A DNA stretch of 64,000 bases from positions 1 through 64,000 of the forward strand of contig JAAXUP010000002.1 of the NCBI GenBank assembly GCA_013335935.1, written 5' to 3'. Source of the stretch: Eubacteriaceae bacterium (GTDB lineage: Bacteria > Bacillota > Clostridia > Eubacteriales > Alkalibacteraceae). The notes beneath the pieces are model-generated. The model had not been told where the DNA came from, searched no databases, and saw only the letters and a program-made list of their open reading frames with translations. Of the stretch, positions 1-64,000 are shown piece by piece. The stretch's first letter is position 1, and each line of letters begins with the position of its first letter. Made by a program: the position numbers and the translations under genes.

Positions 1-125
1 ACAACGTCTCTATGGAAATCGACCTGATCACTCCCATCGCTATCGAAGAAGGTCTGAGATTTGCAATCAGAGAAGGCGGAAGAACCGTTGGATCTGGAGT
101 AGTAGCAGAAATAATCGAAGATTAA
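1..125 (+). CDS. tuf: Elongation factor Tu, C-terminal end (partial)
   Basis: Only the last 40 codons are present; the gene enters from the left edge and ends with TAA at 123-125. The visible residues ([20 protein letters not shown], then [13 protein letters not shown]) are the end of the C-terminal beta-barrel domain of EF-Tu, the GTPase that brings aminoacyl-tRNA to the ribosome. In Firmicutes tuf usually lies just before the S10 operon, as here. A terminator follows at 139-172, so it is probably transcribed separately from rpsJ. Confidence 0.96.
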
Positions 126-138
126 TATCTTGCATTTT

Positions 139-172
139 AAGAAAGGACGCAGATTTAAAAGCGTCCTTTCTT
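139..172 (+). terminator. Rho-independent terminator after tuf
   Basis: A perfect 12-bp stem (AAGAAAGGACGC at 139-150 pairs with 161-172) closes a 10-nt loop. The 3' arm itself is T-rich (CCTTTCTT), though no long T run follows. It separates tuf from the ribosomal superoperon. Confidence 0.8.
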
Positions 173-231
173 AGTGCAATTAACAAGCCAGAAATATTTC
201 TGCAAAAAAACAAAAATAAACATAAATACTA

Positions 232-260
232 TTGAGATTACTTGAAAAATGGTATATAAT
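232..260 (+). promoter_or_regulatory. Sigma-A promoter of the S10-spc-alpha superoperon
   Basis: TTGAGA at 232-237 and a perfect TATAAT at 255-260 are separated by 17 nt. Transcription would start near 267, giving about 190 nt of leader before rpsJ. No equally good promoter is seen before 15828, so it may drive the whole ribosomal block. Confidence 0.8.
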
Positions 261-266
261 GTTTTA

Positions 267-450
267 GCTGTGACTTTATGCGATGAAGAGAGAGGTTGCC
301 TTTTTCTCAGGGAAATTTTTTCGGAGTATGTCCAGATCATGAATCGGGCGGCAGTTGTTAGATGGAATTTTTATAAAATTAATTCAGTGAACACCTGGAT
401 GAGTGTTCCTAAACAACTGGTTGTATCTAAAAAAAACAGTAAGGAGGGAA
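267..450 (+). promoter_or_regulatory. Structured leader RNA upstream of rpsJ
   Basis: The stretch between promoter and rpsJ has no credible gene. It can fold into an 8-bp long-range stem (CAGTTGTT at 352-359 with AACAACTG at 412-419) enclosing a 6-bp hairpin (GAACAC at 389-394 with GTGTTC at 403-408). Ribosomal operons are commonly controlled by such leaders, with L4 binding the S10 leader in several bacteria. Assignment to a known leader family could not be made by eye. Confidence 0.5.
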
Positions 451-458
451 ATTTAGGT

Positions 459-767
459 ATGGCAAAACAAAAGATTAGAATCAGACTGAAAGCTTATGAT
501 CATAAAGTATTAGATCAATCTGCTAAAAAAATAGTTGAAACTGCAAAGAGAACAGGTGCGGAAGTATCTGGTCCAGTGCCGCTTCCAACTGAAAAAGAAA
601 TCATTACGATCCTTAGAGCAGTTCACAAATATAAGGATTCCAGAGAGCAGTTTGAAATGAGAACCCATAAAAGACTGATCGATATTTTAAATCCTACACC
701 AAAGACAGTAGATGCTCTTATGAGACTTGATCTGCCAGCTGGCGTAGATATTGAAATCAAGCTTTAA
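459..767 (+). CDS. rpsJ: 30S ribosomal protein S10
   Basis: This 102-aa protein starts [16 protein letters not shown], typical of S10 (NusE), a 30S head protein that also takes part in Nus antitermination. The ATG at 459 follows an AAGGAGGG site at 441-448. The reading frame stays open upstream to 249, but that extension has no S10 homology and overlaps the promoter and leader, so it is not used. First gene of the superoperon. Confidence 0.97.
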
Positions 768-818
768 TTGGTATTATGATTGCATAGGGCAATCCGCTAA
801 TAATTAGGAGGTGTAACA

Positions 819-1448
819 ATGGAGAAAGTTATAATAGGTAAAAAATTAGGTATGACTCAAATCTTCAACGAAGAAGGAAAGCTTGTACCTGTAACAGTAG
901 TTGAAGCTGGTCCATGTAAAGTAGTTCAGGTTAAGAACGAAGTTACTGACGGCTACAACAGTATCCAGTTAGGATATGGAAAAGTAAAAGAAAAAAAGGT
1001 TACAAAACCATTAAAAGGCCATTTCGATAAAAACGAAATTGAGTACACAAAGATGCTTAAGGAATTCAGAGTTGCAGATGCAGGAGAATTCGCAGTTGGA
1101 CAAGACATCACCGTTTCGGTTTTTGAAAATGGAGACCAGATCGACATAAGCGGTATTTCCAAAGGTAAAGGATTCGCCGGCGTTATCAAAAGACATAATC
1201 AGACAAGAGGTCCAATGTCTCATGGTTCTAAATACCACAGAGGCGTAGGTTCTTTGGGAGCTTCATCAAGTCCATCAAGAGTATTCAAAGGAAAAAAACT
1301 TCCAGGACAGATGGGAAATGTAAATGTAACAGTTCAGAATCTTCAGATCGTTAAAGTTGATGCAGATAGAAATCTGCTTTTAATAAAAGGTGCTGTTCCT
1401 GGAATCAGAGGAAGCGTCGTAACAATCAAAGCTACGGTAAAGAAGTAA
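819..1448 (+). CDS. rplC: 50S ribosomal protein L3
   Basis: A 209-aa protein opening with a [10 protein letters not shown] motif, the hallmark of L3, which nucleates 50S assembly near the peptidyl-transferase centre. The central loop with [17 protein letters not shown] is also conserved. ATG at 819 is preceded by AGGAGGTG. It is followed after about 20 nt by rplD, the standard S10 operon order. Confidence 0.97.
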
Positions 1449-1469
1449 GTTAGGAAAGGAGGATAACAA

Positions 1470-2093
1470 ATGCCTACAATTGATGTAATAAATGTAAAAG
1501 GTGAAAAAGTAGAAGAACTGGCACTTAACGCTGATGTTTTCGGAATAGAACCGAATGAAGCTGTAGTTCATCAGGTTGTTGTTGCTCAGTTAGCAAATAA
1601 AAGACAGGGAACACAGTCTACTAAAACCCGTTCGGAAGTACGAGGCGGAGGCAGAAAGCCCTGGAGACAAAAAGGGACAGGACGTGCAAGAGCAGGTTCT
1701 ATCAGATCTCCATTATGGAAAGGCGGCGGGGTCATATTTGCTCCAAAACCAAGAGATTACAGTCAGAAAGTCAACAAGAAAATGAACAGACTTGCTATCA
1801 GATCTGTACTTTCTTCAAAAGTGGCAGAGAATGAACTTTTAGTTTTGGATACGCTCATCCTTGATGCTCCAAAAACGAAAGAAATGGTTGAGATCCTTAA
1901 GAATATTAAAGCGGGCAGTAAAGCACTCATACTCATGCCTTCAATCGATGAGAATGTATATAAATCCGCAAGAAATATCGAAGGAATCAAAGCTGCTACT
2001 GTTGATACGATCAACGTGTACGAACTGCTGAAGTACGACTACCTGGTAGTCACTAAAGATTCAGTAGAAAAACTAGAGGAGGTGTACGCATAA
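1470..2093 (+). CDS. rplD: 50S ribosomal protein L4
   Basis: A 207-aa L4, with the conserved basic loop containing [20 protein letters not shown] that reaches into the polypeptide exit tunnel. In several bacteria L4 represses its own operon by binding the S10 leader, so it is a candidate ligand for the leader at 267-450. Its stop overlaps the rplW start (TAATG), implying translational coupling. Confidence 0.97.
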
Positions 2094-2383
2094 TGCTTAG
2101 CCCTCATGATATAATCATAAAACCTGTCGTTACAGAGAAAAGTATGGACGATATGGCTGAAAAAAAATATACTTTCAAAGTCAGTAGAGATGCAAACAAG
2201 ATTCAGATCAAGAATGCAGTTGAAGAAGTATTCGGTGTTAAAGTGGAAAAAGTATACACAATGAACATGCAAGGCAAACTTAAAAGAATGGGCAAAAATA
2301 TAGGAAGACGATCAAGCTGGAAAAAAGCGATTGTCAAACTTAAAGCAGACAGTAAAGGAATTGAATTTTTCGAAGGTATCTAA
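2093..2383 (+). CDS. rplW: 50S ribosomal protein L23
   Basis: A 96-aa L23, recognised by [14 protein letters not shown] at the N-terminus and the following beta-alpha fold. L23 sits at the tunnel exit and docks trigger factor and SRP. Its ATG overlaps the rplD stop by one base. A small hairpin (GAGAC/GTCTC) lies in the 46-nt gap before rplB. Confidence 0.97.
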
Positions 2384-2429
2384 TAGATGAGACGCGACTA
2401 GGTCTCGACGTAAAAGGAGGTAAAGTTAA

Positions 2430-3260
2430 ATGGGTATTAAAGTATACAAACCGACTTCCGCCGGCAGAAGAAATATGAGTGTTAATACTTTTGAAGAAGT
2501 AACGAAATTCACTCCGGAAAAATCTCTTCTGGCGCCACTGAAACATTCAGGTGGAAGAAATACACATGGTAAAATAACTGTTCGTCATAAAGGCGGCGGT
2601 GAAAAGAGAAAATACAGAATCATAGATTTTAAGAGGGATAAAGACGGCATTAAAGCTAAAGTTGCAGGTATCGAATACGATCCGAACAGAAGCGCGAATA
2701 TCGCACTTTTATTCTACGTTGATGGAGAAAAAAGATATATTATCGCACCTCAGAATCTTAAAGTTGGAGATTTTGTAGAGTCTGGAGCAGCTGCAGACAT
2801 AAAGGTAGGTAATGCACTTCCACTTATCAACATTCCTGTTGGTACAGTAATTCACAACATTGAGCTTAAAGCAGGAAAAGGCGCTCAGATGGTTAGATCC
2901 GCAGGCGGATTTGCTCAGCTTATGGCCAAAGAAAACAATTATGCAATTTTAAGACTTCCTTCAGGAGAAATGAGAATGGTAAGGCTTGAGTGCAGAGCTA
3001 CAATCGGACAGGTTGGGAACTCAGACCATAGCAATGTCAGAATCGGTAAAGCTGGAAGAAAAAGACATATGGGCATCAGACCGACTGTAAGAGGTTCTGT
3101 AATGAATCCTAACGATCACCCTCATGGTGGTGGTGAAGGTAAAGCTCCTATCGGTAGATCAGGTCCGTCAACTCCTTGGGGTAAACCGGCACTTGGTTAC
3201 AAGACAAGAAAGAAAAACAAAGCATCAGATAAATATATTGTAAGAAAACGAAAAAAATAG
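2430..3260 (+). CDS. rplB: 50S ribosomal protein L2
   Basis: A 276-aa L2 of normal length. The C-terminal segment [19 protein letters not shown] carries the conserved histidine important for peptidyl transfer and subunit association. ATG at 2430 follows AAAGGAGG. It has the usual place between rplW and rpsS. Confidence 0.97.
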
Positions 3261-3280
3261 TTCTGAAAGGAGGTAAGTAA

Positions 3281-3559
3281 ATGAGCAGATCATTAAAAAA
3301 AGGACCTTTTGTCGACGTTAAACTGTTAAAAAGAGTAGAAGATATGAACAAGAAAAACGAAAAGAAAGTGATCAAGACTTGGTCACGAAGCTCAACTATA
3401 TTTCCGCAGATGGTAGGACATACTATAGCAGTACATGATGGCAGAAAACATGTTCCAGTATATCTGTCTGAAGACATGGTTGGACACAAACTTGGAGAAT
3501 TTGCTCCTACAAGAACATTCAGAGGTCATGCAGGAGAAAAGACTTCTGGCAAAAGATAG
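3281..3559 (+). CDS. rpsS: 30S ribosomal protein S19
   Basis: A 92-aa S19 starting [12 protein letters not shown], with conserved [16 protein letters not shown] near the C-terminus. It binds the 30S head together with S13. ATG at 3281 follows AAAGGAGG, 20 nt after rplB. Confidence 0.97.
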
Positions 3560-3584
3560 AAGGTTTCGGAAGGAGGTAAAGTAA

Positions 3585-3920
3585 TTGGAAGCAAAAGCTA
3601 TTGCTAAACACGTTAGAGTATCACCAAGAAAAGCAAAATTGGTTGTAGACCTTATAAGAGGTAAAAGCGTCGGAGAAGCCATGAATATATTGTCACTGAT
3701 TCCAAACAAATCGGCAAGAGTGATCGAGAAGGTTGTGAAATCAGCTGCTGCAAACGCAGAAAACAATTTCGAAATGGATCCAAGAAAATTATTTGTATCG
3801 GAAATAGCTGCTAATCAGGGACCAACTTTAAAAAGATTTAGAGCAGGTTCAATGGGTAGAGCGTCTGTAATCAAGAAAAGAAGCAGTCATATTGCCGTAG
3901 TATTAAAAGAAAAAGAGTGA
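3585..3920 (+). CDS. rplV: 50S ribosomal protein L22
   Basis: A 111-aa L22, with ISPRK-like [18 protein letters not shown] and the C-terminal tunnel-lining loop ([16 protein letters not shown]). Translation appears to begin at TTG 3585, correctly spaced after AAGGAGG at 3570-3577; no in-frame ATG lies nearby. A TTG start may lower yield, but tight spacing to its neighbours suggests coupling. Confidence 0.96.
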
Positions 3921-3933
3921 GGGGGGATATTTA

Positions 3934-4587
3934 GTGGGTCAAAAAGTCAATCCGCATGGGTTAAGAGTGGGTGTCATTAAGGACTGGAGCGCAAGATGGT
4001 ATGCGAAAGACAAAGATTTTGCAGATTTCCTTATTGAAGACAACAATATCAGAAAATTTATTAAGAAAACACAATATACAGCAGGTGTTGCTCTTATCGA
4101 AATCGAGAGATATGCAAGCAGGATCAAGATTCATATCCATACTGCTAAACCAGGTATGATTATTGGTAAAGGTGGAGCAGGTATCGAAGCCTTAAAGAAT
4201 CAGCTTGCCAAAATTACTGGTAAAAGCATATTTATCAACATCGTAGAGATAAAAAATGTTGACGTTAATGCACAGCTTGTTGCAGAAAACATCGCATCAC
4301 AGCTTGAAAGAAGAGTTTCTTTCAGACGTGCTATGAAACAATCTATAACAAGAGCATTAAGAGGCGGCGCACATGGGGTTAAAACCATGGTTGCAGGCAG
4401 AGTTAACGGAGCAGAAATGGCAAGAACAGAGCATTACAGCGAAGGAAACGTGCCGCTGCAGACTTTGAGAGCGGATATCGACTATGGTTTCGCAGAAGCA
4501 AACACAACATACGGTAAACTCGGCGTAAAAGTCTGGATAAATAAAGGAGAAGTTCTTCCTGAAAAAAAAGAAGATAAGAAGAACTAA
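3934..4587 (+). CDS. rpsC: 30S ribosomal protein S3
   Basis: A 217-aa S3 starting [13 protein letters not shown] with a GTG at 3934 after a GAGGGG site. The KH domain signature ([14 protein letters not shown]) is clear. S3 sits at the mRNA entry channel and contributes to mRNA helicase activity. The C-terminal tail is lysine/glutamate rich, as usual. Confidence 0.97.
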
Positions 4588-4604
4588 GGAAGGAGGAAAC
4601 CACA

Positions 4605-5048
4605 ATGTTAATGCCTAAAAGAGTAAAGCGTAGAAGAGTATTCAGAGGCAGAATGAAAGGTAAAGCAACCAGGGGTAATACTATTACTTACGGTGATTAT
4701 GCAATACAAGCCATGGAGCCGGGTTGGATCACTGCCAATCAGATAGAAGCAGCCCGTATCGCTATGACTAGATATATAAAAAGAGGTGGACAAGTCTGGA
4801 TCAAAATATTCCCAGACAAGCCAGTAACTCAAAAACCGGCAGAAACCAGGATGGGTTCCGGAAAAGGATCACCGGAATATTGGGTTGCAGTAGTAAAACC
4901 TGGAAGAGTTATGTTTGAGATCAAAGGAGTTTCCGAAGAACTTGCTAGAGAAGCGATGAGACTTGCAATGCATAAACTACCTATAAAAACTAAATTTGTT
5001 ACCCGTAAAGATTTTGAGGAAGTGGGTGGTGAATCCAATGAAAGCTAA
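4605..5048 (+). CDS. rplP: 50S ribosomal protein L16
   Basis: A 147-aa L16 with [18 protein letters not shown] at the start and the conserved [18 protein letters not shown] segment. It helps form the tRNA-binding region of the 50S subunit. ATG 4605 (after AAGGAGG) is chosen; ATG 4611 would give the more usual MPKRV start two residues later. The end overlaps rpmC by 11 nt. Confidence 0.96.
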
Positions 5049-5241
5049 AGAAATTAGAGAATTAACGAATCAGGAACTGGAGACTAAATTGTCTGAACTC
5101 AAGGAAGAGTTGTTCAACTTAAGATTCCAGCTTGCCACTGGTCAATTGGAGAATCCAATGAGAATCAGGGAAGTAAAAAGAACATATGCAAGGGTAAAAA
5201 CTATCCTTACAGAACGTGAATTTAAAGCTATTGAAGCTTAA
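5038..5241 (+). CDS. rpmC: 50S ribosomal protein L29
   Basis: A 67-aa L29 ([18 protein letters not shown], then the two-helix hairpin ending LTEREFKA). The start lies inside the end of rplP, where GAGGAAGTGGGTGGTG supplies the ribosome-binding site. The frame is open further upstream, but that part is rplP read out of frame. L29 sits near the tunnel exit. Confidence 0.96.
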
Positions 5242-5261
5242 TGAAAAAGGAGGTTTCTTTT

Positions 5262-5516
5262 GTGGAAAGAGCGCAAAGAAAAACAAGAGTCGGTAAAGTA
5301 GTTAGTGACAAAATGGATAAAACTATTGTTGTTGCTGTAGAAACTTTCGTAAGACATCCTCTTTACAGTAAAAGGGTAAAAAAGACTACAAAATTCAAAG
5401 CTCATGATGAATTAAATCAGTGCGGCATCGGTGATGTAGTGAAAATAATGGAAACAAGACCTTTAAGTAAAGATAAAAGATGGAGATTAGTAGAGATCTT
5501 AGAGAAAGCACTGTAA
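5262..5516 (+). CDS. rpsQ: 30S ribosomal protein S17
   Basis: An 84-aa S17 with [15 protein letters not shown] and [18 protein letters not shown], both conserved. GTG 5262 is preferred because AAAGGAGG at 5246-5253 is 8 nt upstream and the protein then begins ERAQRKTR like other S17s. An ATG at 5241 overlapping the rpmC stop would include that ribosome-binding site inside the gene. Confidence 0.93.
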
Positions 5517-5540
5517 TAGTGCTGAAAGGAGGCAAAGCAT

Positions 5541-5909
5541 ATGATACAACAAGAAAGTCGACTGAAAGTTGCTGATAATACAGGAGCTAAAGAATTGTTG
5601 TGCATTAGGGTTCTTGGCGGCTCAGGTAAGAGATATGCAAGAGTTGGTGATATAATTGTTTGCGCAGTTAAAAGTGCAACACCCGGCGGAGTTGTTAAAA
5701 AAGGTGATGTAGTAAAGGCTGTCGTAGTAAGAACAGTAAAAAGTACAAGAAGAGAAGACGGAAGCTATATTAGATTCGATCAGAATGCTGCTGTAATCAT
5801 TAAAGATGATAAACAGCCAAGGGGAACACGTATTTTCGGACCTGTTGCCAGAGAACTGAGAGAAAAGAAATTTATGAAAATATTATCCCTTGCACCGGAA
5901 GTACTTTAA
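5541..5909 (+). CDS. rplN: 50S ribosomal protein L14
   Basis: A 122-aa L14 starting [18 protein letters not shown], with conserved [15 protein letters not shown] near the end. Exactly the usual family length. L14 lies at the subunit interface and is the docking site of the silencing factor RsfS. Confidence 0.97.
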
Positions 5910-5924
5910 GAGGAGGTGGCTTAT

Positions 5925-6251
5925 ATGCGTAACAAAATTCATGTTAAAAAAGATGATATGGTAATGATAAACTCAGGTAAATACAAGGGCGAAAAGGGAA
6001 AAGTCCTCACTGTCTTTACAAAAGAAAATAGAGTGATCGTCGAAGGAATAAATATGGTTACAAAACATATGAAACCTTCCCAGAAAGTTCAACAAGGCGG
6101 AATAATCAAACAAGAAGGTAAAATACATGCTTCTAACGTAAATCTTTTCTGCACTAAATGCAACAAGGGCGTTAGAACAGGCAGCAAAATTCTTGCAGAC
6201 GGATCAAAAGTTCGTGTTTGCAAAAAGTGCGGCGAAACATTCAATAAGTAG
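5925..6251 (+). CDS. rplX: 50S ribosomal protein L24
   Basis: A 108-aa L24. The N-terminal KOW motif (SGKYKGEKGKVLTV) initiates 23S folding. The C-terminal half has two CxxC pairs (CTKC and CKKC), a possible zinc ribbon as in many clostridial L24s. ATG 5925 follows GAGGAGGTGG; an upstream in-frame GTG at 5916 overlaps that site and is rejected. Confidence 0.96.
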   Translation: MRNKIHVKKDDMVMINSGKYKGEKGKVLTVFTKENRVIVEGINMVTKHMKPSQKVQQGGIIKQEGKIHASNVNLFCTKCNKGVRTGSKILADGSKVRVCKKCGETFNK

Positions 6252-6271
6252 TTGGGAAGGAGGTACAATAA

Positions 6272-6811
6272 ATGCCAAGATTGAAGGATAAATATAAAAA
6301 CGAGGTAATTCCTGCAATGATGGAAAAGTTCAAATACTCAAACATCATGGAAGTGCCTAAATTAGAAAAAGTAGTTATTAATATGGGTTTAGGCGACGCT
6401 AAGGACAATGCTAAGCTTTTAGAAGCTGCGGTTAAGGACCTGGCAATTATAGCAGGACAAAAACCAGTTATAACAAGAGCCAAAAAATCCGTTTCTAACT
6501 TTAAAGTCAGAGAAGGTATGAATATTGGAGCAAAGGTAACACTTAGATCTGATAGAATGTATGAATTTTCTGATAAATTTTTCAATATAGCATTACCAAG
6601 AGTAAGAGACTTCAGAGGAGTATCTTCAAAATCTTTTGACGGAAGAGGCAATTATGCCCTTGGCGTAAAAGAGCAGTTGATCTTCCCTGAAATTGAATAT
6701 GATAAAGTGGAACAAATCAGAGGTATGGATATCATTTTTGTTACTACAGCAAAAAGTGATGAAGAAGCTTTAGAATTACTAAGCTTGTTGGGAATGCCTT
6801 ACAATAGATAA
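6272..6811 (+). CDS. rplE: 50S ribosomal protein L5
   Basis: A 179-aa L5, recognised by [19 protein letters not shown] and the C-terminal [15 protein letters not shown]. It binds 5S rRNA and contacts the P-site tRNA. ATG 6272 follows GGAAGGAGG. Typical spc-operon position between rplX and rpsZ. Confidence 0.97.
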
Positions 6812-6828
6812 TTTAAGGAGGAATCAGG

Positions 6829-7014
6829 ATGGCTAAAAAAGCTATGGTAGAAAAACAACAAAAAACACCAAAGTATTCTACAAGGGCTTATAATAGATGT
6901 CGTATTTGCGGAAGACCTCATGCATATTTAAGAAAATTCGGTGTTTGCAGAATATGCTTTAGAGAATTAGCTTATAAAGGTGAAATACCAGGCGTAAAAA
7001 AAGCAAGTTGGTAG
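6829..7014 (+). CDS. rpsZ: 30S ribosomal protein S14, zinc-binding type Z
   Basis: A 61-aa short S14. The zinc ribbon [20 protein letters not shown] supplies four cysteines, so this is the zinc-dependent form rather than the longer zinc-free paralogue. ATG 6829 follows AAGGAGG. Confidence 0.96.
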
Positions 7015-7045
7015 AAAGATTTATTTTGGAAGGAGGTACACAAAA

Positions 7046-7444
7046 ATGGTAATGACCGATCCTATAGCAGATATGCTTACAAGAATCCGTAATGCAAATG
7101 ATGCTAAACATGAATGTGTAGTAATCCCGTCTTCAAACGAGAAAAAAGCGATTGCAAAAATATTGTTAGAAGAGGGTTTTGTTAAAAACGTAGAATATAC
7201 AGATGATGATAAGCAGGGAATAATCAAAGTCACTTTAAAATATGGCGATAACAAGCAAAAAGTTATCACTGGTATTAAAAGGATATCTAAACCTGGCTTA
7301 AGAGTATACAGCAGAAAAGACGAAATACCTAAAGTGCTTAACGGACTGGGTATAGCGATTATATCAACATCTAAAGGTGTTGTAACTGATAAGGTAGCAA
7401 GAAAAGTAGGAGTAGGCGGAGAGGTGCTTTGTTACGTTTGGTAA
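7046..7444 (+). CDS. rpsH: 30S ribosomal protein S8
   Basis: A 132-aa S8 starting [18 protein letters not shown] and ending with the conserved [10 protein letters not shown]8 binds the central domain of 16S rRNA and, in enterobacteria, represses the spc operon. ATG 7046 follows AAGGAGG; ATG 7052 is a less likely alternative. Confidence 0.97.
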
Positions 7445-7471
7445 CAGGCCACCAGAATAGGAGGTGTTATA

Positions 7472-8011
7472 ATGTCTAGAATCGGAAGAATGCCAGTTGT
7501 CGTTCCAGCAGGAGTTACTGTAGCTATTGATGGAAGCAACGTTACCGTAAAAGGACCAAAAGGCGAACTATCCAAAACATTTCATAGCGATATCAATATT
7601 GAGCAGGAAGCTGGTCAGTTGCTCGTAACAAGACCATCTGATAAAAAAGAGCACAGATCACTTCACGGACTTACAAGAGCGCTTCTAAACAACATGGTTG
7701 TTGGAGTAAGCGCCGGCTTTGAAAAGAAACTTGAAATCAATGGAGTAGGATACAGAGCAGCAAAACAGGGAAGTAAGTTGAATTTAAGTTTAGGTTACTC
7801 TCACCCGGTTGAAATGGAAGATCCTGAAGGAATTACAACTGAAGTTGAAGGAACAAATAAAATAACTGTTAAAGGCATCGACAAAGAAAAAGTTGGAGAA
7901 CATGCTGCTAACATCAGAAAGAAAAGACAGCCTGAACCTTATAAAGGAAAAGGAATTAAGTACGCTGACGAGAAGATCAGAAGAAAAGAAGGTAAAACTG
8001 GTAAGAAGTAG
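7472..8011 (+). CDS. rplF: 50S ribosomal protein L6
   Basis: A 179-aa L6 ([16 protein letters not shown]-terminal [18 protein letters not shown]). The two tandem L6 folds are complete. It lies near the factor-binding GTPase centre. ATG 7472 follows AGGAGGTG. Confidence 0.97.
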
Positions 8012-8027
8012 GAAGGAGTGAGTCCAA

Positions 8028-8396
8028 ATGATAAAAAAACCCGTTAAAAATAAGATCAGGAAAAACCGACATAAAAGAATGCGATTTAAACTTAACGGAA
8101 CGGAAGCAAGACCAAGACTTAACGTGTTTAGAAGCAACAGCTACATCTATGCACAAATAGTTGATGACTCAAAAGGAATCACATTGGTGAGCGCTTCTAC
8201 ACTAGAAACTGATTTAAGGGATAAATTGACATCCACAAAAAATAAAGAGGCAGCGAAATTGGTTGGAAAACTGATTGGCGAAAGAGCTCTTGCAAAAGGA
8301 ATTGAAACGGTAGTATTTGATAGAAGCGGTTATCTCTATCATGGAAAAGTAAAAGAGTTGGCTGAAGGTGCAAGAGAAGCCGGACTGAAGTTTTAG
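8028..8396 (+). CDS. rplR: 50S ribosomal protein L18
   Basis: A 122-aa L18, a 5S rRNA-binding protein, with the basic N-terminus, [18 protein letters not shown] and C-terminal [23 protein letters not shown] 8028 follows AAGGAGTG. Confidence 0.97.
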
Positions 8397-8412
8397 AAAA
8401 GGAGGTTAATCC

Positions 8413-8919
8413 ATGCAGCGAGTATTAATTGATGCTAGTAAAATGGACCTGAAAGAAAAGGTCGTATCAATAAACAGAGTAACTAAAGTTGTTAAAGGCG
8501 GAAGAAATTTCAGATTCAGCTGTTTAGTAATAGTTGGAGATGAGAATGGTCACGTTGGAGCAGGCGTTGGCAAAGCTCTTGAAATACCTGAAGCTATAAG
8601 AAAAGGTATTGAAGATGCAAAGAAAAACCTTATCAAGATTCCAATGGTAAATACTACTATACCTCATGAAATAGTTGGACATTTCGGAGCAGGTTCAGTG
8701 CTTCTGAAGCCAGCCGGAGCAGGTACAGGTGTTATTGCCGGTGGTCCTGTTAGGGCTGTACTTGAACTTGCAGGTATCAGAGATATCAGAACGAAATCTC
8801 TTGGAACCAATAATGCAAGGAATATGGTCAATGCGACTTTGGAAGGTTTAGCTCGTTTGACTACTGTAGAAGCAGTAGCAAAATTAAGAGGGAAAAGTAT
8901 AGAAGAGATTCTAGGATAG
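8413..8919 (+). CDS. rpsE: 30S ribosomal protein S5
   Basis: A 168-aa S5 with the N-terminal double-stranded RNA-binding domain ([19 protein letters not shown]) and the later [20 protein letters not shown] segment. S5 helps set decoding fidelity and mRNA unwinding. ATG 8413 follows AAAGGAGG. Confidence 0.97.
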
Positions 8920-8931
8920 GAGGGAGTATCC

Positions 8932-9111
8932 ATGCCGGATTTAAAGATTACTTTAAAGAAAAGCAAGATAGGCAGACTGGATAAGCACATTGCTACCGTA
9001 GAAGCCTTAGGATTAAGAAAAATAGGTCAAACTGTTGTTAAACAAGATACACCTCAAATTAGGGGTATGATCAATAAAGTTGACTTTATGCTGGAAGTAG
9101 AAGAAGTATAA
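8932..9111 (+). CDS. rpmD: 50S ribosomal protein L30
   Basis: A 59-aa L30 ([19 protein letters not shown], then [20 protein letters not shown]), complete and of normal length. ATG 8932 follows GGAGGGAG and the stop is TAA at 9109-9111. Its place between rpsE and rplO is the standard one. Confidence 0.95.
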
Positions 9112-9124
9112 GGAGGTGTAACAT

Positions 9125-9568
9125 ATGAGATTACATGAATTGAGACCTGCAGAAGGTTCTACTAGAAAAGAAAAAAGAAAAGGTAGAGGTACTGCTTCAG
9201 GACAAGGTAAAACTGCTGGACGTGGTCAGGATGGTCAAAAGTCTAGATCAGGCGGCGGTGTCAGAATCGGTTTTGAAGGTGGACAGATGCCTTTAGCCAG
9301 AAGACTGCCAAAAAGAGGTTTTTCAAATGCTCGATTTAAGAAGGATTATGCTATCGTTAACGTAGAAGATTTAAATATATTCGAAAACAACACAGAAGTA
9401 ACTCCGGAACTGCTGATGGAATGCGGTTTAGTAAGAAAATTACTCTCAGGCGTAAAAATATTGGGAGATGGAGAGCTTAGTGTTTCGTTAACTGTAAAAG
9501 CTAGCAAGATCAGTAAATCAGCTGAAGAAAAAATAGTATCAGCCGGAGGAAAGGTAGAGGTGATCTAA
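9125..9568 (+). CDS. rplO: 50S ribosomal protein L15
   Basis: A 147-aa L15 with [20 protein letters not shown], the glycine/arginine-rich N-terminal extension and [21 protein letters not shown] 9125 follows AAGGAGG. Only one base separates it from secY. Confidence 0.97.
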
Positions 9569-9569
9569 T

Positions 9570-10826
9570 ATGCTCTCTACCTTGAGGGATGCCTGGAGAA
9601 TACCCGATTTACGAAGAAAAATCACTTTCACTCTATTAATGCTATTCATCTATAGATTAGGTACCTTCATACCCGTTCCATATATTGATACAGCCGTTTT
9701 GGCTCAATATATTCAAAGCGGAAGCATGTTAGGATTATATGACATTATATCTGGGGGAAACTTTAGCAATTTCACAATATTCGCCATGAGTATTACTCCA
9801 TATATCAATGCTTCGATCATTATGAACCTCCTCTCCTTTGCGATACCAGCGCTTGAAAACCTGGCCAAAGAAGGGGAAGAGGGAAGAAAGAAACTAGCAC
9901 AGTATACAAGATATCTTACAATTGTACTTGCGCTTATTCAGGCACTGGGAATGACACTTACTTTTCAGAACATTATGACTGAGAAAAACTGGTTCACAAT
10001 ATCAGTGGTAATTCTCACGGTAACGGCTGGTACAGCATTTCTTATGTGGCTTGGTGAACAAATCACTGATCGAGGCATAGGAAACGGTATTTCACTTTTA
10101 ATATTTGTAAGTATCATATCAAGATTGCCATCGGCAATTGTTTCGCTGTTTGAATACATTAAAGTAGGAACACTGAATTATTTCAGTTTAGTACTGTTTT
10201 TAGTATTTGCTGTCGTTGTAATCATAGCTGTAATAGCTGTACAGGAGGGGCAAAGAAAAATCCCGATTCAATACTCCAAAAGAGTGGTTGGAAGAAAAAT
10301 GTACGGTGGTCAAAGTACACATATTCCGCTGAAAGTAAATATGGCAGGAGTTATTCCTGTAATATTTGCAAGCTCGATAACGATGTTTCCTGCAACACTT
10401 GCGAATTTCTTTCCGAGTTCAGGAGTGGCGCTATGGATATCGAAATATTTCGGCTGGGGAACTCTGGTAACTACGATTATATACATCTCTTTGACAATTG
10501 CATTTACATTCTTTTACACAGCAGTTACTTTCAATCCGATAGAGGTAGCAAACAATCTGAAAAAGAATGGCGGATTTATTCCAGGAATCAGACCAGGCAG
10601 ACCAACTACAGATTATATTAACAAATCTGTAACGAAACTTACCTTGTTTGGAGGAATATTCTTAGCCGCGGTTGCTACAGTTCCTATTTTGGTGGGTAAC
10701 GTAATGAATGTAAATCTTCAGTTCGGTGGAACAAGCCTGCTTATCGTAGTTGGTGTAGCCATTGATTCCATTAAACAGCTCGAATCTCAAATGATGATGA
10801 GACATTATAATGGATTTCTGAAGTAA
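9570..10826 (+). CDS. secY: Protein translocase subunit SecY
   Basis: A 418-aa SecY, the channel subunit of the Sec translocon, with about ten membrane segments. Family landmarks include RRKITFTLLMLFIYRLGTFI, ITPYINASIIMNLL and the late cytoplasmic loop with NGGFIPGIRPGRPT that contacts SecA and ribosomes. It is placed at the end of the spc block and immediately follows rplO, so the membrane channel is made with ribosomal proteins. Confidence 0.97.
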   Translation: MLSTLRDAWRIPDLRRKITFTLLMLFIYRLGTFIPVPYIDTAVLAQYIQSGSMLGLYDIISGGNFSNFTIFAMSITPYINASIIMNLLSFAIPALENLAKEGEEGRKKLAQYTRYLTIVLALIQALGMTLTFQNIMTEKNWFTISVVILTVTAGTAFLMWLGEQITDRGIGNGISLLIFVSIISRLPSAIVSLFEYIKVGTLNYFSLVLFLVFAVVVIIAVIAVQEGQRKIPIQYSKRVVGRKMYGGQSTHIPLKVNMAGVIPVIFASSITMFPATLANFFPSSGVALWISKYFGWGTLVTTIIYISLTIAFTFFYTAVTFNPIEVANNLKKNGGFIPGIRPGRPTTDYINKSVTKLTLFGGIFLAAVATVPILVGNVMNVNLQFGGTSLLIVVGVAIDSIKQLESQMMMRHYNGFLK

Positions 10827-10851
10827 ATTTTACTAAATGGAGATGAATTAA

Positions 10852-11502
10852 ATGAGAATAGTACTTTTGGGACCTCCAGGAGCGGGGAAGGGTACTCAGG
10901 CAGCAAACATAGTTGACGAATATAACATACCCCATATTTCCACTGGAGATATTTTCAGAAAGAATTTGAAAGAAAATACTAAACTTGGACTTAAAGCAAA
11001 AGAGTACATGGATAAAGGGCTTCTAGTTCCGGATGAACTTGTTGTCGATCTTGTGAAAGACAGACTTCTCCAGGACGACTGTAAGCAGGGATTCATGCTC
11101 GATGGTTTTCCAAGAACAGTATTCCAGGCTGAAGCTTTGGATGCAGAACTTAAGAAAATGAACATTAAGCTTGATGTAGTTCTTAATGTTGATGTGAAGC
11201 AAGAGTTACTTATGTCAAGACTAACCGGCAGACATGTTTGTAAAGGCTGCGGGGCAACATATCACATCAGCAACAACCCTCCAGCAAATGCAGGCATATG
11301 CGACAGCTGCGGAGGAGAACTCTATCAGAGGGCTGATGACACAGAAGAGACTGTATCAAAGAGACTGCAAGTATACAATGATCAGACCCAGCCATTGATC
11401 GATTATTATCATAAAGCTAACCTTTTGAAAAATATCGATGGTGAAAAAGAAATTGGTCAGGTATTTGAAGATATTAAAGAAATTCTCGCTGGAGTAAAGT
11501 GA
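10852..11502 (+). CDS. adk: Adenylate kinase
   Basis: A 216-aa kinase converting AMP and ATP to 2 ADP. The P-loop GPPGAGKGT is at residues 7-15 and the AMP-binding DGFPRT follows. The lid domain (about residues 130-153) has CKGC and CDSC pairs, so it is the zinc-structured Gram-positive type. Its stop overlaps the map start. Confidence 0.97.
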
Positions 11503-12248
11503 TGATAATCATAAAATCTCCAAAAGAAATTGAATTAATGAAGAAAGCAGGCAAGGTAGTTGCTGGAGTTCACCACCTGATGGCAGAACGTATAAAACCT
11601 GGGATCACTACTTTGGAACTAGACCGTCTGGCTGAAGAATTTATTTTGAAAGCCGGCGCGAAACCTGCATTTAAAGGCTATAACGGATTCCCTTCATCGA
11701 TATGCACGTCTGTAAATGAGGAAGTTGTGCATGGCATACCGTCAAACAGAACTTTGCTTGATGGAGATATCATAGCGGTGGATGTTGGAGCTGTGGTCGA
11801 CGGATATTACGGAGATTCAGCAAAAACATATGCTGTTGGAAATATTTCTTCTGAAGCGAAGAGACTTATCCAGGTAACCAGGCAAAGTTTCTATGATGGA
11901 CTAAAGTACGCAGTTAAAGGCAATAGGTTATCTGATATATCCAACCGCATACAAAAGACAGTTGAGGAAAACGGCTTTTCAGTTGTAATTGATTATGTCG
12001 GTCATGGTATAGGAAGAGCGATGCATGAAGATCCTCCCATACCGAATTTCGGCATACCCAACAGGGGGCCAAGGCTAATACCTGGAATGGTTCTTGCTAT
12101 TGAACCCATGGTGAATCTTGGAACCTATAAGGTAAAAACTCTCAGCGATAACTGGACTGTAGTTACACTTGATGTTAGCTTGTCTGCTCACTACGAGCAT
12201 ACAATCGCAATTACTGAAGACGGTCCTCCTGAGATACTGACAATTTAA
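11502..12248 (+). CDS. map: Methionine aminopeptidase, type I
   Basis: A 248-aa MetAP that removes N-terminal methionine from new proteins. The metal-ligand motifs are present: [30 protein letters not shown] and YEHTIAI. The length is typical of type Ia. ATG 11502 overlaps the adk stop (TGATG); a GTG one codon earlier at 11499 is the alternative. Confidence 0.96.
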
Positions 12249-12270
12249 GGGAAGTATCAGGGGTGAACAA

Positions 12271-12572
12271 ATGAAAACAGAGAATTTTAAACTTGGTCAG
12301 GTGGTACGTTCAGTTGCTGGCAGGGACAAAGGAAGATTCCTTGTTGTCACTGAAATTAAGGAAACAGATTTTGTGCAGGTATCAGATGGAGATTTGAGAC
12401 GACTTGAGAAGAGCAAAACAAAAAAAATCAAACATTTGGCAAAGACAAATCATGTCATTCCGGAGCTGAATGAAAGGCTTGAAAAAGGTCTGAAAGTAAG
12501 CAATGCGGATATACGAAAGTATTTGGATAAATACAAGAAAGATTATCTTATTGGAGAACGGGAGGTTATAGA

Positions 12573-12576
<4 letters not shown>
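12271..12576 (+). CDS. KOW-domain RNA-binding protein, L14e-like (YbzG/RlbA family)
   Basis: A 101-aa basic protein. Residues about 6-40 form a KOW-like module ([19 protein letters not shown]), resembling eukaryotic/archaeal L14e, and the rest is helical and lysine rich. Genes of this family lie between map and infA in many Firmicutes, as here. The exact role is unsettled; a ribosome-associated function is inferred. The end overlaps infA by 4 nt (ATGA). Confidence 0.8.
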
Positions 12577-12930
<354 letters not shown>

Positions 12931-13019
12931 AACATGAATGTAGTGCGGCTGAGTATCCAGGGATACTGACTATATTCTTTAAATAAATAAACAAAATATA
13001 ACAGGAGGTGTAACATTTA

Positions 13020-13388
13020 ATGGCCAGAATCGCCGGTGTTGACTTACCAAGAGATAAAAGAGTAGAAATTGGTCTTACTTATATTTTTGGTATCGGATTA
13101 ACTAGTTCACATAAATTATTAGAAAAAACAGGAATCAATCCAGATACAAGAATTAAAGATCTTACTGAATCAGAAGTAAACCTGCTTAGATCAGCAATTG
13201 ACAGTGACTATACTGTTGAAGGTGACTTAAGAAGAGAAGTTAACTTAAATATCAAAAGACTTATTGAAATTGGCAGCTACAGAGGATTAAGACACAGAAA
13301 AGGACTCCCAGTAAGAGGACAAAAAACTAAAACAAACGCGAGAACAAGAAAAGGTCCTAAGAGAACTGTAAGCAGGAAGAAAAAATAG
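13020..13388 (+). CDS. rpsM: 30S ribosomal protein S13
   Basis: A 122-aa S13 ([27 protein letters not shown]-terminal [19 protein letters not shown]). It contacts P-site tRNA and forms intersubunit bridges. ATG 13020 follows AGGAGGTG. It begins the alpha-operon segment. Confidence 0.97.
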
Positions 13389-13409
13389 TAGTCAGGAGGG
13401 AAATCAGGT

Positions 13410-13805
13410 ATGGCAGCTAAAAAAGTTGTTAAAAGAGGAAAGAAAAAGATAAGAAAAAATATTGAAAGAGGTCAGGCACATATCCAGTCCACGTTCAATA
13501 ATACTATCATAACCCTAACCGACGTTTCTGGGAATGCTATTTCATGGGCTAGCGCAGGCGGCTTAGGATTCAAAGGATCAAGAAAAAGCACTCCGTATGC
13601 AGCTCAAATGGCAGCGGAAGAAGCGGCAAAAGTTGCAATGGAACATGGTTTGAAAATGATAGAAGTATTCGTAAAAGGTCCGGGATCTGGAAGAGAAGCA
13701 GCAATCAGATCACTCCAGGCTGCTGGATTGGAAATATCATCTATTAAAGATGTTACTCCAATACCGCATAATGGTTGCAGACCACCGAAAAGAAGAAGAG
13801 TGTAG
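13410..13805 (+). CDS. rpsK: 30S ribosomal protein S11
   Basis: A 131-aa S11 with [16 protein letters not shown] and the C-terminal [16 protein letters not shown], both diagnostic. It lies on the 30S platform near the mRNA exit. ATG 13410 is preceded by AGGAGGG. Confidence 0.97.
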
Positions 13806-13830
13806 TTAAGATTAGGAGGTGTTATGATAA

Positions 13831-14457
13831 ATGGCAAGATATACTGAAGCTTCATGCAGACTTTGCAGAAGAGAAGATATGAAATTGTACCTTAAGGGCG
13901 ATAAGTGCTATAGCAATAAATGCGCGATGGAGAAAAGAGCATTTGCTCCTGGAGTTCACGGGCAACGTAGAACAAAGATGACTGAATATGGTATGCAGCT
14001 TAGAGAAAAACAAAAAGCGAAGAGAATCTACGGAGTTCTCGAGAGCCAGTTCAGAAAGTACTTTGAAATGGCAGCGGCAAAAAGAGGGATAACAGGCGAA
14101 AATCTGCTCCAAATTTTGGAGACAAGACTTGATAATACAGTTTATCGACTTGGCCTTGCATCTTCTAGAAAAGAAGCAAGACAGCTTGTATTGCACGAGC
14201 ATTTCACTGTCAATGGCGGAAAAGTAAATATTCCTTCATTTTTAGTAAAAGAAAGCGATGTAATCAAGGTTACTGATAAGAGTAAAAAATCAAATAAATT
14301 CAAAGATGTTTTGGAATCCACATCAAGCAAAGTAGTACCTAAGTGGTTAGAAGTTGATTTTGAAAAGCTTGAGGGCAAAGTAATAGCATTACCTGCCAGA
14401 GACGATATTGATCTTGAAATAAAAGAGCATTTAATCGTAGAGCTTTATTCAAGATAG
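13831..14457 (+). CDS. rpsD: 30S ribosomal protein S4, zinc-binding type
   Basis: A 208-aa S4, the primary 16S rRNA binder and often an autoregulator. An S4 RNA-binding domain ([20 protein letters not shown]) lies in the middle. The N-terminus carries cysteines at 9, 12, 26 and 31, the zinc-knuckle form. It is encoded next to rpoA, with a 66-nt gap that can fold over the rpoA ribosome-binding site. Confidence 0.97.
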
Positions 14458-14474
14458 ACAATTTTAAATTAGTT

Positions 14475-14516
14475 ACCCTCAAAATTCCACTAAACAAAAT
14501 ATTAAAATGGGAGGGT
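14475..14516 (+). promoter_or_regulatory. Possible hairpin masking the rpoA ribosome-binding site
   Basis: ACCCTC at 14475-14480 can pair with GAGGGT at 14511-14516. The 3' arm is part of the rpoA Shine-Dalgarno (GGGAGGG, 14509-14515). The loop is long (30 nt) and AT rich, so the fold is only moderately stable. Seen by eye, not by folding calculation. Confidence 0.35.
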
Positions 14517-14523
14517 TTATTAT

Positions 14524-15471
14524 ATGATAGAAATTGAAAAACCAAGAATTGAGATAATCGAATTATCAGATGATAATAGATATGGAAAATTTGTCGTGGA
14601 GCCTCTGGAAAGAGGCTACGGTATAACGCTGGGCAACTCATTAAGAAGGATAATGCTTTCTTCTTTGCCTGGAGTTGCTGTAACCAGTATTAAGATCGAT
14701 GGAGTTCTCCATGAATTTTCAACAATTCCTGGAGTAAAAGAGGATGTTGTTGAAATTATTCTTAATCTGAAGAATATTGCAGCTAAACTTTACAGCGATG
14801 AACCGAAAATTGTAAGAATAGAAGCCAAAGGCGAATGTGAAGTAACTGCCGGAGATATTATTGGGGATGCAGATGTCGACATATTGAATCCTGAACTCCA
14901 TATTGCTCACCTGAGCAAGGATGGCGAACTTAACATGGAGATCGTACTTGAAAAAGGAAGAGGCTATGTTCCTTCTGATAGAAACAAGTCTTATGATCAG
15001 CCAATAGGCACTATTCCTATCGATTCTTCTTTCACAACTGTGAAGAAAGTCAACTACAGTGTCGAAGACACCAGAGTAGGACAAATCACGGACTACGACA
15101 AGCTGACCATTGAGCTTTGGACAGATGGTACCATCACACCTGAAGAAGCGATATCTCTTTCTGCAAAAATCTTAAACGAACACTTGAATCTTTTTGTTGA
15201 CCTGACTGACCATGTGAGTAATGTTGAAATCATGGTTGAGAAGGAAGAAAACAAAAAAGAGAAGATGCTTGAAATGTCTATAGAGGAACTTGAACTTTCT
15301 GTAAGGTCAAGCAACTGTTTAAGAAGAGCGAACATCAACACGGTTGAGGAGCTGACTACAAAGTCAGAAGAAGATATGATGAAAGTACGAAATCTTGGAA
15401 AAAAATCTATGAATGAAATAAAACACAAACTAGCAGAAATTGGTCTTGGTTTAAGACAAAGTGAAGAGTGA
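14524..15471 (+). CDS. rpoA: DNA-directed RNA polymerase alpha subunit
   Basis: A 315-aa alpha subunit. Residues 1 to about 225 form the dimerisation domain ([19 protein letters not shown]), and about 245-310 the C-terminal domain that reads UP elements and activators ([20 protein letters not shown]). ATG 14524 follows GGGAGGG. Confidence 0.97.
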
Positions 15472-15486
15472 TAAGGAGGGATAACA

Positions 15487-15828
15487 ATGGCTGGTTATAG
15501 AAAACTGGGACGTCCCACAGATGAAAGAAGAGCGATTCTTCGTAACCTGGTTACAATCTTATTGGATAATGGGAAACTGGAAACTACAATTACAAGAGCA
15601 AAAGAAACACAAAGAATTGCAGAAAAAATGATTACTCTTGGTAAAAGAGGAGATCTTCATGCAAGAAGGCAAGCACTGGCTTATATTAACAGTGAAGCAG
15701 TTGTCGCTAAATTGTTTAACGAGATAGCACCTAAATATACCGAACGACAAGGCGGATACACAAGAATTTATAAGCTTGGACCAAGAAGAGGGGATGCTGC
15801 AGAAGTGGCATTACTTCAACTAGTATAA
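15487..15828 (+). CDS. rplQ: 50S ribosomal protein L17
   Basis: A 113-aa L17, short bacterial form ([21 protein letters not shown]-terminal [20 protein letters not shown]). Last gene of the superoperon, closed by the terminator at 15836. Confidence 0.97.
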
Positions 15829-15835
15829 CAACTAT

Positions 15836-15877
15836 GGGATTAAACATTATGTTTAGTCCCTTTTGTCCATTTTTTTG
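15836..15877 (+). terminator. Terminator of the ribosomal superoperon
   Basis: GGGATTAAAC at 15836-15845 pairs with GTTTAGTCCC at 15851-15860 (10 bp with one G-U) around a 5-nt loop. TTTTGTCCATTTTTTT follows. It ends the rpsJ-rplQ transcript and separates it from the ECF genes. Confidence 0.85.
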
Positions 15878-16023
15878 AAGACGCAAATCACAGTTTATTA
15901 ACTATCACACGAGGATTGCATGTCGATGACGATGTTCTCGTGATTAACAGGCTGACTGCAAAATTTTAAAGCAAGTAAATAACGCAGAAATACCTGATCT
16001 AATTTTTTGGAACGAGGATATTC

Positions 16024-16857
16024 ATGAAAACAATGATTGAATTTAAAGACGTCAAATATATATATAAAAAGCATGAAGGCGAAGAAACTACTGCTATTGA
16101 AAATATCAGTTTTACTATAGAAAAGGGAGAGTTTATCGGAATCATAGGACATAACGGTTCAGGTAAGTCGACTCTTTCAAAGCTTATCAACGGAATTTTA
16201 CATCCCACTCACGGCGATGTGATCGTCGCGGGTTTCAACACCAAAGATCACAGTAAGATATGGGATATCAGGCAGAATGCAGGCATGGTATTTCAAAATC
16301 CCGATAATCAATTGGTCGCGACCATGGTGGAAGAAGATGTTGCGTTTGGTCCAGAGAACCTGGGAATCGATCCTAAGGAAATTAGAAAACGTGTGGATGA
16401 GGCACTTGAAACGGTTGAAATGGGGGCATATAAAAATAAAAAACCCCATATGCTTTCGGGTGGCCAGAAGCAAAGGATCGCAATCGCAGGGATCCTTGCG
16501 ATGAAACCAAAGTGCATCATTCTTGATGAACCCACAGCGATGCTTGATCCATCTGGAAGAAAAGAAGTGATGGATACCATTAAAAAGCTTAACAGAGAAG
16601 AAGGAATTACCATTGTTCATATCACCCATTACATGGATGAGATCGTAGAAGCGGATCGAGTGATCGTAATGGATAACGGACGGATTGCCATGAAGGGCAA
16701 ACCTTTTGAAATTCTGACCCAGGTTGAAAAACTAAAAAGTTTACGACTTGACGTTCCGCAAATCACAGAGCTTGCATTTCAACTGAAAAATGAGCATCTG
16801 ATTGACGATGATAAAATATTGACAGTGAATGAGATGGTGAAGAAATTATGTCAATAG
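16024..16857 (+). CDS. ecfA1: ECF transporter ATP-binding subunit EcfA1
   Basis: A 277-aa ABC ATPase of the energy-coupling-factor module that powers uptake of vitamins and cobalt/nickel through interchangeable S components. Walker [10 protein letters not shown] is at 42-50, LSGGQ at 144-148 and the Walker B DEP at 168-170. It overlaps ecfA2 by 10 nt and forms a heterodimer with it. The gap upstream (15878-16023) shows a 6-bp hairpin near 15908-15942 but no clear promoter. Confidence 0.95.
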
Positions 16858-17711
16858 AGATTACAAAGTTATCCCACATATATTCGCAAAATACCCCGTT
16901 TGAATCATCAGCGCTATGTGAAGTCTCTGCAGTAATAGAAAAAGGAGATTTCATTGGTCTTATCGGTCATACCGGCTCAGGGAAATCAACTTTGATACAG
17001 CATTTAAATGTGCTTTTGAAACCTACATCAGGATCCATACTGATCGATGGGGTTGATATTAATGCAAAAGGGACGAAAGTCAGAGATATCAGACAAAAGG
17101 TCGGTTTGGTATTTCAATATCCTGAACATCAGCTTTTTGAGGAGACCGTGGCAAAAGATGTTGCCTATGGACCGGGAAATCTTGGACTTCCCGAGAATGA
17201 AATCGTTCAGAGAGTTAAAGATGCGGTGAACATGGTTGGACTGGATTATGAGAAAATTAAAGATAAATCGCCCTTTGAATTAAGCGGCGGTCAGATGAGA
17301 AGAGTCGCTATTGCAGGCGTTCTGGCGATGAGTCCTGATATCTTGATTTTGGATGAACCCACTGCAGGACTTGATCCAAAGGGTAGAGACGATATACTAA
17401 AGGTGATCAAAGAATTGCATAAAGAAAATAATATTACGGTGATTCTGGTTTCCCATAGCATGGAAGATATTGCAAAACATGTAAACAAGATCATGGTGAT
17501 GTATAATGGCAAAATCGAGTTTTACGATACACCTGAAAAAGTGTTTGCTCAGGCGGACCGACTGGAAGAGATCGGACTGGGTGTTCCCCAGGTCACTTAC
17601 CTTATGAAAGAACTTAAAAAAACGGATCCCTTGGTCAGAGATGATATTTATACGATAGACCAGGCGAAGGCAGAGATCATTAATATGCTTAGGAGAAGAA
17701 AAAATGCTTAA
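16848..17711 (+). CDS. ecfA2: ECF transporter ATP-binding subunit EcfA2
   Basis: A 287-aa ABC ATPase. Walker [10 protein letters not shown] is at 40-48, LSGGQ at 145-149, Walker B DE at 169-170. Its longer N-terminal region and position second in the cluster fit EcfA2. It overlaps ecfT by 8 nt, so the module is translationally coupled. Confidence 0.95.
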
Positions 17712-18510
17712 AGACGTTACCATCGGACAGTATTATCCGACTGACTCAATAATACATAGGCTGGACCCACGGACAAAAATTCATTTTACATTCTTATATA
17801 TCATCATCCTGTTCATGATCGATAACTTTGCCGGATATGTAATGGCCTTCGCCTTTCTTATTGGGATAACGTTGATATCAAAAATTCCACTGGGATATAT
17901 CGTAAGAGGCGTAAAAGGGCTTGTATTCATTATCCTGATAACGGTCTTTATTAATCTGTTTATGACTCCAGGAACTCCGATTTTCAAATTCTGGATACTG
18001 GAAATAACGGATAAGGGCCTGGAGGTGGCTATATTCATGGCTTTAAGGCTTATCTTTCTGGTAACGGGAACTTCCCTCATGACACTGACTACCTCGCCTA
18101 TAGCCCTGACAGATGGCATAGAATACTCCATAAAGGCGATACCCTTTATAAAAAATTATGCCCATGAGCTGGCAATGATGATGACTATCGCGCTGCGATT
18201 CATTCCCACGCTTATGGAGGAAACCGATAGGATCATGAAGGCTCAAAAGGCAAGGGGCGCAGATTTTGAAAGCGGGAACATGATCAAGAGAGCAAAAAAT
18301 CTCATACCGATCCTGGTTCCATTGTTTGTCAGTGCTTTCAGGAGGGCTGATGAGCTTGCCATAGCCATGGAGGCAAGGTGCTACCGCGGGGGAGACAACA
18401 GAACAAGACTCAATGAACTGAAGTATCACAAAATCGATTTATACGCTTATGTGATCATCGTACTGATGACGGCAGCTATCCTTTCCACAAGATTTATTTT
18501 TAACTGGTGA
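17704..18510 (+). CDS. ecfT: ECF transporter transmembrane subunit EcfT
   Basis: A 268-aa membrane protein with about five hydrophobic segments. The cytoplasmic coupling helices carry AQKARGADF and [10 protein letters not shown], matching the two ARG motifs that bind the ATPases (the second reads ARC). It scaffolds EcfA1/EcfA2 to substrate-binding S components, none of which is encoded here except possibly the QueT protein at 32177. Confidence 0.94.
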
Positions 18511-19250
18511 AGAAGATGCGCAACATACAGATTTTAATCGAATACGATGGCTCACGCTACGCAGGATGGCAGATTCAGAAAAATGGATGTACGGTTCAGG
18601 AGAAGCTGACTCATGCGATAGAAATCACGACAAATGAAAAGATCAGTCTGCGAGGTTCAGGAAGAACAGATGCAGGAGTACATGCTTTTGAGCAAAGCGC
18701 CAACTTTACAACCGATAGCGCCATTCCCATTGACAAAATTCCCTATGCGTTAAATACACATCTTCCAGGGGATATCCGGGTGATTGAGGCCATTGAGCGA
18801 GAACTTGATTTTCACAGCAGATACTCCTCAAAAGGTAAAATATATGAATACCATGTTCTCAATAATCTGCATGGCAGCGCGCTGAAAAGAAACAGAGCCT
18901 GGCATGTCAGACACTCTCTTGATATTGAAAAGATCCTTGCAGGTATGGAATTTTTAAAAGGGACACATGACTTTACTTCTTTTGCATCTGCCAGAAGCGA
19001 AGTAGAAGACAAGGTAAGAACCATCAGCAGTTTTGATATGAGGAAAGAAGACAGTCTGCTGATCTTTACATTGGAAGGAAGCGGCTTTTTATACAATATG
19101 GTACGAATAATGGTTGGCACATTAATTCAGACAGGAATAGGTAAATTTGAGCCAGAAGACTTAGGAAAAATCATGCTGGAAAAGGACAGAAGATGTGCAG
19201 GGATTACTGCCCCACCTCAAGGGCTGTACTTAAAGAAAGTTTTATACTAA
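18507..19250 (+). CDS. truA: tRNA pseudouridine(38-40) synthase TruA
   Basis: A 247-aa enzyme isomerising uridines 38-40 of the tRNA anticodon arm. The catalytic aspartate is D55 in GRTDAGVHA. The start is taken at GTG 18507, overlapping the ecfT stop; ATG 18516 is equally possible. truA after ecfT is the usual Firmicutes arrangement. Confidence 0.95.
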   Translation: MKKMRNIQILIEYDGSRYAGWQIQKNGCTVQEKLTHAIEITTNEKISLRGSGRTDAGVHAFEQSANFTTDSAIPIDKIPYALNTHLPGDIRVIEAIERELDFHSRYSSKGKIYEYHVLNNLHGSALKRNRAWHVRHSLDIEKILAGMEFLKGTHDFTSFASARSEVEDKVRTISSFDMRKEDSLLIFTLEGSGFLYNMVRIMVGTLIQTGIGKFEPEDLGKIMLEKDRRCAGITAPPQGLYLKKVLY

Positions 19251-19274
19251 ATTGGTATTATTTTGTCATTCTTA

Positions 19275-19303
19275 TAGACTTAAAGAGAACTTTTAAATAT
19301 AAT
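19275..19303 (+). promoter_or_regulatory. Promoter of the 87-aa unknown gene
   Basis: TAGACT at 19275-19280 and a perfect TATAAT at 19298-19303 are 17 nt apart, about 50 nt before the ATG. It gives the small gene its own transcript, distinct from truA. Confidence 0.55.
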
Positions 19304-19352
19304 CTAGTTAGGGGTCATTGTGGACATAACTAAATATTAGGGGTGGTTATCT

Positions 19353-19616
19353 ATGATTAATGAACAATTGAAGTCAATGATCGAAGATAAAATTGACAAA
19401 GCAAATTACAATAATAAAGGGTTCGCCAGTGTCGCATTAGAGGGGATCGAAAATGCGGAGACAGTTGATGCCATACTTGCTGATCTTGGTGATAAGTACA
19501 ATGAATATAAATTTGAGTATAGCGTGGAAACAGGCACATTAAAGATCGTTAATCCTGGTGAGGATATCGAGTCCTTTGAAAGAAGGCATCCTTCACCCAG
19601 ACAATGTGGTAATTAA
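19353..19616 (+). CDS. Unrecognised small acidic protein (87 aa)
   Basis: The protein begins MINEQLKSMIEDKIDKANYN and ends in a basic, proline-containing tail (FERRHPSPRQCGN). It has no signal peptide or membrane segment, one cysteine near the end, and mixed helix/strand character (KFEYSVETGTLKIVNPGED looks like a beta hairpin). I do not recognise a family. ATG 19353 follows AGGGGTGG. It has its own promoter and two consecutive terminators, so expression as a stand-alone gene is credible. It interrupts the usual truA-rplM neighbourhood. Confidence 0.75.
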   Translation: MINEQLKSMIEDKIDKANYNNKGFASVALEGIENAETVDAILADLGDKYNEYKFEYSVETGTLKIVNPGEDIESFERRHPSPRQCGN

Positions 19617-19635
19617 GAAATAATATTGCGTAAAC

Positions 19636-19687
19636 ATGACGGTATGAATTCTTAAGTTGTCCGCAGTCCCTAAATACCGTCATTTTC
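19636..19687 (+). terminator. First terminator after the 87-aa gene
   Basis: ATGACGGTAT at 19636-19645 pairs with ATACCGTCAT at 19674-19683 (10 bp) and is followed by TTTT. The loop is large (28 nt), so efficiency may be modest. Confidence 0.6.
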
Positions 19688-19694
19688 CAAGGAA

Positions 19695-19750
19695 TCAAAA
19701 AGCCATTTCTGGATGGTAATATAGTTTGGAAATGGCTTTTTGATTATTTT
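19695..19750 (+). terminator. Second, strong terminator before rplM
   Basis: A perfect 15-bp stem (19695-19709 with 19729-19743) contains AAAAAGCCATTT and its complement, followed by TTATTTT. The A-rich 5' arm means it may stop transcription in both directions. It isolates the 87-aa gene from rplM. Confidence 0.8.
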
Positions 19751-19802
19751 GGCGATGGAGATTGGATGATTAGTTTAAAAAAACAATAAATCTATGAAAA
19801 AG

Positions 19803-19831
19803 TTGACATTTGAGGATTTTTGTAATAAAAT
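19803..19831 (+). promoter_or_regulatory. Sigma-A promoter of rplM-rpsI
   Basis: A perfect TTGACA at 19803-19808 and TAAAAT at 19826-19831, 17 nt apart. The transcript would start near 19838 and carry a leader of about 78 nt. Confidence 0.85.
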
Positions 19832-19837
19832 ATTCGT

Positions 19838-19900
19838 TGGCACGTTATCTGATCCACTAGCCCCGGATCAGTTAATTGATATAGAACATGAAATTGTATG
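19838..19900 (+). promoter_or_regulatory. Putative L13 leader of rplM
   Basis: Directly after the promoter, CTGATCC at 19849-19855 pairs with GGATCAG at 19865-19871 around a 9-nt loop. Firmicutes rplM transcripts commonly carry a short L13 autoregulatory leader in this position. Position and size fit; the consensus was not checked by a model search. Confidence 0.5.
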
Positions 19901-19915
19901 AGGAGGATATATTAG

Positions 19916-20362
19916 ATGAACGCAAGATCTACAGTAATGGCCAAAAGCGGCACAGTAGAAAGAAAATGGATCCTGGTTGACGCTGATGGACAGACATTAG
20001 GAAGATTAGCCAGCCAAGTTGCTTCAATTCTTCGTGGTAAGAATAAACCAATTTACACACCACACGTTGATGCAGGTGACTTTGTCATAATTATAAATGC
20101 AGAGAAAATCGTTTTAACAGGTAAGAAATTAGACCAAAAAATGTACAGGAGACATACTGGACATCCAGGTGGACTTAAAGAAGTAACTTACAGAAAGCTT
20201 ATTGCTGAGAAACCGGAATTTGTTGTTGAAAAAGCAATAAAAGGTATGCTTCCACATACTATTCTGGGAAGACAAATGTTTAGAAAATTAAAAGTATACA
20301 GCGGCAGTGAGCATCCACATGCAGCTCAAAAACCGGAATTACTTGAAATAACTTATAAGTAG
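19916..20362 (+). CDS. rplM: 50S ribosomal protein L13
   Basis: A 148-aa L13 ([21 protein letters not shown]-terminal [20 protein letters not shown]). L13 is an early 50S assembly protein. ATG 19916 follows GAGGAGGA. It is co-transcribed with rpsI 18 nt downstream. Confidence 0.97.
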
Positions 20363-20380
20363 AGGGAGGGAGGAATTATT

Positions 20381-20773
20381 ATGTCTAAGATACAATACTT
20401 TGGAACTGGAAGAAGAAAAACATCTGTAGCTAGAGTCAGACTTCTGCCAGGTACAGGAAAAATCACAGTTAACAAAAAAGATTTAAATGACTATTTTGGA
20501 ATGGAGACACTAAAGGTTATTGCGAAGCAGCCTCTAACCCTTACTGATTCACTTGATAAATTTGATGTTATCGTAAAAGTACACGGTGGAGGTTTCACAG
20601 GTCAGTCAGGTGCAATCAGACACGGTATTACAAGAGCGCTTGTTAAAGCTGATGAAACATTGAAGCCAGCTCTTAAAAAAGCAGGATATCTTACTAGAGA
20701 TTCCCGTATGGTTGAAAGAAAGAAATACGGTCTCAAAAAAGCAAGAAAAGCATCACAGTTTTCAAAAAGATAA
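20381..20773 (+). CDS. rpsI: 30S ribosomal protein S9
   Basis: A 130-aa S9 with [19 protein letters not shown] and the C-terminal [17 protein letters not shown], whose last arginine region touches P-site tRNA. Followed by a terminator at 20802. Confidence 0.97.
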
Positions 20774-20801
20774 CAATTACTTGCGGACATACCGCATATA
20801 C

Positions 20802-20837
20802 AAAGCCCAGAATGCTTGCATTCATGGGCTTTTTTTT
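20802..20837 (+). terminator. Terminator of rplM-rpsI
   Basis: AAGCCCA and TGGGCTT form the base of a hairpin with an inner GAATG/CATTC stem, followed by eight Ts. The next base begins the repeat at 20838. Confidence 0.88.
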
Positions 20838-20925
20838 GACTAGGAAAGTTCGACTAGCTCGCTGGTGTCCAAACTTTCCTAGCCTACTTGAATAACGCGT
20901 GATCGAAGTTATTCTTGTGGCGAGT
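20838..20925. repeat. Two-hairpin intergenic repeat, copy A
   Basis: It starts directly after the rpsI terminator T run. Hairpin 1 pairs CTAGGAAAGTT (20840-20850) with AACTTTCCTAG (20872-20882), with an inner GAC/GTC. Hairpin 2 pairs GAATAAC (20890-20896) with GTTATTC (20908-20914). No open reading frame lies inside. It is about 80% identical to copy B at 48666, and the same fold appears at 61781. Function unknown. Confidence 0.85.
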
Positions 20926-20956
20926 TTAAAAAACCATGCAGCTTATTGTTGATTTA

Positions 20957-20965
20957 TGATAAAAT
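20957..20965 (+). promoter_or_regulatory. Extended -10 promoter of murI
   Basis: TGATAAAAT at 20957-20965 is a TGn-extended -10 element, with no convincing -35 at the usual spacing. A start near 20972 would leave about 75 nt before the murI start and rules out a start codon at 20969. Confidence 0.45.
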
Positions 20966-21046
20966 AATATGATGATACTGCAGCTGTTTTTAGTCAGCAA
21001 CAGTCTTGATTATGAATTAAAAACTCAAATAGTATCTAGAAAAGAG

Positions 21047-21856
21047 ATGATAGATTTGTCGGAAAAAACATGGCCTATCGGCGTTATGGATTCCGGGGTA
21101 GGCGGTTTGACGGTAGTCAGGGAACTCATAAGAATGTTGCCTGAAGAGCATGTGATTTATTTTGGAGATTCTAAAAGAATGCCTTATGGAAACAGGAGCG
21201 AGGAAGAGATCGTATTCTTTGCCAACAGCATTATAAAATTTCTGGAAGACAAGGGTGTAAAGGCAATACTGTTAGCCTGTAATACAGTGTCTTCCCAAAT
21301 TGGAAATCTCACCAGCAGAGTGCCTCTATTTGGAATTATCGAGGCAGGGTGCGTAGCGGCGATAGAGAGTTCAAAAGATGAAAAAATCGGACTGATCGCA
21401 ACGGTGGCTACCGTAAAAAGCGGCGTATACGACAGTACGTTAAAAAGGATAGATTCTTCAAAAAAACTGATTTCTAATGACAGCAGAAAATTGCCTCAGG
21501 TAATCAATGATCAGCTAAAGCACAAGTATCTTTTAGATAAGCACATTCATGAGTGCATTGATCCAATCCTGGAGGCTGGAGATGTCAACGAATTGATTCT
21601 GGGCTGTAGCCACTTTCCAATCATTGAAGATGAAATTGCCCAAATCTACCCAAAACTTAAGTTGATCAATCCGGCAAGCAAGCAGGTACAGATATTGACG
21701 GAATACCTGGATGGCAAAGAGCTTAGAAACAACGCTAATCTAAAAAAAGTAGAAGTGTATACAACAGCAGGCATCAAGGAGTTTGAAGGTGCCCTGGAGC
21801 GATTGAACATCACAACAACAAAGCTAGGAAAAGTAAAGTTACTGGAAGAAGACTGA
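21047..21856 (+). CDS. murI: Glutamate racemase
   Basis: A 269-aa enzyme making D-glutamate for peptidoglycan. The catalytic cysteines are C78 (LLACNT) and C187 (GCSHFP), and DSGVGGLTV lies at 15-23. The frame is open from 20969, but that extension lies at the predicted transcription start and lacks homology; ATG 21047 gives the family length. TTG 21056 is also possible. trpS follows 31 nt downstream, probably in the same transcript. Confidence 0.93.
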   Translation: MIDLSEKTWPIGVMDSGVGGLTVVRELIRMLPEEHVIYFGDSKRMPYGNRSEEEIVFFANSIIKFLEDKGVKAILLACNTVSSQIGNLTSRVPLFGIIEAGCVAAIESSKDEKIGLIATVATVKSGVYDSTLKRIDSSKKLISNDSRKLPQVINDQLKHKYLLDKHIHECIDPILEAGDVNELILGCSHFPIIEDEIAQIYPKLKLINPASKQVQILTEYLDGKELRNNANLKKVEVYTTAGIKEFEGALERLNITTTKLGKVKLLEED

Positions 21857-21887
21857 AAAACAAACAAATAAATAAGGAGGTAAACCT

Positions 21888-22889
21888 TTGGAAGAGAATA
21901 AGAAAGTATTGTATAGCGGGATTCAACCTTCCGGTGCATTTACTATAGGGAACTATTTTGGAGCTATCAAGAATTGGGTGGATTTGCAAAGTGATTATGA
22001 CTGCTATTTCTGTATTGTAGACCTACATGCCATCACTGTGCCTCAGGTTGCTAAAGAACTGCGAAAAAACAGCTATGAATCTTTGATAACGCTTCTTGCA
22101 TGCGGGCTTGATCCGGAGAAAGTCACACTATATTTTCAGTCCCATGTGAGCGCTCATGCCGAACTAACGTGGATATTAAACAATTATACATATATGGGTG
22201 AATTGGGCAGAATGACACAGTTTAAGGATAAAGCCCAAAAGCAAGGTGAAAACATTAGAGTAGGACTATACAGTTATCCCGTTTTAATGGCCGCGGATAT
22301 CCTGCTGTACCAGACGGATGTCGTTCCGGTAGGAGAAGATCAGAAACAGCACCTCGAACTCACCAGGGATATTGCCAGTCGATTCAATAATTTATATTCC
22401 CCGACTTTCAAAGTACCGGAACCATTTATTGGTGAAAAAGGCGGAAGAATCATGAGTCTCCAGGAACCAACTTGTAAAATGTCGAAATCTGATGAAAACA
22501 ATAACGCTTTCATTGCACTCCACGACGGACGTGATCAGATCATAAAAAAATTCAAAAGAGCAATTACCGATTCTGAAGCGGAAGTCAGATATGACAAGTC
22601 TGAAAAAGCGGGAGTTTCGAACCTCATGGAAATCTACAGCTGTGCAACAGGAAAAGACTACGCTGAAATTGAAAGGGAGTTTTCTGGAAAGGGCTATGGG
22701 GATTTTAAATCTGGCGTTGGAGAAGCGGTTGCTGATGCACTAAAACCTATCCAGGAAAAATATAAGGAGCTCTACGAGGATAAATCCTACATCAAGGAAA
22801 TCATATCGAAGAGTACTGAAAGGACAATCAGAACGGCAAGCAGGACGTTAAGCAAGGTGAAGAAAAAAGTAGGATTCTTCGAATTTTGA
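21888..22889 (+). CDS. trpS: Tryptophan--tRNA ligase
   Basis: A 333-aa class I synthetase. The HIGH-equivalent TIGN is at 19-22 (PSGAFTIGNYFGA) and KMSKS is at 197-201. Translation starts at TTG 21888 after AAGGAGG. No T-box leader is present; the gap to murI is too short, so control by uncharged tRNA at this site is unlikely. No terminator is seen after it. Confidence 0.95.
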   Translation: MEENKKVLYSGIQPSGAFTIGNYFGAIKNWVDLQSDYDCYFCIVDLHAITVPQVAKELRKNSYESLITLLACGLDPEKVTLYFQSHVSAHAELTWILNNYTYMGELGRMTQFKDKAQKQGENIRVGLYSYPVLMAADILLYQTDVVPVGEDQKQHLELTRDIASRFNNLYSPTFKVPEPFIGEKGGRIMSLQEPTCKMSKSDENNNAFIALHDGRDQIIKKFKRAITDSEAEVRYDKSEKAGVSNLMEIYSCATGKDYAEIEREFSGKGYGDFKSGVGEAVADALKPIQEKYKELYEDKSYIKEIISKSTERTIRTASRTLSKVKKKVGFFEF

Positions 22890-22924
22890 TTTTGCAAGAA
22901 AAAAAATGTAACTTTCAAAACATA

Positions 22925-22953
22925 TTGAACAGACTTATGAATTATGATACTAT
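22925..22953 (+). promoter_or_regulatory. Weak candidate promoter for the citrate synthase operon
   Basis: TTGAAC at 22925-22930 and TACTAT at 22948-22953 are 17 nt apart. The rest of the 220-nt gap up to 23113 is AT rich with several other weak -10-like words (for example TATAAA); nothing else was recognised in it. Confidence 0.3.
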
Positions 22954-23112
22954 AAAGATTACCTTATTTGTTGATATCGTTGTTTTGTATAGGTTGTGCA
23001 TATAAACTGAGCAAGTTGCTGTATTTATATAAAAACGATTTGAATAAATATACAGAAAGAAAAATCAAGAGTGAATAATATATATTTAATCTTGCACGAA
23101 AGGGTAATATTT

Positions 23113-24486
23113 ATGGAGAAGAAAAGTGAAAGCAAAACCCATTATAAAAAATATAAGCACAATGCCGTCGATGTGATCAAACCCAATCTTTTTGAGGAGT
23201 ATTTTCCATATACAGAGATACCCAGATTAAAGTTTAATGGGAAGCAATTACCCATGGATATTCCCGAGGAAATATGGATCACGGATACGACCTTTAGAGA
23301 TGGACAGCAGTCAATGGCCTCTTTTACAGTGGAACAAATCGTCGAACTTTTTGATTGTATGCACAAAATCGACAACGGCACGGGACTTATCAGGACGACA
23401 GAATTTTTTCTTTACTCAGAAAAAGACCGGGAAGCTGTAAGAAAATGCATGGACAGAGGTTATGATTTTCCCCAGATCACGTCCTGGATAAGAGCAAATG
23501 AGAATGATTTCGAACTGGTAAAGAGCATGGGGATCAAAGAGACGGGTCTTTTGATGTCGTGTTCAGACTATCATATTTTTAAGAAATTGAAACTGACAAG
23601 AAGTTCCTGCATGGAAAAATATCTTGATATTGTGGAAAAAGCTTTGGAAAGCGGAATCCAGCCAAGATGTCATCTTGAAGATATTACAAGAGCTGATTTC
23701 TTTGGATTTGTCGTACCCCTTGTACAAAATATTCAGGAGTTGGGAAATGCGGCAGGGGTCCAAATCAAAATCCGATTATGTGATACATTAGGACTTGGTG
23801 TGCCATACCAGGGTGCTGATCTTCCAAGAAGCATACCAGGGCTGATCAATGGGATCAAAGAATATTGCCAGGTGCCTTCCAGTGCGATTGAATGGCATGG
23901 ACATAACGATTATCATAATGTGGTGACCAATGCAACTACCGCATGGCTTTATGGTGCATCTGCTGTAAATACAACGATCTTTGGAATCGGAGAAAGAACA
24001 GGCAATTGTCCTCTGGAAGGAATGCTCATTGAATATTTGCAGATCAAAGGCGATAAAAAAATCAATCTTAAACTCATCAATGAACTGAAATCCTTTTTTG
24101 AAAGAGAATTCAATTACGTTATCGATGAGAAAAGACCCTTTGTGGGAAATGATTTTAATCTTACAAAAGCAGGCGTTCATGCTGACGGCATAATGAAGTT
24201 TGAAGCGATTTACAATTCTTTTGACACAAAGAATATCTTAGGTAGACCGGTTGTCATAAAAGTCAATCAAACTTCTGGACTTGCGGGGATTGCCGCGTGG
24301 ATAAACAATTACTTCTCTCTTACCGAGACAGACAGAGTGAGTAAAAAAGATCCGGCGGTTTACGATATGAAGGTCTGGGTCGACGAACAATATGAAAATG
24401 GAAGAACATCATCTATTACGGATGAAGAGCTGAAAAAACTGACGGAGCTGTATCTCGACAGGGATCTTATGGCAGAGAACAGATAA
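23113..24486 (+). CDS. Probable Re-citrate synthase (2-isopropylmalate/homocitrate synthase superfamily)
   Basis: A 457-aa DRE-TIM metallolyase. DTTFRDGQQ (58-66) carries the metal-binding aspartate and catalytic arginine, and WHGHNDYHN the metal histidines. Homocitrate or 2-isopropylmalate synthase are alternatives, but no lysine, nitrogenase or leucine genes are nearby. Instead an aconitase follows after 23 nt, the arrangement of the Re-citrate synthases of Clostridium kluyveri and C. acetobutylicum. It would condense oxaloacetate and acetyl-CoA to citrate, feeding 2-oxoglutarate and glutamate synthesis in an anaerobe. ATG 23113 follows AAAGGG; an upstream GTG at 23071 lacks a ribosome-binding site. 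Confidence 0.8.
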   Translation: MEKKSESKTHYKKYKHNAVDVIKPNLFEEYFPYTEIPRLKFNGKQLPMDIPEEIWITDTTFRDGQQSMASFTVEQIVELFDCMHKIDNGTGLIRTTEFFLYSEKDREAVRKCMDRGYDFPQITSWIRANENDFELVKSMGIKETGLLMSCSDYHIFKKLKLTRSSCMEKYLDIVEKALESGIQPRCHLEDITRADFFGFVVPLVQNIQELGNAAGVQIKIRLCDTLGLGVPYQGADLPRSIPGLINGIKEYCQVPSSAIEWHGHNDYHNVVTNATTAWLYGASAVNTTIFGIGERTGNCPLEGMLIEYLQIKGDKKINLKLINELKSFFEREFNYVIDEKRPFVGNDFNLTKAGVHADGIMKFEAIYNSFDTKNILGRPVVIKVNQTSGLAGIAAWINNYFSLTETDRVSKKDPAVYDMKVWVDEQYENGRTSSITDEELKKLTELYLDRDLMAENR

Positions 24487-24509
24487 TATATTTTTGAAAG
24501 GAGTTTACC

Positions 24510-26441
24510 ATGGCGTATACAATAACAGAAAAAATAATCAAAAATCACCTGGTGGTTGGAGACATGATAAGAGGAACAGAGATCGGGATTAGAATTGATC
24601 AGACACTTACTCAGGATTCTACAGGAACGATGGCTTATCTTCAGTTTGAGGCAATGGAGGTGCCACGGGTTAAAACAAAAAGAAGTGTGGCATATATCGA
24701 TCACAACATGCTTCAGACAGGTCCTGAAAACATGGACGATCATATTTATATTCAAACGGTGGCAAAAAAACATGGAATATACTATTCAAAACCTGGTAAT
24801 GGCATTTGCCATCAGGTAAATATCGAGAGGTTTGGTGTTCCTGGTCAGACGCTGTTAGGATCGGATAGTCATACACCTACAGGCGGTGGTCTGGGTATGC
24901 TTGCAATCGGCGCAGGGGGACTGGACGTAGCCGTTGCAATGGCAGGTGGAGAATATTACATCACCATGCCTGAAATCGTAAAAGTTGAGCTTATTGGAAA
25001 GCTTAATATTGGAGTTGCTTCAAAAGACATCATCCTGGAAGTACTTAAGAGATTCACTGTAAAGGGCGGAATCAACAGGGTTTTTGAATATGTAGGTGAA
25101 GGTGTTCAAGGGCTGACCGTGCCTGAAAGAGCGACAATAACGAATATGGGCGCTGAACTGGGAGCGACGGCTTCCATATTCCCGTCGGATCTTGTAACCT
25201 TGGATTTCCTCACAAAGCAGGGAAGAGCTAAGGACTATGTCGAACTGACGGCTGATAAAGATGCAAAATATGACGTTGAAATAACGATTGACTTAAGCGA
25301 GCTCAGGCCTCTTGCGGCTTGTCCTCACAGCCCTGACAAGATCAGTGAAATAAAGGCGATCGCGGGCAAAAAAGTCAATCAGATTGCTGTTGGAAGCTGC
25401 ACAAATTCGTCCTACATGGATTTGATGAAGGTAGCCAACATTCTTGATGGCAAGAATATCGCTGAAGATGTATCCTTTGTCGTGGCTCCAGGTTCCAAGC
25501 AAGTGCTTAATATGCTGGCAGAGAATGGGGCTTTGGCAAAACTTATCGATGCAGGCGCAAGAATTCTTGAATGTGGCTGCGGACCTTGCATAGGTATGGG
25601 ACAATCCCCGAACACCGCTGGAATTTCCTTAAGGACTTTCAACAGGAATTTCAAAGGCAGGTCGGGAACTGTTGATGCCGATGTATACATTGTCAGTCCG
25701 GAAACTGCAGCGGTATCAGCAATCACGGGAGTAATCACTGATCCGTCAGATGTTGTTGAATTCAGCCAGATCGATATTAAAATACCAGATATGTTTAAGA
25801 TCAATGATAATATGGTCATCCCTCCTGCTGAAGAAGGCAGCTATGTGGAAGTGATCAAGGGACCAAATATTAAACCCTTCCCTAAAACAGAGGATTTGCA
25901 GGAAAGAATCGTGAAGAAGGTACTTGTGAAGGTAGAGGACAATATTACGACCGACCATATCATGCCTTCCAATGCGAAGCTGCTTCCATATAGGTCTAAC
26001 ATACCTTACCTGTCAGATTATTGCCTGACACCTTGTGATCCTGATTTCCCTCAAAGGGCTAAGGATAACAATGGAGGGATCATTGTAGCGGGACACAACT
26101 ATGGACAGGGTTCCAGCAGAGAGCATGCGGCATTGGCTCCCTTGTATCTTGGAATAAAAGCGGTCATCGCAAAATCCTTTGCAAGAATTCACAAGAACAA
26201 TCTGATAAATAATGGAATACTTCCATTGGTATTTACAGATGAAGCGGATTATGACGTTTTAGAGCTGATGGATGAAATTGTTATCGAGTATGTAAAAAAC
26301 GGAGTCGAGAAGAAAGAACTTACAATAAAAGACACTTCGAAGAACAAAGAAATTAAGGTTAAAGTGGATATAAGCGACAGACAGGTTCAAATTCTTAAAA
26401 ATGGCGGCCTGATCAACTACATCAAGGTAACAAAAAAGTAA
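24510..26441 (+). CDS. Aconitate hydratase, single-chain short type
   Basis: A 643-aa aconitase isomerising citrate to isocitrate. The [4Fe-4S] ligands are the Cys of GSCTNSS (near residue 297) and two of CGCGPC (about 355-360). The swivel domain carries [20 protein letters not shown]. The length is nearer the bacterial mitochondrial-like/IPM isomerase-related class than the 900-aa AcnA. With the preceding gene it makes isocitrate; no isocitrate dehydrogenase follows. Confidence 0.92.
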
Positions 26442-26451
26442 AAATAAACAT

Positions 26452-26480
26452 AATAAGGCACCCTGGAGGGTGCCTTATTT
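26452..26480. terminator. Bidirectional terminator between aconitase and the minus-strand gene
   Basis: A perfect 12-bp stem, AATAAGGCACCC (26452-26463) with its complement at 26468-26479, around a 4-nt loop. T/A-rich flanks on both sides suit two convergent genes. Confidence 0.8.
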
Positions 26481-26492
26481 AATGCGAATTTC

Positions 26493-27482
26493 CTAAAGAA
26501 GAAGCTCTAAAACATCAAAATATTTTATAGGTCTCTCGTCTCGCCAGTTCAAGCCTGTTTCAAAGTTCATGTCCTTGAAAAATTCTTCGATGAGATGGCC
26601 ATTAATATTTTTTACGGAAAGAAGATCCGTTAGGGCCGATATTTTTATAATGCTTTCATATACAGCCTTGTCAAATAGATCAGGATAAGAGTCAGTGAAT
26701 TGGAGGGTATCATCGCAGGGGTGCTTCCAGACCTGGTGATCAAGATTAAGCACATTTATATCATCTCCTGCACTGACAGGATAAAAAGCAGAGGAGTAAT
26801 CACCGAAACGTTTGGTGAAGATTTCATAAATACCTGTAGTGAATCTTTTAAGACCTGAAGGATCAGACACTGCACCTGTCAGCTTTCTTGATTTTTCGAT
26901 ACTTTTTTTAATGGTGCCTTCTTGGACTTCAAGTCCGAAAGTGCTTTCAATAACTTTTGAATAATATTTTTCGAGAATGTCTATTTTGGTTTCGGCTATT
27001 TCAAATAACTCACCCAGTTTGAACTGATAGGCTTTCTTATTATACCTGTTTTTGAAAAATGCAATATCCAGCAGTATTTCATATTTTTTATGCAAGTTCT
27101 TATATTTTTCAGACACGGGATCTGACTTGAGGTATTTTCCTGTCCTGTAGATGATAAAGGGATGCGTCATGACATCCAGGGTGTGGTGGGTTACAAAGCC
27201 GCAAAGATAAGAATACAAGACATCTCGTTTATAAGATGATTCCAAATTGTTCAGATAATCGAAAGAATTGGTGAAAAATTCATTGATATGCTGTGTATGA
27301 ATCAAGGAACCATAATTGATCCGATTTTCTTCCTTTTCCAGGACATTAAAGTAAAAAAACATATCGGGTCCTTGAGAGCCCAGATAAAATACGTCTTCCA
27401 TCAAATGGAATCCGTCAAGTTTGCCCTGGATTTCCAGAAGCACCTCAAAGCCGCACATATAATGGTTAATCGCGTCAGACAT
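26493..27482 (-). CDS. Zinc-dependent phospholipase C family protein
   Basis: A 329-aa protein. The N-terminal half matches the zinc-dependent phospholipase C-like family of Clostridia: LGSQGPDMFFYF, SLIHTQHINEFF and YLCGFVTHHTLDVMTHPFII provide the spaced Asp/His residues expected to bind metal. No signal peptide is visible, so it is probably cytoplasmic and its substrate is unknown. The start ATG at 27482 has AGGAGG 8 nt upstream. Confidence 0.7.
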   Translation of the reverse strand: MSDAINHYMCGFEVLLEIQGKLDGFHLMEDVFYLGSQGPDMFFYFNVLEKEENRINYGSLIHTQHINEFFTNSFDYLNNLESSYKRDVLYSYLCGFVTHHTLDVMTHPFIIYRTGKYLKSDPVSEKYKNLHKKYEILLDIAFFKNRYNKKAYQFKLGELFEIAETKIDILEKYYSKVIESTFGLEVQEGTIKKSIEKSRKLTGAVSDPSGLKRFTTGIYEIFTKRFGDYSSAFYPVSAGDDINVLNLDHQVWKHPCDDTLQFTDSYPDLFDKAVYESIIKISALTDLLSVKNINGHLIEEFFKDMNFETGLNWRDERPIKYFDVLELLL

Positions 27483-27514
27483 ACATTCACCTCCTGAATT
27501 GTATTTATATTCCT

Positions 27515-27543
27515 ATCATATCACAATTTTTATCAAGTATTAA
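27515..27543 (-). promoter_or_regulatory. Promoter of the phospholipase C-like gene
   Basis: On the minus strand, TTAATA (27543-27538) and TATGAT (27520-27515) are 17 nt apart, and the -10 has a TGn extension. Confidence 0.5.
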
Positions 27544-27562
27544 TCCATTCAGAAAGAAAAGA

Positions 27563-27571
27563 TGTTAAAAT
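27563..27571 (+). promoter_or_regulatory. Extended -10 promoter of the MFS gene
   Basis: TGTTAAAAT at 27563-27571 is a TGn-extended -10 element about 50 nt before the start codon; no good -35 is seen. Confidence 0.4.
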
Positions 27572-27621
27572 AGAACTACGAGACAGCGTCTAGCACACAT
27601 ATAAAACGAAGGGGTGAAGAT

Positions 27622-28863
27622 ATGAAGCTTACGAAAGAAGAAATAAGCTGGATACTTTACGATTGCGGCAATTCTGCCTATTCAATAATCATCACAACGG
27701 CTATTTTTCCAATTTATTTTACGAGTATGAGCAGTATCGCAGGAGTCTCAGATGCCGTCACGACTGCATGGTGGAATTATGGGAACTCTTTTGCGACGCT
27801 TTTGATCGTTCTTTTGAGCCCGATTCTTGGTACCATTGCTGACTACAAAGATTTCAAGAAAAGGTTCTTTACATTTTTTGCACTGCTGGGTGTAACTTTT
27901 TCTATAGCTTTGGCGTTTATTCCCACTGATCAGTGGCAGGTGATGATGATATTCTATATCATTACCGTCGTAGGATTTTCAGGCTCCAATATATTTTATG
28001 ACGCTTTTCTGGTTGATGTAACAGTAGATGAAAATATGGATAAGGTATCTTCCAATGGATTTGCCTTTGGGTACATCTTTAGTGTCATACCATTTATCAT
28101 CTGTATAGGATTAATAAACTACTCGGGGCTGGATAAGCTTCTTATGACACAGATTTCCTTTGTAATAACCGGATTGTGGTGGGGGCTTTTAACCTTACCC
28201 ATGATAAAAAATGTCCATCAGATCCATTATATCGATCCGGAACCTAAACCAGTAGCGAATAGTTTTAAAAGGATGTTCAAAACCCTTAAAAATATCAGGC
28301 AGTACAAAGTAATTGCAATATTTTTGCTTTCGTACTTTTTCTATATCGATGGGGTCGATACGATCATAAGAAATGCGGCTGTATTTGGGGAACAAATCGG
28401 TTTAGATACTACTGGGCTGATGATAGCTCTCCTGCTTACTCAAATCGTTGCTTTCCCTTGTGCGATCATCTATGGCATGCTTGCGAAAAGATTTACTGCC
28501 AAAAGAATGATCGTTGTAGGGATACTGACGTACTTTATCGTTACTTTCATGGCAGCACGAATGGAAACGCTATTAGATTTTGCAATTCTTGGACTGATGA
28601 TCGCATCTGCCCAGGGAGGAATCCAGGCGCTGAGCCGTTCCTATTTTGCTAAAATCGTCCCCAAAAAAAATGCCAACGAGTTCTTTGGCTTCTACAATAT
28701 ATTCGGAAAATTCGCTGCGATCATGGGGCCGATCCTTATCGGAACCATCACCCTGATAACCGGAGATATCCGAAAGGCCGTGCTAAGCCTCGTTGTACTT
28801 TTTGGGATAGGTCTGTTCTTCATCATCAAGCTGCCTGTTGATCCTGAAAGGATTGAATATTAA
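27622..28863 (+). CDS. MFS transporter, UMF1/Atg22-like family
   Basis: A 413-aa protein with about twelve hydrophobic segments. The N-terminus WILYDCGNSAYSIIITTAIF is typical of the Atg22-like/UMF1 branch of the major facilitator superfamily. The loop ILGTIADYKDFKKRF corresponds to the MFS motif between segments 2 and 3. Substrate not predictable; vacuolar Atg22 relatives export amino acids. The DUF503 gene begins one base after its stop. Confidence 0.85.
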   Translation: MKLTKEEISWILYDCGNSAYSIIITTAIFPIYFTSMSSIAGVSDAVTTAWWNYGNSFATLLIVLLSPILGTIADYKDFKKRFFTFFALLGVTFSIALAFIPTDQWQVMMIFYIITVVGFSGSNIFYDAFLVDVTVDENMDKVSSNGFAFGYIFSVIPFIICIGLINYSGLDKLLMTQISFVITGLWWGLLTLPMIKNVHQIHYIDPEPKPVANSFKRMFKTLKNIRQYKVIAIFLLSYFFYIDGVDTIIRNAAVFGEQIGLDTTGLMIALLLTQIVAFPCAIIYGMLAKRFTAKRMIVVGILTYFIVTFMAARMETLLDFAILGLMIASAQGGIQALSRSYFAKIVPKKNANEFFGFYNIFGKFAAIMGPILIGTITLITGDIRKAVLSLVVLFGIGLFFIIKLPVDPERIEY

Positions 28864-28864
28864 T

Positions 28865-29152
28865 ATGTTTGTATTAGCTGCAGAGATCGAAGTTAAACTT
28901 TTTGCAACCAGGTCCTTGAAGGAAAAAAGAAGCATAATCAAAAGCATTGTGGAAAAGCTAAAAAAAAGATTCTCCATGAGCGTCATCGAATCAGGAGATC
29001 ATGAGTTGTGGCAAAAAAGCAGAATAGGATTTTCCTTCTGCAGTCTGGATGAAGCTGGCTGCAATGAAAGGCTGGAAACCATACTTGAATTCATTGAAGT
29101 GAATTCAGGCGCGGAAACTATTTCTGTAAAGAGTGAGATTTCAAAACTTTGA
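28865..29152 (+). CDS. DUF503 (YlxP-like) protein
   Basis: A 95-aa protein with the family pattern FATRSLKEKRSIIKSIVEKL, then VIESGDHELWQKSRIGF. YlxP relatives usually lie in the infB-rbfA operon and may help ribosome maturation. Here it follows the MFS gene by one base, with GAAAGGA about 12 nt before ATG 28865. The frame is open 27 nt further upstream inside the MFS gene. Confidence 0.85.
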   Translation: MFVLAAEIEVKLFATRSLKEKRSIIKSIVEKLKKRFSMSVIESGDHELWQKSRIGFSFCSLDEAGCNERLETILEFIEVNSGAETISVKSEISKL

Positions 29153-29173
29153 CTGAAAAATATAACCATTGTA

Positions 29174-29226
29174 AATAAAAAGGAAACAGCCTGATCTGGT
29201 TTACAGATAGCTGCTTCCTTTATTGA
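29174..29226. terminator. Bidirectional terminator between DUF503 gene and superoxide reductase
   Basis: A long imperfect hairpin. AAAGGAA/TTCCTTT, CAGC/GCTG and ATCTG/CAGAT pair in register, with T/A runs at both ends. Fits the convergent arrangement. Confidence 0.7.
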
Positions 29227-29233
29227 TTTCAGA

Positions 29234-29608
29234 TCATTCACAAAGAACAGAAATGGAGTTTTCCCAAAGCCCATGGATATTGCAAAAGCTGACAGCCATT
29301 AATTCTCCAGTTTCTTCGATTTTTAGCTGAGTTACCACGCAGGGGGTGGTAAAAATTCCGGATTCCCCGTGAGCTCCAAAAGATACAGAAGCTACTTCCA
29401 CCGGAAATTTTCCGCTTGCTGGTTTGAAGTACAATTTGATCCATTTGATATAATGCTCGAAAGTGTTCGGATGGGCGATTTCTTTCCCAACGGCCACTGT
29501 TACATCGAAAGTTTCACCTTTTTTTACTGTCTGGGGAGCCATTATTACTGGAACATGCTTTTCACTTTTCCAGTCACCGCTTTGTACTGTTGAAGTTATC
29601 TTAGACAT
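29234..29608 (-). CDS. Superoxide reductase, class II (neelaredoxin/desulfoferrodoxin family)
   Basis: A 124-aa single-domain protein reducing superoxide to hydrogen peroxide without making oxygen. The iron-site residues are all visible: E16, K17, H18 (EKHVP), H46 (HPNT), H52 (FEHYI), C109 and H112 (CNIHGLW). The N-terminal rubredoxin-like iron domain of class I proteins is absent. Typical of strict anaerobes. The start follows AAGGAG on the minus strand, with a TATAAT-like -10 at 29657-29652. Confidence 0.93.
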   Translation of the reverse strand: MSKITSTVQSGDWKSEKHVPVIMAPQTVKKGETFDVTVAVGKEIAHPNTFEHYIKWIKLYFKPASGKFPVEVASVSFGAHGESGIFTTPCVVTQLKIEETGELMAVSFCNIHGLWENSISVLCE

Positions 29609-29703
29609 AAATCATACACTCCTTTTTATTTCATTTGTTATCATAATTTCTATTATACCCATTCGGGTCTGATGATAAACAAATTATGTACTGTCAGGAT
29701 TTC

Positions 29704-29712
29704 TGATATAAT
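29704..29712 (+). promoter_or_regulatory. Extended -10 promoter of the acylphosphatase gene
   Basis: TGATATAAT at 29704-29712 is a perfect TGn-extended -10. The -35 region is poor, as is common for this promoter class. Confidence 0.55.
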
Positions 29713-29751
29713 ATAGTTGAGGCAGTATAGGATGATATGAGAGGTGAAATC

Positions 29752-30030
29752 ATGAAAAGACTATTACTGATCGTTGAAGGAATTGTTCAGGGTGTGGGGT
29801 ATCGATGGTTTGTTAAAGAGCTGGCATATCAATTAAAGATTACGGGAACCGTTCAAAACAATTACGATTCCACAGTAGAAATCCATGCTCAGGGTAGTGA
29901 AGAAAATTTGAAGACATTCATAAAAAATTTATACGAGGGACCTAACCGGTTTGCCCGAGTCGACAATATAAGGGTGGAGGTCCTTGAGACTGAAGAGGGT
30001 GAAAAAGATTTTCAAGTAATATTCTTGTAA
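29752..30030 (+). CDS. acyP: Acylphosphatase
   Basis: A 92-aa acylphosphatase. GIVQGVGYRWFV supplies the catalytic R18 and TVQNNYD the catalytic N36, with the usual 18-residue spacing. It hydrolyses acyl phosphates such as acetyl or carbamoyl phosphate. ATG 29752 follows GAGGTG; the ATG at 29737 precedes that site and is rejected. Confidence 0.93.
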   Translation: MKRLLLIVEGIVQGVGYRWFVKELAYQLKITGTVQNNYDSTVEIHAQGSEENLKTFIKNLYEGPNRFARVDNIRVEVLETEEGEKDFQVIFL

Positions 30031-30053
30031 TCTGCATAATAATATTGTATAAT
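30025..30053 (+). promoter_or_regulatory. Promoter of the SEC-C gene
   Basis: TTGTAA at 30025-30030 and TATAAT at 30048-30053, 17 nt apart. The -35 overlaps the acylphosphatase stop codon. Confidence 0.65.
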
Positions 30054-30081
30054 TCAGTGATTGAAATAAGGAGGTATGATG

Positions 30082-30588
30082 ATGTCTTTATACGAAGAGT
30101 GGAGAAAGACCATAGAGGATTCAACGGGATCCGAAGAGGAATATAAGAAATTCTGGAATGATTATTGCGACCAGGAGCAGGAAGTGTACAAGAAAATTCT
30201 TGCAAACAACCAAAAAGAAATAAAAGGCAAAGTCAGTGATCTTGCAGCGGAATACAATTTAGAAGTCCAGTATTTTATGGGATTTCTGGATGGTATCAAT
30301 GAGAGCATTGAAACACCTAATGAACTTGAAAAAATCGGTGAGAATGATGAAGTCCATCTTGTTATAGATTTTGAAAAGCTGTATTATAACATGCTGGCCG
30401 TCCCAGCGGATTGGCTTTACACCTTGCCAGAGTGGGACAAGATTCTGACAGTTGAAAAAAGAAAAGAAATCGCAAAAAATTACAATAGAAGTAAAATTGT
30501 CGTCAATGAAAACAAAGTAGGAAGAAATGACCCTTGCCCATGTGGAAGCGGCAAGAAATATAAGAAATGCTGCGGCAAAGCACAGTAA
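30082..30588 (+). CDS. SEC-C motif protein
   Basis: A 168-aa protein. The first 130 residues are acidic and helical with no recognised domain. The C-terminal 22 residues are a SEC-C zinc motif ([18 protein letters not shown]), like that at the end of SecA. SEC-C tails can bind ribosomes or SecB. Three ATGs are in frame (30076, 30079, 30082); 30082 has the best spacing from AAGGAGG. Confidence 0.85.
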
Positions 30589-30616
30589 CGACCTTAAATA
30601 AATGATGTGAAATTAG

Positions 30617-30653
30617 AAACGATCCGTATCGCTTGTCGACAGGGATCGTTTTT
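30617..30653 (+). terminator. Terminator after the SEC-C gene
   Basis: AAACGATCC at 30617-30625 pairs with GGATCGTTT at 30643-30651 and runs into TTTTT. The degraded repeat half-copy begins right after it. Confidence 0.75.
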
Positions 30654-30679
30654 GATGAGGATGTTCCACTAGCGCGCTA
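30654..30679. repeat. Degenerate left half of the two-hairpin repeat
   Basis: This stretch aligns with the first 26 nt of copy A at about 20 of 25 positions with one gap, including TTC-ACTAGC-CGCT. Like the full copies it follows a terminator T run. The right half is missing and replaced by the end of the patatin gene, whose stop codon (30677-30679) lies inside it. Confidence 0.5.
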
Positions 30680-31993
30680 TCGGCTTGTCAGATAGAGCAA
30701 AGTCAGAATGGAAAGAGATACTTCGGGGGTGAAACGATTTAACAGCTTGATGAAGTGAATCTTAGAGTTTATATTCATACTGAGAAAATACATATAATAT
30801 CCAAGGAACTTTATTTTTGTGACTGGACTGATCTCCATTTCATCATAAGGTTTAAATACATCCAGAATGCTTGATGTATTCTTAATGATATTTAAATTTT
30901 CAGTAATCAAATAGTTGGTCGTTTCAAAGATCAGCTTGATCAGTTCATCTTCCGTAAGCTTCTGCAACCGATCAATGCCTAAATTCTTAGCTGTAATTTC
31001 AAGCATACTTAGTGCGGGTTCTTGTCCGCGGAAGGCAGTACCGCCCAGGAGCTTGTTTATTGCTCCCAACATTTCGTCCTTGCCCTCAAGTCTTTCCATA
31101 CCCAGCAGCATGGGCAGTTTAATACCATCTTCTCCGGCCACCGGAAAACCAAGTTTCTCCTGGAATGCCAGAAAAGTAGTATTCTCTTTTTCAGTTTCTA
31201 TATAGTAATAGTTTCCTTTGACTGCTCCGAATTTCTTTAATGCATCCAGATATCCCATCTCGATGTTTCGTTTCATCAAATCGGGATTAAACTCCAATAT
31301 AAGGCCAAGATATTCAGAATTGTTTATATGAATGATATTGACTTTTTCATTTCTGTTTCTTAATTTTAATCCTGGTGGTGATGGAAGTTCGACAGTGATC
31401 AAATCTTTGAATCCATTGTCAGCCAGAAGGTCGATGGGGAGGTTATCATAAAGACCGCCATCGACAAAAATTTTTCCGTCGATTTCATGTCGCTTGAATA
31501 CGGGTAATGCTGCACTTGCCAGTAAGTAGTCGATCAGCTGGCCTTTTGGGATATCCTCGATCATAAGCTCCAATGGCTTCAAATCAGTAAGTGATACAGT
31601 CACCAGACCCAGACGGATGGAAGATTTTCTAAGCTTGTCTTCGTCGATATATTTATTCAAGGTTTCTTTTAAAGGGGTGATATCCAGACCGCCATCAAAT
31701 ACGTAGCCTTTGAAGGAAGTTGTGAATTCGCTCCAGTCTGCTTTTGACCAGTCCGAAAGATACTTGTCAGTGATATTTTTGTTGAATTCAAATACCTTGT
31801 CCATGGAAAGGTTTGACCAGAATTCATAGGCTAAATCAAATTCATTTTGAGCAATCAAAGCTCCGTTTAATGCGCCAACGGAGGTCCCTGCTACGGCATC
31901 GATTTCAATGCCCATTTCTCGAAGAGCCTTCCATACCCCAATTTCAAAAGAACCTTTCGCTCCGCCTCCGCTTAAAACCAACCCATATCCCAT
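30677..31993 (-). CDS. Patatin-like phospholipase
   Basis: A 438-aa protein. The patatin fold occupies about residues 1-280: oxyanion loop GGGAKGS at 9-15, nucleophile S38 in GTSVG and the catalytic aspartate in DGGLYDN near residue 178. It probably hydrolyses membrane lipids or acyl esters. The C-terminal 130 residues are helical and unassigned. No signal peptide. AGGGAG precedes the ATG at 31993. Its 3' end runs into the repeat remnant. Confidence 0.88.
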   Translation of the reverse strand: MGYGLVLSGGGAKGSFEIGVWKALREMGIEIDAVAGTSVGALNGALIAQNEFDLAYEFWSNLSMDKVFEFNKNITDKYLSDWSKADWSEFTTSFKGYVFDGGLDITPLKETLNKYIDEDKLRKSSIRLGLVTVSLTDLKPLELMIEDIPKGQLIDYLLASAALPVFKRHEIDGKIFVDGGLYDNLPIDLLADNGFKDLITVELPSPPGLKLRNRNEKVNIIHINNSEYLGLILEFNPDLMKRNIEMGYLDALKKFGAVKGNYYYIETEKENTTFLAFQEKLGFPVAGEDGIKLPMLLGMERLEGKDEMLGAINKLLGGTAFRGQEPALSMLEITAKNLGIDRLQKLTEDELIKLIFETTNYLITENLNIIKNTSSILDVFKPYDEMEISPVTKIKFLGYYMYFLSMNINSKIHFIKLLNRFTPEVSLSILTLLYLTSR

Positions 31994-32090
31994 AAGAAAT
32001 ACACTCCCTTACATGCAACTATCCATATTATAACATAAATCAGGCTGGCGAAAAACAAAGGAAAGCATTTAAGCATTTTGTGCGTTCCGC

Positions 32091-32119
32091 TTGAAATAAC
32101 GTCCGGCATAAAGTATAAT
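32091..32119 (+). promoter_or_regulatory. Promoter of queT
   Basis: TTGAAA at 32091-32096 and a perfect TATAAT at 32114-32119, 17 nt apart. Transcription would begin near 32126, just before the riboswitch. Confidence 0.8.
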
Positions 32120-32129
32120 AATAGCTCGC

Positions 32130-32170
32130 GACAGTTCGCAAAATCCTGTCACTAAATAAAACTACGGAGG
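32130..32170 (+). promoter_or_regulatory. PreQ1-I riboswitch controlling queT translation
   Basis: A 5-bp stem GACAG (32130-32134) with CTGTC (32146-32150) closes the loop TTCGCAAAATC. An A-rich tail ACTAAATAAAACTACGG follows and runs into the Shine-Dalgarno CGGAGG. This is the compact H-type pseudoknot layout of the preQ1-I class, resembling the Thermoanaerobacter tengcongensis aptamer. Binding would hide the ribosome-binding site. The next gene being queT is strong support. Confidence 0.82.
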
Positions 32171-32176
32171 AATAAA

Positions 32177-32656
32177 ATGGAGAACAAAACAAAATTTTTA
32201 GTTAAAGCGGGAATCATTGCAGCTTTATATGCTGTATTGACGCTGCTCATTGCCCCTTTGTCTTATGGACAAATGCAGATCAGGATATCAGAAGCCCTGA
32301 CGATCCTTCCTTTTTTCACGCCGGCCGCTATTCCGGGACTCTTTGCAGGTTGCCTTCTGGCTAACTTTTTCGGTAGTCCCCTTGGGATGCTGGATGTAAT
32401 TTTAGGGAGTCTTACGACCCTGGTTGCTGCCTGGATGGCATCGAAGATAAAAAATAAGTATTTAGTTCCGCTGCCGGCAATACTGCTTAATGCGATGGTT
32501 ATTCCCTATGTGCTCTATGTATTTCTCGGATTTCCATACCTTGTATCTGTACTGTGGGTGGGATTAGGAGAAATCGCTGCTGTATACGGCCTTGGATTGC
32601 CGCTTTTACTTTTCATTGAGAAGAACAAAGCGGTAAAAGACATGATAAAAGACTAA
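32177..32656 (+). CDS. queT: QueT-family queuosine precursor transporter (ECF S component)
   Basis: A 159-aa membrane protein with about five hydrophobic segments. The N-terminus with AGIIAALYAVLTLLIAPLSY, then MQIRISEALTILPFF, is typical of the QueT (DUF988) family. It is thought to take up preQ1 or a related precursor through the shared ECF module, plausibly the one at 16024-18510. No queuosine biosynthesis genes are seen here. Confidence 0.88.
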   Translation: MENKTKFLVKAGIIAALYAVLTLLIAPLSYGQMQIRISEALTILPFFTPAAIPGLFAGCLLANFFGSPLGMLDVILGSLTTLVAAWMASKIKNKYLVPLPAILLNAMVIPYVLYVFLGFPYLVSVLWVGLGEIAAVYGLGLPLLLFIEKNKAVKDMIKD

Positions 32657-32696
32657 AAAAGAAAATCACCTGTGAGGGTGATTTTCTTTTTTAGTC
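32651..32696. terminator. Bidirectional terminator between queT and murC
   Basis: A perfect 20-bp stem (32651-32670 with 32677-32696) around a 6-nt loop, with six As on one side and six Ts on the other. It begins inside the queT stop codon region and serves the convergent murC. Confidence 0.9.
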
Positions 32697-32705
32697 TGAA
32701 GAGTA

Positions 32706-34121
32706 TTATTTTCCGTATTTTAACTTTAAGGCATCAACCAGATCATAGGCAACTTTGTTTATTGTCTGGGAACCTGCCACAAGTATAAAATCGCCCTCCA
32801 CAGCATTCTCAATGACGTAGCTTACGATGTCCTCAAATTTGCTGATATGCTTTGCAGGGATCGAAAGCCTCTCTTCCACTGCTTTTGCAAGATCTTCATC
32901 CTTGATGGGCCACTTGTTGGCTTCCCGGTCAGAATAGATGTCATTGATAACGACCATATCTGCCCCTTTGAAAGCGTCAACGAATTCATCAAAGAAATAA
33001 TAGGTTCTGGAATAGGTATGAGCCTGGAAGATCACCCATAACCGGTTGTATTTGTAATTCTGGCAGGCCTGAACGGTGACTTTGAGTTCGGTTGGGTGAT
33101 GGGCATAGTCTTCGATAACAGTGATTTTGTTGACGACCCCTCTGAGTTCAAATCTTCTTCCCGCACCGGCGAATTCCAGCATTGTCTCAATGATGATATC
33201 CCGGTCAACTCCCACATAGTCAGCACATGCAATGGCAGCTATCCCATTCATGACATTATGTTCTCCTGGAATACTCATCTTGACGTGACCGAAAAGCTCG
33301 CCGTTGTGAATAACATCGTACTCAGGTTTGCCCAGTTCATCGTATACGATGTTGATTGCGGCATATTCATTTGATTTATTCTGTCCAACAGTTATGATCC
33401 GGCAGTCCAGGCCCTGTGTTACGTCCAGGACATCCTTGGAGTCCCCATTAACGATAAGAACGCCCTCTGGGGGGATGATTTTGCTGAAATTATGAAAGGA
33501 CTCCTTAATATGGTTGATGTCTTTAAAATAATCAAGATGATCTTCTTCAATATTAAGGATTACTCCAATACTATGGTGAGATTTAAGGAAACTGTCAACG
33601 AACTCGCAGGCTTCCGTAACGAAATATTCGCTGTTACCTACCCGGAAGTTACTGTCAAAAAGGCTTATCTTTCCGCCTACGCTCACGGTAGGATCGAAAT
33701 CGCCCCTGTACAGAAGTGATGCGATCAAAGATGAGGTCGTCGTTTTACCGTGGGTCCCAGAAACAGCGATGGTTTTACTAAAATCTCTGGTTAGCGCGCC
33801 TAAAAAATCAGATCTCTCCATAAGTGGGATTTCCAGCTCTCTGGCTCTTACCATTTCCGGATTATCACTATGAATTGCTGCTGAATAAACAACTAGGGTA
33901 CAGTTGTCGCTGATGTTTTTCTTATCATGTCCTATATAGATCCTGGCGCCTTTTTCTGAAAGCTTCTCCGTGTAGTTGGAAGCCCTCATGTCTGAGCCGG
34001 CAACGGCAATACCTTTGTTCATAAGGATAGAGGCAAGACCGCTCATGCTCGTTCCTCCGATGCCGATAAAATGCACAAGGTTCAGTTTTTTATTAATGAC
34101 TTTTTCTAAATATGTTTTCAA
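32706..34121 (-). CDS. murC: UDP-N-acetylmuramate--L-alanine ligase
   Basis: A 471-aa Mur ligase adding the first amino acid of the peptidoglycan stem. The N-terminal HFIGIGGTSMSGLA is the UDP-binding loop, ATP-binding GTHGKTTTS is at 122-130, and DYAHHPTE marks the C-terminal region. It starts with TTG at 34121 after a GAGGG site. It stands alone rather than in a division cluster. Confidence 0.96.
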   Translation of the reverse strand: MKTYLEKVINKKLNLVHFIGIGGTSMSGLASILMNKGIAVAGSDMRASNYTEKLSEKGARIYIGHDKKNISDNCTLVVYSAAIHSDNPEMVRARELEIPLMERSDFLGALTRDFSKTIAVSGTHGKTTTSSLIASLLYRGDFDPTVSVGGKISLFDSNFRVGNSEYFVTEACEFVDSFLKSHHSIGVILNIEEDHLDYFKDINHIKESFHNFSKIIPPEGVLIVNGDSKDVLDVTQGLDCRIITVGQNKSNEYAAINIVYDELGKPEYDVIHNGELFGHVKMSIPGEHNVMNGIAAIACADYVGVDRDIIIETMLEFAGAGRRFELRGVVNKITVIEDYAHHPTELKVTVQACQNYKYNRLWVIFQAHTYSRTYYFFDEFVDAFKGADMVVINDIYSDREANKWPIKDEDLAKAVEERLSIPAKHISKFEDIVSYVIENAVEGDFILVAGSQTINKVAYDLVDALKLKYGK

Positions 34122-34153
34122 AAAAATCCCTCACTTCTAAATTGGATAGAAAT

Positions 34154-34162
34154 ATTATACCA
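34154..34162 (-). promoter_or_regulatory. Promoter of murC
   Basis: On the minus strand TATAAT is preceded by TGG, a TGn-extended -10, about 35 nt before the start codon. A weak -35 (ATGAAA) lies 16 nt further upstream. Confidence 0.55.
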
Positions 34163-34312
34163 TAAGGAATTCATTTTTCATGATTTCTGAATAAAAAGTT
34201 GATGAGGGGTCTGTATAAATTCGAAAACAAAGCGAAAATCACTGGAAAGTTCCCTTATTTTAGCAAATCTAAGAAAAAAATAAGAATTTCCGACGAAGTT
34301 TGTAAATAAGCG

Positions 34313-34341
34313 TTGAATTTTTGTAAAAATATGAATAAAAT
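34313..34341 (+). promoter_or_regulatory. Promoter of purR
   Basis: TTGAAT at 34313-34318 and TAAAAT at 34336-34341, 17 nt apart. The predicted transcript start near 34348 decides the purR start codon in favour of GTG 34382. Confidence 0.7.
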
Positions 34342-34381
34342 TAGTGATAATGATTTAAATATTCGGATTTTGAGGTGCAAA

Positions 34382-35197
34382 GTGGACAAATACAAGAGAA
34401 ATGAACGAATCGGAGCGATTATTAAAATATTGGCGGACAATCCAAACAAGATAATAACCTATAATTATTTCAGTGAAAGATTTTCAGCTGCAAAATCGAG
34501 CATAAGTGAAGATGTCCTGGTGGTTAAAAAGATCATTGAAAATCTTGATATGGGAAAGATTGAAACAGTAGCAGGAGCAGCAGGGGGCGTCAAGTATAAC
34601 CCGGAAATGAACAAGGAAGAAGCCGCCAGCTTTTTGGAAGATCTGTGCGAAAAGCTTAGGCAAAAGGACAGAATAATCCCTGGAGGCTTCATATATTATA
34701 CGGATATCATCTACATGCCAGATATTGTGGACAAGTTGGGAAGGATAATCGCAAGCGAGTATTTGCATGAAAAAATTGATTATGTTGTAACCATGGAGAC
34801 GAAAGGGATACCAGTAGCCCTGATGACAGCCAGATATCTTAATCTTCCCCTGATAATTGTCAGAAGACAGAGTAAGGTTACTGATGGTACGACAGTGACA
34901 ATCAATTATGTTTCGGGAACAAGTTCAAAAATAAGCACCATGACACTCTCCAAAAGAGCCATGAAGAAAGATGCGAGTGTGATCATCGTGGATGATTTCA
35001 TGAAGGGTGGAGGAACTGCCATGGGCATCGTGAATCTCATGAAAGAGTTTGATGCCACAGTTAAAGGAATATCGGTGCTGATCGCATCAAAGGATCCGGA
35101 TAACAAACTGGTTAAGGAGTATAAACCGTTGTTGGTTTTAGAATCATTGGATCAGTTTAATGAAATCATTGATATCAGACCATATCATGGGATCTGA
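34382..35197 (+). CDS. purR: Purine operon repressor PurR
   Basis: A 271-aa Bacillus-type PurR: an N-terminal winged helix (FSERFSAAKSSISEDVLVVK) fused to a phosphoribosyltransferase-like domain with the PRPP loop VIIVDDFMKGGGT at about 200-212. Family segments AGAAGGVKY and VSGTSSKISTM are also present. It senses PRPP and binds PurBoxes; candidate boxes lie before purL and purE in this window. GTG 34382 is chosen because the promoter overlaps the earlier ATGs, although its GAGGTG site is close (4 nt). Confidence 0.95.
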   Translation: MDKYKRNERIGAIIKILADNPNKIITYNYFSERFSAAKSSISEDVLVVKKIIENLDMGKIETVAGAAGGVKYNPEMNKEEAASFLEDLCEKLRQKDRIIPGGFIYYTDIIYMPDIVDKLGRIIASEYLHEKIDYVVTMETKGIPVALMTARYLNLPLIIVRRQSKVTDGTTVTINYVSGTSSKISTMTLSKRAMKKDASVIIVDDFMKGGGTAMGIVNLMKEFDATVKGISVLIASKDPDNKLVKEYKPLLVLESLDQFNEIIDIRPYHGI

Positions 35198-35297
35198 CCC
35201 TAAACGTTTAAATAGTTAATCATAAAACCTGAAAATTCCTTTTATTTGCAGAATTTACCTAAAAAATTAAAAAAAATTAAAAAAATACTAAAAAAAA

Positions 35298-35326
35298 AAA
35301 GGAAATTCCTATATAATAAAGAATAT
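35298..35326 (+). promoter_or_regulatory. Sigma-H-type promoter of spoVG
   Basis: AAAGGAAAT at 35298-35306 matches the -35 consensus RNAGGAWWW. AAAGAATAT at 35318-35326 matches the -10 consensus RNNGAATWW. The spacer is 11 nt. In Bacillus subtilis spoVG is a classic sigma-H target. A sigma-A -10 could also be read from TATAAT inside the spacer. Confidence 0.7.
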
Positions 35327-35368
35327 AATATATATCAGGATATTTATAACTTAGGGGGAGGCTTAATT

Positions 35369-35662
35369 ATGCAAATTACAGATGTCAGGATCAGAAAAAT
35401 TTCTAAAGAAGGAAAAATGAAGGCCATCGTTTCCGTAACATTTGATGATCAGTTTGTTGTACACGATATCAAAATCATCGAAGGTCAAAATGGTCTGTTT
35501 ATTGCAATGCCTAGCAGAAAGACACCCGATGGTGAGTTCAAGGATATTGCCCATCCAATCAATATGGACACCAGAACTCAGATTCAGGAGTCTGTATTGG
35601 AGAAATATGCGGCTGTATTGGAAGAACAGGAAGATATAGATGAAAGTGAAGTAACTGAATAA
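35369..35662 (+). CDS. spoVG: SpoVG regulator
   Basis: A 97-aa SpoVG ([20 protein letters not shown], then [22 protein letters not shown]). SpoVG is a small nucleic-acid-binding protein affecting septation, sporulation and cell-wall genes. ATG 35369 follows GGGGGAGG. The frame is open to 35246 but that part lies upstream of the promoter. Confidence 0.95.
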
Positions 35663-35671
35663 ATAATTATT

Positions 35672-35700
35672 AAAGGGATAATTCATATCCCTTTTTTTTT
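35672..35700 (+). terminator. Terminator of spoVG
   Basis: AAAGGGATA at 35672-35680 pairs with TATCCCTTT at 35686-35694 around a 5-nt loop, continuing into a T run. Confidence 0.88.
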
Positions 35701-35703
35701 ATA

Positions 35704-35732
35704 TATACAAGAATCGGTTAAATTTATATAAT
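35704..35732 (+). promoter_or_regulatory. Promoter of glmU
   Basis: TATACA at 35704-35709 and TATAAT at 35727-35732, 17 nt apart, about 60 nt before the start codon. Confidence 0.6.
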
Positions 35733-35792
35733 AAGAAGAGAACTGCGCTGATTCATGTGCAGAAATTTAGGATCAATATGGAGGTGTTTGGT

Positions 35793-37145
35793 GTGGGAGA
35801 CACTGTCGCATTAATACTGGCTGCGGGAAAAGGGACAAGAATGAAATCTGAAATACCAAAGGTGCTTCATAAAGCGGCAGGCAAAGCGATGATCGAGCAT
35901 GTGATCACAGCTTGTGAAGAAGCTGGAGTGAAGAGAATATATGCTGTAGTAGGGCATAAAAGTGAGGATATCATCAATACAGTCGGGGATAATATCGGCT
36001 ATATCATACAGGATCAGCAGCTGGGGACGGGGCATGCGCTGATAATTTCTTCGGAATATCTGCCTAAGGATAAAAGCAGTGTCATCGTGCTTGTGGGTGA
36101 TGCTCCTCTGATCGATGGCAAAACCATTGAAGACATGATAAAAATTCATGAGGATAATGACTTGAGTGCAACGGTGCTTACATCAAGACTTTCAGATCCC
36201 ACAGGATATGGCAGGATTGTTAAGGATGCAGACGGAAATCTTCTTAAAATTGTTGAGCATAAAGATGCCACGGAAGAAGAGAAGAAGATCGACGAAGTCA
36301 ATTCAGGGATGTACTGCTTTAAAAGCGAAGATCTTCTGAGTTCTCTGAAAGAACTGGATAACAAAAACTCACAGGGTGAATATTATCTGACGGATATCAT
36401 CGAGATAATGAACAGAAAAGGGCTTAAAACGGGATCCAGCATAACCAGTGCAAATATTATCAAAGCGGTCAATTCCAAAGTGGAGCTATCTCAGATCGAA
36501 AAAATCATGAGAAAACAGATAAACGAAAAACTGATGGAGTCAGGGGTAACGATCATTGACCCCAAAAATACCTACATCCATAAAGATGTACAAATAGGAG
36601 CAGATACAATCATATACCCCGGGTGCATAATCGAGGGCAGTACTAAAATCGGTAAGGGATGCATGCTGATAAATAATTCAAGAATCGTAGACTGTGAAAT
36701 CGGGGACTTCGTGACGATCCAAAGTTCAACACTCTTAAAGAGCACTGTAGGAGATCATACCACGGTAGGACCTTATGCCTATATAAGACCTGAAAGTACC
36801 ATCGGGAAGCATGTAAAGATCGGTGATTTTGTGGAGGTCAAAAAGTCCGTGATTGGGGACAATACGAAGATTTCTCATCTGACTTATGTTGGTGACGGCG
36901 AGGTTGGCTCGAATGTGAATCTGGGCTGCGGAGTGGTCTTTGTAAACTACGATGGGAAGAATAAACACAAAACCATCGTTGAAGACGATGTTTTTGTCGG
37001 ATGCAATGTCAACCTGGTCGCTCCTGTGACTGTAAAAAGTGGAGCCTATATAGCCGCAGGATCAACAATAACCGATGAGGTCCCTGAAAAAAATCTGGCG
37101 ATCGCAAGATGCAGACAAACCAATAAACCAAATTATTTCAAATAA
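35793..37145 (+). CDS. glmU: Bifunctional GlmU (glucosamine-1-phosphate acetyltransferase/uridylyltransferase)
   Basis: A 450-aa enzyme making UDP-GlcNAc, the precursor for peptidoglycan. The N-terminal nucleotidyltransferase shows LAAGKGTRMKSEIPKVLH from residue 9. The C-terminal half is a left-handed beta helix with hexapeptide repeats and the acetyltransferase region (GCGVVFVNYDGKNKHKT). GTG 35793 is preferred, with GGAGGTG 6 nt upstream; the frame is open to 35757. Confidence 0.95.
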   Translation: MGDTVALILAAGKGTRMKSEIPKVLHKAAGKAMIEHVITACEEAGVKRIYAVVGHKSEDIINTVGDNIGYIIQDQQLGTGHALIISSEYLPKDKSSVIVLVGDAPLIDGKTIEDMIKIHEDNDLSATVLTSRLSDPTGYGRIVKDADGNLLKIVEHKDATEEEKKIDEVNSGMYCFKSEDLLSSLKELDNKNSQGEYYLTDIIEIMNRKGLKTGSSITSANIIKAVNSKVELSQIEKIMRKQINEKLMESGVTIIDPKNTYIHKDVQIGADTIIYPGCIIEGSTKIGKGCMLINNSRIVDCEIGDFVTIQSSTLLKSTVGDHTTVGPYAYIRPESTIGKHVKIGDFVEVKKSVIGDNTKISHLTYVGDGEVGSNVNLGCGVVFVNYDGKNKHKTIVEDDVFVGCNVNLVAPVTVKSGAYIAAGSTITDEVPEKNLAIARCRQTNKPNYFK

Positions 37146-37169
37146 AGCAAGAGTATTTATCTGATAATA

Positions 37170-37199
37170 GAGACATTGATAATGGAGTTAGTGTATAAT
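37170..37199 (+). promoter_or_regulatory. Candidate promoter of prs
   Basis: A perfect TATAAT at 37194-37199 with GAGACA at 37170-37175 (18-nt spacing). About 70 nt separate it from the gene. Confidence 0.4.
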
Positions 37200-37269
37200 G
37201 AAATATCGTAAAGATAATGAATCGCAGATAATATAAATTCAGGTTTTTTATTAGGAGGAATATTTTTAA

Positions 37270-38217
37270 ATGGACGGAAATTTTCAGGAAATTAAAATTA
37301 TCGCAGGGAACTCCAATATTGCATTGGCGAAAGAAATCTCAAAACTACTGGAGATACCTCTAACGGATGCAACAATTACGACATTCAGTGATGGCGAGAC
37401 TTCTGTTGCGGTAAATGAAACGGTAAGGGGAGCAGATGTTTTCGTTGTACAGTCTACTTCCAATCCTGTTAACAATCATCTTATGGAGCTTTTGATCATA
37501 ATCGATGCCATGAAGAGGGCGTCAGCGGGACGAATAAATGCAGTTATTCCGTATTATGGATATGGAAGACAGGACAGGAAAGCAAAGTCAAGAGATCCCA
37601 TCACAGCCAAACTTGTAGCTGATCTTCTGACCGTTGCAGGCGCAGACAGGGTCATCACCATGGACCTTCATGCTACTCAGATCCAGGGATTTTTCGATAT
37701 GCCTGTGGATCATCTTCTGGGACTTCCTATCATAGCGGATTATTATAAGTCGTTGGAGTTGGAGGATATGGTGGTCGTATCCCCAGATGCAGGCAGTGTA
37801 AGACGGTCGAGAAAGCTTGCGGAAAGACTGGATGCTCCTCTTGCGATCATCGACAAAAGACGACCTAAGGCCAATGTCTCTGAAGTGATGAACATTATCG
37901 GGGACATCAAAGGCAAGAATTGTATCCTGGTTGACGATATGATCGATACAGCAGGAACGATTTGCAACGCTGCCAAAGCACTTGAGCAGTTTGGCGCAAA
38001 AAGTATATACGCCGCTACCACTCATGGCGTTCTGTCCGGACCAGCTATTGAAAGAATCAAGGAGTCGCCTATTAAAGAACTTTTGACACTGAATACCATT
38101 GACATTGCAGAAGGCAAATTTATCGATAAAATGAAAATCCTGTCGGTGGGTTCTCTTTTCGCAAAAACCATTGACCGGGTACACAGAGCAAAATCCATAA
38201 GCAAACTATTTGATTGA
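37270..38217 (+). CDS. prs: Ribose-phosphate pyrophosphokinase
   Basis: A 315-aa class I PRPP synthetase. GYGRQDRKAKSRDPI (flexible catalytic loop) and the PRPP loop ILVDDMIDTAGTI are clear. PRPP feeds the purine pathway encoded at 49868-60894 and is the effector of PurR at 34382. ATG 37270 follows TAGGAGGA. Confidence 0.97.
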   Translation: MDGNFQEIKIIAGNSNIALAKEISKLLEIPLTDATITTFSDGETSVAVNETVRGADVFVVQSTSNPVNNHLMELLIIIDAMKRASAGRINAVIPYYGYGRQDRKAKSRDPITAKLVADLLTVAGADRVITMDLHATQIQGFFDMPVDHLLGLPIIADYYKSLELEDMVVVSPDAGSVRRSRKLAERLDAPLAIIDKRRPKANVSEVMNIIGDIKGKNCILVDDMIDTAGTICNAAKALEQFGAKSIYAATTHGVLSGPAIERIKESPIKELLTLNTIDIAEGKFIDKMKILSVGSLFAKTIDRVHRAKSISKLFD

Positions 38218-38238
38218 TCGTATAGACGGATCTTAAGA

Positions 38239-38266
38239 AGGGACAAGATTTCTTGTCTCTTTCTTG
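38239..38266 (+). terminator. Probable terminator after prs
   Basis: AGGGACAAG at 38239-38247 pairs with CTTGTCTCT at 38252-38260 (9 bp, one G-U) around ATTT, then TTCTT. The T run is short, so some read-through to pth is likely. Confidence 0.5.
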
Positions 38267-38287
38267 TCGAGTGAAAAGGTGGATATT

Positions 38288-38839
38288 ATGAAAATTATTA
38301 TTGGCCTTGGAAATCCAGGGAGCAAGTATTCTTTGACAAGACACAATATTGGCTTCGAAGTGATCGACTATATGGCGGATAAGTATGATGTCAGTCTGAA
38401 GAGCAAGCATAAAGCACTGATTGGTACATTTTTTAAAAATGGGAAGAAGGTCATGCTTGTTAAGCCTCAGACTTTCATGAATCTCAGCGGAGAAAGCATT
38501 TTTGAAATTATGGATTACTACGATGCCGACCCTCAGGATATGCTTGTGGTATACGATGATATCGATCTGGAGTCAGGCAGGATAAGACTCAGAGCAGGGG
38601 GGAGCGGCGGAACCCATAACGGCATGAGATCGATCATCTTCCAGACCCAGACCAATAATATTCCGAGGCTTCGTATTGGAGTCGGGAAACCTGAGATAGG
38701 TGACCTTGCAGCTTATGTGCTGGGGAAATTTTCTCCTGAAGAAAAAGAGCGGATGAAAGATGCCGTTATCAAAGCAGAGAAAGCAGCAGGGACATTTATC
38801 GAAGAAGGCATCTATGAAGCGATGAATAAGAATAATTAG
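38288..38839 (+). CDS. pth: Peptidyl-tRNA hydrolase
   Basis: A 183-aa enzyme recycling peptidyl-tRNA. N-terminal GLGNPGSKYSLTRHN carries the catalytic H19 and VYDDIDLESGRIRLRAGG is conserved. ATG 38288 follows AAAGGTGG. An upstream in-frame ATG at 38264 overlaps the terminator region. Confidence 0.96.
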   Translation: MKIIIGLGNPGSKYSLTRHNIGFEVIDYMADKYDVSLKSKHKALIGTFFKNGKKVMLVKPQTFMNLSGESIFEIMDYYDADPQDMLVVYDDIDLESGRIRLRAGGSGGTHNGMRSIIFQTQTNNIPRLRIGVGKPEIGDLAAYVLGKFSPEEKERMKDAVIKAEKAAGTFIEEGIYEAMNKNN

Positions 38840-38972
38840 CGATTAGGATTAAAAAGGATATAAATGCAGAAGTGATTTACAAAGAAAAACAAAAGTAAAC
38901 TAGTAAAGCTAAAAGCTAAAGTTAACTGCCTGGTTGTCAAAACCGGGCCTTAAGTGTTTGGAGGTGGTATGC

Positions 38973-41900
38973 ATGAAGATAAAGGTCACAGACATCATTA
39001 AAAATACAAAATCAGTAAGTGAGCTGAGAGAACTTTGCCAGTCTGACAGAAAAAAGCATATAGGCATCTATAATGCTGAAGACAATGTAAAGGCTTTATA
39101 TGCTGCGGTGCTGGGTGATGAAAAAGGAAGCAGCCTTTTAATCTGTTCCAGTGAAGGTAAAGCAAAACAATATGTGGATTATTTAAACGGCATCCACCCA
39201 GGGAAAGCACTCTATTTTCCAGCGGAACCCTTCCACTATCTTTTTTTGGATATCAGAAGCCGGGAAATCAGTCATGAAAGAATCAGAGTGCTGAATTCCA
39301 TACTTACCCAAAAGGGGAAGCTTGTGGTTACCACTGTAGAATCATTGATGAAGAAAATGATAAGCAGGGAATCTTTTAAAAAGCTCTCCATTACGATTAA
39401 GGCAGAAGATCTGCTGGATATTGATGAACTATCCGAAAAACTTGTACTACTGGGATATGAGAGAACAGAACAGGTGGAAAACAGAGGAGAATTCTCCGTG
39501 CGGGGTGGAATCGTCGATGTTTTCGACGTATCATCTGAACAGCCTTTCCGCATCGAGCTTTTTGATAATGAGATCGACTCGATCAGGATATTTGATCCAA
39601 TTGATCAAAAATCCATAGAAAAAGTTAAAAAAGCTCATATTTCACCAAATGAAGAGATGATTTTTGAGAAGGATGAAATGCGTTCCATCATGGCTTCTTT
39701 TAAGGAAGATATGGAAAAATATCTGAAAAAAATCAGTGGACATAAAGAAGCCGCTGCAAATTTGTGGGAAAGATTTGACAACATTGTTGAAGAGAGGGAT
39801 ATCAATTATCATCAGCTGATTCCATGGTATAAAGGGGAAAGTGTTGATTTGCTTTCCTGGTTTCAGGATGACAGCAGAATTTTCCTGGATGAAGCTAACA
39901 GTTTTGCAGAACTACTTTCGGCAGTGAGGTCACAAATAGAGGAAGAATATAAAAATCTTCTTGAAAAAGGAGGAATTCTTCCAAAGCTTCTTGAAAGGAT
40001 CTATCAGCCCGGGGATATTCGAAACAGGATCGAAAAATTTAAAACCATCGAGTTCGAACGACTTCATAAAAGGTTTGCCTTTATTCCGGCGGATATCGAA
40101 ATTGACGCAGGTTCAAAGGATATCTATGCCTTCTATGGAAGAGTGGGCGCTCTGGCGGATCAGATCATCGAGTGGTTTGCAAAGGAATATAGCATTTATA
40201 TCGCTTGCAGCGATAAAAATCAAGTCAGCTCGGTGGTAGAAATGCTGAACAGCTATAATATTGCCTTTTCATTTTCAGAAAGCGGAGCAAAACCAGATCA
40301 TGGCAGTGTAAATATTTTAGAATCCGCTTTGAGTTCAGGATTTGAAATAGACAAGGATAAAATCGTACTCATCACCTACAATGAAATCTTCCATAAGGAA
40401 ACCCGAAAGAAAAAAGAGAGAAAAAAGGCAGGAAAGAAAATTGAAGCCTTCACCCAGCTTAACGTGGGAGATTATATTGTTCATGATGTTCATGGCATAG
40501 GGGTATATCTTGGCATAGAGCAGATAACGATCGAAGGTATCAAGAAAGATTTTCTGAACCTCAAGTATGGAAAAGGTGACAAGCTCTACATCCCTGTGGA
40601 TCAGATGGATTCCATACAGGTCTACATGGGCTATGGCGACAAAGAACCAAAGCTGAGCAGACTGGATTCCCAGGAATGGAAAAAGGCAAAAATCAGTGCA
40701 AAGAAATCCGTTCAGGAAATGGCACAGGAACTACTGGATATTTATGCAAAAAGGATCAGTGCCAAAGGATTTAAATTTTCCAGGGACAACGAATGGGTAA
40801 GAGAATTTGAGGATAAATTTCCCTATGATGAGACGGAAGATCAATTAAAGGCTATAAAAGACCTTAAAAGGGACATGGAGCAGGACGTTCCTATGGACAG
40901 GCTTATTTGCGGAGACGTAGGCTACGGGAAGACCGAGGTTGCCATCAGAGGGGCATTCAAGGCTGTTATGGATTCAAAGCAGGTAGCTTTGCTGGTTCCC
41001 ACAACCATACTGGCTCAGCAGCATTATAATAACTTCGTTCAGCGGTTTTCGGATTATCCTATAAAAATCGAAATGCTTTCAAGGTTCAGGACCAAGAAAC
41101 AGCAGGATGCAATTATTAAGGACATTGGGAAAAAAAGAGTGGATATTGTCATAGGTACCCACAGGCTTTTATCCAAGGATCTGAAATTTGATGATCTGGG
41201 TCTGCTTATTATCGACGAGGAACAAAGGTTCGGTGTCAGACATAAGGAGAAAATCAAAGCGTTGAAAAGCAACATCGATGTGCTGACGCTTACAGCAACT
41301 CCCATCCCCCGGACACTCCATATGTCTCTTATTGGTGCCAGGGACATGAGTGTTATCGATGAACCCCCTCATAACCGGACTCCAGTCCAGACCTATGTGA
41401 TGGAGTACAACGATCTTATTATCCGGGATGCTATTCAAAGAGAGATCAGCAGGGAAGGTCAGGTTTATTATGTATTCAACAGGGTGACTGGAATTGACGA
41501 GGTAGCCGCAAAAATTGGGAAAATGGTTCCAACTGCGAAAATAGCCGTTGCTCACGGGCAGATGGGTGAAACAGAGCTTGAAAATGTCATGCTGGATTTT
41601 ATGGATCATAAATATGACGTGCTGGTTGCCACTTCAATAATTGAATCGGGTCTGGATATTTCAAAGGCGAATACCATTGTCATCGAAAATGCCGACCAGA
41701 TGGGACTTTCCCAGCTTTATCAGCTGAGAGGCCGGGTAGGAAGATCAGACCGTCTTTCCTTTGCATATATCACCTATAAGAAGGATAAGAACCTTACAGA
41801 GGTTGCTGAAAAGCGCCTTAAGGCAATCAAGGATTTCACTGACTTTGGTTCAGGCTTTAAAATCGCTATGAGGGATTTGGAAATCCGGGGGGCAGGAAAT

Positions 41901-42473
41901 ATTCTCGGATCACAGCAGCATGGACATCTTATGTCAGTGGGATATGATATGTTCACAAGACTTCTTGAAGAAGCGGTAAAAGGTCTGATGGGTGAAGAGG
42001 TCAAGGAAAAAGTCTCCACTTCCATCGAAATCAAGGCAGATGCCTATGTTCCACCGGCTTATATTTCCAGCGAGAAGCAAAAGTATGATCTTTATAGAAA
42101 AATATCTGGGATCGATTCCGAAACCGAGATCCATGAGATCCAGGAAGAACTGATAGACCGCTACGGAGATGTGCCTTATTCTCTGATTAATCTTATGAAT
42201 ATCGCATTTATAAAAAATACGGCATCTGAGATCGGAATATTTTCCATAAAAGAAATGAAAGACGCTTTAAAAATTATTTTTGATAAAAATAATTATCTTT
42301 CGGTCCATGAAATTAAAGAATTAATTAAGACTAATGGGATAAAATTCAATCCGGGTGATGAAAATATGAGCCTTTCTATCAAGAATTTGGGCGATGGAAA
42401 GAAGAACATTGCAGCACTTAAAAGTCTGATGGTGAAAATAAAGAGTTTGAAAAAAAATGACCATCCGATATAA
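38973..42473 (+). CDS. mfd: Transcription-repair coupling factor Mfd
   Basis: A 1166-aa translocase that removes stalled RNA polymerase and recruits UvrA. Domains in order: UvrB-like N-terminus (about 1-330), RNA-polymerase interaction domain (VGDYIVHDVHGIGVYLG, about 495-560), SF2 motor with Walker A GDVGYGKTE near 646 and DEEQ, and the C-terminal UvrA-regulating domain. ATG 38973 follows GGAGGTGG. A short hairpin (GCCTGGTT/AACCGGGC, 38928-38948) sits just upstream. Confidence 0.96.
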   Translation: MKIKVTDIIKNTKSVSELRELCQSDRKKHIGIYNAEDNVKALYAAVLGDEKGSSLLICSSEGKAKQYVDYLNGIHPGKALYFPAEPFHYLFLDIRSREISHERIRVLNSILTQKGKLVVTTVESLMKKMISRESFKKLSITIKAEDLLDIDELSEKLVLLGYERTEQVENRGEFSVRGGIVDVFDVSSEQPFRIELFDNEIDSIRIFDPIDQKSIEKVKKAHISPNEEMIFEKDEMRSIMASFKEDMEKYLKKISGHKEAAANLWERFDNIVEERDINYHQLIPWYKGESVDLLSWFQDDSRIFLDEANSFAELLSAVRSQIEEEYKNLLEKGGILPKLLERIYQPGDIRNRIEKFKTIEFERLHKRFAFIPADIEIDAGSKDIYAFYGRVGALADQIIEWFAKEYSIYIACSDKNQVSSVVEMLNSYNIAFSFSESGAKPDHGSVNILESALSSGFEIDKDKIVLITYNEIFHKETRKKKERKKAGKKIEAFTQLNVGDYIVHDVHGIGVYLGIEQITIEGIKKDFLNLKYGKGDKLYIPVDQMDSIQVYMGYGDKEPKLSRLDSQEWKKAKISAKKSVQEMAQELLDIYAKRISAKGFKFSRDNEWVREFEDKFPYDETEDQLKAIKDLKRDMEQDVPMDRLICGDVGYGKTEVAIRGAFKAVMDSKQVALLVPTTILAQQHYNNFVQRFSDYPIKIEMLSRFRTKKQQDAIIKDIGKKRVDIVIGTHRLLSKDLKFDDLGLLIIDEEQRFGVRHKEKIKALKSNIDVLTLTATPIPRTLHMSLIGARDMSVIDEPPHNRTPVQTYVMEYNDLIIRDAIQREISREGQVYYVFNRVTGIDEVAAKIGKMVPTAKIAVAHGQMGETELENVMLDFMDHKYDVLVATSIIESGLDISKANTIVIENADQMGLSQLYQLRGRVGRSDRLSFAYITYKKDKNLTEVAEKRLKAIKDFTDFGSGFKIAMRDLEIRGAGNILGSQQHGHLMSVGYDMFTRLLEEAVKGLMGEEVKEKVSTSIEIKADAYVPPAYISSEKQKYDLYRKISGIDSETEIHEIQEELIDRYGDVPYSLINLMNIAFIKNTASEIGIFSIKEMKDALKIIFDKNNYLSVHEIKELIKTNGIKFNPGDENMSLSIKNLGDGKKNIAALKSLMVKIKSLKKNDHPI

Positions 42474-42474
42474 T
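42447..42474 (+). promoter_or_regulatory. Promoter of the foldase lipoprotein genes
   Basis: TTGAAA at 42447-42452 and a perfect TATAAT at 42469-42474, 16 nt apart, placed inside the last codons of mfd. It gives the two lipoprotein genes their own transcript. Confidence 0.65.
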
Positions 42475-42545
42475 AGTTATAGTCTGGATTAAGCAATATA
42501 ACATACGGGAGTTTCCTGCATGAAAAAAAGATATGAGGAGAGAAT

Positions 42546-44036
42546 ATGTTGAATATTAAAAAGAAAATGCTCATGATATTACTTGCGGCATTACTGGTTT
42601 TCAGTGCCGCAGGGTGTAATCTGGTACAAGTAGACCCTGAGAAAGACTTGCAGCAAGTGGTTATTAAAATGAACGATCAGGAAATTCTGAAGAAAGAATT
42701 CAACGGGTTGTTTACTTACTATAAGATGATGTATACCTTAAACGGATATGAGATGCCGGTTGACGAAGAACTTGCTACATTTAAGGAAGATCTGCTGGAC
42801 ACCTTAGTCGAAATAAAAGTACTCAGAGCAGAAGCCGAGAAAGCCAAGGTCGAAGTGGATCTGACAGGCAATACGGAGCAATTGGATGCGGATAAAACCA
42901 GCTTTATTTCAGGCTTTGGAGATGAAACGAAATATTCCGCTTTCCTTGTGGAGAACAACATGACCGTGGAATCATTTCAGGAATTCTACAAGAAATTTCT
43001 TGATGATGCAAGCTACGCCAATGCCTATATGGAAAAATATATCACCGACCTTAAAGCAAGTCCTGAGAAGGAACTTGCCAAAACAGTTATGGCCGTTTCT
43101 GGAAGTAAAATCCTGAAAAGTGAGTTTTACTATGAACTTGCCAAAAAAGAATTCCTGCTTTATACAACAACAGGATCAGGCCTCCCAACGGATGAAGAAG
43201 GCCTCAAAGCGGCATATGATGAAATCCTCGACAGTATTTCGGAGAACCATTTGGTGATGACAAAAGGGAAGGCTGACAAAATCACTGTAACTGCTGCACA
43301 AATTACTGCGAAATCTAAGGAACTGAAAGAAAATTATTTTGCTGCTCAAATCTTAAGCGAAGAATCTCTTCCGTCGTTTCTTTCCGAATATTACCTTTCA
43401 AGTGAAGTATATGAAAAGCTTCTGAAGAAAGACGCTGAAATGGTCCTCTACAAAGAAGCTGTACTTGCCGACTTAAAAGGCGAGACTACTGTTACAGAAA
43501 ATGAGATGAAAGAATACTACGAATCAAATAAAACGGCATATGATACCAGCACAGTAGCTGCTAAACATATACTGGTTGAGTCGGAAGATCTTGCAAATCA
43601 GATTAGTGCTACTATAACTGATGCAGCGAGCTTTGAAGCCGCATTTGAGAAATATCAGGATGATGAAACTGTTCTTGAAGCCAGCGATTTGGGAGCATTT
43701 AAGTTCACTGACATGGTAACAGAGTTTGGAACAGCTGCATTTGCGCTGAATAAAGGCGAAGTAACTAAAAAACCTGTCAAAAGTCAGTATGGATACCATA
43801 TGATCTATGTTTATGATAAAAACATTGTAGCTATTCCGACCTATGAAGAAAAAAAGAGCGAGATCAAAGAGATATTGCTTTCCAGCAAGACAGACACAAA
43901 ATATTCTGATCTGCTGACTGCACTGAAAAAGAAAGCAAAAATCGAGAAAAATGAGATCCAGGATCCCTATAAGGCATACATGGACCAACTCAAAAAGGAT
44001 TATAATGTGAAGACTTATCCTAACAGGATCAAGTAG
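42546..44036 (+). CDS. PrsA/SurA-like lipoprotein with parvulin PPIase domain
   Basis: A 496-aa secreted foldase. The signal peptide ends in SAAGC with lipidated C24. Two tandem SurA-N-like helical segments follow (about 40-150 and 175-290), each with a KxxFxxL-type start. A PPIC-type parvulin domain (about 320-430) contains AKHILV and KSQYGYHMIYV. It probably helps exported proteins fold outside the membrane. ATG 42546 follows GAGGAGAG. Confidence 0.88.
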   Translation: MLNIKKKMLMILLAALLVFSAAGCNLVQVDPEKDLQQVVIKMNDQEILKKEFNGLFTYYKMMYTLNGYEMPVDEELATFKEDLLDTLVEIKVLRAEAEKAKVEVDLTGNTEQLDADKTSFISGFGDETKYSAFLVENNMTVESFQEFYKKFLDDASYANAYMEKYITDLKASPEKELAKTVMAVSGSKILKSEFYYELAKKEFLLYTTTGSGLPTDEEGLKAAYDEILDSISENHLVMTKGKADKITVTAAQITAKSKELKENYFAAQILSEESLPSFLSEYYLSSEVYEKLLKKDAEMVLYKEAVLADLKGETTVTENEMKEYYESNKTAYDTSTVAAKHILVESEDLANQISATITDAASFEAAFEKYQDDETVLEASDLGAFKFTDMVTEFGTAAFALNKGEVTKKPVKSQYGYHMIYVYDKNIVAIPTYEEKKSEIKEILLSSKTDTKYSDLLTALKKKAKIEKNEIQDPYKAYMDQLKKDYNVKTYPNRIK

Positions 44037-44051
44037 CAGGGAGCTGATTTC

Positions 44052-44999
44052 ATGAAAAAATTGATACTCCTGACGGTGTTGCTGCTGGTACTGATTACTA
44101 CGGGCTGCAGCTCTGACAATGGGATTTACGCCACTGTTGGAGAAAATGAAATTACTGCTGACACCTTTGAAAAGCATGTGCTCCTCACAAAAATAAGCTA
44201 CGATGTCGCTGGAACCGAATTTCCTGCGGAGGGATCGGCTCTGGTCAACCTCAAGCGTAATCTTCTCAATAATATGATCGAAAGCATTATTCTTGTAGAC
44301 GCCGCAAAGAGCAAGGGGATAACCATCGATGGTGAACAAGCTGCAAGTGATGCGAAAGCCCTCATCGATATGTTCGAAGAATCTTATGGAGCCGACGGAT
44401 ACGAGAGCTTGTTGAAAGAGAACAGTCTTACAACAAAGGAATTCGAGGAGTTCGTCAACAAATTGTCGGGTGATAATCTTTACATTTATGGCTTGTATAC
44501 TGAAGTGACAAAGGACGTGAAAGTAACAGAAAAAGAAGCTGAAACGTTTTATACTAAAAATATCAAATACTACAATTACAGTACAGTTTCTGTAAAAACA
44601 CTTACTTTCTCCGAAAAAGACCTGGCAGAAACGGCTTTTAAAGAAATTAATTCTAATGGAGCCAGCTTTGATGATACCATTGCAAAGTACAAAGGACAGG
44701 CAGGGGTAGTGGATGCTTCAGATATGGGAAGCATATTTTATACGGATATGCCGGAGGTATTCTCAGACAAGGTCTTTGCAATTAAACCAGGTGAGCACAC
44801 GGAAATAATTGAAAGCGAGGGACTTTATTATATCGCAGAAGTATATGCCATAGATGTTATGGATCCCATACCCTTCAAGGAAGTTGTCGATGACGTTAAA
44901 GAAAAGGTGCTCTCTGAGAAACGAAATACTGTCTATGAAGGTTTTTTTGAAACTGAAAAAGCGAAATATGAAATAAAAGCTTATTACGACAAACTTTAA
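44052..44999 (+). CDS. SurA/PrsA-like lipoprotein with degenerate parvulin domain
   Basis: A 315-aa paralogue of the preceding gene, 15 nt downstream. Signal peptide with lipobox ITTGC (C19), SurA-N-like segment (about 28-150), then a shorter parvulin-like region. In place of the conserved AKHILV it has VKTLTF, so the active-site histidine is missing. A chaperone role without isomerase activity is inferred. Confidence 0.8.
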   Translation: MKKLILLTVLLLVLITTGCSSDNGIYATVGENEITADTFEKHVLLTKISYDVAGTEFPAEGSALVNLKRNLLNNMIESIILVDAAKSKGITIDGEQAASDAKALIDMFEESYGADGYESLLKENSLTTKEFEEFVNKLSGDNLYIYGLYTEVTKDVKVTEKEAETFYTKNIKYYNYSTVSVKTLTFSEKDLAETAFKEINSNGASFDDTIAKYKGQAGVVDASDMGSIFYTDMPEVFSDKVFAIKPGEHTEIIESEGLYYIAEVYAIDVMDPIPFKEVVDDVKEKVLSEKRNTVYEGFFETEKAKYEIKAYYDKL

Positions 45000-45020
45000 G
45001 ACCGCGGAAGCGGTCTTTTC
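44999..45020 (+). terminator. Terminator of the foldase genes
   Basis: AGACCGC at 44999-45005 pairs with GCGGTCT at 45010-45016 around GGAA, followed by TTTC and a second T run. It starts at the last base of the stop codon. Confidence 0.8.
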
Positions 45021-45028
45021 AATTTTTG

Positions 45029-45057
45029 TAGACAAACGATAGTTTAAGCAGTACAAT
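45029..45057 (+). promoter_or_regulatory. Promoter of the flippase-mazG genes
   Basis: TAGACA at 45029-45034 and TACAAT at 45052-45057, 17 nt apart, about 80 nt before the flippase start. Confidence 0.6.
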
Positions 45058-45138
45058 GTTTTAGCAGATAGAAAAGATTCCCATAATGCCGCATTTTATA
45101 TAGTAAATAATTGGAAAATCCAGTGACAGGAGGTCGCT

Positions 45139-46731
45139 ATGGTTCAGAAATCGTACATCAAAGGAGCAGGAATAATAGCAGCAGGTGGTTTAATTGCGAA
45201 GCTTTTAGGACTATTCTTTAAAATTCCCATCGGCAGAATCCTGGACAGCTTCGGTTATGGCCTATACTATAATTCATATAATATATACAATCTGCTTCTG
45301 ACTATTTCTATTGTAGGAATACCAGTAGCAATTTCCAAGATGATTGCAGAAAGGGCCTCAGTAAAGAATTATTACGGAGTCAGCAGGGTATTCAACATTT
45401 CCATGATTTTTCTCATCATCGTTGGAACCATAACCTCCCTGATTTTGTTTTTTGGCGCCAACACGATCATTGCTATTGCAGGGTGGGATAAGAACACCTA
45501 CTATTCACTCATCGGGCTGGCGCTGGCACCTTTTTTTGTTTCCATCCTTTGTGGATTCAGAGGATTCTTCCAGGGAATGCAGATGATGGCGCCAAGTGCA
45601 ATCTCTCAGATCATAGAGGCTTTTGCCAGAGTGTTTTTTGGGATAGGCTTATGCATCTATCTGACAAACAACTTAGGCCAGCCGGAAGGTGCCGGAGGCG
45701 CCTCCTCAGGAGCCCTTTGGGGAGCTCTGGCAGCGGCTTTATTTCTCGCTTTTGTATGGTATGTCTATATGGGAGATTTTAAAAAAGACATTAAAAGAAG
45801 CCAAAGTGTTTTCCCCCGGGAATCTACGAAAAAATTGTTTAAGCGTCTGCTTCAGATTGCCATCCCAGTGACCATTGCTTCAGCCATCGTTTCTCTCTTT
45901 GGGATCATCAATTCGTTTACTTATGTATCAAGGCTTCAAAGTGCCGGCATTGGGATCAGACAAGCAACGATCATGTTCGGTGATTATGGTCTTGCTCAAA
46001 CAATGATCAACGTTCCCCTGACTTTCAGTGCAGCCATGTCCATAACCCTTGTGCCTGCAATAAGTGAATCCTTTGCACTTAAAAACAAAGAAATGATAAA
46101 ATACAAGACGGAAATGGGAATAAGACTGATCCTTCTGATTTCACTGCCCTGCGCCATAGGATTATCCGTGTTTTCCCAGCCAATCTTCCAGTTGCTGTTC
46201 CCGAATTCAGTTTACGGAGGAGGGATACTTATGTATTTTGCCTTTAGCACCATACTCATCATGTTTGCCAATACCCTTCAAAGTGTGCTCCAGGGTCTTG
46301 ATAAACTGACATCTCCGGTGAAGCATCTGATACCAGGCTTGATTGTAAACTATATATTCAACTATATATTTGTATCCATCCCATCCATCAATATCTATGG
46401 TCTTGTCATCAGTAATATTGCCGCATACCTGGTAGTTGCTACATTGAACTATATCAGTGTCAAAAAATATACGGGAGTGACGATACATCCGGTTCAGACC
46501 GTAGTCAAACCTGTGATTGCATCACTGATAATGGGAATTTCAGGGGTTTTAATCTATAAATTATTGAACCTATTTGCAGGGAACGGAATCTCTGTACTTG
46601 TCTCCATCATGCTGTGTGTGATCATATATGTGGTTGTTCTTATAGGGATAAAGGGAATTTCACAGGAGGAATTGTCCATTCTCCCAGCAAGAAACAAACT
46701 CAGAAAAATTCTTGAGAAATATGTAAGGTAG
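45139..46731 (+). CDS. Polysaccharide/lipid II flippase, SpoVB/YabM-like (MVF/MATE-related)
   Basis: A 530-aa membrane protein with about fourteen hydrophobic segments. The N-terminus with GAGIIAAGGLIAKLLGLFFK and IGRILDSFGYGLY is typical of the SpoVB/YabM branch of oligosaccharide exporters. In B. subtilis yabM lies between spoVT and yabN; here spoVT is absent. It probably flips a cell-wall precursor. ATG 45139 follows AGGAGG. Confidence 0.88.
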   Translation: MVQKSYIKGAGIIAAGGLIAKLLGLFFKIPIGRILDSFGYGLYYNSYNIYNLLLTISIVGIPVAISKMIAERASVKNYYGVSRVFNISMIFLIIVGTITSLILFFGANTIIAIAGWDKNTYYSLIGLALAPFFVSILCGFRGFFQGMQMMAPSAISQIIEAFARVFFGIGLCIYLTNNLGQPEGAGGASSGALWGALAAALFLAFVWYVYMGDFKKDIKRSQSVFPRESTKKLFKRLLQIAIPVTIASAIVSLFGIINSFTYVSRLQSAGIGIRQATIMFGDYGLAQTMINVPLTFSAAMSITLVPAISESFALKNKEMIKYKTEMGIRLILLISLPCAIGLSVFSQPIFQLLFPNSVYGGGILMYFAFSTILIMFANTLQSVLQGLDKLTSPVKHLIPGLIVNYIFNYIFVSIPSINIYGLVISNIAAYLVVATLNYISVKKYTGVTIHPVQTVVKPVIASLIMGISGVLIYKLLNLFAGNGISVLVSIMLCVIIYVVVLIGIKGISQEELSILPARNKLRKILEKYVR

Positions 46732-46740
46732 AGGAAGCCA

Positions 46741-48195
46741 ATGAAGAAAATAACGATCGCCGGACTTGGACCGGGAGAACTTAAGAGCATGACCCTGGAA
46801 ACCTATGGGGTGATAAAGTCGAGTAAAAGCATTTTTCTGAGAACAGGAATGCATCCTGCTGCAGATGAGCTGGAAAAGGAAGGGATCCGCTTTGAAACCT
46901 TCGATTATCTTTATGAAGAGTCGGGTTCCTTTGAAGATGTTTATTCAAAAATAGCCTGCAAGCTCGTTGAGGAAGTCAGAAAATGCGGGCAATTGGTCTA
47001 TGCAGTTCCCGGGCATCCCCTGTTTGCTGAAAAAAGTGTTGAAATACTATTGGAATTATTAGATAATATACAAGACAATGTGGAAGTGGAAATCCTTTCA
47101 GCCCTGAGCTTTGTGGATTCCATGATAACTTCGCTGAGGATAGATCCTGTCAAAGGGCTTCAAATCATGGATGCATTATCCATAGACCGTCAAAAAATTG
47201 ATACAAATACTGGAATCATGATTACCCAGGTCTATGACAGATTTGTTGCTTCAAATCTGAAAATTGCGCTTCTGGATTATTACCCTGAGGACAAGGAAGT
47301 ATACCTGGTTCACAAATCGGGAATAATCGGAGAAGAAACAGAGAAACTAAAGCTGTTTGAACTTGATCGAAGCGGTTTGATAAGCTATCTCACCAGTTTG
47401 TATATTCCTCCAGAGGTTGTGAAACGACCAGGGGATCTTAATACCCTCCTGGGAATCATGGAACATCTCAGAGGGGAAGAAGGCTGTCCTTGGGACAGGG
47501 AACAGACATTTAAATCCTTGAGGAAGTACATCGTCGAAGAAGCCTATGAGGTAGTGGACGCCATCGACAAGGAAAATACCGATGAAATCTGTGAGGAACT
47601 GGGAGATCTGCTTCTACAGGTGGTTTTCTTGAGCCAAATCGCAAAGGAAGAGTACTTGTTTGATATGAGTGATGTTATTGAGGCAATCAGCCTCAAACTG
47701 ATAAACCGGCATCCTCATGTTTTTGAATCAGAAGCGTCCAGGGAGTTTTCACATGCAAAATGGGAAAGCATCAAAAGGGAAGAAAAAGGGTACGAAAATA
47801 TTTCTGATCAAATGGACAATATACCCAGAAGCTTTCCCGTTTACCTGAAAGCCGAGAAGGCGCAAAAAAAGGCCGGACTTGTGGGTTTCGACTGGAAAGA
47901 TCCTCTTGATGCGGCGGATAAAGTCGTGGAAGAACTTGAAGAACTTAAGGAAGCTATCCGGGACGGCGCCAGGGAAGAAATCATAAAAGAATCGGGAGAT
48001 TTGGTTTTCTCAGTCATCAATGTACTCCGGTTGGCAAAAGTCGATTTTGAGGAAGCGCTGAAGCTTACCATAGACAAATTTATCTCCCGGTTTAAGAAGA
48101 TGGAAAACTATGCCCGAGCTGAAGAAATCAATATGGACAAGGTTTCCCTGGATAAACTTAACGAATATTGGGAAAAATCCAAAAATGAAGATTGA
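46741..48195 (+). CDS. mazG: YabN-type protein: tetrapyrrole methylase-like domain plus MazG pyrophosphohydrolase
   Basis: A 484-aa fusion. Residues 1 to about 220 are a tetrapyrrole (corrin/porphyrin) methylase fold (ITIAGLGPGELKSMTLET; YAVPGHPLFAE). Residues about 230-484 hold two MazG helical modules with the metal-binding EEAYEVVDAI and EELGDLLLQVVF patterns, which hydrolyse NTPs. The same fusion occurs in B. subtilis YabN. It starts 9 nt after the flippase gene. Confidence 0.93.
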   Translation: MKKITIAGLGPGELKSMTLETYGVIKSSKSIFLRTGMHPAADELEKEGIRFETFDYLYEESGSFEDVYSKIACKLVEEVRKCGQLVYAVPGHPLFAEKSVEILLELLDNIQDNVEVEILSALSFVDSMITSLRIDPVKGLQIMDALSIDRQKIDTNTGIMITQVYDRFVASNLKIALLDYYPEDKEVYLVHKSGIIGEETEKLKLFELDRSGLISYLTSLYIPPEVVKRPGDLNTLLGIMEHLRGEEGCPWDREQTFKSLRKYIVEEAYEVVDAIDKENTDEICEELGDLLLQVVFLSQIAKEEYLFDMSDVIEAISLKLINRHPHVFESEASREFSHAKWESIKREEKGYENISDQMDNIPRSFPVYLKAEKAQKKAGLVGFDWKDPLDAADKVVEELEELKEAIRDGAREEIIKESGDLVFSVINVLRLAKVDFEEALKLTIDKFISRFKKMENYARAEEINMDKVSLDKLNEYWEKSKNED

Positions 48196-48230
48196 AATTT
48201 CAAAAAAATGTTACTTTATAAAATAATCTA

Positions 48231-48258
48231 TTGAAATCTCGAGCAGATAGGTTAAAAT
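48231..48258 (+). promoter_or_regulatory. Promoter of hup
   Basis: TTGAAA at 48231-48236 and TAAAAT at 48253-48258, 16 nt apart. The untranslated leader of about 80 nt contains an 8-bp hairpin (ATATTTTC/GAAAATAT around TTAG). Confidence 0.6.
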
Positions 48259-48346
48259 ATAGTAGAAGATTAATATAGTGATAAATATTTTCTTAGGAAA
48301 ATATATGATAATATATTCACATTAATAGAAATTAGGAGGGTATAAA

Positions 48347-48622
48347 ATGAACAAAGCGGAATTAGTTGCTGCAATGACAGAAAAAACAGATCTTGCGAAG
48401 AAAGATTGCGAGAAAGCTTTAAATGCGTTAGTCGATTCTATTACTGAAGAATTACAAAAAGGTGAGAAAGTTTCCTTGGTAGGATTTGGAACTTTTGAAG
48501 TAAGAGAGAGATCTGAAAGAAAAGGCAGAAACCCTAAGACTATGGAAGAATTAGTAATACCTGCTTCTAAAGCACCTGGATTTAAAGCTGGTAAAGCATT
48601 AAAAGACGCTGTAAATAAATAA
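48347..48622 (+). CDS. hup: DNA-binding protein HU
   Basis: A 91-aa HU histone-like protein (MNKAELVAAMTEKTDLAKKD; VSLVGFGTFEVRERSERKGR; PGFKAGKALKDAV). It bends and compacts DNA. ATG 48347 follows AGGAGGG. It is flanked by its own promoter and terminator. Confidence 0.97.
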   Translation: MNKAELVAAMTEKTDLAKKDCEKALNALVDSITEELQKGEKVSLVGFGTFEVRERSERKGRNPKTMEELVIPASKAPGFKAGKALKDAVNK

Positions 48623-48626
48623 CACG

Positions 48627-48657
48627 AAACCGGAACTCCTTAGAAGTTCCGGTTTTT
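48627..48657 (+). terminator. Terminator of hup
   Basis: An 11-bp stem, AAACCGGAACT (48627-48637) with AGTTCCGGTTT (48645-48655), followed by TT. Copy B of the repeat begins 9 nt later. Confidence 0.88.
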
Positions 48658-48665
48658 ATCATTTA

Positions 48666-48752
48666 GACTAGGAAAGTTCGACTAGCTCGCTGGGGTCCAA
48701 ACTTTCCTAGTCTACTTGAATAACACGTCGAAGACGTTATTATTGTAGTGGG
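48666..48752. repeat. Two-hairpin intergenic repeat, copy B
   Basis: Hairpin 1 is a 13-bp stem: GACTAGGAAAGTT (48666-48678) with AACTTTCCTAGTC (48700-48712), plus inner GAC/GTC. Hairpin 2 pairs AATAAC (48719-48724) with GTTATT (48736-48741), plus GTC/GAC around GAA. It lies between the hup terminator and the S4-domain gene. It is nearly identical to copy A over the first 65 nt. Confidence 0.85.
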
Positions 48753-48778
48753 ACGTGATTCTTGAAAGGGGTGGAATA

Positions 48779-49027
48779 ATGAGACTGGATAAATTTTTAA
48801 AGAACAGCAGACTGATCAAAAGACGCACCCTGGCAAAAGAGGCTTGTGATAAAGGAAAAATCATGGTAAATGGCGTTATTGCCAAGGCGGGGACGGTAGT
48901 TAAGTCTGGGGACGAGTTGACCATCACCTTGGGACCAAAATCAGTGACGGTTGTCGTTGATCAACTCTTGGAGCATGCTCCAAAGGATGAAGCGCAGAAT
49001 ATGTACCAATACAAGGAGCAGCCATAG
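48779..49027 (+). CDS. S4-domain RNA-binding protein, YabO/Hsp15-like
   Basis: An 82-aa protein made mainly of an S4 domain ([40 protein letters not shown]). YabO/RqcP relatives bind stalled 50S subunits and cooperate with RqcH in ribosome quality control. ATG 48779 follows AAAGGGGTGG. The hup-yabO order is conserved; yabP and yabQ, which should follow, are absent. The last codons form half of a 19-bp hairpin. Confidence 0.9.
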
Positions 49028-49045
49028 CTGCTCCTTGTATTGGTA
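49004..49045. terminator. Perfect 19-bp hairpin across the S4-gene stop codon
   Basis: Bases 49004-49022 pair perfectly with 49027-49045 around the loop CATA; the core is AAGGAGCAGC/GCTGCTCCTT. It spans the stop codon between two convergent genes. There is no T run on either side, so it is not a standard terminator, though it may block or stabilise transcript ends. Confidence 0.6.
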
Positions 49046-49058
49046 TAGGATAAAAAGA

Positions 49059-49736
49059 TTAAATGTTGTATATCAGCTGATTGGTCCTGGAACAATTTAG
49101 CAGAATGCTGTTTCCAAGATTAAGCTTCTCGGGCAGGTCGATAAAATAACTGTACTCCCCAAAAGAGTGCATAGGTATGAAAAATTTAGGTTTCAGCTTT
49201 TCAATGAAGTAATTTCCTGCCAGGTAGCCGAATTCCTTTAAACGAGGGTCAACGGGAACAAATGCGTAGTCGATGGAATTGCCGGCTATTTTATCAATGA
49301 CCTTTTTAAAATCCCGCGCTTCAACTTCCAATTCCTCAGGACTCATTCTTATCCAGTGCCACCAGTTCAAATCACCGCTGTGAAAAAAGCTGGTCCCGCT
49401 ATGATTCACTAAAAAAGATACTCCACGATCTGTGCTTCCGAAGGTCTCCAGGGAAAAACCCTCCAGGATAAGTTTCTGGTAAGGTTCTACAAAATGTATT
49501 TTTGAATTTGACAGGTCCGTTTTAATATCTGAGCTTAAGATATAAAGACAGTCATATTTTTCAAAAGCGACCGCTGTTTTTTCATCAAAGTGGTCTCTGT
49601 GCCCATGACTGGAAAAAAAAACTACTTTTTTCCCCTGAAAGTCAATGCTATCAGGCCATATGATGCAGTCAAAAATGAGTGCCGTGTCATCTTTTTCAAT
49701 TACAAATCCGCTGTGGGAGATATGGTGGATTTTCAA
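49059..49736 (-). CDS. MBL-fold metallo-hydrolase
   Basis: A 225-aa metallo-beta-lactamase-fold protein. SSHGHRDHFD gives the H44, H46, D48, H49 metal-binding motif, with FHSGDLNWWHW and IPMHSF later. Related to small UlaG-like hydrolases; the substrate is unknown. The start is taken at TTG 49736, 8 nt after AAGGAG; GTG 49745 overlaps that site. Confidence 0.85.
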   Translation of the reverse strand: MKIHHISHSGFVIEKDDTALIFDCIIWPDSIDFQGKKVVFFSSHGHRDHFDEKTAVAFEKYDCLYILSSDIKTDLSNSKIHFVEPYQKLILEGFSLETFGSTDRGVSFLVNHSGTSFFHSGDLNWWHWIRMSPEELEVEARDFKKVIDKIAGNSIDYAFVPVDPRLKEFGYLAGNYFIEKLKPKFFIPMHSFGEYSYFIDLPEKLNLGNSILLNCSRTNQLIYNI

Positions 49737-49777
49737 TATTATCACTCCTTAGAGTTTTAATTATAACATTATTTCCC

Positions 49778-49829
49778 AAAACCGAAAATACGTATATTAA
49801 TAAATAACTTGAAAAAAATGTTCGTTTAA
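49778..49829 (+). promoter_or_regulatory. PurBox-like pair upstream of purL
   Basis: AAAACCGAAAATA at 49778-49790 matches the PurR box AWWWCCGAACWWT at 11 of 13 positions. On the opposite strand, 49829-49817 (TTAAACGAACATT) also matches 11 of 13. The two face each other as in B. subtilis, but with 26 nt between them rather than 16-17. The second box lies in the promoter spacer. Confidence 0.5.
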
Positions 49830-49837
49830 TTTAATAT
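49809..49837 (+). promoter_or_regulatory. Promoter of purL
   Basis: TTGAAA at 49809-49814 and TAATAT at 49832-49837, 17 nt apart. A PurBox-like sequence occupies most of the spacer, so PurR binding would block polymerase. Confidence 0.6.
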
Positions 49838-49867
49838 TAAAGGAGAATAAACTTAAGGTGGTCGAAC

Positions 49868-52800
49868 ATGATTAGAGAAATTCGAAGAGTTTTTGTTGAA
49901 AAAAAAGATGAGTTTAATGTTGAAGGAAAACACTTGCTTAAAGAATTCAGTGATACATTGTCCATCGCGGGCTTGAGAGACGTCAGAGTAATCAACAGAT
50001 ATGATATTAGCCTTGATGATTTTGCAAGTTTTGAGATGATTAAAAATACAGTTTTGTCCGAGCCCAATGTGGACAACGTTTATGAAAAGAATCTGGTGAC
50101 AAATCAGGATGAAATGGTGATCCCAGTAGAGTACTTGCCAGGTCAGTACGACCAAAGGGCTGACTGGGCTTCTCAAAGCATAAGAATAATTACCCATGGA
50201 GCTGAGGTAAAGCTGAAAGTAGCCAGGATCATTGTCTTAAAAGGCGCTGTCAGCAGCGAGGGGTATGAGGAAATCAAAAAATATCTGATCAATCCTGTGG
50301 ACTCCAGAGAAGCTTCTCTGGATATGCCCCTGACTTTGGAGGATGAAAAGGTAGAGGCTTCCGATATTGCGATTATTGAAGGATTCATTACGTTAAATAG
50401 CGTTGAACTGGAGAAACTCCGTAGCGTGAAAGGTTTTGCCATGAGCAGTCAGGATATCGTCTTTGTACAGAAGTATTTTAAAGATACGGAGAAAAGAGAT
50501 CCTTCCATCACTGAACTGAAGGTAATTGATACATACTGGTCAGATCATTGCAGGCATACGACATTTTTGACGGAAATTAATAGTGTGGAGATCCAAAACG
50601 GCCACTACGCCCACGATATTAAAAAGGTGTACGACCACTATCTGGATACCCGGAAATTTTTGTATCCGAATCAAAACAGGCCTCTCACACTAATGGACCT
50701 GGCAACAGCGAACATGAAGCTTGAAAAAAAGATCGGCAATCTTAAGGATCTGGATGAATCGGAAGAAATAAATGCCTGCAGCATCAACATCGATGTGGAT
50801 GTGGACGGCAAGGACGAAAAATGGCTTTTGATGTTCAAGAATGAGACCCATAACCATCCTACTGAAATAGAACCTTTCGGAGGCGCGGCAACTTGTCTTG
50901 GAGGAGCTATCAGAGATCCCCTTTCGGGCAGGAGTTATGTTTACCAGTCCATGAGGGTAACGGGAGCAGCTGATCCCAGAAAGCCAGTGAAAGAAACCAT
51001 CAAAGGAAAGCTTCCGCAAAGGAAAATTACCAGGGAGGCGGCAAGAGGATTCAGCTCCTACGGAAACCAGATCGGTCTTGCAACCGGTCAGGTTACGGAA
51101 ATCTATCATGAAGGCTATGTTGCAAAGCGTATGGAAATTGGGGCAGTCATTGGTGCCGCGCCAAAAGCCAACGTTGTCAGGGAAGTGCCAAAACCTGGTG
51201 ATGTCATCCTGCTTATCGGAGGAAGGACTGGCCGTGACGGGTGCGGTGGAGCGACTGGTTCTTCAAAGAGCCATACAGAAGATTCCATACTTACCTGTGG
51301 GGCAGAAGTGCAAAAGGGGAATCCTCCTGAAGAAAGAAAAATCCAACGACTTTTCAGAAATCCTGAAGTGTCGAGAATGATAAAGCGCTGCAATGATTTT
51401 GGAGCAGGGGGAGTCTCCGTAGCCATCGGAGAGCTTGCCCAAAGTTTGGAAATCGATTTGGATCAAGTTCCCAAAAAATATGATGGCCTTGATGGTACAG
51501 AACTTGCCATTTCAGAATCTCAGGAAAGAATGGCTGTCGTCATAGCCCCTGAAGATGTGGATGCTTTCTTGAAACATGTCAATGAAGAGAATATTGAGGG
51601 TACCCAGGTAGCGAAGGTTACCGATACTGGGCGACTGGTCATGAAATGGAGAGGCAGGAAGATACTTGATCTTAGCCGGGAATTTTTAGATACCAACGGA
51701 GCGAAGCAATACTGCGACGTTTATGTTTCAGAGCCTGAAAATCACAGCTATTTTGACCATGATCATGAAGAAATAAATTCTGTTAAAGATAAATGGATCG
51801 ATACGTTAACTGACCTGAATATCTGCTCCCAAAAGGGCCTTTCAGAAATGTTTGATTCAACCATAGGAGCTGGAACGGTCGTTATGCCTTTTGGAGGTAA
51901 ATTCATGATTACTCCCCCTGAAGGAATGGCGGCAAAAATTCCTGTTCAAAAAGGGGAAACGAATACCTGCTCCCTGATGACTTTTGGGTATCAACCGGAA
52001 ATATTTGAGTGGAGCCCCTTCCATGGCGGCATATATTCGATTTTGGAAGCATCAGCGAAAATGACTGCATTGGGAGGCGATCCTGCAAAAATCAGATTCA
52101 GCCTTCAGGAATATTTCGAAAGGCTTCAGGATGATCCCCAAAGATGGGGGAAACCTTTTGCAGCCCTTTTAGGTGCCTTCTATGCCCAAAAGGAACTTGG
52201 ACTTGCCGCGATTGGCGGAAAAGACAGTATGTCCGGGAGTTTCAATGATATTGATGTTCCTCCAACGCTGACAGCCTTTGCGGTAACCAGCGATAAAACA
52301 GACAATGTCATTACCCCGGAATTTAAGAATGCTGGTTCACCAGTTTATAGAATATCCATCAGAAAAACTATTACAGATATTCCAGATTTTGATGGTCTGA
52401 AGAAAATTTACAGCACAGTGAAAAAGTTAATCGATAAAAAAATGATTATATCTGCAAAAGCGCTTGTTAAAGGGGGCGTAGCGGAAGCCATATCAAAAAT
52501 GTCCTTCGGAAACCGGATCGGGTTCGTGTTTGACGGCAATATAAACAAGGAGGAACTGTTTAAAAAAGATATCGGCAGCTTGGTTGTAGAATTAACTCCG
52601 GATAGCAAACTGAACATGGAGCTTGAATTTCCGGATGCGGATATTAAATACCTGGGGAAAACCTCTCAGGAGGCTTCGATTACTTATAAGGATATCATTT
52701 TGGACCTTGTGGAACTCCAGGAACTTTGGGAGAAGCCTCTCAGAGATATATTTCCTGAAAAGGAAGAAGAAAAAGTTGAGGCTGGAGAACTTTTGTGGAC

Positions 52801-53635
52801 AGCTGGAAATCATATAAAATCAAAAATTAAATTCGCCAGACCTAAAGTGTTCATTCCAGTTTTCCCTGGAACCAACTGTGAGTATGATTCTGCCAGGGCA
52901 TTTGAGCGGGCGGGAGCGGATGTGGAGACCTTTGTCTTTAAAAATCTTACAGCGGCAGACATTGAATCTTCCCTGGAGGGAATCATAAAAGGCATTAAAA
53001 ATTCCCAGATCATCATGTTTCCGGGAGGCTTCAGTGCCGGAGATGAGCCTGACGGATCCGGTAAATTCATTGGAACGATTTTCAGAAACGGTTACGTTAA
53101 GGATGCTGTAATGGAATTTTTAAATGAGAGAGACGGCCTGATCCTGGGGATCTGCAATGGCTTCCAGGCGCTTATCAAGCTCGGCCTTCTTCCTTTCGGA
53201 GATGTAAGGGAGATCCAAGAGGATTATCCTACACTTACCTTCAACAGCATAGGAAGGCATATCTCCAGAATGGCGGAAACCAAGGTGGTATCAAATCTCT
53301 CCCCATGGTTTAATAATGTTCAGGTGGGCGACGAATTTGTTGTGCCTCTGTCACATGGAGAAGGAAGATTTATTGCCGATGACAGGACGCTTGCTGAACT
53401 TTCTAAAAATGGACAGATCGCAACCCAGTATGTAGACCTGTCAGGGAAACCCGCTTCAGACGGCGACAGTAATCCAAACGGTTCCTATTGGGCAATCGAG
53501 GGGATAACCAGTCCTGATGGCAGGATCCTGGGTAAAATGGGCCATTCTGAAAGAATTGGCAATGGATTATATAAAAACATCCCAGGGGAAAAAGACCAGA
53601 GAATATTTGAGTCTGGAGTGGAATACTTCGGGTAA
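49868..53635 (+). CDS. purL: Phosphoribosylformylglycinamidine synthase, fused large form
   Basis: A 1255-aa enzyme for step four of purine synthesis (FGAR to FGAM). It combines in one chain what B. subtilis makes as PurS, PurL and PurQ: an N-terminal region, the ATP-binding synthase (about 200-970; TYWSDHCRHTTF, ETHNHPTEIEPFGGAATC) and a glutaminase domain from about 985 with the cysteine of GICNGFQA near residue 1096. This fused form is common in Clostridia, so separate purS/purQ are not needed. ATG 49868 follows AAGGTGG. Confidence 0.95.
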   Translation: MIREIRRVFVEKKDEFNVEGKHLLKEFSDTLSIAGLRDVRVINRYDISLDDFASFEMIKNTVLSEPNVDNVYEKNLVTNQDEMVIPVEYLPGQYDQRADWASQSIRIITHGAEVKLKVARIIVLKGAVSSEGYEEIKKYLINPVDSREASLDMPLTLEDEKVEASDIAIIEGFITLNSVELEKLRSVKGFAMSSQDIVFVQKYFKDTEKRDPSITELKVIDTYWSDHCRHTTFLTEINSVEIQNGHYAHDIKKVYDHYLDTRKFLYPNQNRPLTLMDLATANMKLEKKIGNLKDLDESEEINACSINIDVDVDGKDEKWLLMFKNETHNHPTEIEPFGGAATCLGGAIRDPLSGRSYVYQSMRVTGAADPRKPVKETIKGKLPQRKITREAARGFSSYGNQIGLATGQVTEIYHEGYVAKRMEIGAVIGAAPKANVVREVPKPGDVILLIGGRTGRDGCGGATGSSKSHTEDSILTCGAEVQKGNPPEERKIQRLFRNPEVSRMIKRCNDFGAGGVSVAIGELAQSLEIDLDQVPKKYDGLDGTELAISESQERMAVVIAPEDVDAFLKHVNEENIEGTQVAKVTDTGRLVMKWRGRKILDLSREFLDTNGAKQYCDVYVSEPENHSYFDHDHEEINSVKDKWIDTLTDLNICSQKGLSEMFDSTIGAGTVVMPFGGKFMITPPEGMAAKIPVQKGETNTCSLMTFGYQPEIFEWSPFHGGIYSILEASAKMTALGGDPAKIRFSLQEYFERLQDDPQRWGKPFAALLGAFYAQKELGLAAIGGKDSMSGSFNDIDVPPTLTAFAVTSDKTDNVITPEFKNAGSPVYRISIRKTITDIPDFDGLKKIYSTVKKLIDKKMIISAKALVKGGVAEAISKMSFGNRIGFVFDGNINKEELFKKDIGSLVVELTPDSKLNMELEFPDADIKYLGKTSQEASITYKDIILDLVELQELWEKPLRDIFPEKEEEKVEAGELLWTAGNHIKSKIKFARPKVFIPVFPGTNCEYDSARAFERAGADVETFVFKNLTAADIESSLEGIIKGIKNSQIIMFPGGFSAGDEPDGSGKFIGTIFRNGYVKDAVMEFLNERDGLILGICNGFQALIKLGLLPFGDVREIQEDYPTLTFNSIGRHISRMAETKVVSNLSPWFNNVQVGDEFVVPLSHGEGRFIADDRTLAELSKNGQIATQYVDLSGKPASDGDSNPNGSYWAIEGITSPDGRILGKMGHSERIGNGLYKNIPGEKDQRIFESGVEYFG

Positions 53636-53646
53636 ACACGAACAAT
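53634..53646 (+). promoter_or_regulatory. PurBox upstream of purE
   Basis: AAACACGAACAAT matches the PurR box at 11 of 13 positions. It lies at about -83 to -71 from the predicted transcript start, just after the purL stop. A convincing second box at 16-17 nt is not seen. Confidence 0.55.
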
Positions 53647-53681
53647 ATTCACATAAATGTGTAAAAAGTACGTAAAATATA

Positions 53682-53710
53682 TTGATTTCAGATGTTTGGT
53701 CTGCTATCAT
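53682..53710 (+). promoter_or_regulatory. Promoter of the purE-D cluster
   Basis: TTGATT at 53682-53687 and TATCAT at 53705-53710, 17 nt apart, about 20 nt before the start codon. Confidence 0.55.
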
Positions 53711-53729
53711 AAAATTATAAGAGGTGAAG

Positions 53730-54224
53730 ATGTTGCCAAAAGTTGGAATAGTAATGGGCAGTGACTCTGATTACGGGGTAGTCAAGGAGACTGTCGACAT
53801 ATTGAAAAAATTTAATGTTCAAGTGGAGTTGAGAGTGATCTCGGCTCACAGAACTCCTTTTGAGGCATTTGAATATGCTTCGAAAGCTGAAGAAAACGGC
53901 ATCGAAGTGCTTATTGGTGCAGCTGGAAAAGCCGCACACCTTCCAGGAGTTTTGGCTGGAATATCACCTTTGCCGGTAATTGGTCTCCCCATCAAATCCT
54001 CTACCATGGATGGACTGGATTCACTGTTATCCATTGTTCAGATGCCCCAGGGAGTACCTGTAGCTACGGTGGCTATCAATGGAAGCTTGAATGCCGGACT
54101 TCTTGCCGTTCAGATCCTGTCGGTGAAATATCCGGAGCTAAGGGAGAAATATAAAGGATACAAAGAGGAAATGAAGGAACAGGTAAAAATAAAAGATCAG
54201 AAAATTCAGTCGATGACAGACTGA
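53730..54224 (+). CDS. purE: N5-carboxyaminoimidazole ribonucleotide mutase PurE
   Basis: A 164-aa PurE, with GIVMGSDSDYG, SAHRTP and GAAGKAAHLPGVLAG. These resemble class I PurE, which normally needs PurK to supply N5-CAIR. No purK is encoded in this cluster. ATG 53730 is chosen; GTG 53724 and TTG 53733 are alternatives, the GAGGTG site being very close. Confidence 0.92.
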   Translation: MLPKVGIVMGSDSDYGVVKETVDILKKFNVQVELRVISAHRTPFEAFEYASKAEENGIEVLIGAAGKAAHLPGVLAGISPLPVIGLPIKSSTMDGLDSLLSIVQMPQGVPVATVAINGSLNAGLLAVQILSVKYPELREKYKGYKEEMKEQVKIKDQKIQSMTD

Positions 54225-54231
54225 GAAACCA

Positions 54232-54261
54232 AATAAGTCTCTGCTTTGCATGAGGCTTATT
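54232..54261 (+). terminator. Stem-loop between purE and purC
   Basis: AATAAGTCTC (54232-54241) pairs with GAGGCTTATT (54252-54261), 10 bp with one G-U, loop of 10 nt. No strong T run follows, so it may attenuate or process rather than end the transcript. A TATAAT at 54296-54301 without a good -35 lies between it and purC. Confidence 0.4.
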
Positions 54262-54328
54262 GTTGTCTAAAGATAAGATAAATTTATATGCACAATATAA
54301 TCAAGGTGCCGATGAGGAGGAAATTTAA

Positions 54329-55033
54329 TTGAAAAAACTAGATATGCTGTATGAAGGAAAAGCGAAAAGAGTTTATAAAACGGACAACCCAGACCAATAC
54401 ATAGTTGAGTACAAAGATGATGCTACCGCATTTGACGGAACAAAAAAAGGTCAGATCCATGGAAAAGGTGTCGTCAATAATAAAATCAGCAGTATCATTT
54501 TTGCAATCATTGAGGAGAAAGGCATACCTACCCATTTTGTTAAGTACTTATCGGAAACGGAGCAGCTTGTAAAGGCAGTGGAAATCGTTCCGCTGGAAGT
54601 CATCATCCGGAATGTTGCAGCCGGTTCCATGTGCAAGAGACTTGGGTTGGAAGAAGGTATGGAACTCAAGGAAACCATTTTCGAACTTTGCTATAAAAAC
54701 GATGAATTCCACGATCCTTTGATCAATGATTACCATGCCAGGGCGCTGGGTCTTGCCACTGGGGAGGAAATTGAAAAAATCAAAGAGTATACCTTTAAGA
54801 TCAATGACATCCTGATCGAATTCTTTAAGGAAAAAGGACTGAAGCTTATTGATTTCAAGCTGGAGTTCGGCAGATATAAAGGAGAAATCATCCTGGCGGA
54901 TGAAATCTCACCGGATACCTGCAGACTCTGGGACATGAAAACAAATGAAAAAATGGATAAAGACCGATTCAGACGAGACCTTGGAAAAGTGGAAGAAACG
55001 TATAATGAAGTTCTTAAAAGAATTCAGTTGTGA
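54329..55033 (+). CDS. purC: Phosphoribosylaminoimidazole-succinocarboxamide synthase
   Basis: A 234-aa SAICAR synthetase ([47 protein letters not shown]). It adds aspartate to CAIR. It starts with TTG 54329 after GAGGAGG and is followed by purF after 12 nt. Confidence 0.96.
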
Positions 55034-55045
55034 CAGGAGGAAAAA

Positions 55046-56443
55046 ATGAATAATTTTTTTAACGAAGACAAGCTACAGGAAGAGTGCGGAGTCTTTGGAA
55101 TATATAAAACTGACAAAGAGATGCAATGTGCACAGCTGATCTATTATGGTTTGTATGCCCTTCAGCATAGAGGCCAGGAAAGCGCTGGAATTGCAACAAA
55201 CTTCGAAGGCAAAATCGATCATTATAAAGACATGGGACTGGTAACCGAAGTTTTCAGAGGCGATGTACTCAGTGAGCTTAAAGGGAATATCGGAATCGGC
55301 CATGTACGGTATTCCACGACGGGAGAGAGCCATATCGAAAATGCTCAGCCTCTGGTCGTTAATCACAAAAACACGCAAATTGCTTTAGCGCATAATGGAA
55401 ATCTGGTCAATGCAAAGGCTTTAAGGGAAATGCTTGAAGATACGGGGGTTGTTTTTCAGACAACAATCGATACAGAAGTCATCGTAAATCTATTAGCCAG
55501 AGGTCTTAAGCATGGAGTCGTTGATTCCATCAAAAGAGTGGTAGATATCATTAAGGGGGCATATGCCATCGTTATTACCACGGAAGATATGCTCATCGGC
55601 GTCAGGGATCCTCACGGATTGCGTCCTCTTTGTCTTGGCCGGACTAAAAACGGTGGGTACGTGCTTTCATCTGAAAGCTGCGCTTTGGATACAATCGGAG
55701 CCGAGCTGATCAGGGATGTGGAACCCGGTGAAATTGTAGTCATTGACAGTGAAGGGGTAAAAAGCTTCAGCCAGAATAACTGGGTAAAGAAAAGGCTCTG
55801 TATTTTCGAGTTGATCTATTTTGCCCGCCCTGATTCAGTAATGGATGGAACGAGCGTTTACCTTTCCAGACATAATGCTGGAAAAATCCTCGCAAGGGAA
55901 AGTTTCGTAGAAGCAGATGTTGTCATTGGCGTACCAGATTCTGGGATACCTGCAGCCATTGGTTTTGCCGAGGCATCAGGAATACCCTTCGGGATGGGTC
56001 TGATAAAGAATAAATATATCGGGAGGACCTTTATCCAGCCTACGCAAGCCCTCAGAGAAGAAGGCGTAATGATAAAACTTAATGCCCTTAAAGAGAACGT
56101 AGCTGGCAAACGAGTAATTATCGTGGATGATTCCATTGTTAGAGGAACCACTTCTAAAAAACTTGTGGAGCTCTTGAGAAATGCCGGAGCTAAAGAAGTA
56201 CATTTTCGGGTCACCAGCCCTCCAGTAGCCCATACCTGCCACTTTGGAATTGATACACCTTACAGAAGAGAACTGGTAGGAGCAATGAAGACCGTAGATG
56301 AAATCAGGGATATGATTGGTGCTGATACCCTGGCTTTCATTTCAAACGGTGGGTTGATCGAATCTGTTGGAGGAGGCACAGGTTACTGCAGTGCATGTTT
56401 TGATGGCGATTATCCAATGGAAGTGCCGGTTTTAGAAGACTAG
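55046..56443 (+). CDS. purF: Amidophosphoribosyltransferase
   Basis: A 465-aa enzyme for the first committed step, PRPP to phosphoribosylamine. A short propeptide precedes the nucleophile C14 (EECGVFG), exposed by processing. The PRPP loop is [14 protein letters not shown]-terminal GYCSACFDG supplies part of the [4Fe-4S] cluster ligands, as in the oxygen-sensitive B. subtilis type. Confidence 0.96.
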
Positions 56444-56456
56444 AGGGGGTTTAACA

Positions 56457-57485
56457 ATGAAAGAATTTACATATAAGGATGCTGGCGTCGATATCGAAGC
56501 GGGTTACGAGTCAGTTGACAGAATCAAAAAGCATGTCAAGCGAACGGCAAAAGAGGGCGTACTTTCTGGTCTTGGCGGATTTGGCGGAATGTTCGAACTT
56601 CCAACAGGCTACAAACAACCCGTACTCGTTTCGGGTACTGACGGAGTTGGAACAAAACTGATCATTGCCCAGAAAATGGACAAATATGACACCATCGGAA
56701 TAGACTGTGTTGCCATGTGTGTTAATGACATTGCCTGTCAGGGAGCGGAGCCCATGTATTTTCTTGATTATATTGCCTGTGGAAAGAATGACCCGGCAAA
56801 AATCGAAGAAATCGTTAAAGGCATTTGCGACGGATGCATAGAAGGGGATATGGCCCTTATCGGCGGAGAAACAGCCGAGATGCCTGACATGTACGCGGCT
56901 GATGATTATGATCTTGCTGGATTTGCTGTTGGTGTAGCAGAGAAGGCTTCCTTGATCGATGGGAAAGATATCACTGCCGGTGATGTTATTATTGGTATCC
57001 CATCCAGCGGAGTCCACAGTAATGGATTTTCGCTGGTGAGAAAACTTCTTTTTGACCATAAAAAATATGACGTCAAAGATCATTTTCAGGAGTTGGGGGA
57101 TCAACTTGGGAATGTCCTTCTGACGCCGACGAAAATATATGTTAAAGCGATTAAGGCGGCGCTTAAGGGCGGCAAAGTAAAAGGTATCGCTCATATCACC
57201 GGAGGTGGCTTCTATGAGAATGTTCCAAGAGCTCTTCCGGAAGGATACAAAGCAGTGATTGATATAAAAGTGATAGAAAAACTTCCAATATTTGAGTTTA
57301 TCCAAAAAGAAGGGAATATCTCCCATAAGGAAATGTATTCGACCTTCAACATGGGCATAGGTCTAATGATGATCACCTCACCTGAAGAGAAAGATAAAAT
57401 CCTTAAAAGCCTGATGGCAATTGGTGAAAAACCGGTAGTTCTTGGTGAAATCATCAAAGGTGAAGGCGGAGTGGAGCTTACATGA
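56457..57485 (+). CDS. purM: Phosphoribosylformylglycinamidine cyclo-ligase
   Basis: A 342-aa AIR synthetase ([44 protein letters not shown]). It closes the imidazole ring. Its stop overlaps the purN start. Confidence 0.96.
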
Positions 57486-58102
57486 TGACGAGAATCGCCG
57501 TGCTTATCTCAGGAGGGGGCAGCAATCTTCAGAGCCTTATTGATACTGTGCACAATAGCTATGGAAGAATTGAACTTGTCATATCCAACAGGAGAGATGC
57601 TTATGGCCTTGTCAGAGCAAAAAACCACGAAATCAAGAACATTTGCATACCGGGAACAGACCCTAATTACGATAGGCTGCTTTTAAACAAACTGGAAGAA
57701 GCCGGGATTGATCTCATCGTTCTTGCCGGTTATCTAAAAATCGTTTCACCTCAGCTTATCGAAAAGTATCGAAACCGGATCATAAACATCCACCCGTCAC
57801 TTATTCCCGCATTCAGCGGAGATGGACACTATGGACTGAAAGTGCACAAGGAGGTCATTGAGTATGGAGCAAAGGTTTCCGGTGCCACAGTTCACTTTGT
57901 TGATGAGGGTACAGACACGGGTCCTGTTGTCATGCAAAAATGTGTTGAAGTCGAATCTGACGATACACCAGAATCGTTGCAAAATAAAGTTCTGAAAATA
58001 GAGCATGAACTTCTTCCCCTGGCAGTTAAAGAGTATTGCCTGGGAAATATTCAGGTTGAGGGACGAAAAGTGAATATTAAAAAACGAGGAGGAAATGAAT
58101 GA
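57482..58102 (+). CDS. purN: Phosphoribosylglycinamide formyltransferase
   Basis: A 206-aa folate-dependent GART ([27 protein letters not shown] with the catalytic histidine; [11 protein letters not shown] with the catalytic aspartate). It overlaps purM by 4 nt (ATGA) and purH by 4 nt. ATG 57485 is a possible later start. Confidence 0.96.
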
Positions 58103-59631
58103 GAGCACTAATTAGCGTATCGGATAAAAAAGGAATTCTGGAATTTGCAAGAGAACTTGAAAAACTTGGCGTGGAGATCGTATCTACCGGTGGGACGGCA
58201 AAACTCCTGAAGGAAAATGGAGTCAACGTAATCGGCATAAGCGAAGTTACTGGTTTTCCGGAGTGTCTTGACGGAAGAGTCAAAACCCTTCATCCGGCAA
58301 TACATGGTGGATTGCTTGCAGTGAGAAGCAACAAAAACCATATGGAGAAGCTGGAAGAACTCAAGATCACTCCCATTGATATCGTCGTTGTAAATCTCTA
58401 TCCTTTCAAGGAAACGATTATGAAGGAAAATGTTTCTCTTGAAGAGGCTATTGAAAACATTGATATCGGAGGCCCTACGATGCTTCGCTCAGCTGCTAAG
58501 AATTTCAGAGATGTGGCGGTGATCACTGACCCATCAGACTATCACCGTGTACTTACCCAGCTTAAGGAAAACGGAGAGGTCGATGCAGAAACCAAATATG
58601 ACCTGGCGCTGAAAGTATTTCAGCTCACAAGCCATTATGATGCCATGATCGCATCCTATCTGAAAGAAAAAGCGGGTAAAGAGACTTTTGACAATACCTT
58701 TACCATCACCTTCGAAAAGGTGCAGGATCTTCGTTACGGAGAAAATCCTCATCAAAAAGCCGCTTTCTACCGACAGGTAGGCAAACAGGATGGTACCCTG
58801 GTTGAAGCCAAACAACTTCATGGGAAGGAACTTTCCTACAATAACATCAATGACACAAACGGCGCCCTTGAGATCCTGAAGGAATTCTACTCTGAACCGA
58901 CAGTGATTGCTGTAAAACACGCCAATCCCTGTGGAGCGGGCAGTGGAGCTGATGTGTATGAAGCGTACATGAAAGCTTACGAGGGAGATCCGGTAGCTAT
59001 TTTTGGTGGAATCATAGTAGCAAACAAAGAAATCGATCTGAAAACAGCAGAAAAAATCGGAGAACTTTTCATTGAAGTAGTCGCTGCTCCCTCCTATTCG
59101 GAAGAGGCGCTTGAAGCATTGAAAGCTAAAAAAAATATCAGGATCCTTGAAATTGAAAATATTGAGAAGAGAATATCCGGTTATGAACTTAAAAAGGTAA
59201 TGGGAGGCGTACTTGTTCAGGACATGGACAGCGCCCTTTTAGGGGATGAACTGAAAGTTGTAACTCAGAGACAGCCTTCCAAACAGGAGTTGGAGGATCT
59301 GATGTTCGCCTGGAAAATCGTGAAAAACACGAAATCCAATGCCATCAGTTTAGCCAAAAACAAAATGCTCATTGCCAATGGTCCGGGACAGGTAAGCCGG
59401 ATCGCTTCTTTGACAAATGCCCTGAGGCAAGGTCAGGAAAGTACATTCGGCAGCGTCATGGCATCTGATGCCTTCTTCCCTTTCGAGGATTGCGTTCAGG
59501 CCGCCCATGATGCAGGAATCACTGCGATTATTCAACCAGGGGGATCCATCAGGGATGAGGATTCCATTAAGCTTTGCGATCAGTATAATATCGCCATGGT
59601 ATTTACTGGTATGAGACATTTTAAACATTAA
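58099..59631 (+). CDS. purH: Bifunctional AICAR transformylase/IMP cyclohydrolase
   Basis: A 510-aa enzyme for the last two steps to IMP. Residues 1 to about 150 are the cyclohydrolase ([30 protein letters not shown]). The rest is the transformylase with [10 protein letters not shown] and KHANPCGAG. Confidence 0.96.
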
Positions 59632-59646
59632 GAAGGTGGTCGGAAA

Positions 59647-60894
59647 ATGAAAGTACTGGTAATAGGTTCCGGGGGAAGAGAGCATGCCCTGATATGGAAA
59701 ATAAAACAGAGTCCTAAAGTAACAAAGATTTTCTGCGCTCCGGGGAATGCTGGTATTCAGGAATTAGCGACTAACGTTGATATTCCGGTGGAAGATATCA
59801 AAGCCCTTGCAGATTTTGCTGTTTCAGAAGGGATCGATCTGACTGTTGTTGGACCAGAGATTCCCCTTGTTGCGGGAATTACTGATGAATTCAAGGCCAG
59901 AGGGTTGAATGTTTTTGGACCGGATAAAGCTTGCTCTGAATTTGAAGGAAGCAAGGCTTTCACAAAGAAATTTCTGTATAAATACGAGATTCCTACAGCT
60001 AAATATAAAGAGTACACAAATTTAAGCCAGGCCATATCCGAAATTGATACTTTCGGATATCCGGTGGTGATAAAAGCAGATGGGCTGGCAGCCGGTAAAG
60101 GTGTAATCATTGCTGAAGAAAAGGAAACTGCAGTAAAGACCCTTAAGGACATGATGGAAAAAGAAGTTTTTGGGGAGTCTGGAAAGAGAATAGTCATTGA
60201 AGAATTCCTGGAGGGCATAGAAGCTTCGATCCTCTGTTTTGTAGACGGCAATAAAATAATCCCCATGGAGAGCGCCCAGGATTACAAGCGGGCATTCGAT
60301 CAGGATAAAGGTCCAAATACCGGGGGCATGGGAACTTATTCACCCAACAGGCTCTTCGACAGTGAACTTAATAAAATTACAAAAGATGAGATACTTCAAC
60401 CGATCATGGAGGGGTTTATCAGTGAAGGTTTAGACTACAGGGGAGTGCTGTTTGTCGGGCTGATGATAAAAAACAATGTGCCCAAGGTCCTGGAATTCAA
60501 TGTAAGGTTCGGCGATCCTGAAACTGAGTCCGTCTTGTTAAGGCTGGAAAGCGACATTGTAGAGATTTTCCAGAAGGTGATTGCTGGGAATTTAGAAGAA
60601 TCCGATTTGAAATGGAAAGAAGAAAAGGCTGTCTGTGTCGTATTGGCATCAGGAGGATATCCTGACAAATATGAGAAAAATAAAGAGATCACCGGCTTGG
60701 CTGATGTGAAGAATGCCGTCGTTTTCCATTGTGGGACAAAGTGCTTAGATGGGAAAGTAGTTACTAATGGAGGCAGAGTGCTTGCCGTCACAGCAATTGG
60801 AAACACAATAGAGGAAGCAGCAGATATCGCTTATGAAAATGCCGGAAAAATTTATTTTGAAGGCATGCAGTACAGAAAAGATATCAGTAAATAA
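59647..60894 (+). CDS. purD: Phosphoribosylamine--glycine ligase
   Basis: A 415-aa ATP-grasp enzyme (MKVLVIGSGGREHALIWKI; ADGLAAGKGVIIAEEKE; EFNVRFGDPETE). It catalyses the second pathway step. Last gene of the pur cluster; purA, purB and purK are not present here. Confidence 0.96.
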   Translation: MKVLVIGSGGREHALIWKIKQSPKVTKIFCAPGNAGIQELATNVDIPVEDIKALADFAVSEGIDLTVVGPEIPLVAGITDEFKARGLNVFGPDKACSEFEGSKAFTKKFLYKYEIPTAKYKEYTNLSQAISEIDTFGYPVVIKADGLAAGKGVIIAEEKETAVKTLKDMMEKEVFGESGKRIVIEEFLEGIEASILCFVDGNKIIPMESAQDYKRAFDQDKGPNTGGMGTYSPNRLFDSELNKITKDEILQPIMEGFISEGLDYRGVLFVGLMIKNNVPKVLEFNVRFGDPETESVLLRLESDIVEIFQKVIAGNLEESDLKWKEEKAVCVVLASGGYPDKYEKNKEITGLADVKNAVVFHCGTKCLDGKVVTNGGRVLAVTAIGNTIEEAADIAYENAGKIYFEGMQYRKDISK

Positions 60895-60899
60895 TCGGA

Positions 60900-60932
60900 G
60901 ATAGCCCTTTATTAATGAAGGGTTATCTTTTT
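60900..60932 (+). terminator. Terminator of the pur cluster
   Basis: GATAGCCCTT (60900-60909) pairs with AAGGGTTATC (60918-60927), followed by TTTTT. Confidence 0.85.
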
Positions 60933-61013
60933 GTCAATAATAATATTTGCTTACTTGTAATTTATTAGGTTTTATGAAATAATATAAGTAATATTCTTTA
61001 GGGGAGAGGCTAT

Positions 61014-61316
61014 GTGAGGAAGAGAAAGAACAGAAGACCCAATAAAGGCACATGGTTGATAATCTTTTTAATATTCGGTTACTTTATTTTCAATTTTGGC
61101 GCAGCAGAAGTACAGTTGCTCCAGCTGGGAAACCAGAAGGAAAATTTGGAAACTCAGCTTGCCAAAGAAAAAGATAAATCCCAGCAACTGAGCCAGGAAT
61201 TGGACCAGATTGATTCCAACGAGTATATCGAGACATTGGCAAGAAAATATTTTGGGCTGGTATACCCTCAAGAGAAAATTATAATTGAAGTAGAACCCGA
61301 CAATAGTAAAAACTAA
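61014..61316 (+). CDS. divIC: Septum formation protein DivIC/FtsB family
   Basis: A 100-aa bitopic division protein. A basic N-terminal cytoplasmic tail is followed by one membrane helix (about 14-31, WLIIFLIFGYFIFNFG) and an extracellular coiled coil (about 32-65), with EYIETLARKYFGLVYPQEK near the end. It forms the FtsL-DivIC-DivIB complex. GTG 61014 follows GGGGAGAGG. The 81-nt gap upstream has only weak promoter matches. Confidence 0.9.
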   Translation: MRKRKNRRPNKGTWLIIFLIFGYFIFNFGAAEVQLLQLGNQKENLETQLAKEKDKSQQLSQELDQIDSNEYIETLARKYFGLVYPQEKIIIEVEPDNSKN

Positions 61317-61341
61317 CATATAAACAAGGAGGATTTTTTTG

Positions 61342-61749
61342 ATGCCATTTGAGGTTAATCAAATAGTAGAGGGAACGGTAAAAAGCATAACCAAGTTCGG
61401 TGCATTCATCGATTTGGGAGGTAAAGTAGGACTTGTACATATTTCAGAAGTAGCAGATGGTTATGTTAAGGAAGTATCTGACCACTTAAAAGAAAATGAA
61501 ACCGTGAAGGTTAAAATCATTTCAGTCACAGAAGGGAAAATTGGATTATCCATCAGGCAGGCTCAGCCTAAAAGCGCGGAAGCCCCCAGACCGAGGCCCA
61601 GACCGAGTAATTTTAGAAAAAGCGCACCTGTTAATAATATAGTGACATTCGATGATCAGGTCAGCCAGTTTTTAAAGGACAGCGATGAAAGACAGCAGGC
61701 ACTCAAGAAAAGTGCAAAAAAAACCAAAAATAGATGTTTCAACAGATAA
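61342..61749 (+). CDS. S1 RNA-binding domain protein, YabR-like
   Basis: A 135-aa protein. Residues 4-72 form an S1 domain (GTVKSITKFGAFIDLGGKVG; IGLSIRQAQ). The tail is basic with a short PRPRPRP stretch. Homologous in position and domain to B. subtilis YabR, next to divIC. ATG 61342 follows AAGGAGG by 9 nt; TTG 61339 is possible. Confidence 0.9.
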   Translation: MPFEVNQIVEGTVKSITKFGAFIDLGGKVGLVHISEVADGYVKEVSDHLKENETVKVKIISVTEGKIGLSIRQAQPKSAEAPRPRPRPSNFRKSAPVNNIVTFDDQVSQFLKDSDERQQALKKSAKKTKNRCFNR

Positions 61750-61753
61750 TGCC

Positions 61754-61779
61754 GCATCCCAGCCTGGGATGCTTTTTTT
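61754..61779 (+). terminator. Terminator after the S1-domain gene
   Basis: GCATCCC (61754-61760) pairs with GGGATGC (61766-61772), followed by seven Ts. Repeat copy C1 begins two nt later. Confidence 0.88.
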
Positions 61780-61780
61780 A

Positions 61781-61860
61781 GATCAGGAAAGCTCGTCTTA
61801 GCTTGCTGAAGACCAAGCTTTCCTGATCTACGAGAATAAGCGTCGCAGACGCTGTTCTTG
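61781..61860. repeat. Two-hairpin intergenic repeat, copy C1
   Basis: Hairpin 1: GATCAGGAAAGCT (61781-61793) pairs over 13 bp with AGCTTTCCTGATC (61816-61828), plus inner GTCTT/AAGAC. Hairpin 2: AGCGTC/GACGCT around GCA with outer GAAT/GTTC (61834-61857). The sequence differs from copies A and B at many stem positions, but pairing is kept. Confidence 0.85.
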
Positions 61861-61936
61861 TTGGAAAGCTCCTCTTAGCTTGCTGAAGACCAAGCTTTCC
61901 TGATCTACGAGAATAAGCGTCGCAGACGCTGTTCTC
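61861..61936. repeat. Two-hairpin intergenic repeat, copy C2 (tandem)
   Basis: An almost exact duplicate of C1 shifted by 77 nt. It lacks the first bases of the left arm (TTGTT in place of GATCA) while its right arm still ends CCTGATC. CCTCTT replaces CGTCTT, breaking one inner pair. It lies directly before the ppx ribosome-binding site region. Confidence 0.82.
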
Positions 61937-61969
61937 GCCGAGTAAGAAAGTTCGAAAGGAGATTTGAAT

Positions 61970-62902
61970 ATGCTGAAAAAAATTGCGGCCATCGATATTG
62001 GAACAAATTCCATGCGGCTCCTCGTTGCGGAAGTGGAAGATGGACAGATCCTCAAAAAGAAAAAAATGGTTTATTATACCCGGATCGGCGAAGGTGTCAA
62101 CAAAACCAGGAGAATAAATGAGGCTGCCTTTGAAAGAAATCTGAGAGCCCTTGAGACGATAAAAGAAATATGCATGGAGGAAGAAGTAGATGATTATCTG
62201 ATTTTTGGTACCAGTGCCCTCAGGGATGCTTCTAATGGGGGCGAATTCATAGCAGCTGCCAAAAGACTCCACGATATGGATATCAGGATCCTGACGGGTA
62301 ACGAGGAAGCATCCTATGGCCTTTTGGGAGTATCAAGCAGTCTCCATCTTCAGGATATGCTAATTATGGATGTAGGCGGCGGCAGCACGGAGTTAGTAAT
62401 GGTATCAAAGGAAATTCCTGTGTTTCTAAAAAGCGTCGATGTGGGAGCGGTTCGAATGAAAGAAATGTTTATCAGAAACGATCCCCCTTTGGAAAATGAG
62501 ATCGGCAAGCTGGAACTTTATGTAAAGAATAAAATTGAAGATTCGCTTATTGAAATAGCAACCGATGGAGAAATGGTTGGCATCGGAGGAACGGCAACGA
62601 CATTGTCTTCGATGATACAAGAAATGGAGTGCTACGATCCTGACAGAATCAATGGGAGCAGAGTAAGTCATAAAGAACTGACCGAACTGATGGAGAAAAT
62701 GAAGACCATGAAATATGAAGAGAGAGTCCAAATTATAGGTTTGGATGAAAAAAGAGCGGATATCATTCTTGCTGGGATGGTTATCGTGAAAGCTGTTCTT
62801 GAAGCTGCCGGGAAGGATCATTTTATCGTCAGCGACAGCGACAACCTGGAAGGTTCGATCTATGCAAAACTAACAGGCGAAAGTTTTTCAAAAAATCATT
62901 GA
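61970..62902 (+). CDS. ppx: Exopolyphosphatase/pppGpp phosphohydrolase family protein
   Basis: A 310-aa Ppx/GppA protein of the short, two-domain actin-like type (AAIDIGTNSMRLLVAEVEDG; MDVGGGSTELVMV; VGIGGTATTLSSM). It degrades polyphosphate or hydrolyses pppGpp; which is unclear. ATG 61970 has AAAGGAG 8 nt upstream. No promoter is visible between the preceding terminator and this gene other than in the repeats. Confidence 0.92.
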   Translation: MLKKIAAIDIGTNSMRLLVAEVEDGQILKKKKMVYYTRIGEGVNKTRRINEAAFERNLRALETIKEICMEEEVDDYLIFGTSALRDASNGGEFIAAAKRLHDMDIRILTGNEEASYGLLGVSSSLHLQDMLIMDVGGGSTELVMVSKEIPVFLKSVDVGAVRMKEMFIRNDPPLENEIGKLELYVKNKIEDSLIEIATDGEMVGIGGTATTLSSMIQEMECYDPDRINGSRVSHKELTELMEKMKTMKYEERVQIIGLDEKRADIILAGMVIVKAVLEAAGKDHFIVSDSDNLEGSIYAKLTGESFSKNH

Positions 62903-62927
62903 CAATAGGAATTCTACGTACTATAAT
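62899..62927 (+). promoter_or_regulatory. Consensus promoter of the tRNA operon
   Basis: Perfect TTGACA (62899-62904) and TATAAT (62922-62927) with a 17-nt spacer. The -35 covers the ppx stop codon (62900-62902). The first tRNA begins about 20 nt after the predicted start. Confidence 0.92.
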
Positions 62928-62953
62928 AACACTTGTCTCTTAAAGAACAAGAG

Positions 62954-63042
62954 GCCGAAGTGGCGGAACTGGCAGACGCACAGGACTTAAAATCCTGCGA
63001 TCCTAACAGATCGTATCGGTTCGATTCCGATCTTCGGCACCA
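62954..63042 (+). tRNA. tRNA-Leu (UAA)
   Basis: Acceptor GCCGAAG/CTTCGGC, long variable arm typical of class II tRNA, anticodon loop CTTAAAA between CAGGA and TCCTG. Encoded CCA at 63040-63042. Confidence 0.96.
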
Positions 63043-63046
63043 ACGA

Positions 63047-63122
63047 CGCGGGGTGGAGCAGTTGGAAGCTCGTCGGGCTCATAACCCGGAGGTCGCAGGT
63101 TCGAATCCTGTCCCCGCAACCA
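63047..63122 (+). tRNA. tRNA-fMet (CAU), initiator
   Basis: The first acceptor position is a C opposite A (CGCGGGG/CCCCGCA), the initiator hallmark. The anticodon stem has three GC pairs (GGG/CCC) around CTCATAA. CCA is encoded. This distinguishes it from the elongator next to it. Confidence 0.95.
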
Positions 63123-63134
63123 TTTAAATTATAC

Positions 63135-63211
63135 GGCGGCGTAGCTCAGTTGGCTAGAGCACACGGTTCATACCCGTGGTGTCAGCGGTTCAAATCCGTT
63201 CGCCGCTACCA
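63135..63211 (+). tRNA. tRNA-Met (CAU), elongator
   Basis: Acceptor GGCGGCG/CGCCGCT, anticodon loop TTCATAC between CACGG and CCGTG, encoded CCA. It closely resembles elongator tRNA-Met of B. subtilis. The alternative, a tRNA-Ile2 precursor modified by TilS, is less likely because acceptor and anticodon stems do not resemble Ile2. Confidence 0.9.
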
Positions 63212-63230
63212 TTTTTTTTTATAGTTACCA

Positions 63231-63305
63231 GGCCCCTTGGTCAAGCGGTTAAGACACCGCCCTTTCACGGCGGTAACAGGGGTTCGAGTCCCCTAGGGGT
63301 CACCA
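63231..63305 (+). tRNA. tRNA-Glu (UUC)
   Basis: Acceptor GGCCCCT/AGGGGTC, anticodon loop CTTTCAC between CCGCC and GGCGG, encoded CCA at 63303-63305. Confidence 0.96.
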
Positions 63306-63325
63306 TTTAATTTAATAACCCACAT

Positions 63326-63401
63326 GGTCGCATAGCTCAGCTGGGAGAGCACCTGCCTTACAAGCAGGGGGTCATAGGTTCGAGCCCTATTGCGACCACC
63401 A
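63326..63401 (+). tRNA. tRNA-Val (UAC)
   Basis: Acceptor GGTCGCA/TGCGACC, anticodon loop CTTACAA between CCTGC and GCAGG, encoded CCA at 63399-63401. Last tRNA before the terminator. Confidence 0.96.
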
Positions 63402-63415
63402 TTTTTAAAATTGAT

Positions 63416-63442
63416 AAGTTCATGTAAATGGACTTTTTTTTT
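63416..63442 (+). terminator. Terminator of the tRNA operon
   Basis: AAGTTCAT (63416-63423) pairs with ATGGACTT (63428-63435, one G-U) around GTAA, followed by a run of Ts. Confidence 0.85.
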
Positions 63443-63488
63443 ATAAAAATGTAAAATACAATTAAAGTCAAACAATTGTGGTGATGAG

Positions 63489-64000
63489 ATGCTTGAAAAG
63501 GTCAGGGAATACATTAAAGAGAATAATCTTTTGGCTAAAAGGGACCGCGTCCTCGCAGGTGTATCAGGAGGAGCCGACTCCATGGCGCTGCTACAGATTT
63601 TATGGACCCTCCGGGAAGAATACGATCTGTATCTTGCTGTTGCCCATGTCAATCACTCGTTGAGAGGAAAAGAAGCTCTTGAAGACCAGAAATTGGTGGA
63701 GAAGGAATGCCTGTCGAAAGGAATACCCTTTCAGGTCCTGACAGCGAATGTAAAAAAATACGCCGGGTTCAAAAATATCTCTATAGAAGAAGCGGGCAGG
63801 GAAATCAGGTACAAATATTTTACTCATCTTAAAAAAAGTTTTCAAATAACTAAAACTGCCACTGGACACCACATGGATGATAACGTTGAAACTGTGATTA
63901 TGAGAATACTTAGAGGAACAGGAATTAAAGGTCTGAAGGGGATAGAGGCGCTAAGAGATGACGGAGTGATCAGACCCCTCCTTGGAATAACAAAAGAGGA
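63489..64000 (+). CDS. tilS: tRNA(Ile)-lysidine synthase TilS (partial, N-terminal part)
   Basis: The first 170 residues are present; the gene runs off the right edge. The PP-loop SGGADS is at 26-31, followed by VAHVNHSLRGKEALEDQ and TGHHMDDNVETVIMRILRG, all typical of TilS, which converts the CAU anticodon of tRNA-Ile2 to lysidine. ATG 63489 has only a weak GGTGATGAG site. A weak promoter (TGGACT, TAAAAT) overlaps the tRNA terminator. In B. subtilis spoIIE precedes tilS; it is absent here. Confidence 0.95.
   Translation, partial: MLEKVREYIKENNLLAKRDRVLAGVSGGADSMALLQILWTLREEYDLYLAVAHVNHSLRGKEALEDQKLVEKECLSKGIPFQVLTANVKKYAGFKNISIEEAGREIRYKYFTHLKKSFQITKTATGHHMDDNVETVIMRILRGTGIKGLKGIEALRDDGVIRPLLGITKE

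Follow-up and report, generated by a model that had tools for sequence, protein, structure and literature searches.

Group IIC introns insert beside a DNA stem-loop with a fixed polarity (PMC10190682), and REP elements rely on a folded strand (PMC8266576). Small, structured, intergenic repeats are also found in Firmicutes, among them the pneumococcal BOX, RUP, and SPRITE elements and bcr1 of Bacillus cereus, with which we compared our element by description; on that comparison SPRITE is itself terminator-like (PMC3049150), whereas the two-hairpin element sits after a terminator. Here, we describe this element from a 64-kb stretch of a Eubacteriaceae genome (hereafter, the window). Judging from its sequence and distribution, it is probably a small, non-autonomous mobile element that is recognized by its fold and inserted at terminators by an enzyme acting in trans.

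The element is about 75-83 nt long and consists of two hairpins with no spacer between them, with a 3' end of CTTG or CTCG. Hairpin 1 has a 15-bp stem topped by a bulged apical stem and is directly adjoined by hairpin 2. Four copies (A, B, C1, and C2) occur at three loci of the window, all on the + strand. Copy A (20836-20917; covariance model and sequence) lies between rpsI and an Asp-Glu racemase gene (murI-like). Its insertion target is the intrinsic terminator hairpin and T-run of rpsI (20803..20837), as read from the sequence and from relatives that have a terminator at this position but no element. Hairpin 1 of this copy (20836..20886) begins with a T that is the end of the T-run, and hairpin 2 (20887..20917) ends in CTTG. 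Copy B (48664-48745; hairpins at 48664..48714 and 48715..48745) lies between hup and an S4-domain gene and is targeted to the hup terminator hairpin and T-rich tail (48626..48663), which has T-runs on both strands. Between the S1-domain and Ppx-GppA genes, copy C1 (61779-61860; hairpins at 61779..61830 and 61831..61860) is targeted to the terminator of the S1-domain gene (61754..61779), as read from the sequence, and is followed in tandem by copy C2 (61861-61937), whose hairpin 1 (61861..61907) has a 5' arm without its base and whose hairpin 2 spans 61908..61937. The limits of B and C1 come from BLASTN, the covariance model, and folding, and those of C2 from the latter two. RNA folding z-scores were -3.3 (A), -5.1 (B), -7.3 (C1), and -4.5 (C2).

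An earlier note on this DNA had placed non-coding elements at 20838, 48666, and 61781/61861, and all four copies are indeed present, with slightly shifted limits. Hairpin 1, which the note gave as 11-13 bp, proved longer, and the CTAC-type linker that it saw between the hairpins is in fact no spacer: hairpin 1 closes with its A, and hairpin 2 opens with its C. The spacing of 0-9 nt from a T-run was borne out, with A and C1 directly after theirs and B about 9 nt past its main T-run. The note was likewise correct that the pairs C-G, T-A, and T-A of copy B (48668/48710, 48669/48709, and 48677/48701) become T-A, C-G, and C-G in copy C1 (61783/61826, 61784/61825, and 61792/61817), and that an inner A-T pair of copy B becomes T-A.

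Some further features of the window were observed. Directly 3' of copy B, TAGTGGGACGTGATTCTTG (48746-48764) resembles a collapsed tandem copy with its ends kept and its middle lost. Hairpin 2 of copy B contains a promoter-like TTGAAT-16-TATTAT (48716-48743), the counterpart of which in the main subfamily is TTGAAT-16-TATTCT and which is mostly absent in other genomes; the count of promoter-like matches in this region was not above that of shuffles. The window also carries an S10-Clostridia ribosomal protein leader (RF03136; 275-354) at the start of a ribosomal operon and five clustered tRNA genes (62954-63398).

The genome that contains the window (2.64 Mb, about 98% complete) was searched for copies by BLASTN and by a covariance model built from 56 copies. 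BLASTN returned about 40 strong copies with copy B as query, to which copy C1 as query added others. The model gave 130 raw matches at E<=1, and after removal of weak antisense and partial matches about 90 distinct copies remained. Since there are about 40 strong copies by BLAST and about 90 by the model in a single genome, chance is excluded, and the further copies anticipated by the earlier note are present. By the same model, we found about 25 copies in Alkalibaculum sporogenes, whose genus belongs to the family of the window's genome, about 28 in another genome of the order (G014), 3-10 in each of four Clostridia MAGs, two of which are labelled Candidatus Epulonipiscium, and none in the remaining 64 genomes of the order; the interspersed family is thus supported genome-wide and in six other genomes. 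Among 391 genomes sampled across the class, matches occurred only in the window's genome and A. sporogenes, and among 399 sampled across the phylum with a broader model, only in the window's genome. Plasmid records, phage records, and viral contigs held no match. An exact-pattern scan of the genome collection found none, and a degenerate pattern scan recovered the element-bearing genomes. Given this absence from most genomes and the several copies wherever the element is present, its distribution is patchy and multi-copy. The most similar pairs in the window's genome are 95-99% identical, compared with at most 86% identity among the G014 copies examined. From these identities, activity of the element seems recent in the former genome and old in the latter.

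Rfam yielded no family above the gathering threshold, in line with the earlier note, and permissive thresholds gave only chance matches of miRNA or snoRNA type over the element. In the open-licence literature on terminators, hairpin repeats, and mobile elements, no description of this two-hairpin family was found. The family of terminator-targeted, fold-maintained, and probably mobile repeats in Clostridia is real and, as far as tested, undescribed. A second small hairpin repeat (about CATAGGAAATTCCTCCGGATTTCCTATG) was seen interspersed in the two Epulonipiscium MAGs, sometimes directly after the two-hairpin element (L188 1571-1602; L189 1461-1506; L170 34-93; L196 1572-1642; L201 343-406).

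The element starts at the 3' edge of a T-tract and has a fixed polarity. More than 80% of copies in every genome group have T at both -2 and -3 upstream, and positions -5 to -7 are T-rich; the base 3' of the element is T in 73-94%. The flanks show no consistent target-site duplication, although a single T recurs on both sides. Counting as a terminator any hairpin of -8 kcal/mol or lower with a T-rich tail behind it, we found one upstream of 91 of 136 copies, as against 4 of 136 dinucleotide-shuffled sequences and 3 on the opposite (downstream) flank. Among intergenic sites with the matching T-rich motif in the same genome, 37 of 186 had a hairpin, compared with 33 of 48 motif-matched copies, so the hairpin matters beyond the T-tract and yet is not obligatory. 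The claim that each copy lies directly after a terminator consequently stands as a strong preference, genome-wide and in the six other genomes, but not as a rule, since roughly between a quarter and a third of copies have a T-rich tract upstream but no recognizable hairpin. Several of the copies lie at plain T-tracts antisense to a gene start, and at one locus (L024) two copies face outwards, one on each side of a single terminator. In many cases, the next gene begins no more than 60 nt away from the element.

The position of copies after terminators, together with the strength of the hairpins, would suit a backup terminator or insulator. However, the consensus has no T-run after either hairpin, and in three cases the copy comes after a riboswitch terminator and before the gene that this controls: two downstream of T-box terminators called by Rfam (L037 and L142) and one between a SAM riboswitch terminator and an apparent metK (L046). 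Because a second stop in such leaders would silence these genes and the hairpins are not followed by T-runs, we regard this function as extremely improbable. Of the two possibilities raised in the earlier note, a mobile element is favored, and a second transcript end is disfavored on account of the copies in these leaders. Two other loci (L137 and L140) show a T-box terminator signature by eye that Rfam does not call.

The gene order rpsI-terminator-murI is kept without the element in two other genomes (G001 and G005), where the rpsI terminator abuts the leader of the gene behind it; this is the empty site of copy A. Both genomes belong to other genera and are not strains of the same species. 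A tRNA-Arg locus compared between two element-bearing MAGs (G441 and G443) was rejected as a second empty site; the terminators differ, and a different hairpin repeat follows the tRNA.

Covariation was examined within the genome of the window and, independently, in 48 copies from other genomes, for which a separate MAFFT alignment was combined with the fold taken from the window's genome; in both cases the counts are of sequences and not of independent events. In the window's genome, 91% of alignment cells pair and 81 both-side changes were counted against a shuffle mean of 15, a signal that was lost when partners were slid by 1-3 columns. In the other genomes, hairpin 1 pairing was 90.5%, with 98 both-side changes against a shuffle mean of 30 and 9-20 with slid partners. 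The covariation that the earlier note had read from two copies is thus upheld in both sets. A joint alignment, itself fitted to the model, had both-side changes in 25 of 34 pairs. The basal pairs of hairpin 1 (2-9) account for most of the covariation, and the AAAGTT/AACTTT core of this hairpin is almost invariant. Among one-sided mispairs, G-U predominated over A-C, with ratios of 24:4 for the main hairpin 1 stem in the window's genome and 43:20 in other genomes. Were the fold of neither strand important, the two types should be about equally common; the strand that runs in the direction of the terminator is therefore probably the one that folds, as RNA or single-stranded DNA.

The G-U excess could alternatively stem from a host RNA function. 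The element might be a structured RNA domain, e.g., a hairpin for the 5' stabilization or processing of terminator read-through transcripts, that spread because it is useful. Covariation with a sense-strand G-U excess, the proximity to gene starts, and the copies placed after riboswitch terminators in the leaders of aaRS-type or metK genes are all consistent with such a role. It does not account for the patchy spread, the empty orthologous sites in relatives, or the arrays and tandem copies with an unmatched base, and insertions at T-tracts antisense to gene starts also speak against it. We therefore consider a host function unlikely.

Arrays or partial second copies occur at several loci. Considering only copies in which both arms are readable, first copies (n=109) had a mean of 8.0 of 9 basal pairs in hairpin 1, and later tandem copies (n=9) had 4.3 of 9, with the 3' arm kept and the 5' base lost. 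The later copies may be products of faulty duplication; alternatively, insertion may restore the 5' base of the first copy from the 3' arm. Following the second alternative, we tentatively raise, as an unlikely reading, that insertion is coupled to the folded element and that each such event renews the basal part of the 5' arm through fold-back copying of the 3' arm. Compensatory changes would then arise in one step, and fold-back copying at insertion would explain why the base is matched only in copies at T-tracts and unmatched in later tandem copies. If true, this would constitute a new RNA- or single-stranded DNA-based route of mobility that reads transcription terminators.

Taken together, the large number of copies, their patchy distribution and tandem arrays, and the empty orthologous sites favor a mobile element. 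In the mechanism that we envisage, an enzyme supplied in trans would recognize the folded sense strand, as RNA or single-stranded DNA, and join the 5' end of the element to a T-rich segment lying exposed or single-stranded at the terminator hairpin. Copies unable to fold would not be mobilized, which may be why the arms stay complementary despite sequence drift at the base of hairpin 1. Counting against mobility, no autonomous partner or recurrent neighbor gene was found; an all-against-all BLASTP of neighbors returned only element-spanning frames and ordinary paralogues or orthologues. The roughly 30% of copies that lack a clear terminator hairpin, and the fact that the empty sites come from other genera, count against this mechanism as well.

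Two known types of enzyme were considered as mobilizers. In the first case, the element would be REP/REPIN-like or derived from IS200/IS605 and moved by a Y1 (HUH) transposase with folded single-stranded DNA as its substrate, as might be expected from its bulged hairpins, the lack of inverted ends and target duplication, the preference for a short T-rich target, and a minus-strand GTAG at the hairpin 1 foot. This GTAG, however, occurs only in the main subfamily of the window's genome; the position reads GTGA, GTAA, GTAT, or GTGT in other subfamilies and genomes. The hairpins also lack unpaired guide or terminal segments, and none of the flanks of the Y1 genes examined contained an element. Moreover, six element-free genomes have Y1 genes, while G441 and G443 gave no Y1 match and G014 only fragments, a point weakened by the incompleteness of MAGs. 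We thus judge mobilization by a Y1 enzyme to be quite improbable. Y1 (RAYT-like) genes of about 250-320 aa, unlinked to the element, were observed at one locus of the window's genome (L177; contig C33) and at several loci of A. sporogenes, some with inverted GGGGAC-type flanks of their own; GGGGAC-like repeats have been described for subclass 2.1 TnpA-REP genes (PMC6006769).

In the second case, the element would spread as an RNA that is retrotransposed by a group IIC-like reverse transcriptase. The same type of target and polarity, the shortened 5' arms of later tandem copies, and the sense-strand fold all agree with this, but neither the window's genome nor G014 has an RVT_1 match and Rfam shows no group II intron, making such an origin very unlikely.

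A mobile repeat of this kind lands on gene end signals without breaking them and reaches riboswitch leaders, maintained by its fold and not by its sequence. It makes two questions testable: how a gene-less, 80-nt element locates terminators, and whether bacterial repeats can acquire compensatory changes through copying and not through selection. It also serves as a warning that covariation 3' of a terminator need not signify a conserved regulatory RNA.

Compared with known systems, the element resembles REP/REPIN sequences and their RAYT (TnpA-REP) partners in being small, intergenic, high-copy, palindromic, and non-autonomous, with recognition of a folded strand. It differs in having neither a conserved GTAG nor linkage to a RAYT, no element lying in the Y1 flanks examined, and in consisting of two adjacent hairpins without an unpaired foot, with a 15-bp stem of variable sequence and a target at the terminator edge. 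With IS200/IS605 and their non-autonomous derivatives it shares hairpins, a one-sided short target motif, and the lack of inverted ends and target duplication, and it differs in lacking a linked intact transposase. Where that family has a guide tetranucleotide on the 5' side of the foot of each subterminal hairpin, the hairpins here run to both ends of the element and hence leave no room for one. Descent as a MITE of a DDE transposase was rejected, there being no terminal inverted repeats and no consistent target-site duplication. Like group IIC introns, the element is inserted just 3' of a stem-loop or terminator with fixed polarity; those introns, however, comprise a ribozyme and an encoded reverse transcriptase, whereas this 80-nt element has no ribozyme domains (Rfam group II). 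Since each fails at least one defining feature, membership in the REP, IS200/IS605, and group IIC classes is rejected. Its target preference nonetheless resembles that of group IIC introns, and its dependence on a folded strand resembles that of REP elements.

Follow-up and report, generated by a model that had tools for sequence, protein, structure and literature searches.

A preQ1 class I aptamer with type I sequence marks ahead of queT in a Eubacteriaceae bacterium, most likely acting on translation

The locus raises the question of whether the short leader of queT is a preQ1 class I riboswitch, and of which type it is and how it would act on the gene. The window, by which we mean the whole stretch of 64,000 nucleotides that was analyzed, holds queT as a single plus-strand gene between two minus-strand genes, a patatin-like gene and murC. 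The QueT product belongs to its family by a PF06177 profile score of 156.6 bits against the curated cut-off of 33.7. The features of the locus are the following.

16024..18510, plus strand: ECF energy module, with ATPases at 16024-16857 and 16848-17711 and a T component at 17704-18510 (profile matches)
30677-31993, minus strand: patatin-like gene, one neighbour of queT
32091..32119, plus strand: sigma-70-type promoter, TTGAAA, 17 nt, TATAAT (11 of 12 consensus bases)
32130..32134, plus strand: P1 5' strand, GACAG (sequence; P1 covariation in class alignment A3)
32135..32145, plus strand: aptamer loop UUCGCAAAAUC, 11 nt (residue roles from PMC8752633)
32146..32150, plus strand: P1 3' strand, CUGUC (sequence; covariation)
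32151..32164, plus strand: A-rich L3 and conserved tail AAAACUA (alignment of relatives)
32165..32170, plus strand: CGGAGG, the extra C of the short-loop group and then the Shine-Dalgarno GGAGG (sequence)
32177..32656, plus strand: queT, S component of an ECF transporter, 159 aa (PF06177)
32651..32697, strand undecided: terminator-like hairpin after queT (minus in the pattern scan; by eye it could serve both strands)
32706-34121, minus strand: murC, the other neighbour of queT

The leader runs in the order GACAG-UUCGCAAAAUC-CUGUC-ACUAAAU-AAAACUA-CGGAGG, followed by the ATG at 32177. The tail AAAACUA lies at 32158-32164, and GGAGG (32166-32170) begins one base after its CUA, with its first bases at the pseudoknot helix P2. 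Upstream, TTGAAA (32091-32096) and TATAAT (32114-32119) are 17 nt apart. Since 901 bases gave three promoter-like sites where shuffles predict 2.0, the promoter call relies on position and match rather than on count. The predicted transcript start is near 32126, about 7 nt past TATAAT and about 4 nt before P1, in agreement with the start that the original prediction had placed some 4 nt ahead of the aptamer. In all six genomes of the family, a −10 box, with at most one mismatch to TATAAT, has its end 8-10 nt upstream of P1. Among the 98 distinct aptamers sampled from the class, −10-like boxes stand 4-16 nt before P1 in 36, against 19.5% in shuffled upstream sequence, which is a weak enrichment overall. 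The aptamer (32130-32164) lies 10 nt past the TATAAT box and directly ahead of GGAGG and the queT ATG, and the leader sequence thus supports the predicted tight packing of promoter, aptamer, and ribosome-binding site.

The Rfam model RF00522 (PreQ1) matches 32126-32171 with 14.2 bits and an E-value of 2.2 (4227 families, 311 bases). PreQ1 is the best-scoring of all Rfam families for the leader stretch, yet far under its gathering score of 39. At the gathering score, Rfam found no PreQ1 match anywhere in the window, and the proposed check with the Rfam preQ1-I model, taken as a gathering-level match, came out negative. The search of the whole genome was uninformative, with 15 weak PreQ1 matches, among which the queT leader ranks 11th and ten sites score higher. 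The gathering score was reached by none of 20 leader loci of relatives, indicating that the Rfam cut-off misses this clade; when 14 of them were rescanned with E-values allowed up to 10, PreQ1 was listed for seven, with scores of just 21.1-28.2 bits. A gathering-score match does not count as a defining biological feature of a preQ1-I riboswitch. Because the window gave no match at that score, a model was built from relatives, on which the identification rests. Two other RNA elements were matched in the Rfam scans, namely an S10-Clostridia ribosomal protein leader at 275-354 of the window (38.4 bits against 35.1) and a tetrahydrofolate riboswitch (L027, 1295-1402, 82.1 bits) near the queT locus of another family.

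The queT survey covered 120 genomes (the bacterium's own and relatives), 80 of which carry queT. We read 70 queT loci, 30 given by the survey and 40 fetched separately, and 35 match the leader pattern, including the window and all five family relatives. Alignment A1 contains 23 of these 35 leaders, 12 near-identical ones being left out, and leader L067, which lacks the pattern, was recognized by the model at a later stage and added to alignment A2. Model R2 was made from A2 with 18 leaders of other families; it contains neither the window nor any of the five family relatives. R2 scores the window aptamer at 47.8 bits with a rough E-value of 3.3e-10, and no other site in the 64 kb exceeds 9.9 bits. 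The five family relatives score 47.3-61.8 bits, and the aptamer stands ahead of queT in 6/6 genomes of the family. The nearest named QueT relatives come from a Eubacteriaceae metagenome assembly (74% identity), Alkalibacter mobilis (72%), and an Alkalibaculum bacchi metagenome assembly (67%). The 20 invariant columns of the 23-leader alignment are the same 20 that are invariant in the 18 other-family leaders, and all are intact in the window. On sequence grounds, we regard the preQ1 class I aptamer ahead of queT as confirmed, and the original prediction of a preQ1-I riboswitch before a lone queT is borne out by the other-family model and PF06177.

The wider searches used R1, a model containing the window itself. 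Matches were obtained in 44 of 67 genomes of the order (E ≤ 0.05) and in 152 of 391 genomes of the class (E ≤ 0.001), and the window aptamer is the only R1 match in its own genome. The class sample, a part of all class matches, combines the loci given automatically with 60 retrieved by position. After 4 repeat loci were dropped, 111 entered the sample and 110 of them parsed, giving 98 distinct aptamers, with a queT-like gene downstream of 75. In 89 distinct class rows, P1 pairs 9-33, 10-32, 11-31, and 7-35 have both partners changed in 29, 17, 5, and 23 rows, and the compensatory changes include A-U (60) to U-A (29) and C-G (72) to G-C (17). The sixth P1 pair is standard in 85/89 rows, with both sides changed in 23; in the window, which is not a row of this alignment, it is C-A. 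The entered structure has a covariation score of 0.308, against 0.079 for shuffles and ≤0.062 for slid versions, and this score includes two entered P2 pairs, one at a column gapped in 88/89 rows. Several P2 pairings tried on the class sample found no covariation support, and no P2 register emerges because the 10-34 pair is standard in only 35 of the 83 twelve-nt loops. The layout of an H-type pseudoknot, with a P1 hairpin, a loop of roughly 12 nt, an A-rich linker, and a conserved tail, is recognized from the 47.8-bit match and P1 covariation, P2 itself finding no covariation support. A separate element in L059 (2382-2425, 30.2 bits) has P1 and the loop without the A-rich linker and is perhaps an aptamer remnant.

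The three types of preQ1-I riboswitch were reportedly defined by McCown et al. in 2014. The original prediction gave no subtype, and while its class assignment holds, the sequence marks point further, to type I. In the published work, type I is marked by UU on P1, UC before the P1 3' strand, and a CUA tail (PMC11625349, PMC8752633), type II by AC before the P1 3' strand (PMC11625349), and type III by a pyrimidine-rich loop (PMC10622847). The window aptamer has UU at 32135-32136, UC instead of AC at 32144-32145, and CUA at 32162-32164, and it has no pyrimidine-rich loop. According to the Carnobacterium study, U6, U7, U16, C17, A30, and C31 form a pocket that holds two stacked preQ1 molecules (PMC8752633). 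In that numbering, loop UUCGCAAAAUC supplies U6, U7, C8, G9, C10, A11, and A12, then AA, and then the equivalents of U16 and C17, while the tail supplies those of A30 (32161), C31 (32162), U32 (32163), and A33 (32164). Since the type I marks and equivalents of all six pocket bases are present, the window riboswitch is expected, by analogy, to bind two stacked preQ1 molecules. It could instead be a preQ1-I riboswitch for a single preQ1, in which a shortened L2 spoils the second site; between A12 and U16 the loop indeed lacks one nucleotide that most relatives have, near the known pocket. We consider this unlikely, as the β-site bases U7 and C31 are kept in the window and in 91/91 A3 rows, and the window has UC where type II has AC.

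The short loop has its own pattern. Among the 98 distinct aptamers, 13 have loops of 11 nt, 83 of 12 nt, and 2 of 14 nt. The 11-nt loop UUCGCAANAUC always occurs with a CUACG tail (11/11), whereas the other two 11-nt loops have other tails and CG is at that tail position in 17/83 twelve-nt loops (Fisher p 1.3e-5, kinship not corrected). The ribosome-binding site and start adjoin the tail in 11 of the 13 aptamers with 11-nt loops. We found no mention of the association of UUCGCAANAUC with CUACG in the preQ1 riboswitch literature searched, McCown et al. 2014 apart. We hypothesize that a one-base shift of the P2 register would explain the link between loop and tail. Tentatively, UUCGCAANAUC may define a short-loop type I sub-group of 11 nt in which the lost base is compensated by CUACG, the P2 register is shifted by one, and base pairs G9-C34 and C8-G35 become possible across the ribosome-binding site; this is possible but doubtful. 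In the 12-nt loops, loop base 15 and tail length vary together: loops ending in CCUUC go with CUAAAGG in 14/15 cases and those ending in CCAUC in 0/67 (98 aptamers, kinship not corrected).

We next consider the mode of control. CUA and the ATG are 12 nt apart with GGAGG between them, which leaves no room for a terminator, and the pattern scan found no terminator-like plus-strand hairpin in the leader. With GGAGG only one base past CUA, the switch most likely acts on translation of queT, and the predicted translational control is supported by this arrangement. The same aptamer might instead control transcription, by termination or pausing. In 42 of the 83 relatives with twelve-nt loops there is no ribosome-binding site and start beside the tail, and versions with another expression platform therefore seem to exist; for the window, the 12-nt gap with GGAGG inside it and a leader free of terminator-like plus-strand hairpins make control of transcription very improbable. 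In three distant loci (L055, L056, and L057, queT 27-32% identical), the aptamer tail is 90-115 nt before the ATG with no adjoining ribosome-binding site, and these probably carry another expression platform.

Control of translation by the window riboswitch would proceed as follows. The transcript would begin a few nucleotides upstream of P1. With little preQ1, GGAGG would be free and QueT would be made. With enough preQ1, probably bound as a stacked pair, the AAAACUA tail and the loop would form an H-type pseudoknot lying against GGAGG and masking part of it, and queT translation would fall. QueT and the shared ECF module would import preQ1, which Tgt and QueA would use on tRNA. At the type 1 preQ1-I riboswitch of Listeria queT, preQ1 represses translation and two preQ1 molecules are bound (PMC12519234). 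In Carnobacterium, the pseudoknot seems to matter more than ribosome-binding-site pairing, and G34 pairing is not needed (PMC11625349).

Folding the leader without ligand favours a hairpin GCGA/UCGC (32128-32139) over P1 by 1.7 kcal/mol, in a program that includes neither pseudoknot nor ligand. This hairpin, GCGA-CAGU-UCGC, overlaps P1 and the loop. We set it aside as a built-in switch; among 16 folded leaders it occurs in the window only, and P1 is in the minimum in 14. In the same kind of secondary-structure fold, without pseudoknot or ligand, the stability of the leader does not exceed that of its shuffles (z −0.51). The low Rfam score, the C-A sixth P1 pair, and the competing hairpin might suggest a decayed aptamer that has lost switching, a reading we hardly credit given the 20 intact columns and the retention of P1, tail, promoter distance, and ribosome-binding site among family relatives 67-74% identical in QueT.

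The genome was also inspected for the use of preQ1. The genes tgt and queA are direct neighbours on a different contig. QueF and QueH were not found in any of the six family genomes. The only QueC match in the own genome was rejected as LarE (TIGR00268, 328.7 bits against a cut-off of 150), and a real QueC was not found there. QueG was not found in the own assembly (G000), in which QueA is present, but it exceeds the cut-off in 5/5 family relatives. We therefore rejected the idea that the family as a whole lacks an oQ reductase, and an assembly gap (268 contigs) or recent loss is likelier. Of the genes proposed for checking, tgt and queA are present, queG and QueF were not found in this assembly, and the QueC match is LarE. 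Tgt and QueA without QueF, QueH, or a real QueC support preQ1 salvage, as had been suggested. In the ECF module, both ATPases exceed the ECF cut-offs, and the CbiQ-family T component falls short of the cobalt equivalog cut-off, a result that a general T component may give. QueT and QrtT are described as S components for queuosine precursors (PMC11130926). The module at 16024 named in the original prediction is real, and it is fair to infer that QueT imports preQ1 together with this module (16024-18510).

Taken together, the locus is very probably a preQ1 class I type I riboswitch controlling queT translation. The aptamer, the subtype residues, its position at the ribosome-binding site, the conservation before queT, and tgt with queA are the sequence basis; the ligand, two-fold binding, and the direction of control would follow those of studied relatives.

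Listeria already provides a demonstrated case of a type I queT riboswitch that acts on translation. The riboswitch of Listeria monocytogenes queT (PMC12519234) has the same class, type, and gene, an aptamer directly at the ribosome-binding site, and is the single predicted preQ1 riboswitch in its genome; it differs in organism and in having been studied in the laboratory, and the likeness is one of description. The type I riboswitch of Carnobacterium antarcticus (PMC8752633) shares with the window the six ligand contacts and also C8, G9, C10, A12, U32, and A33. In contrast to it, the window loop has 11 nt instead of 12 (U6 to C17), an extra C lies between CUA and GG, and L3 is longer by the Carnobacterium numbering. 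Clostridioides difficile, likewise of the Clostridia, has a preQ1-I riboswitch before queK-qrtT-queL and salvages preQ1 through an ECF S component (PMC11477304); there it precedes a three-gene operon, whereas queT stands alone in the window.

The window contributes one more type I preQ1 riboswitch with good support, and the Rfam PreQ1 gathering score passes over clear members of this Clostridia clade. With the short-loop group, nature provides a test of where the two-ligand pocket tolerates shortening. If the proposed register shift is true, the group would be a structural variant with a tighter cover of GGAGG and possibly a different cooperativity between the two ligands.
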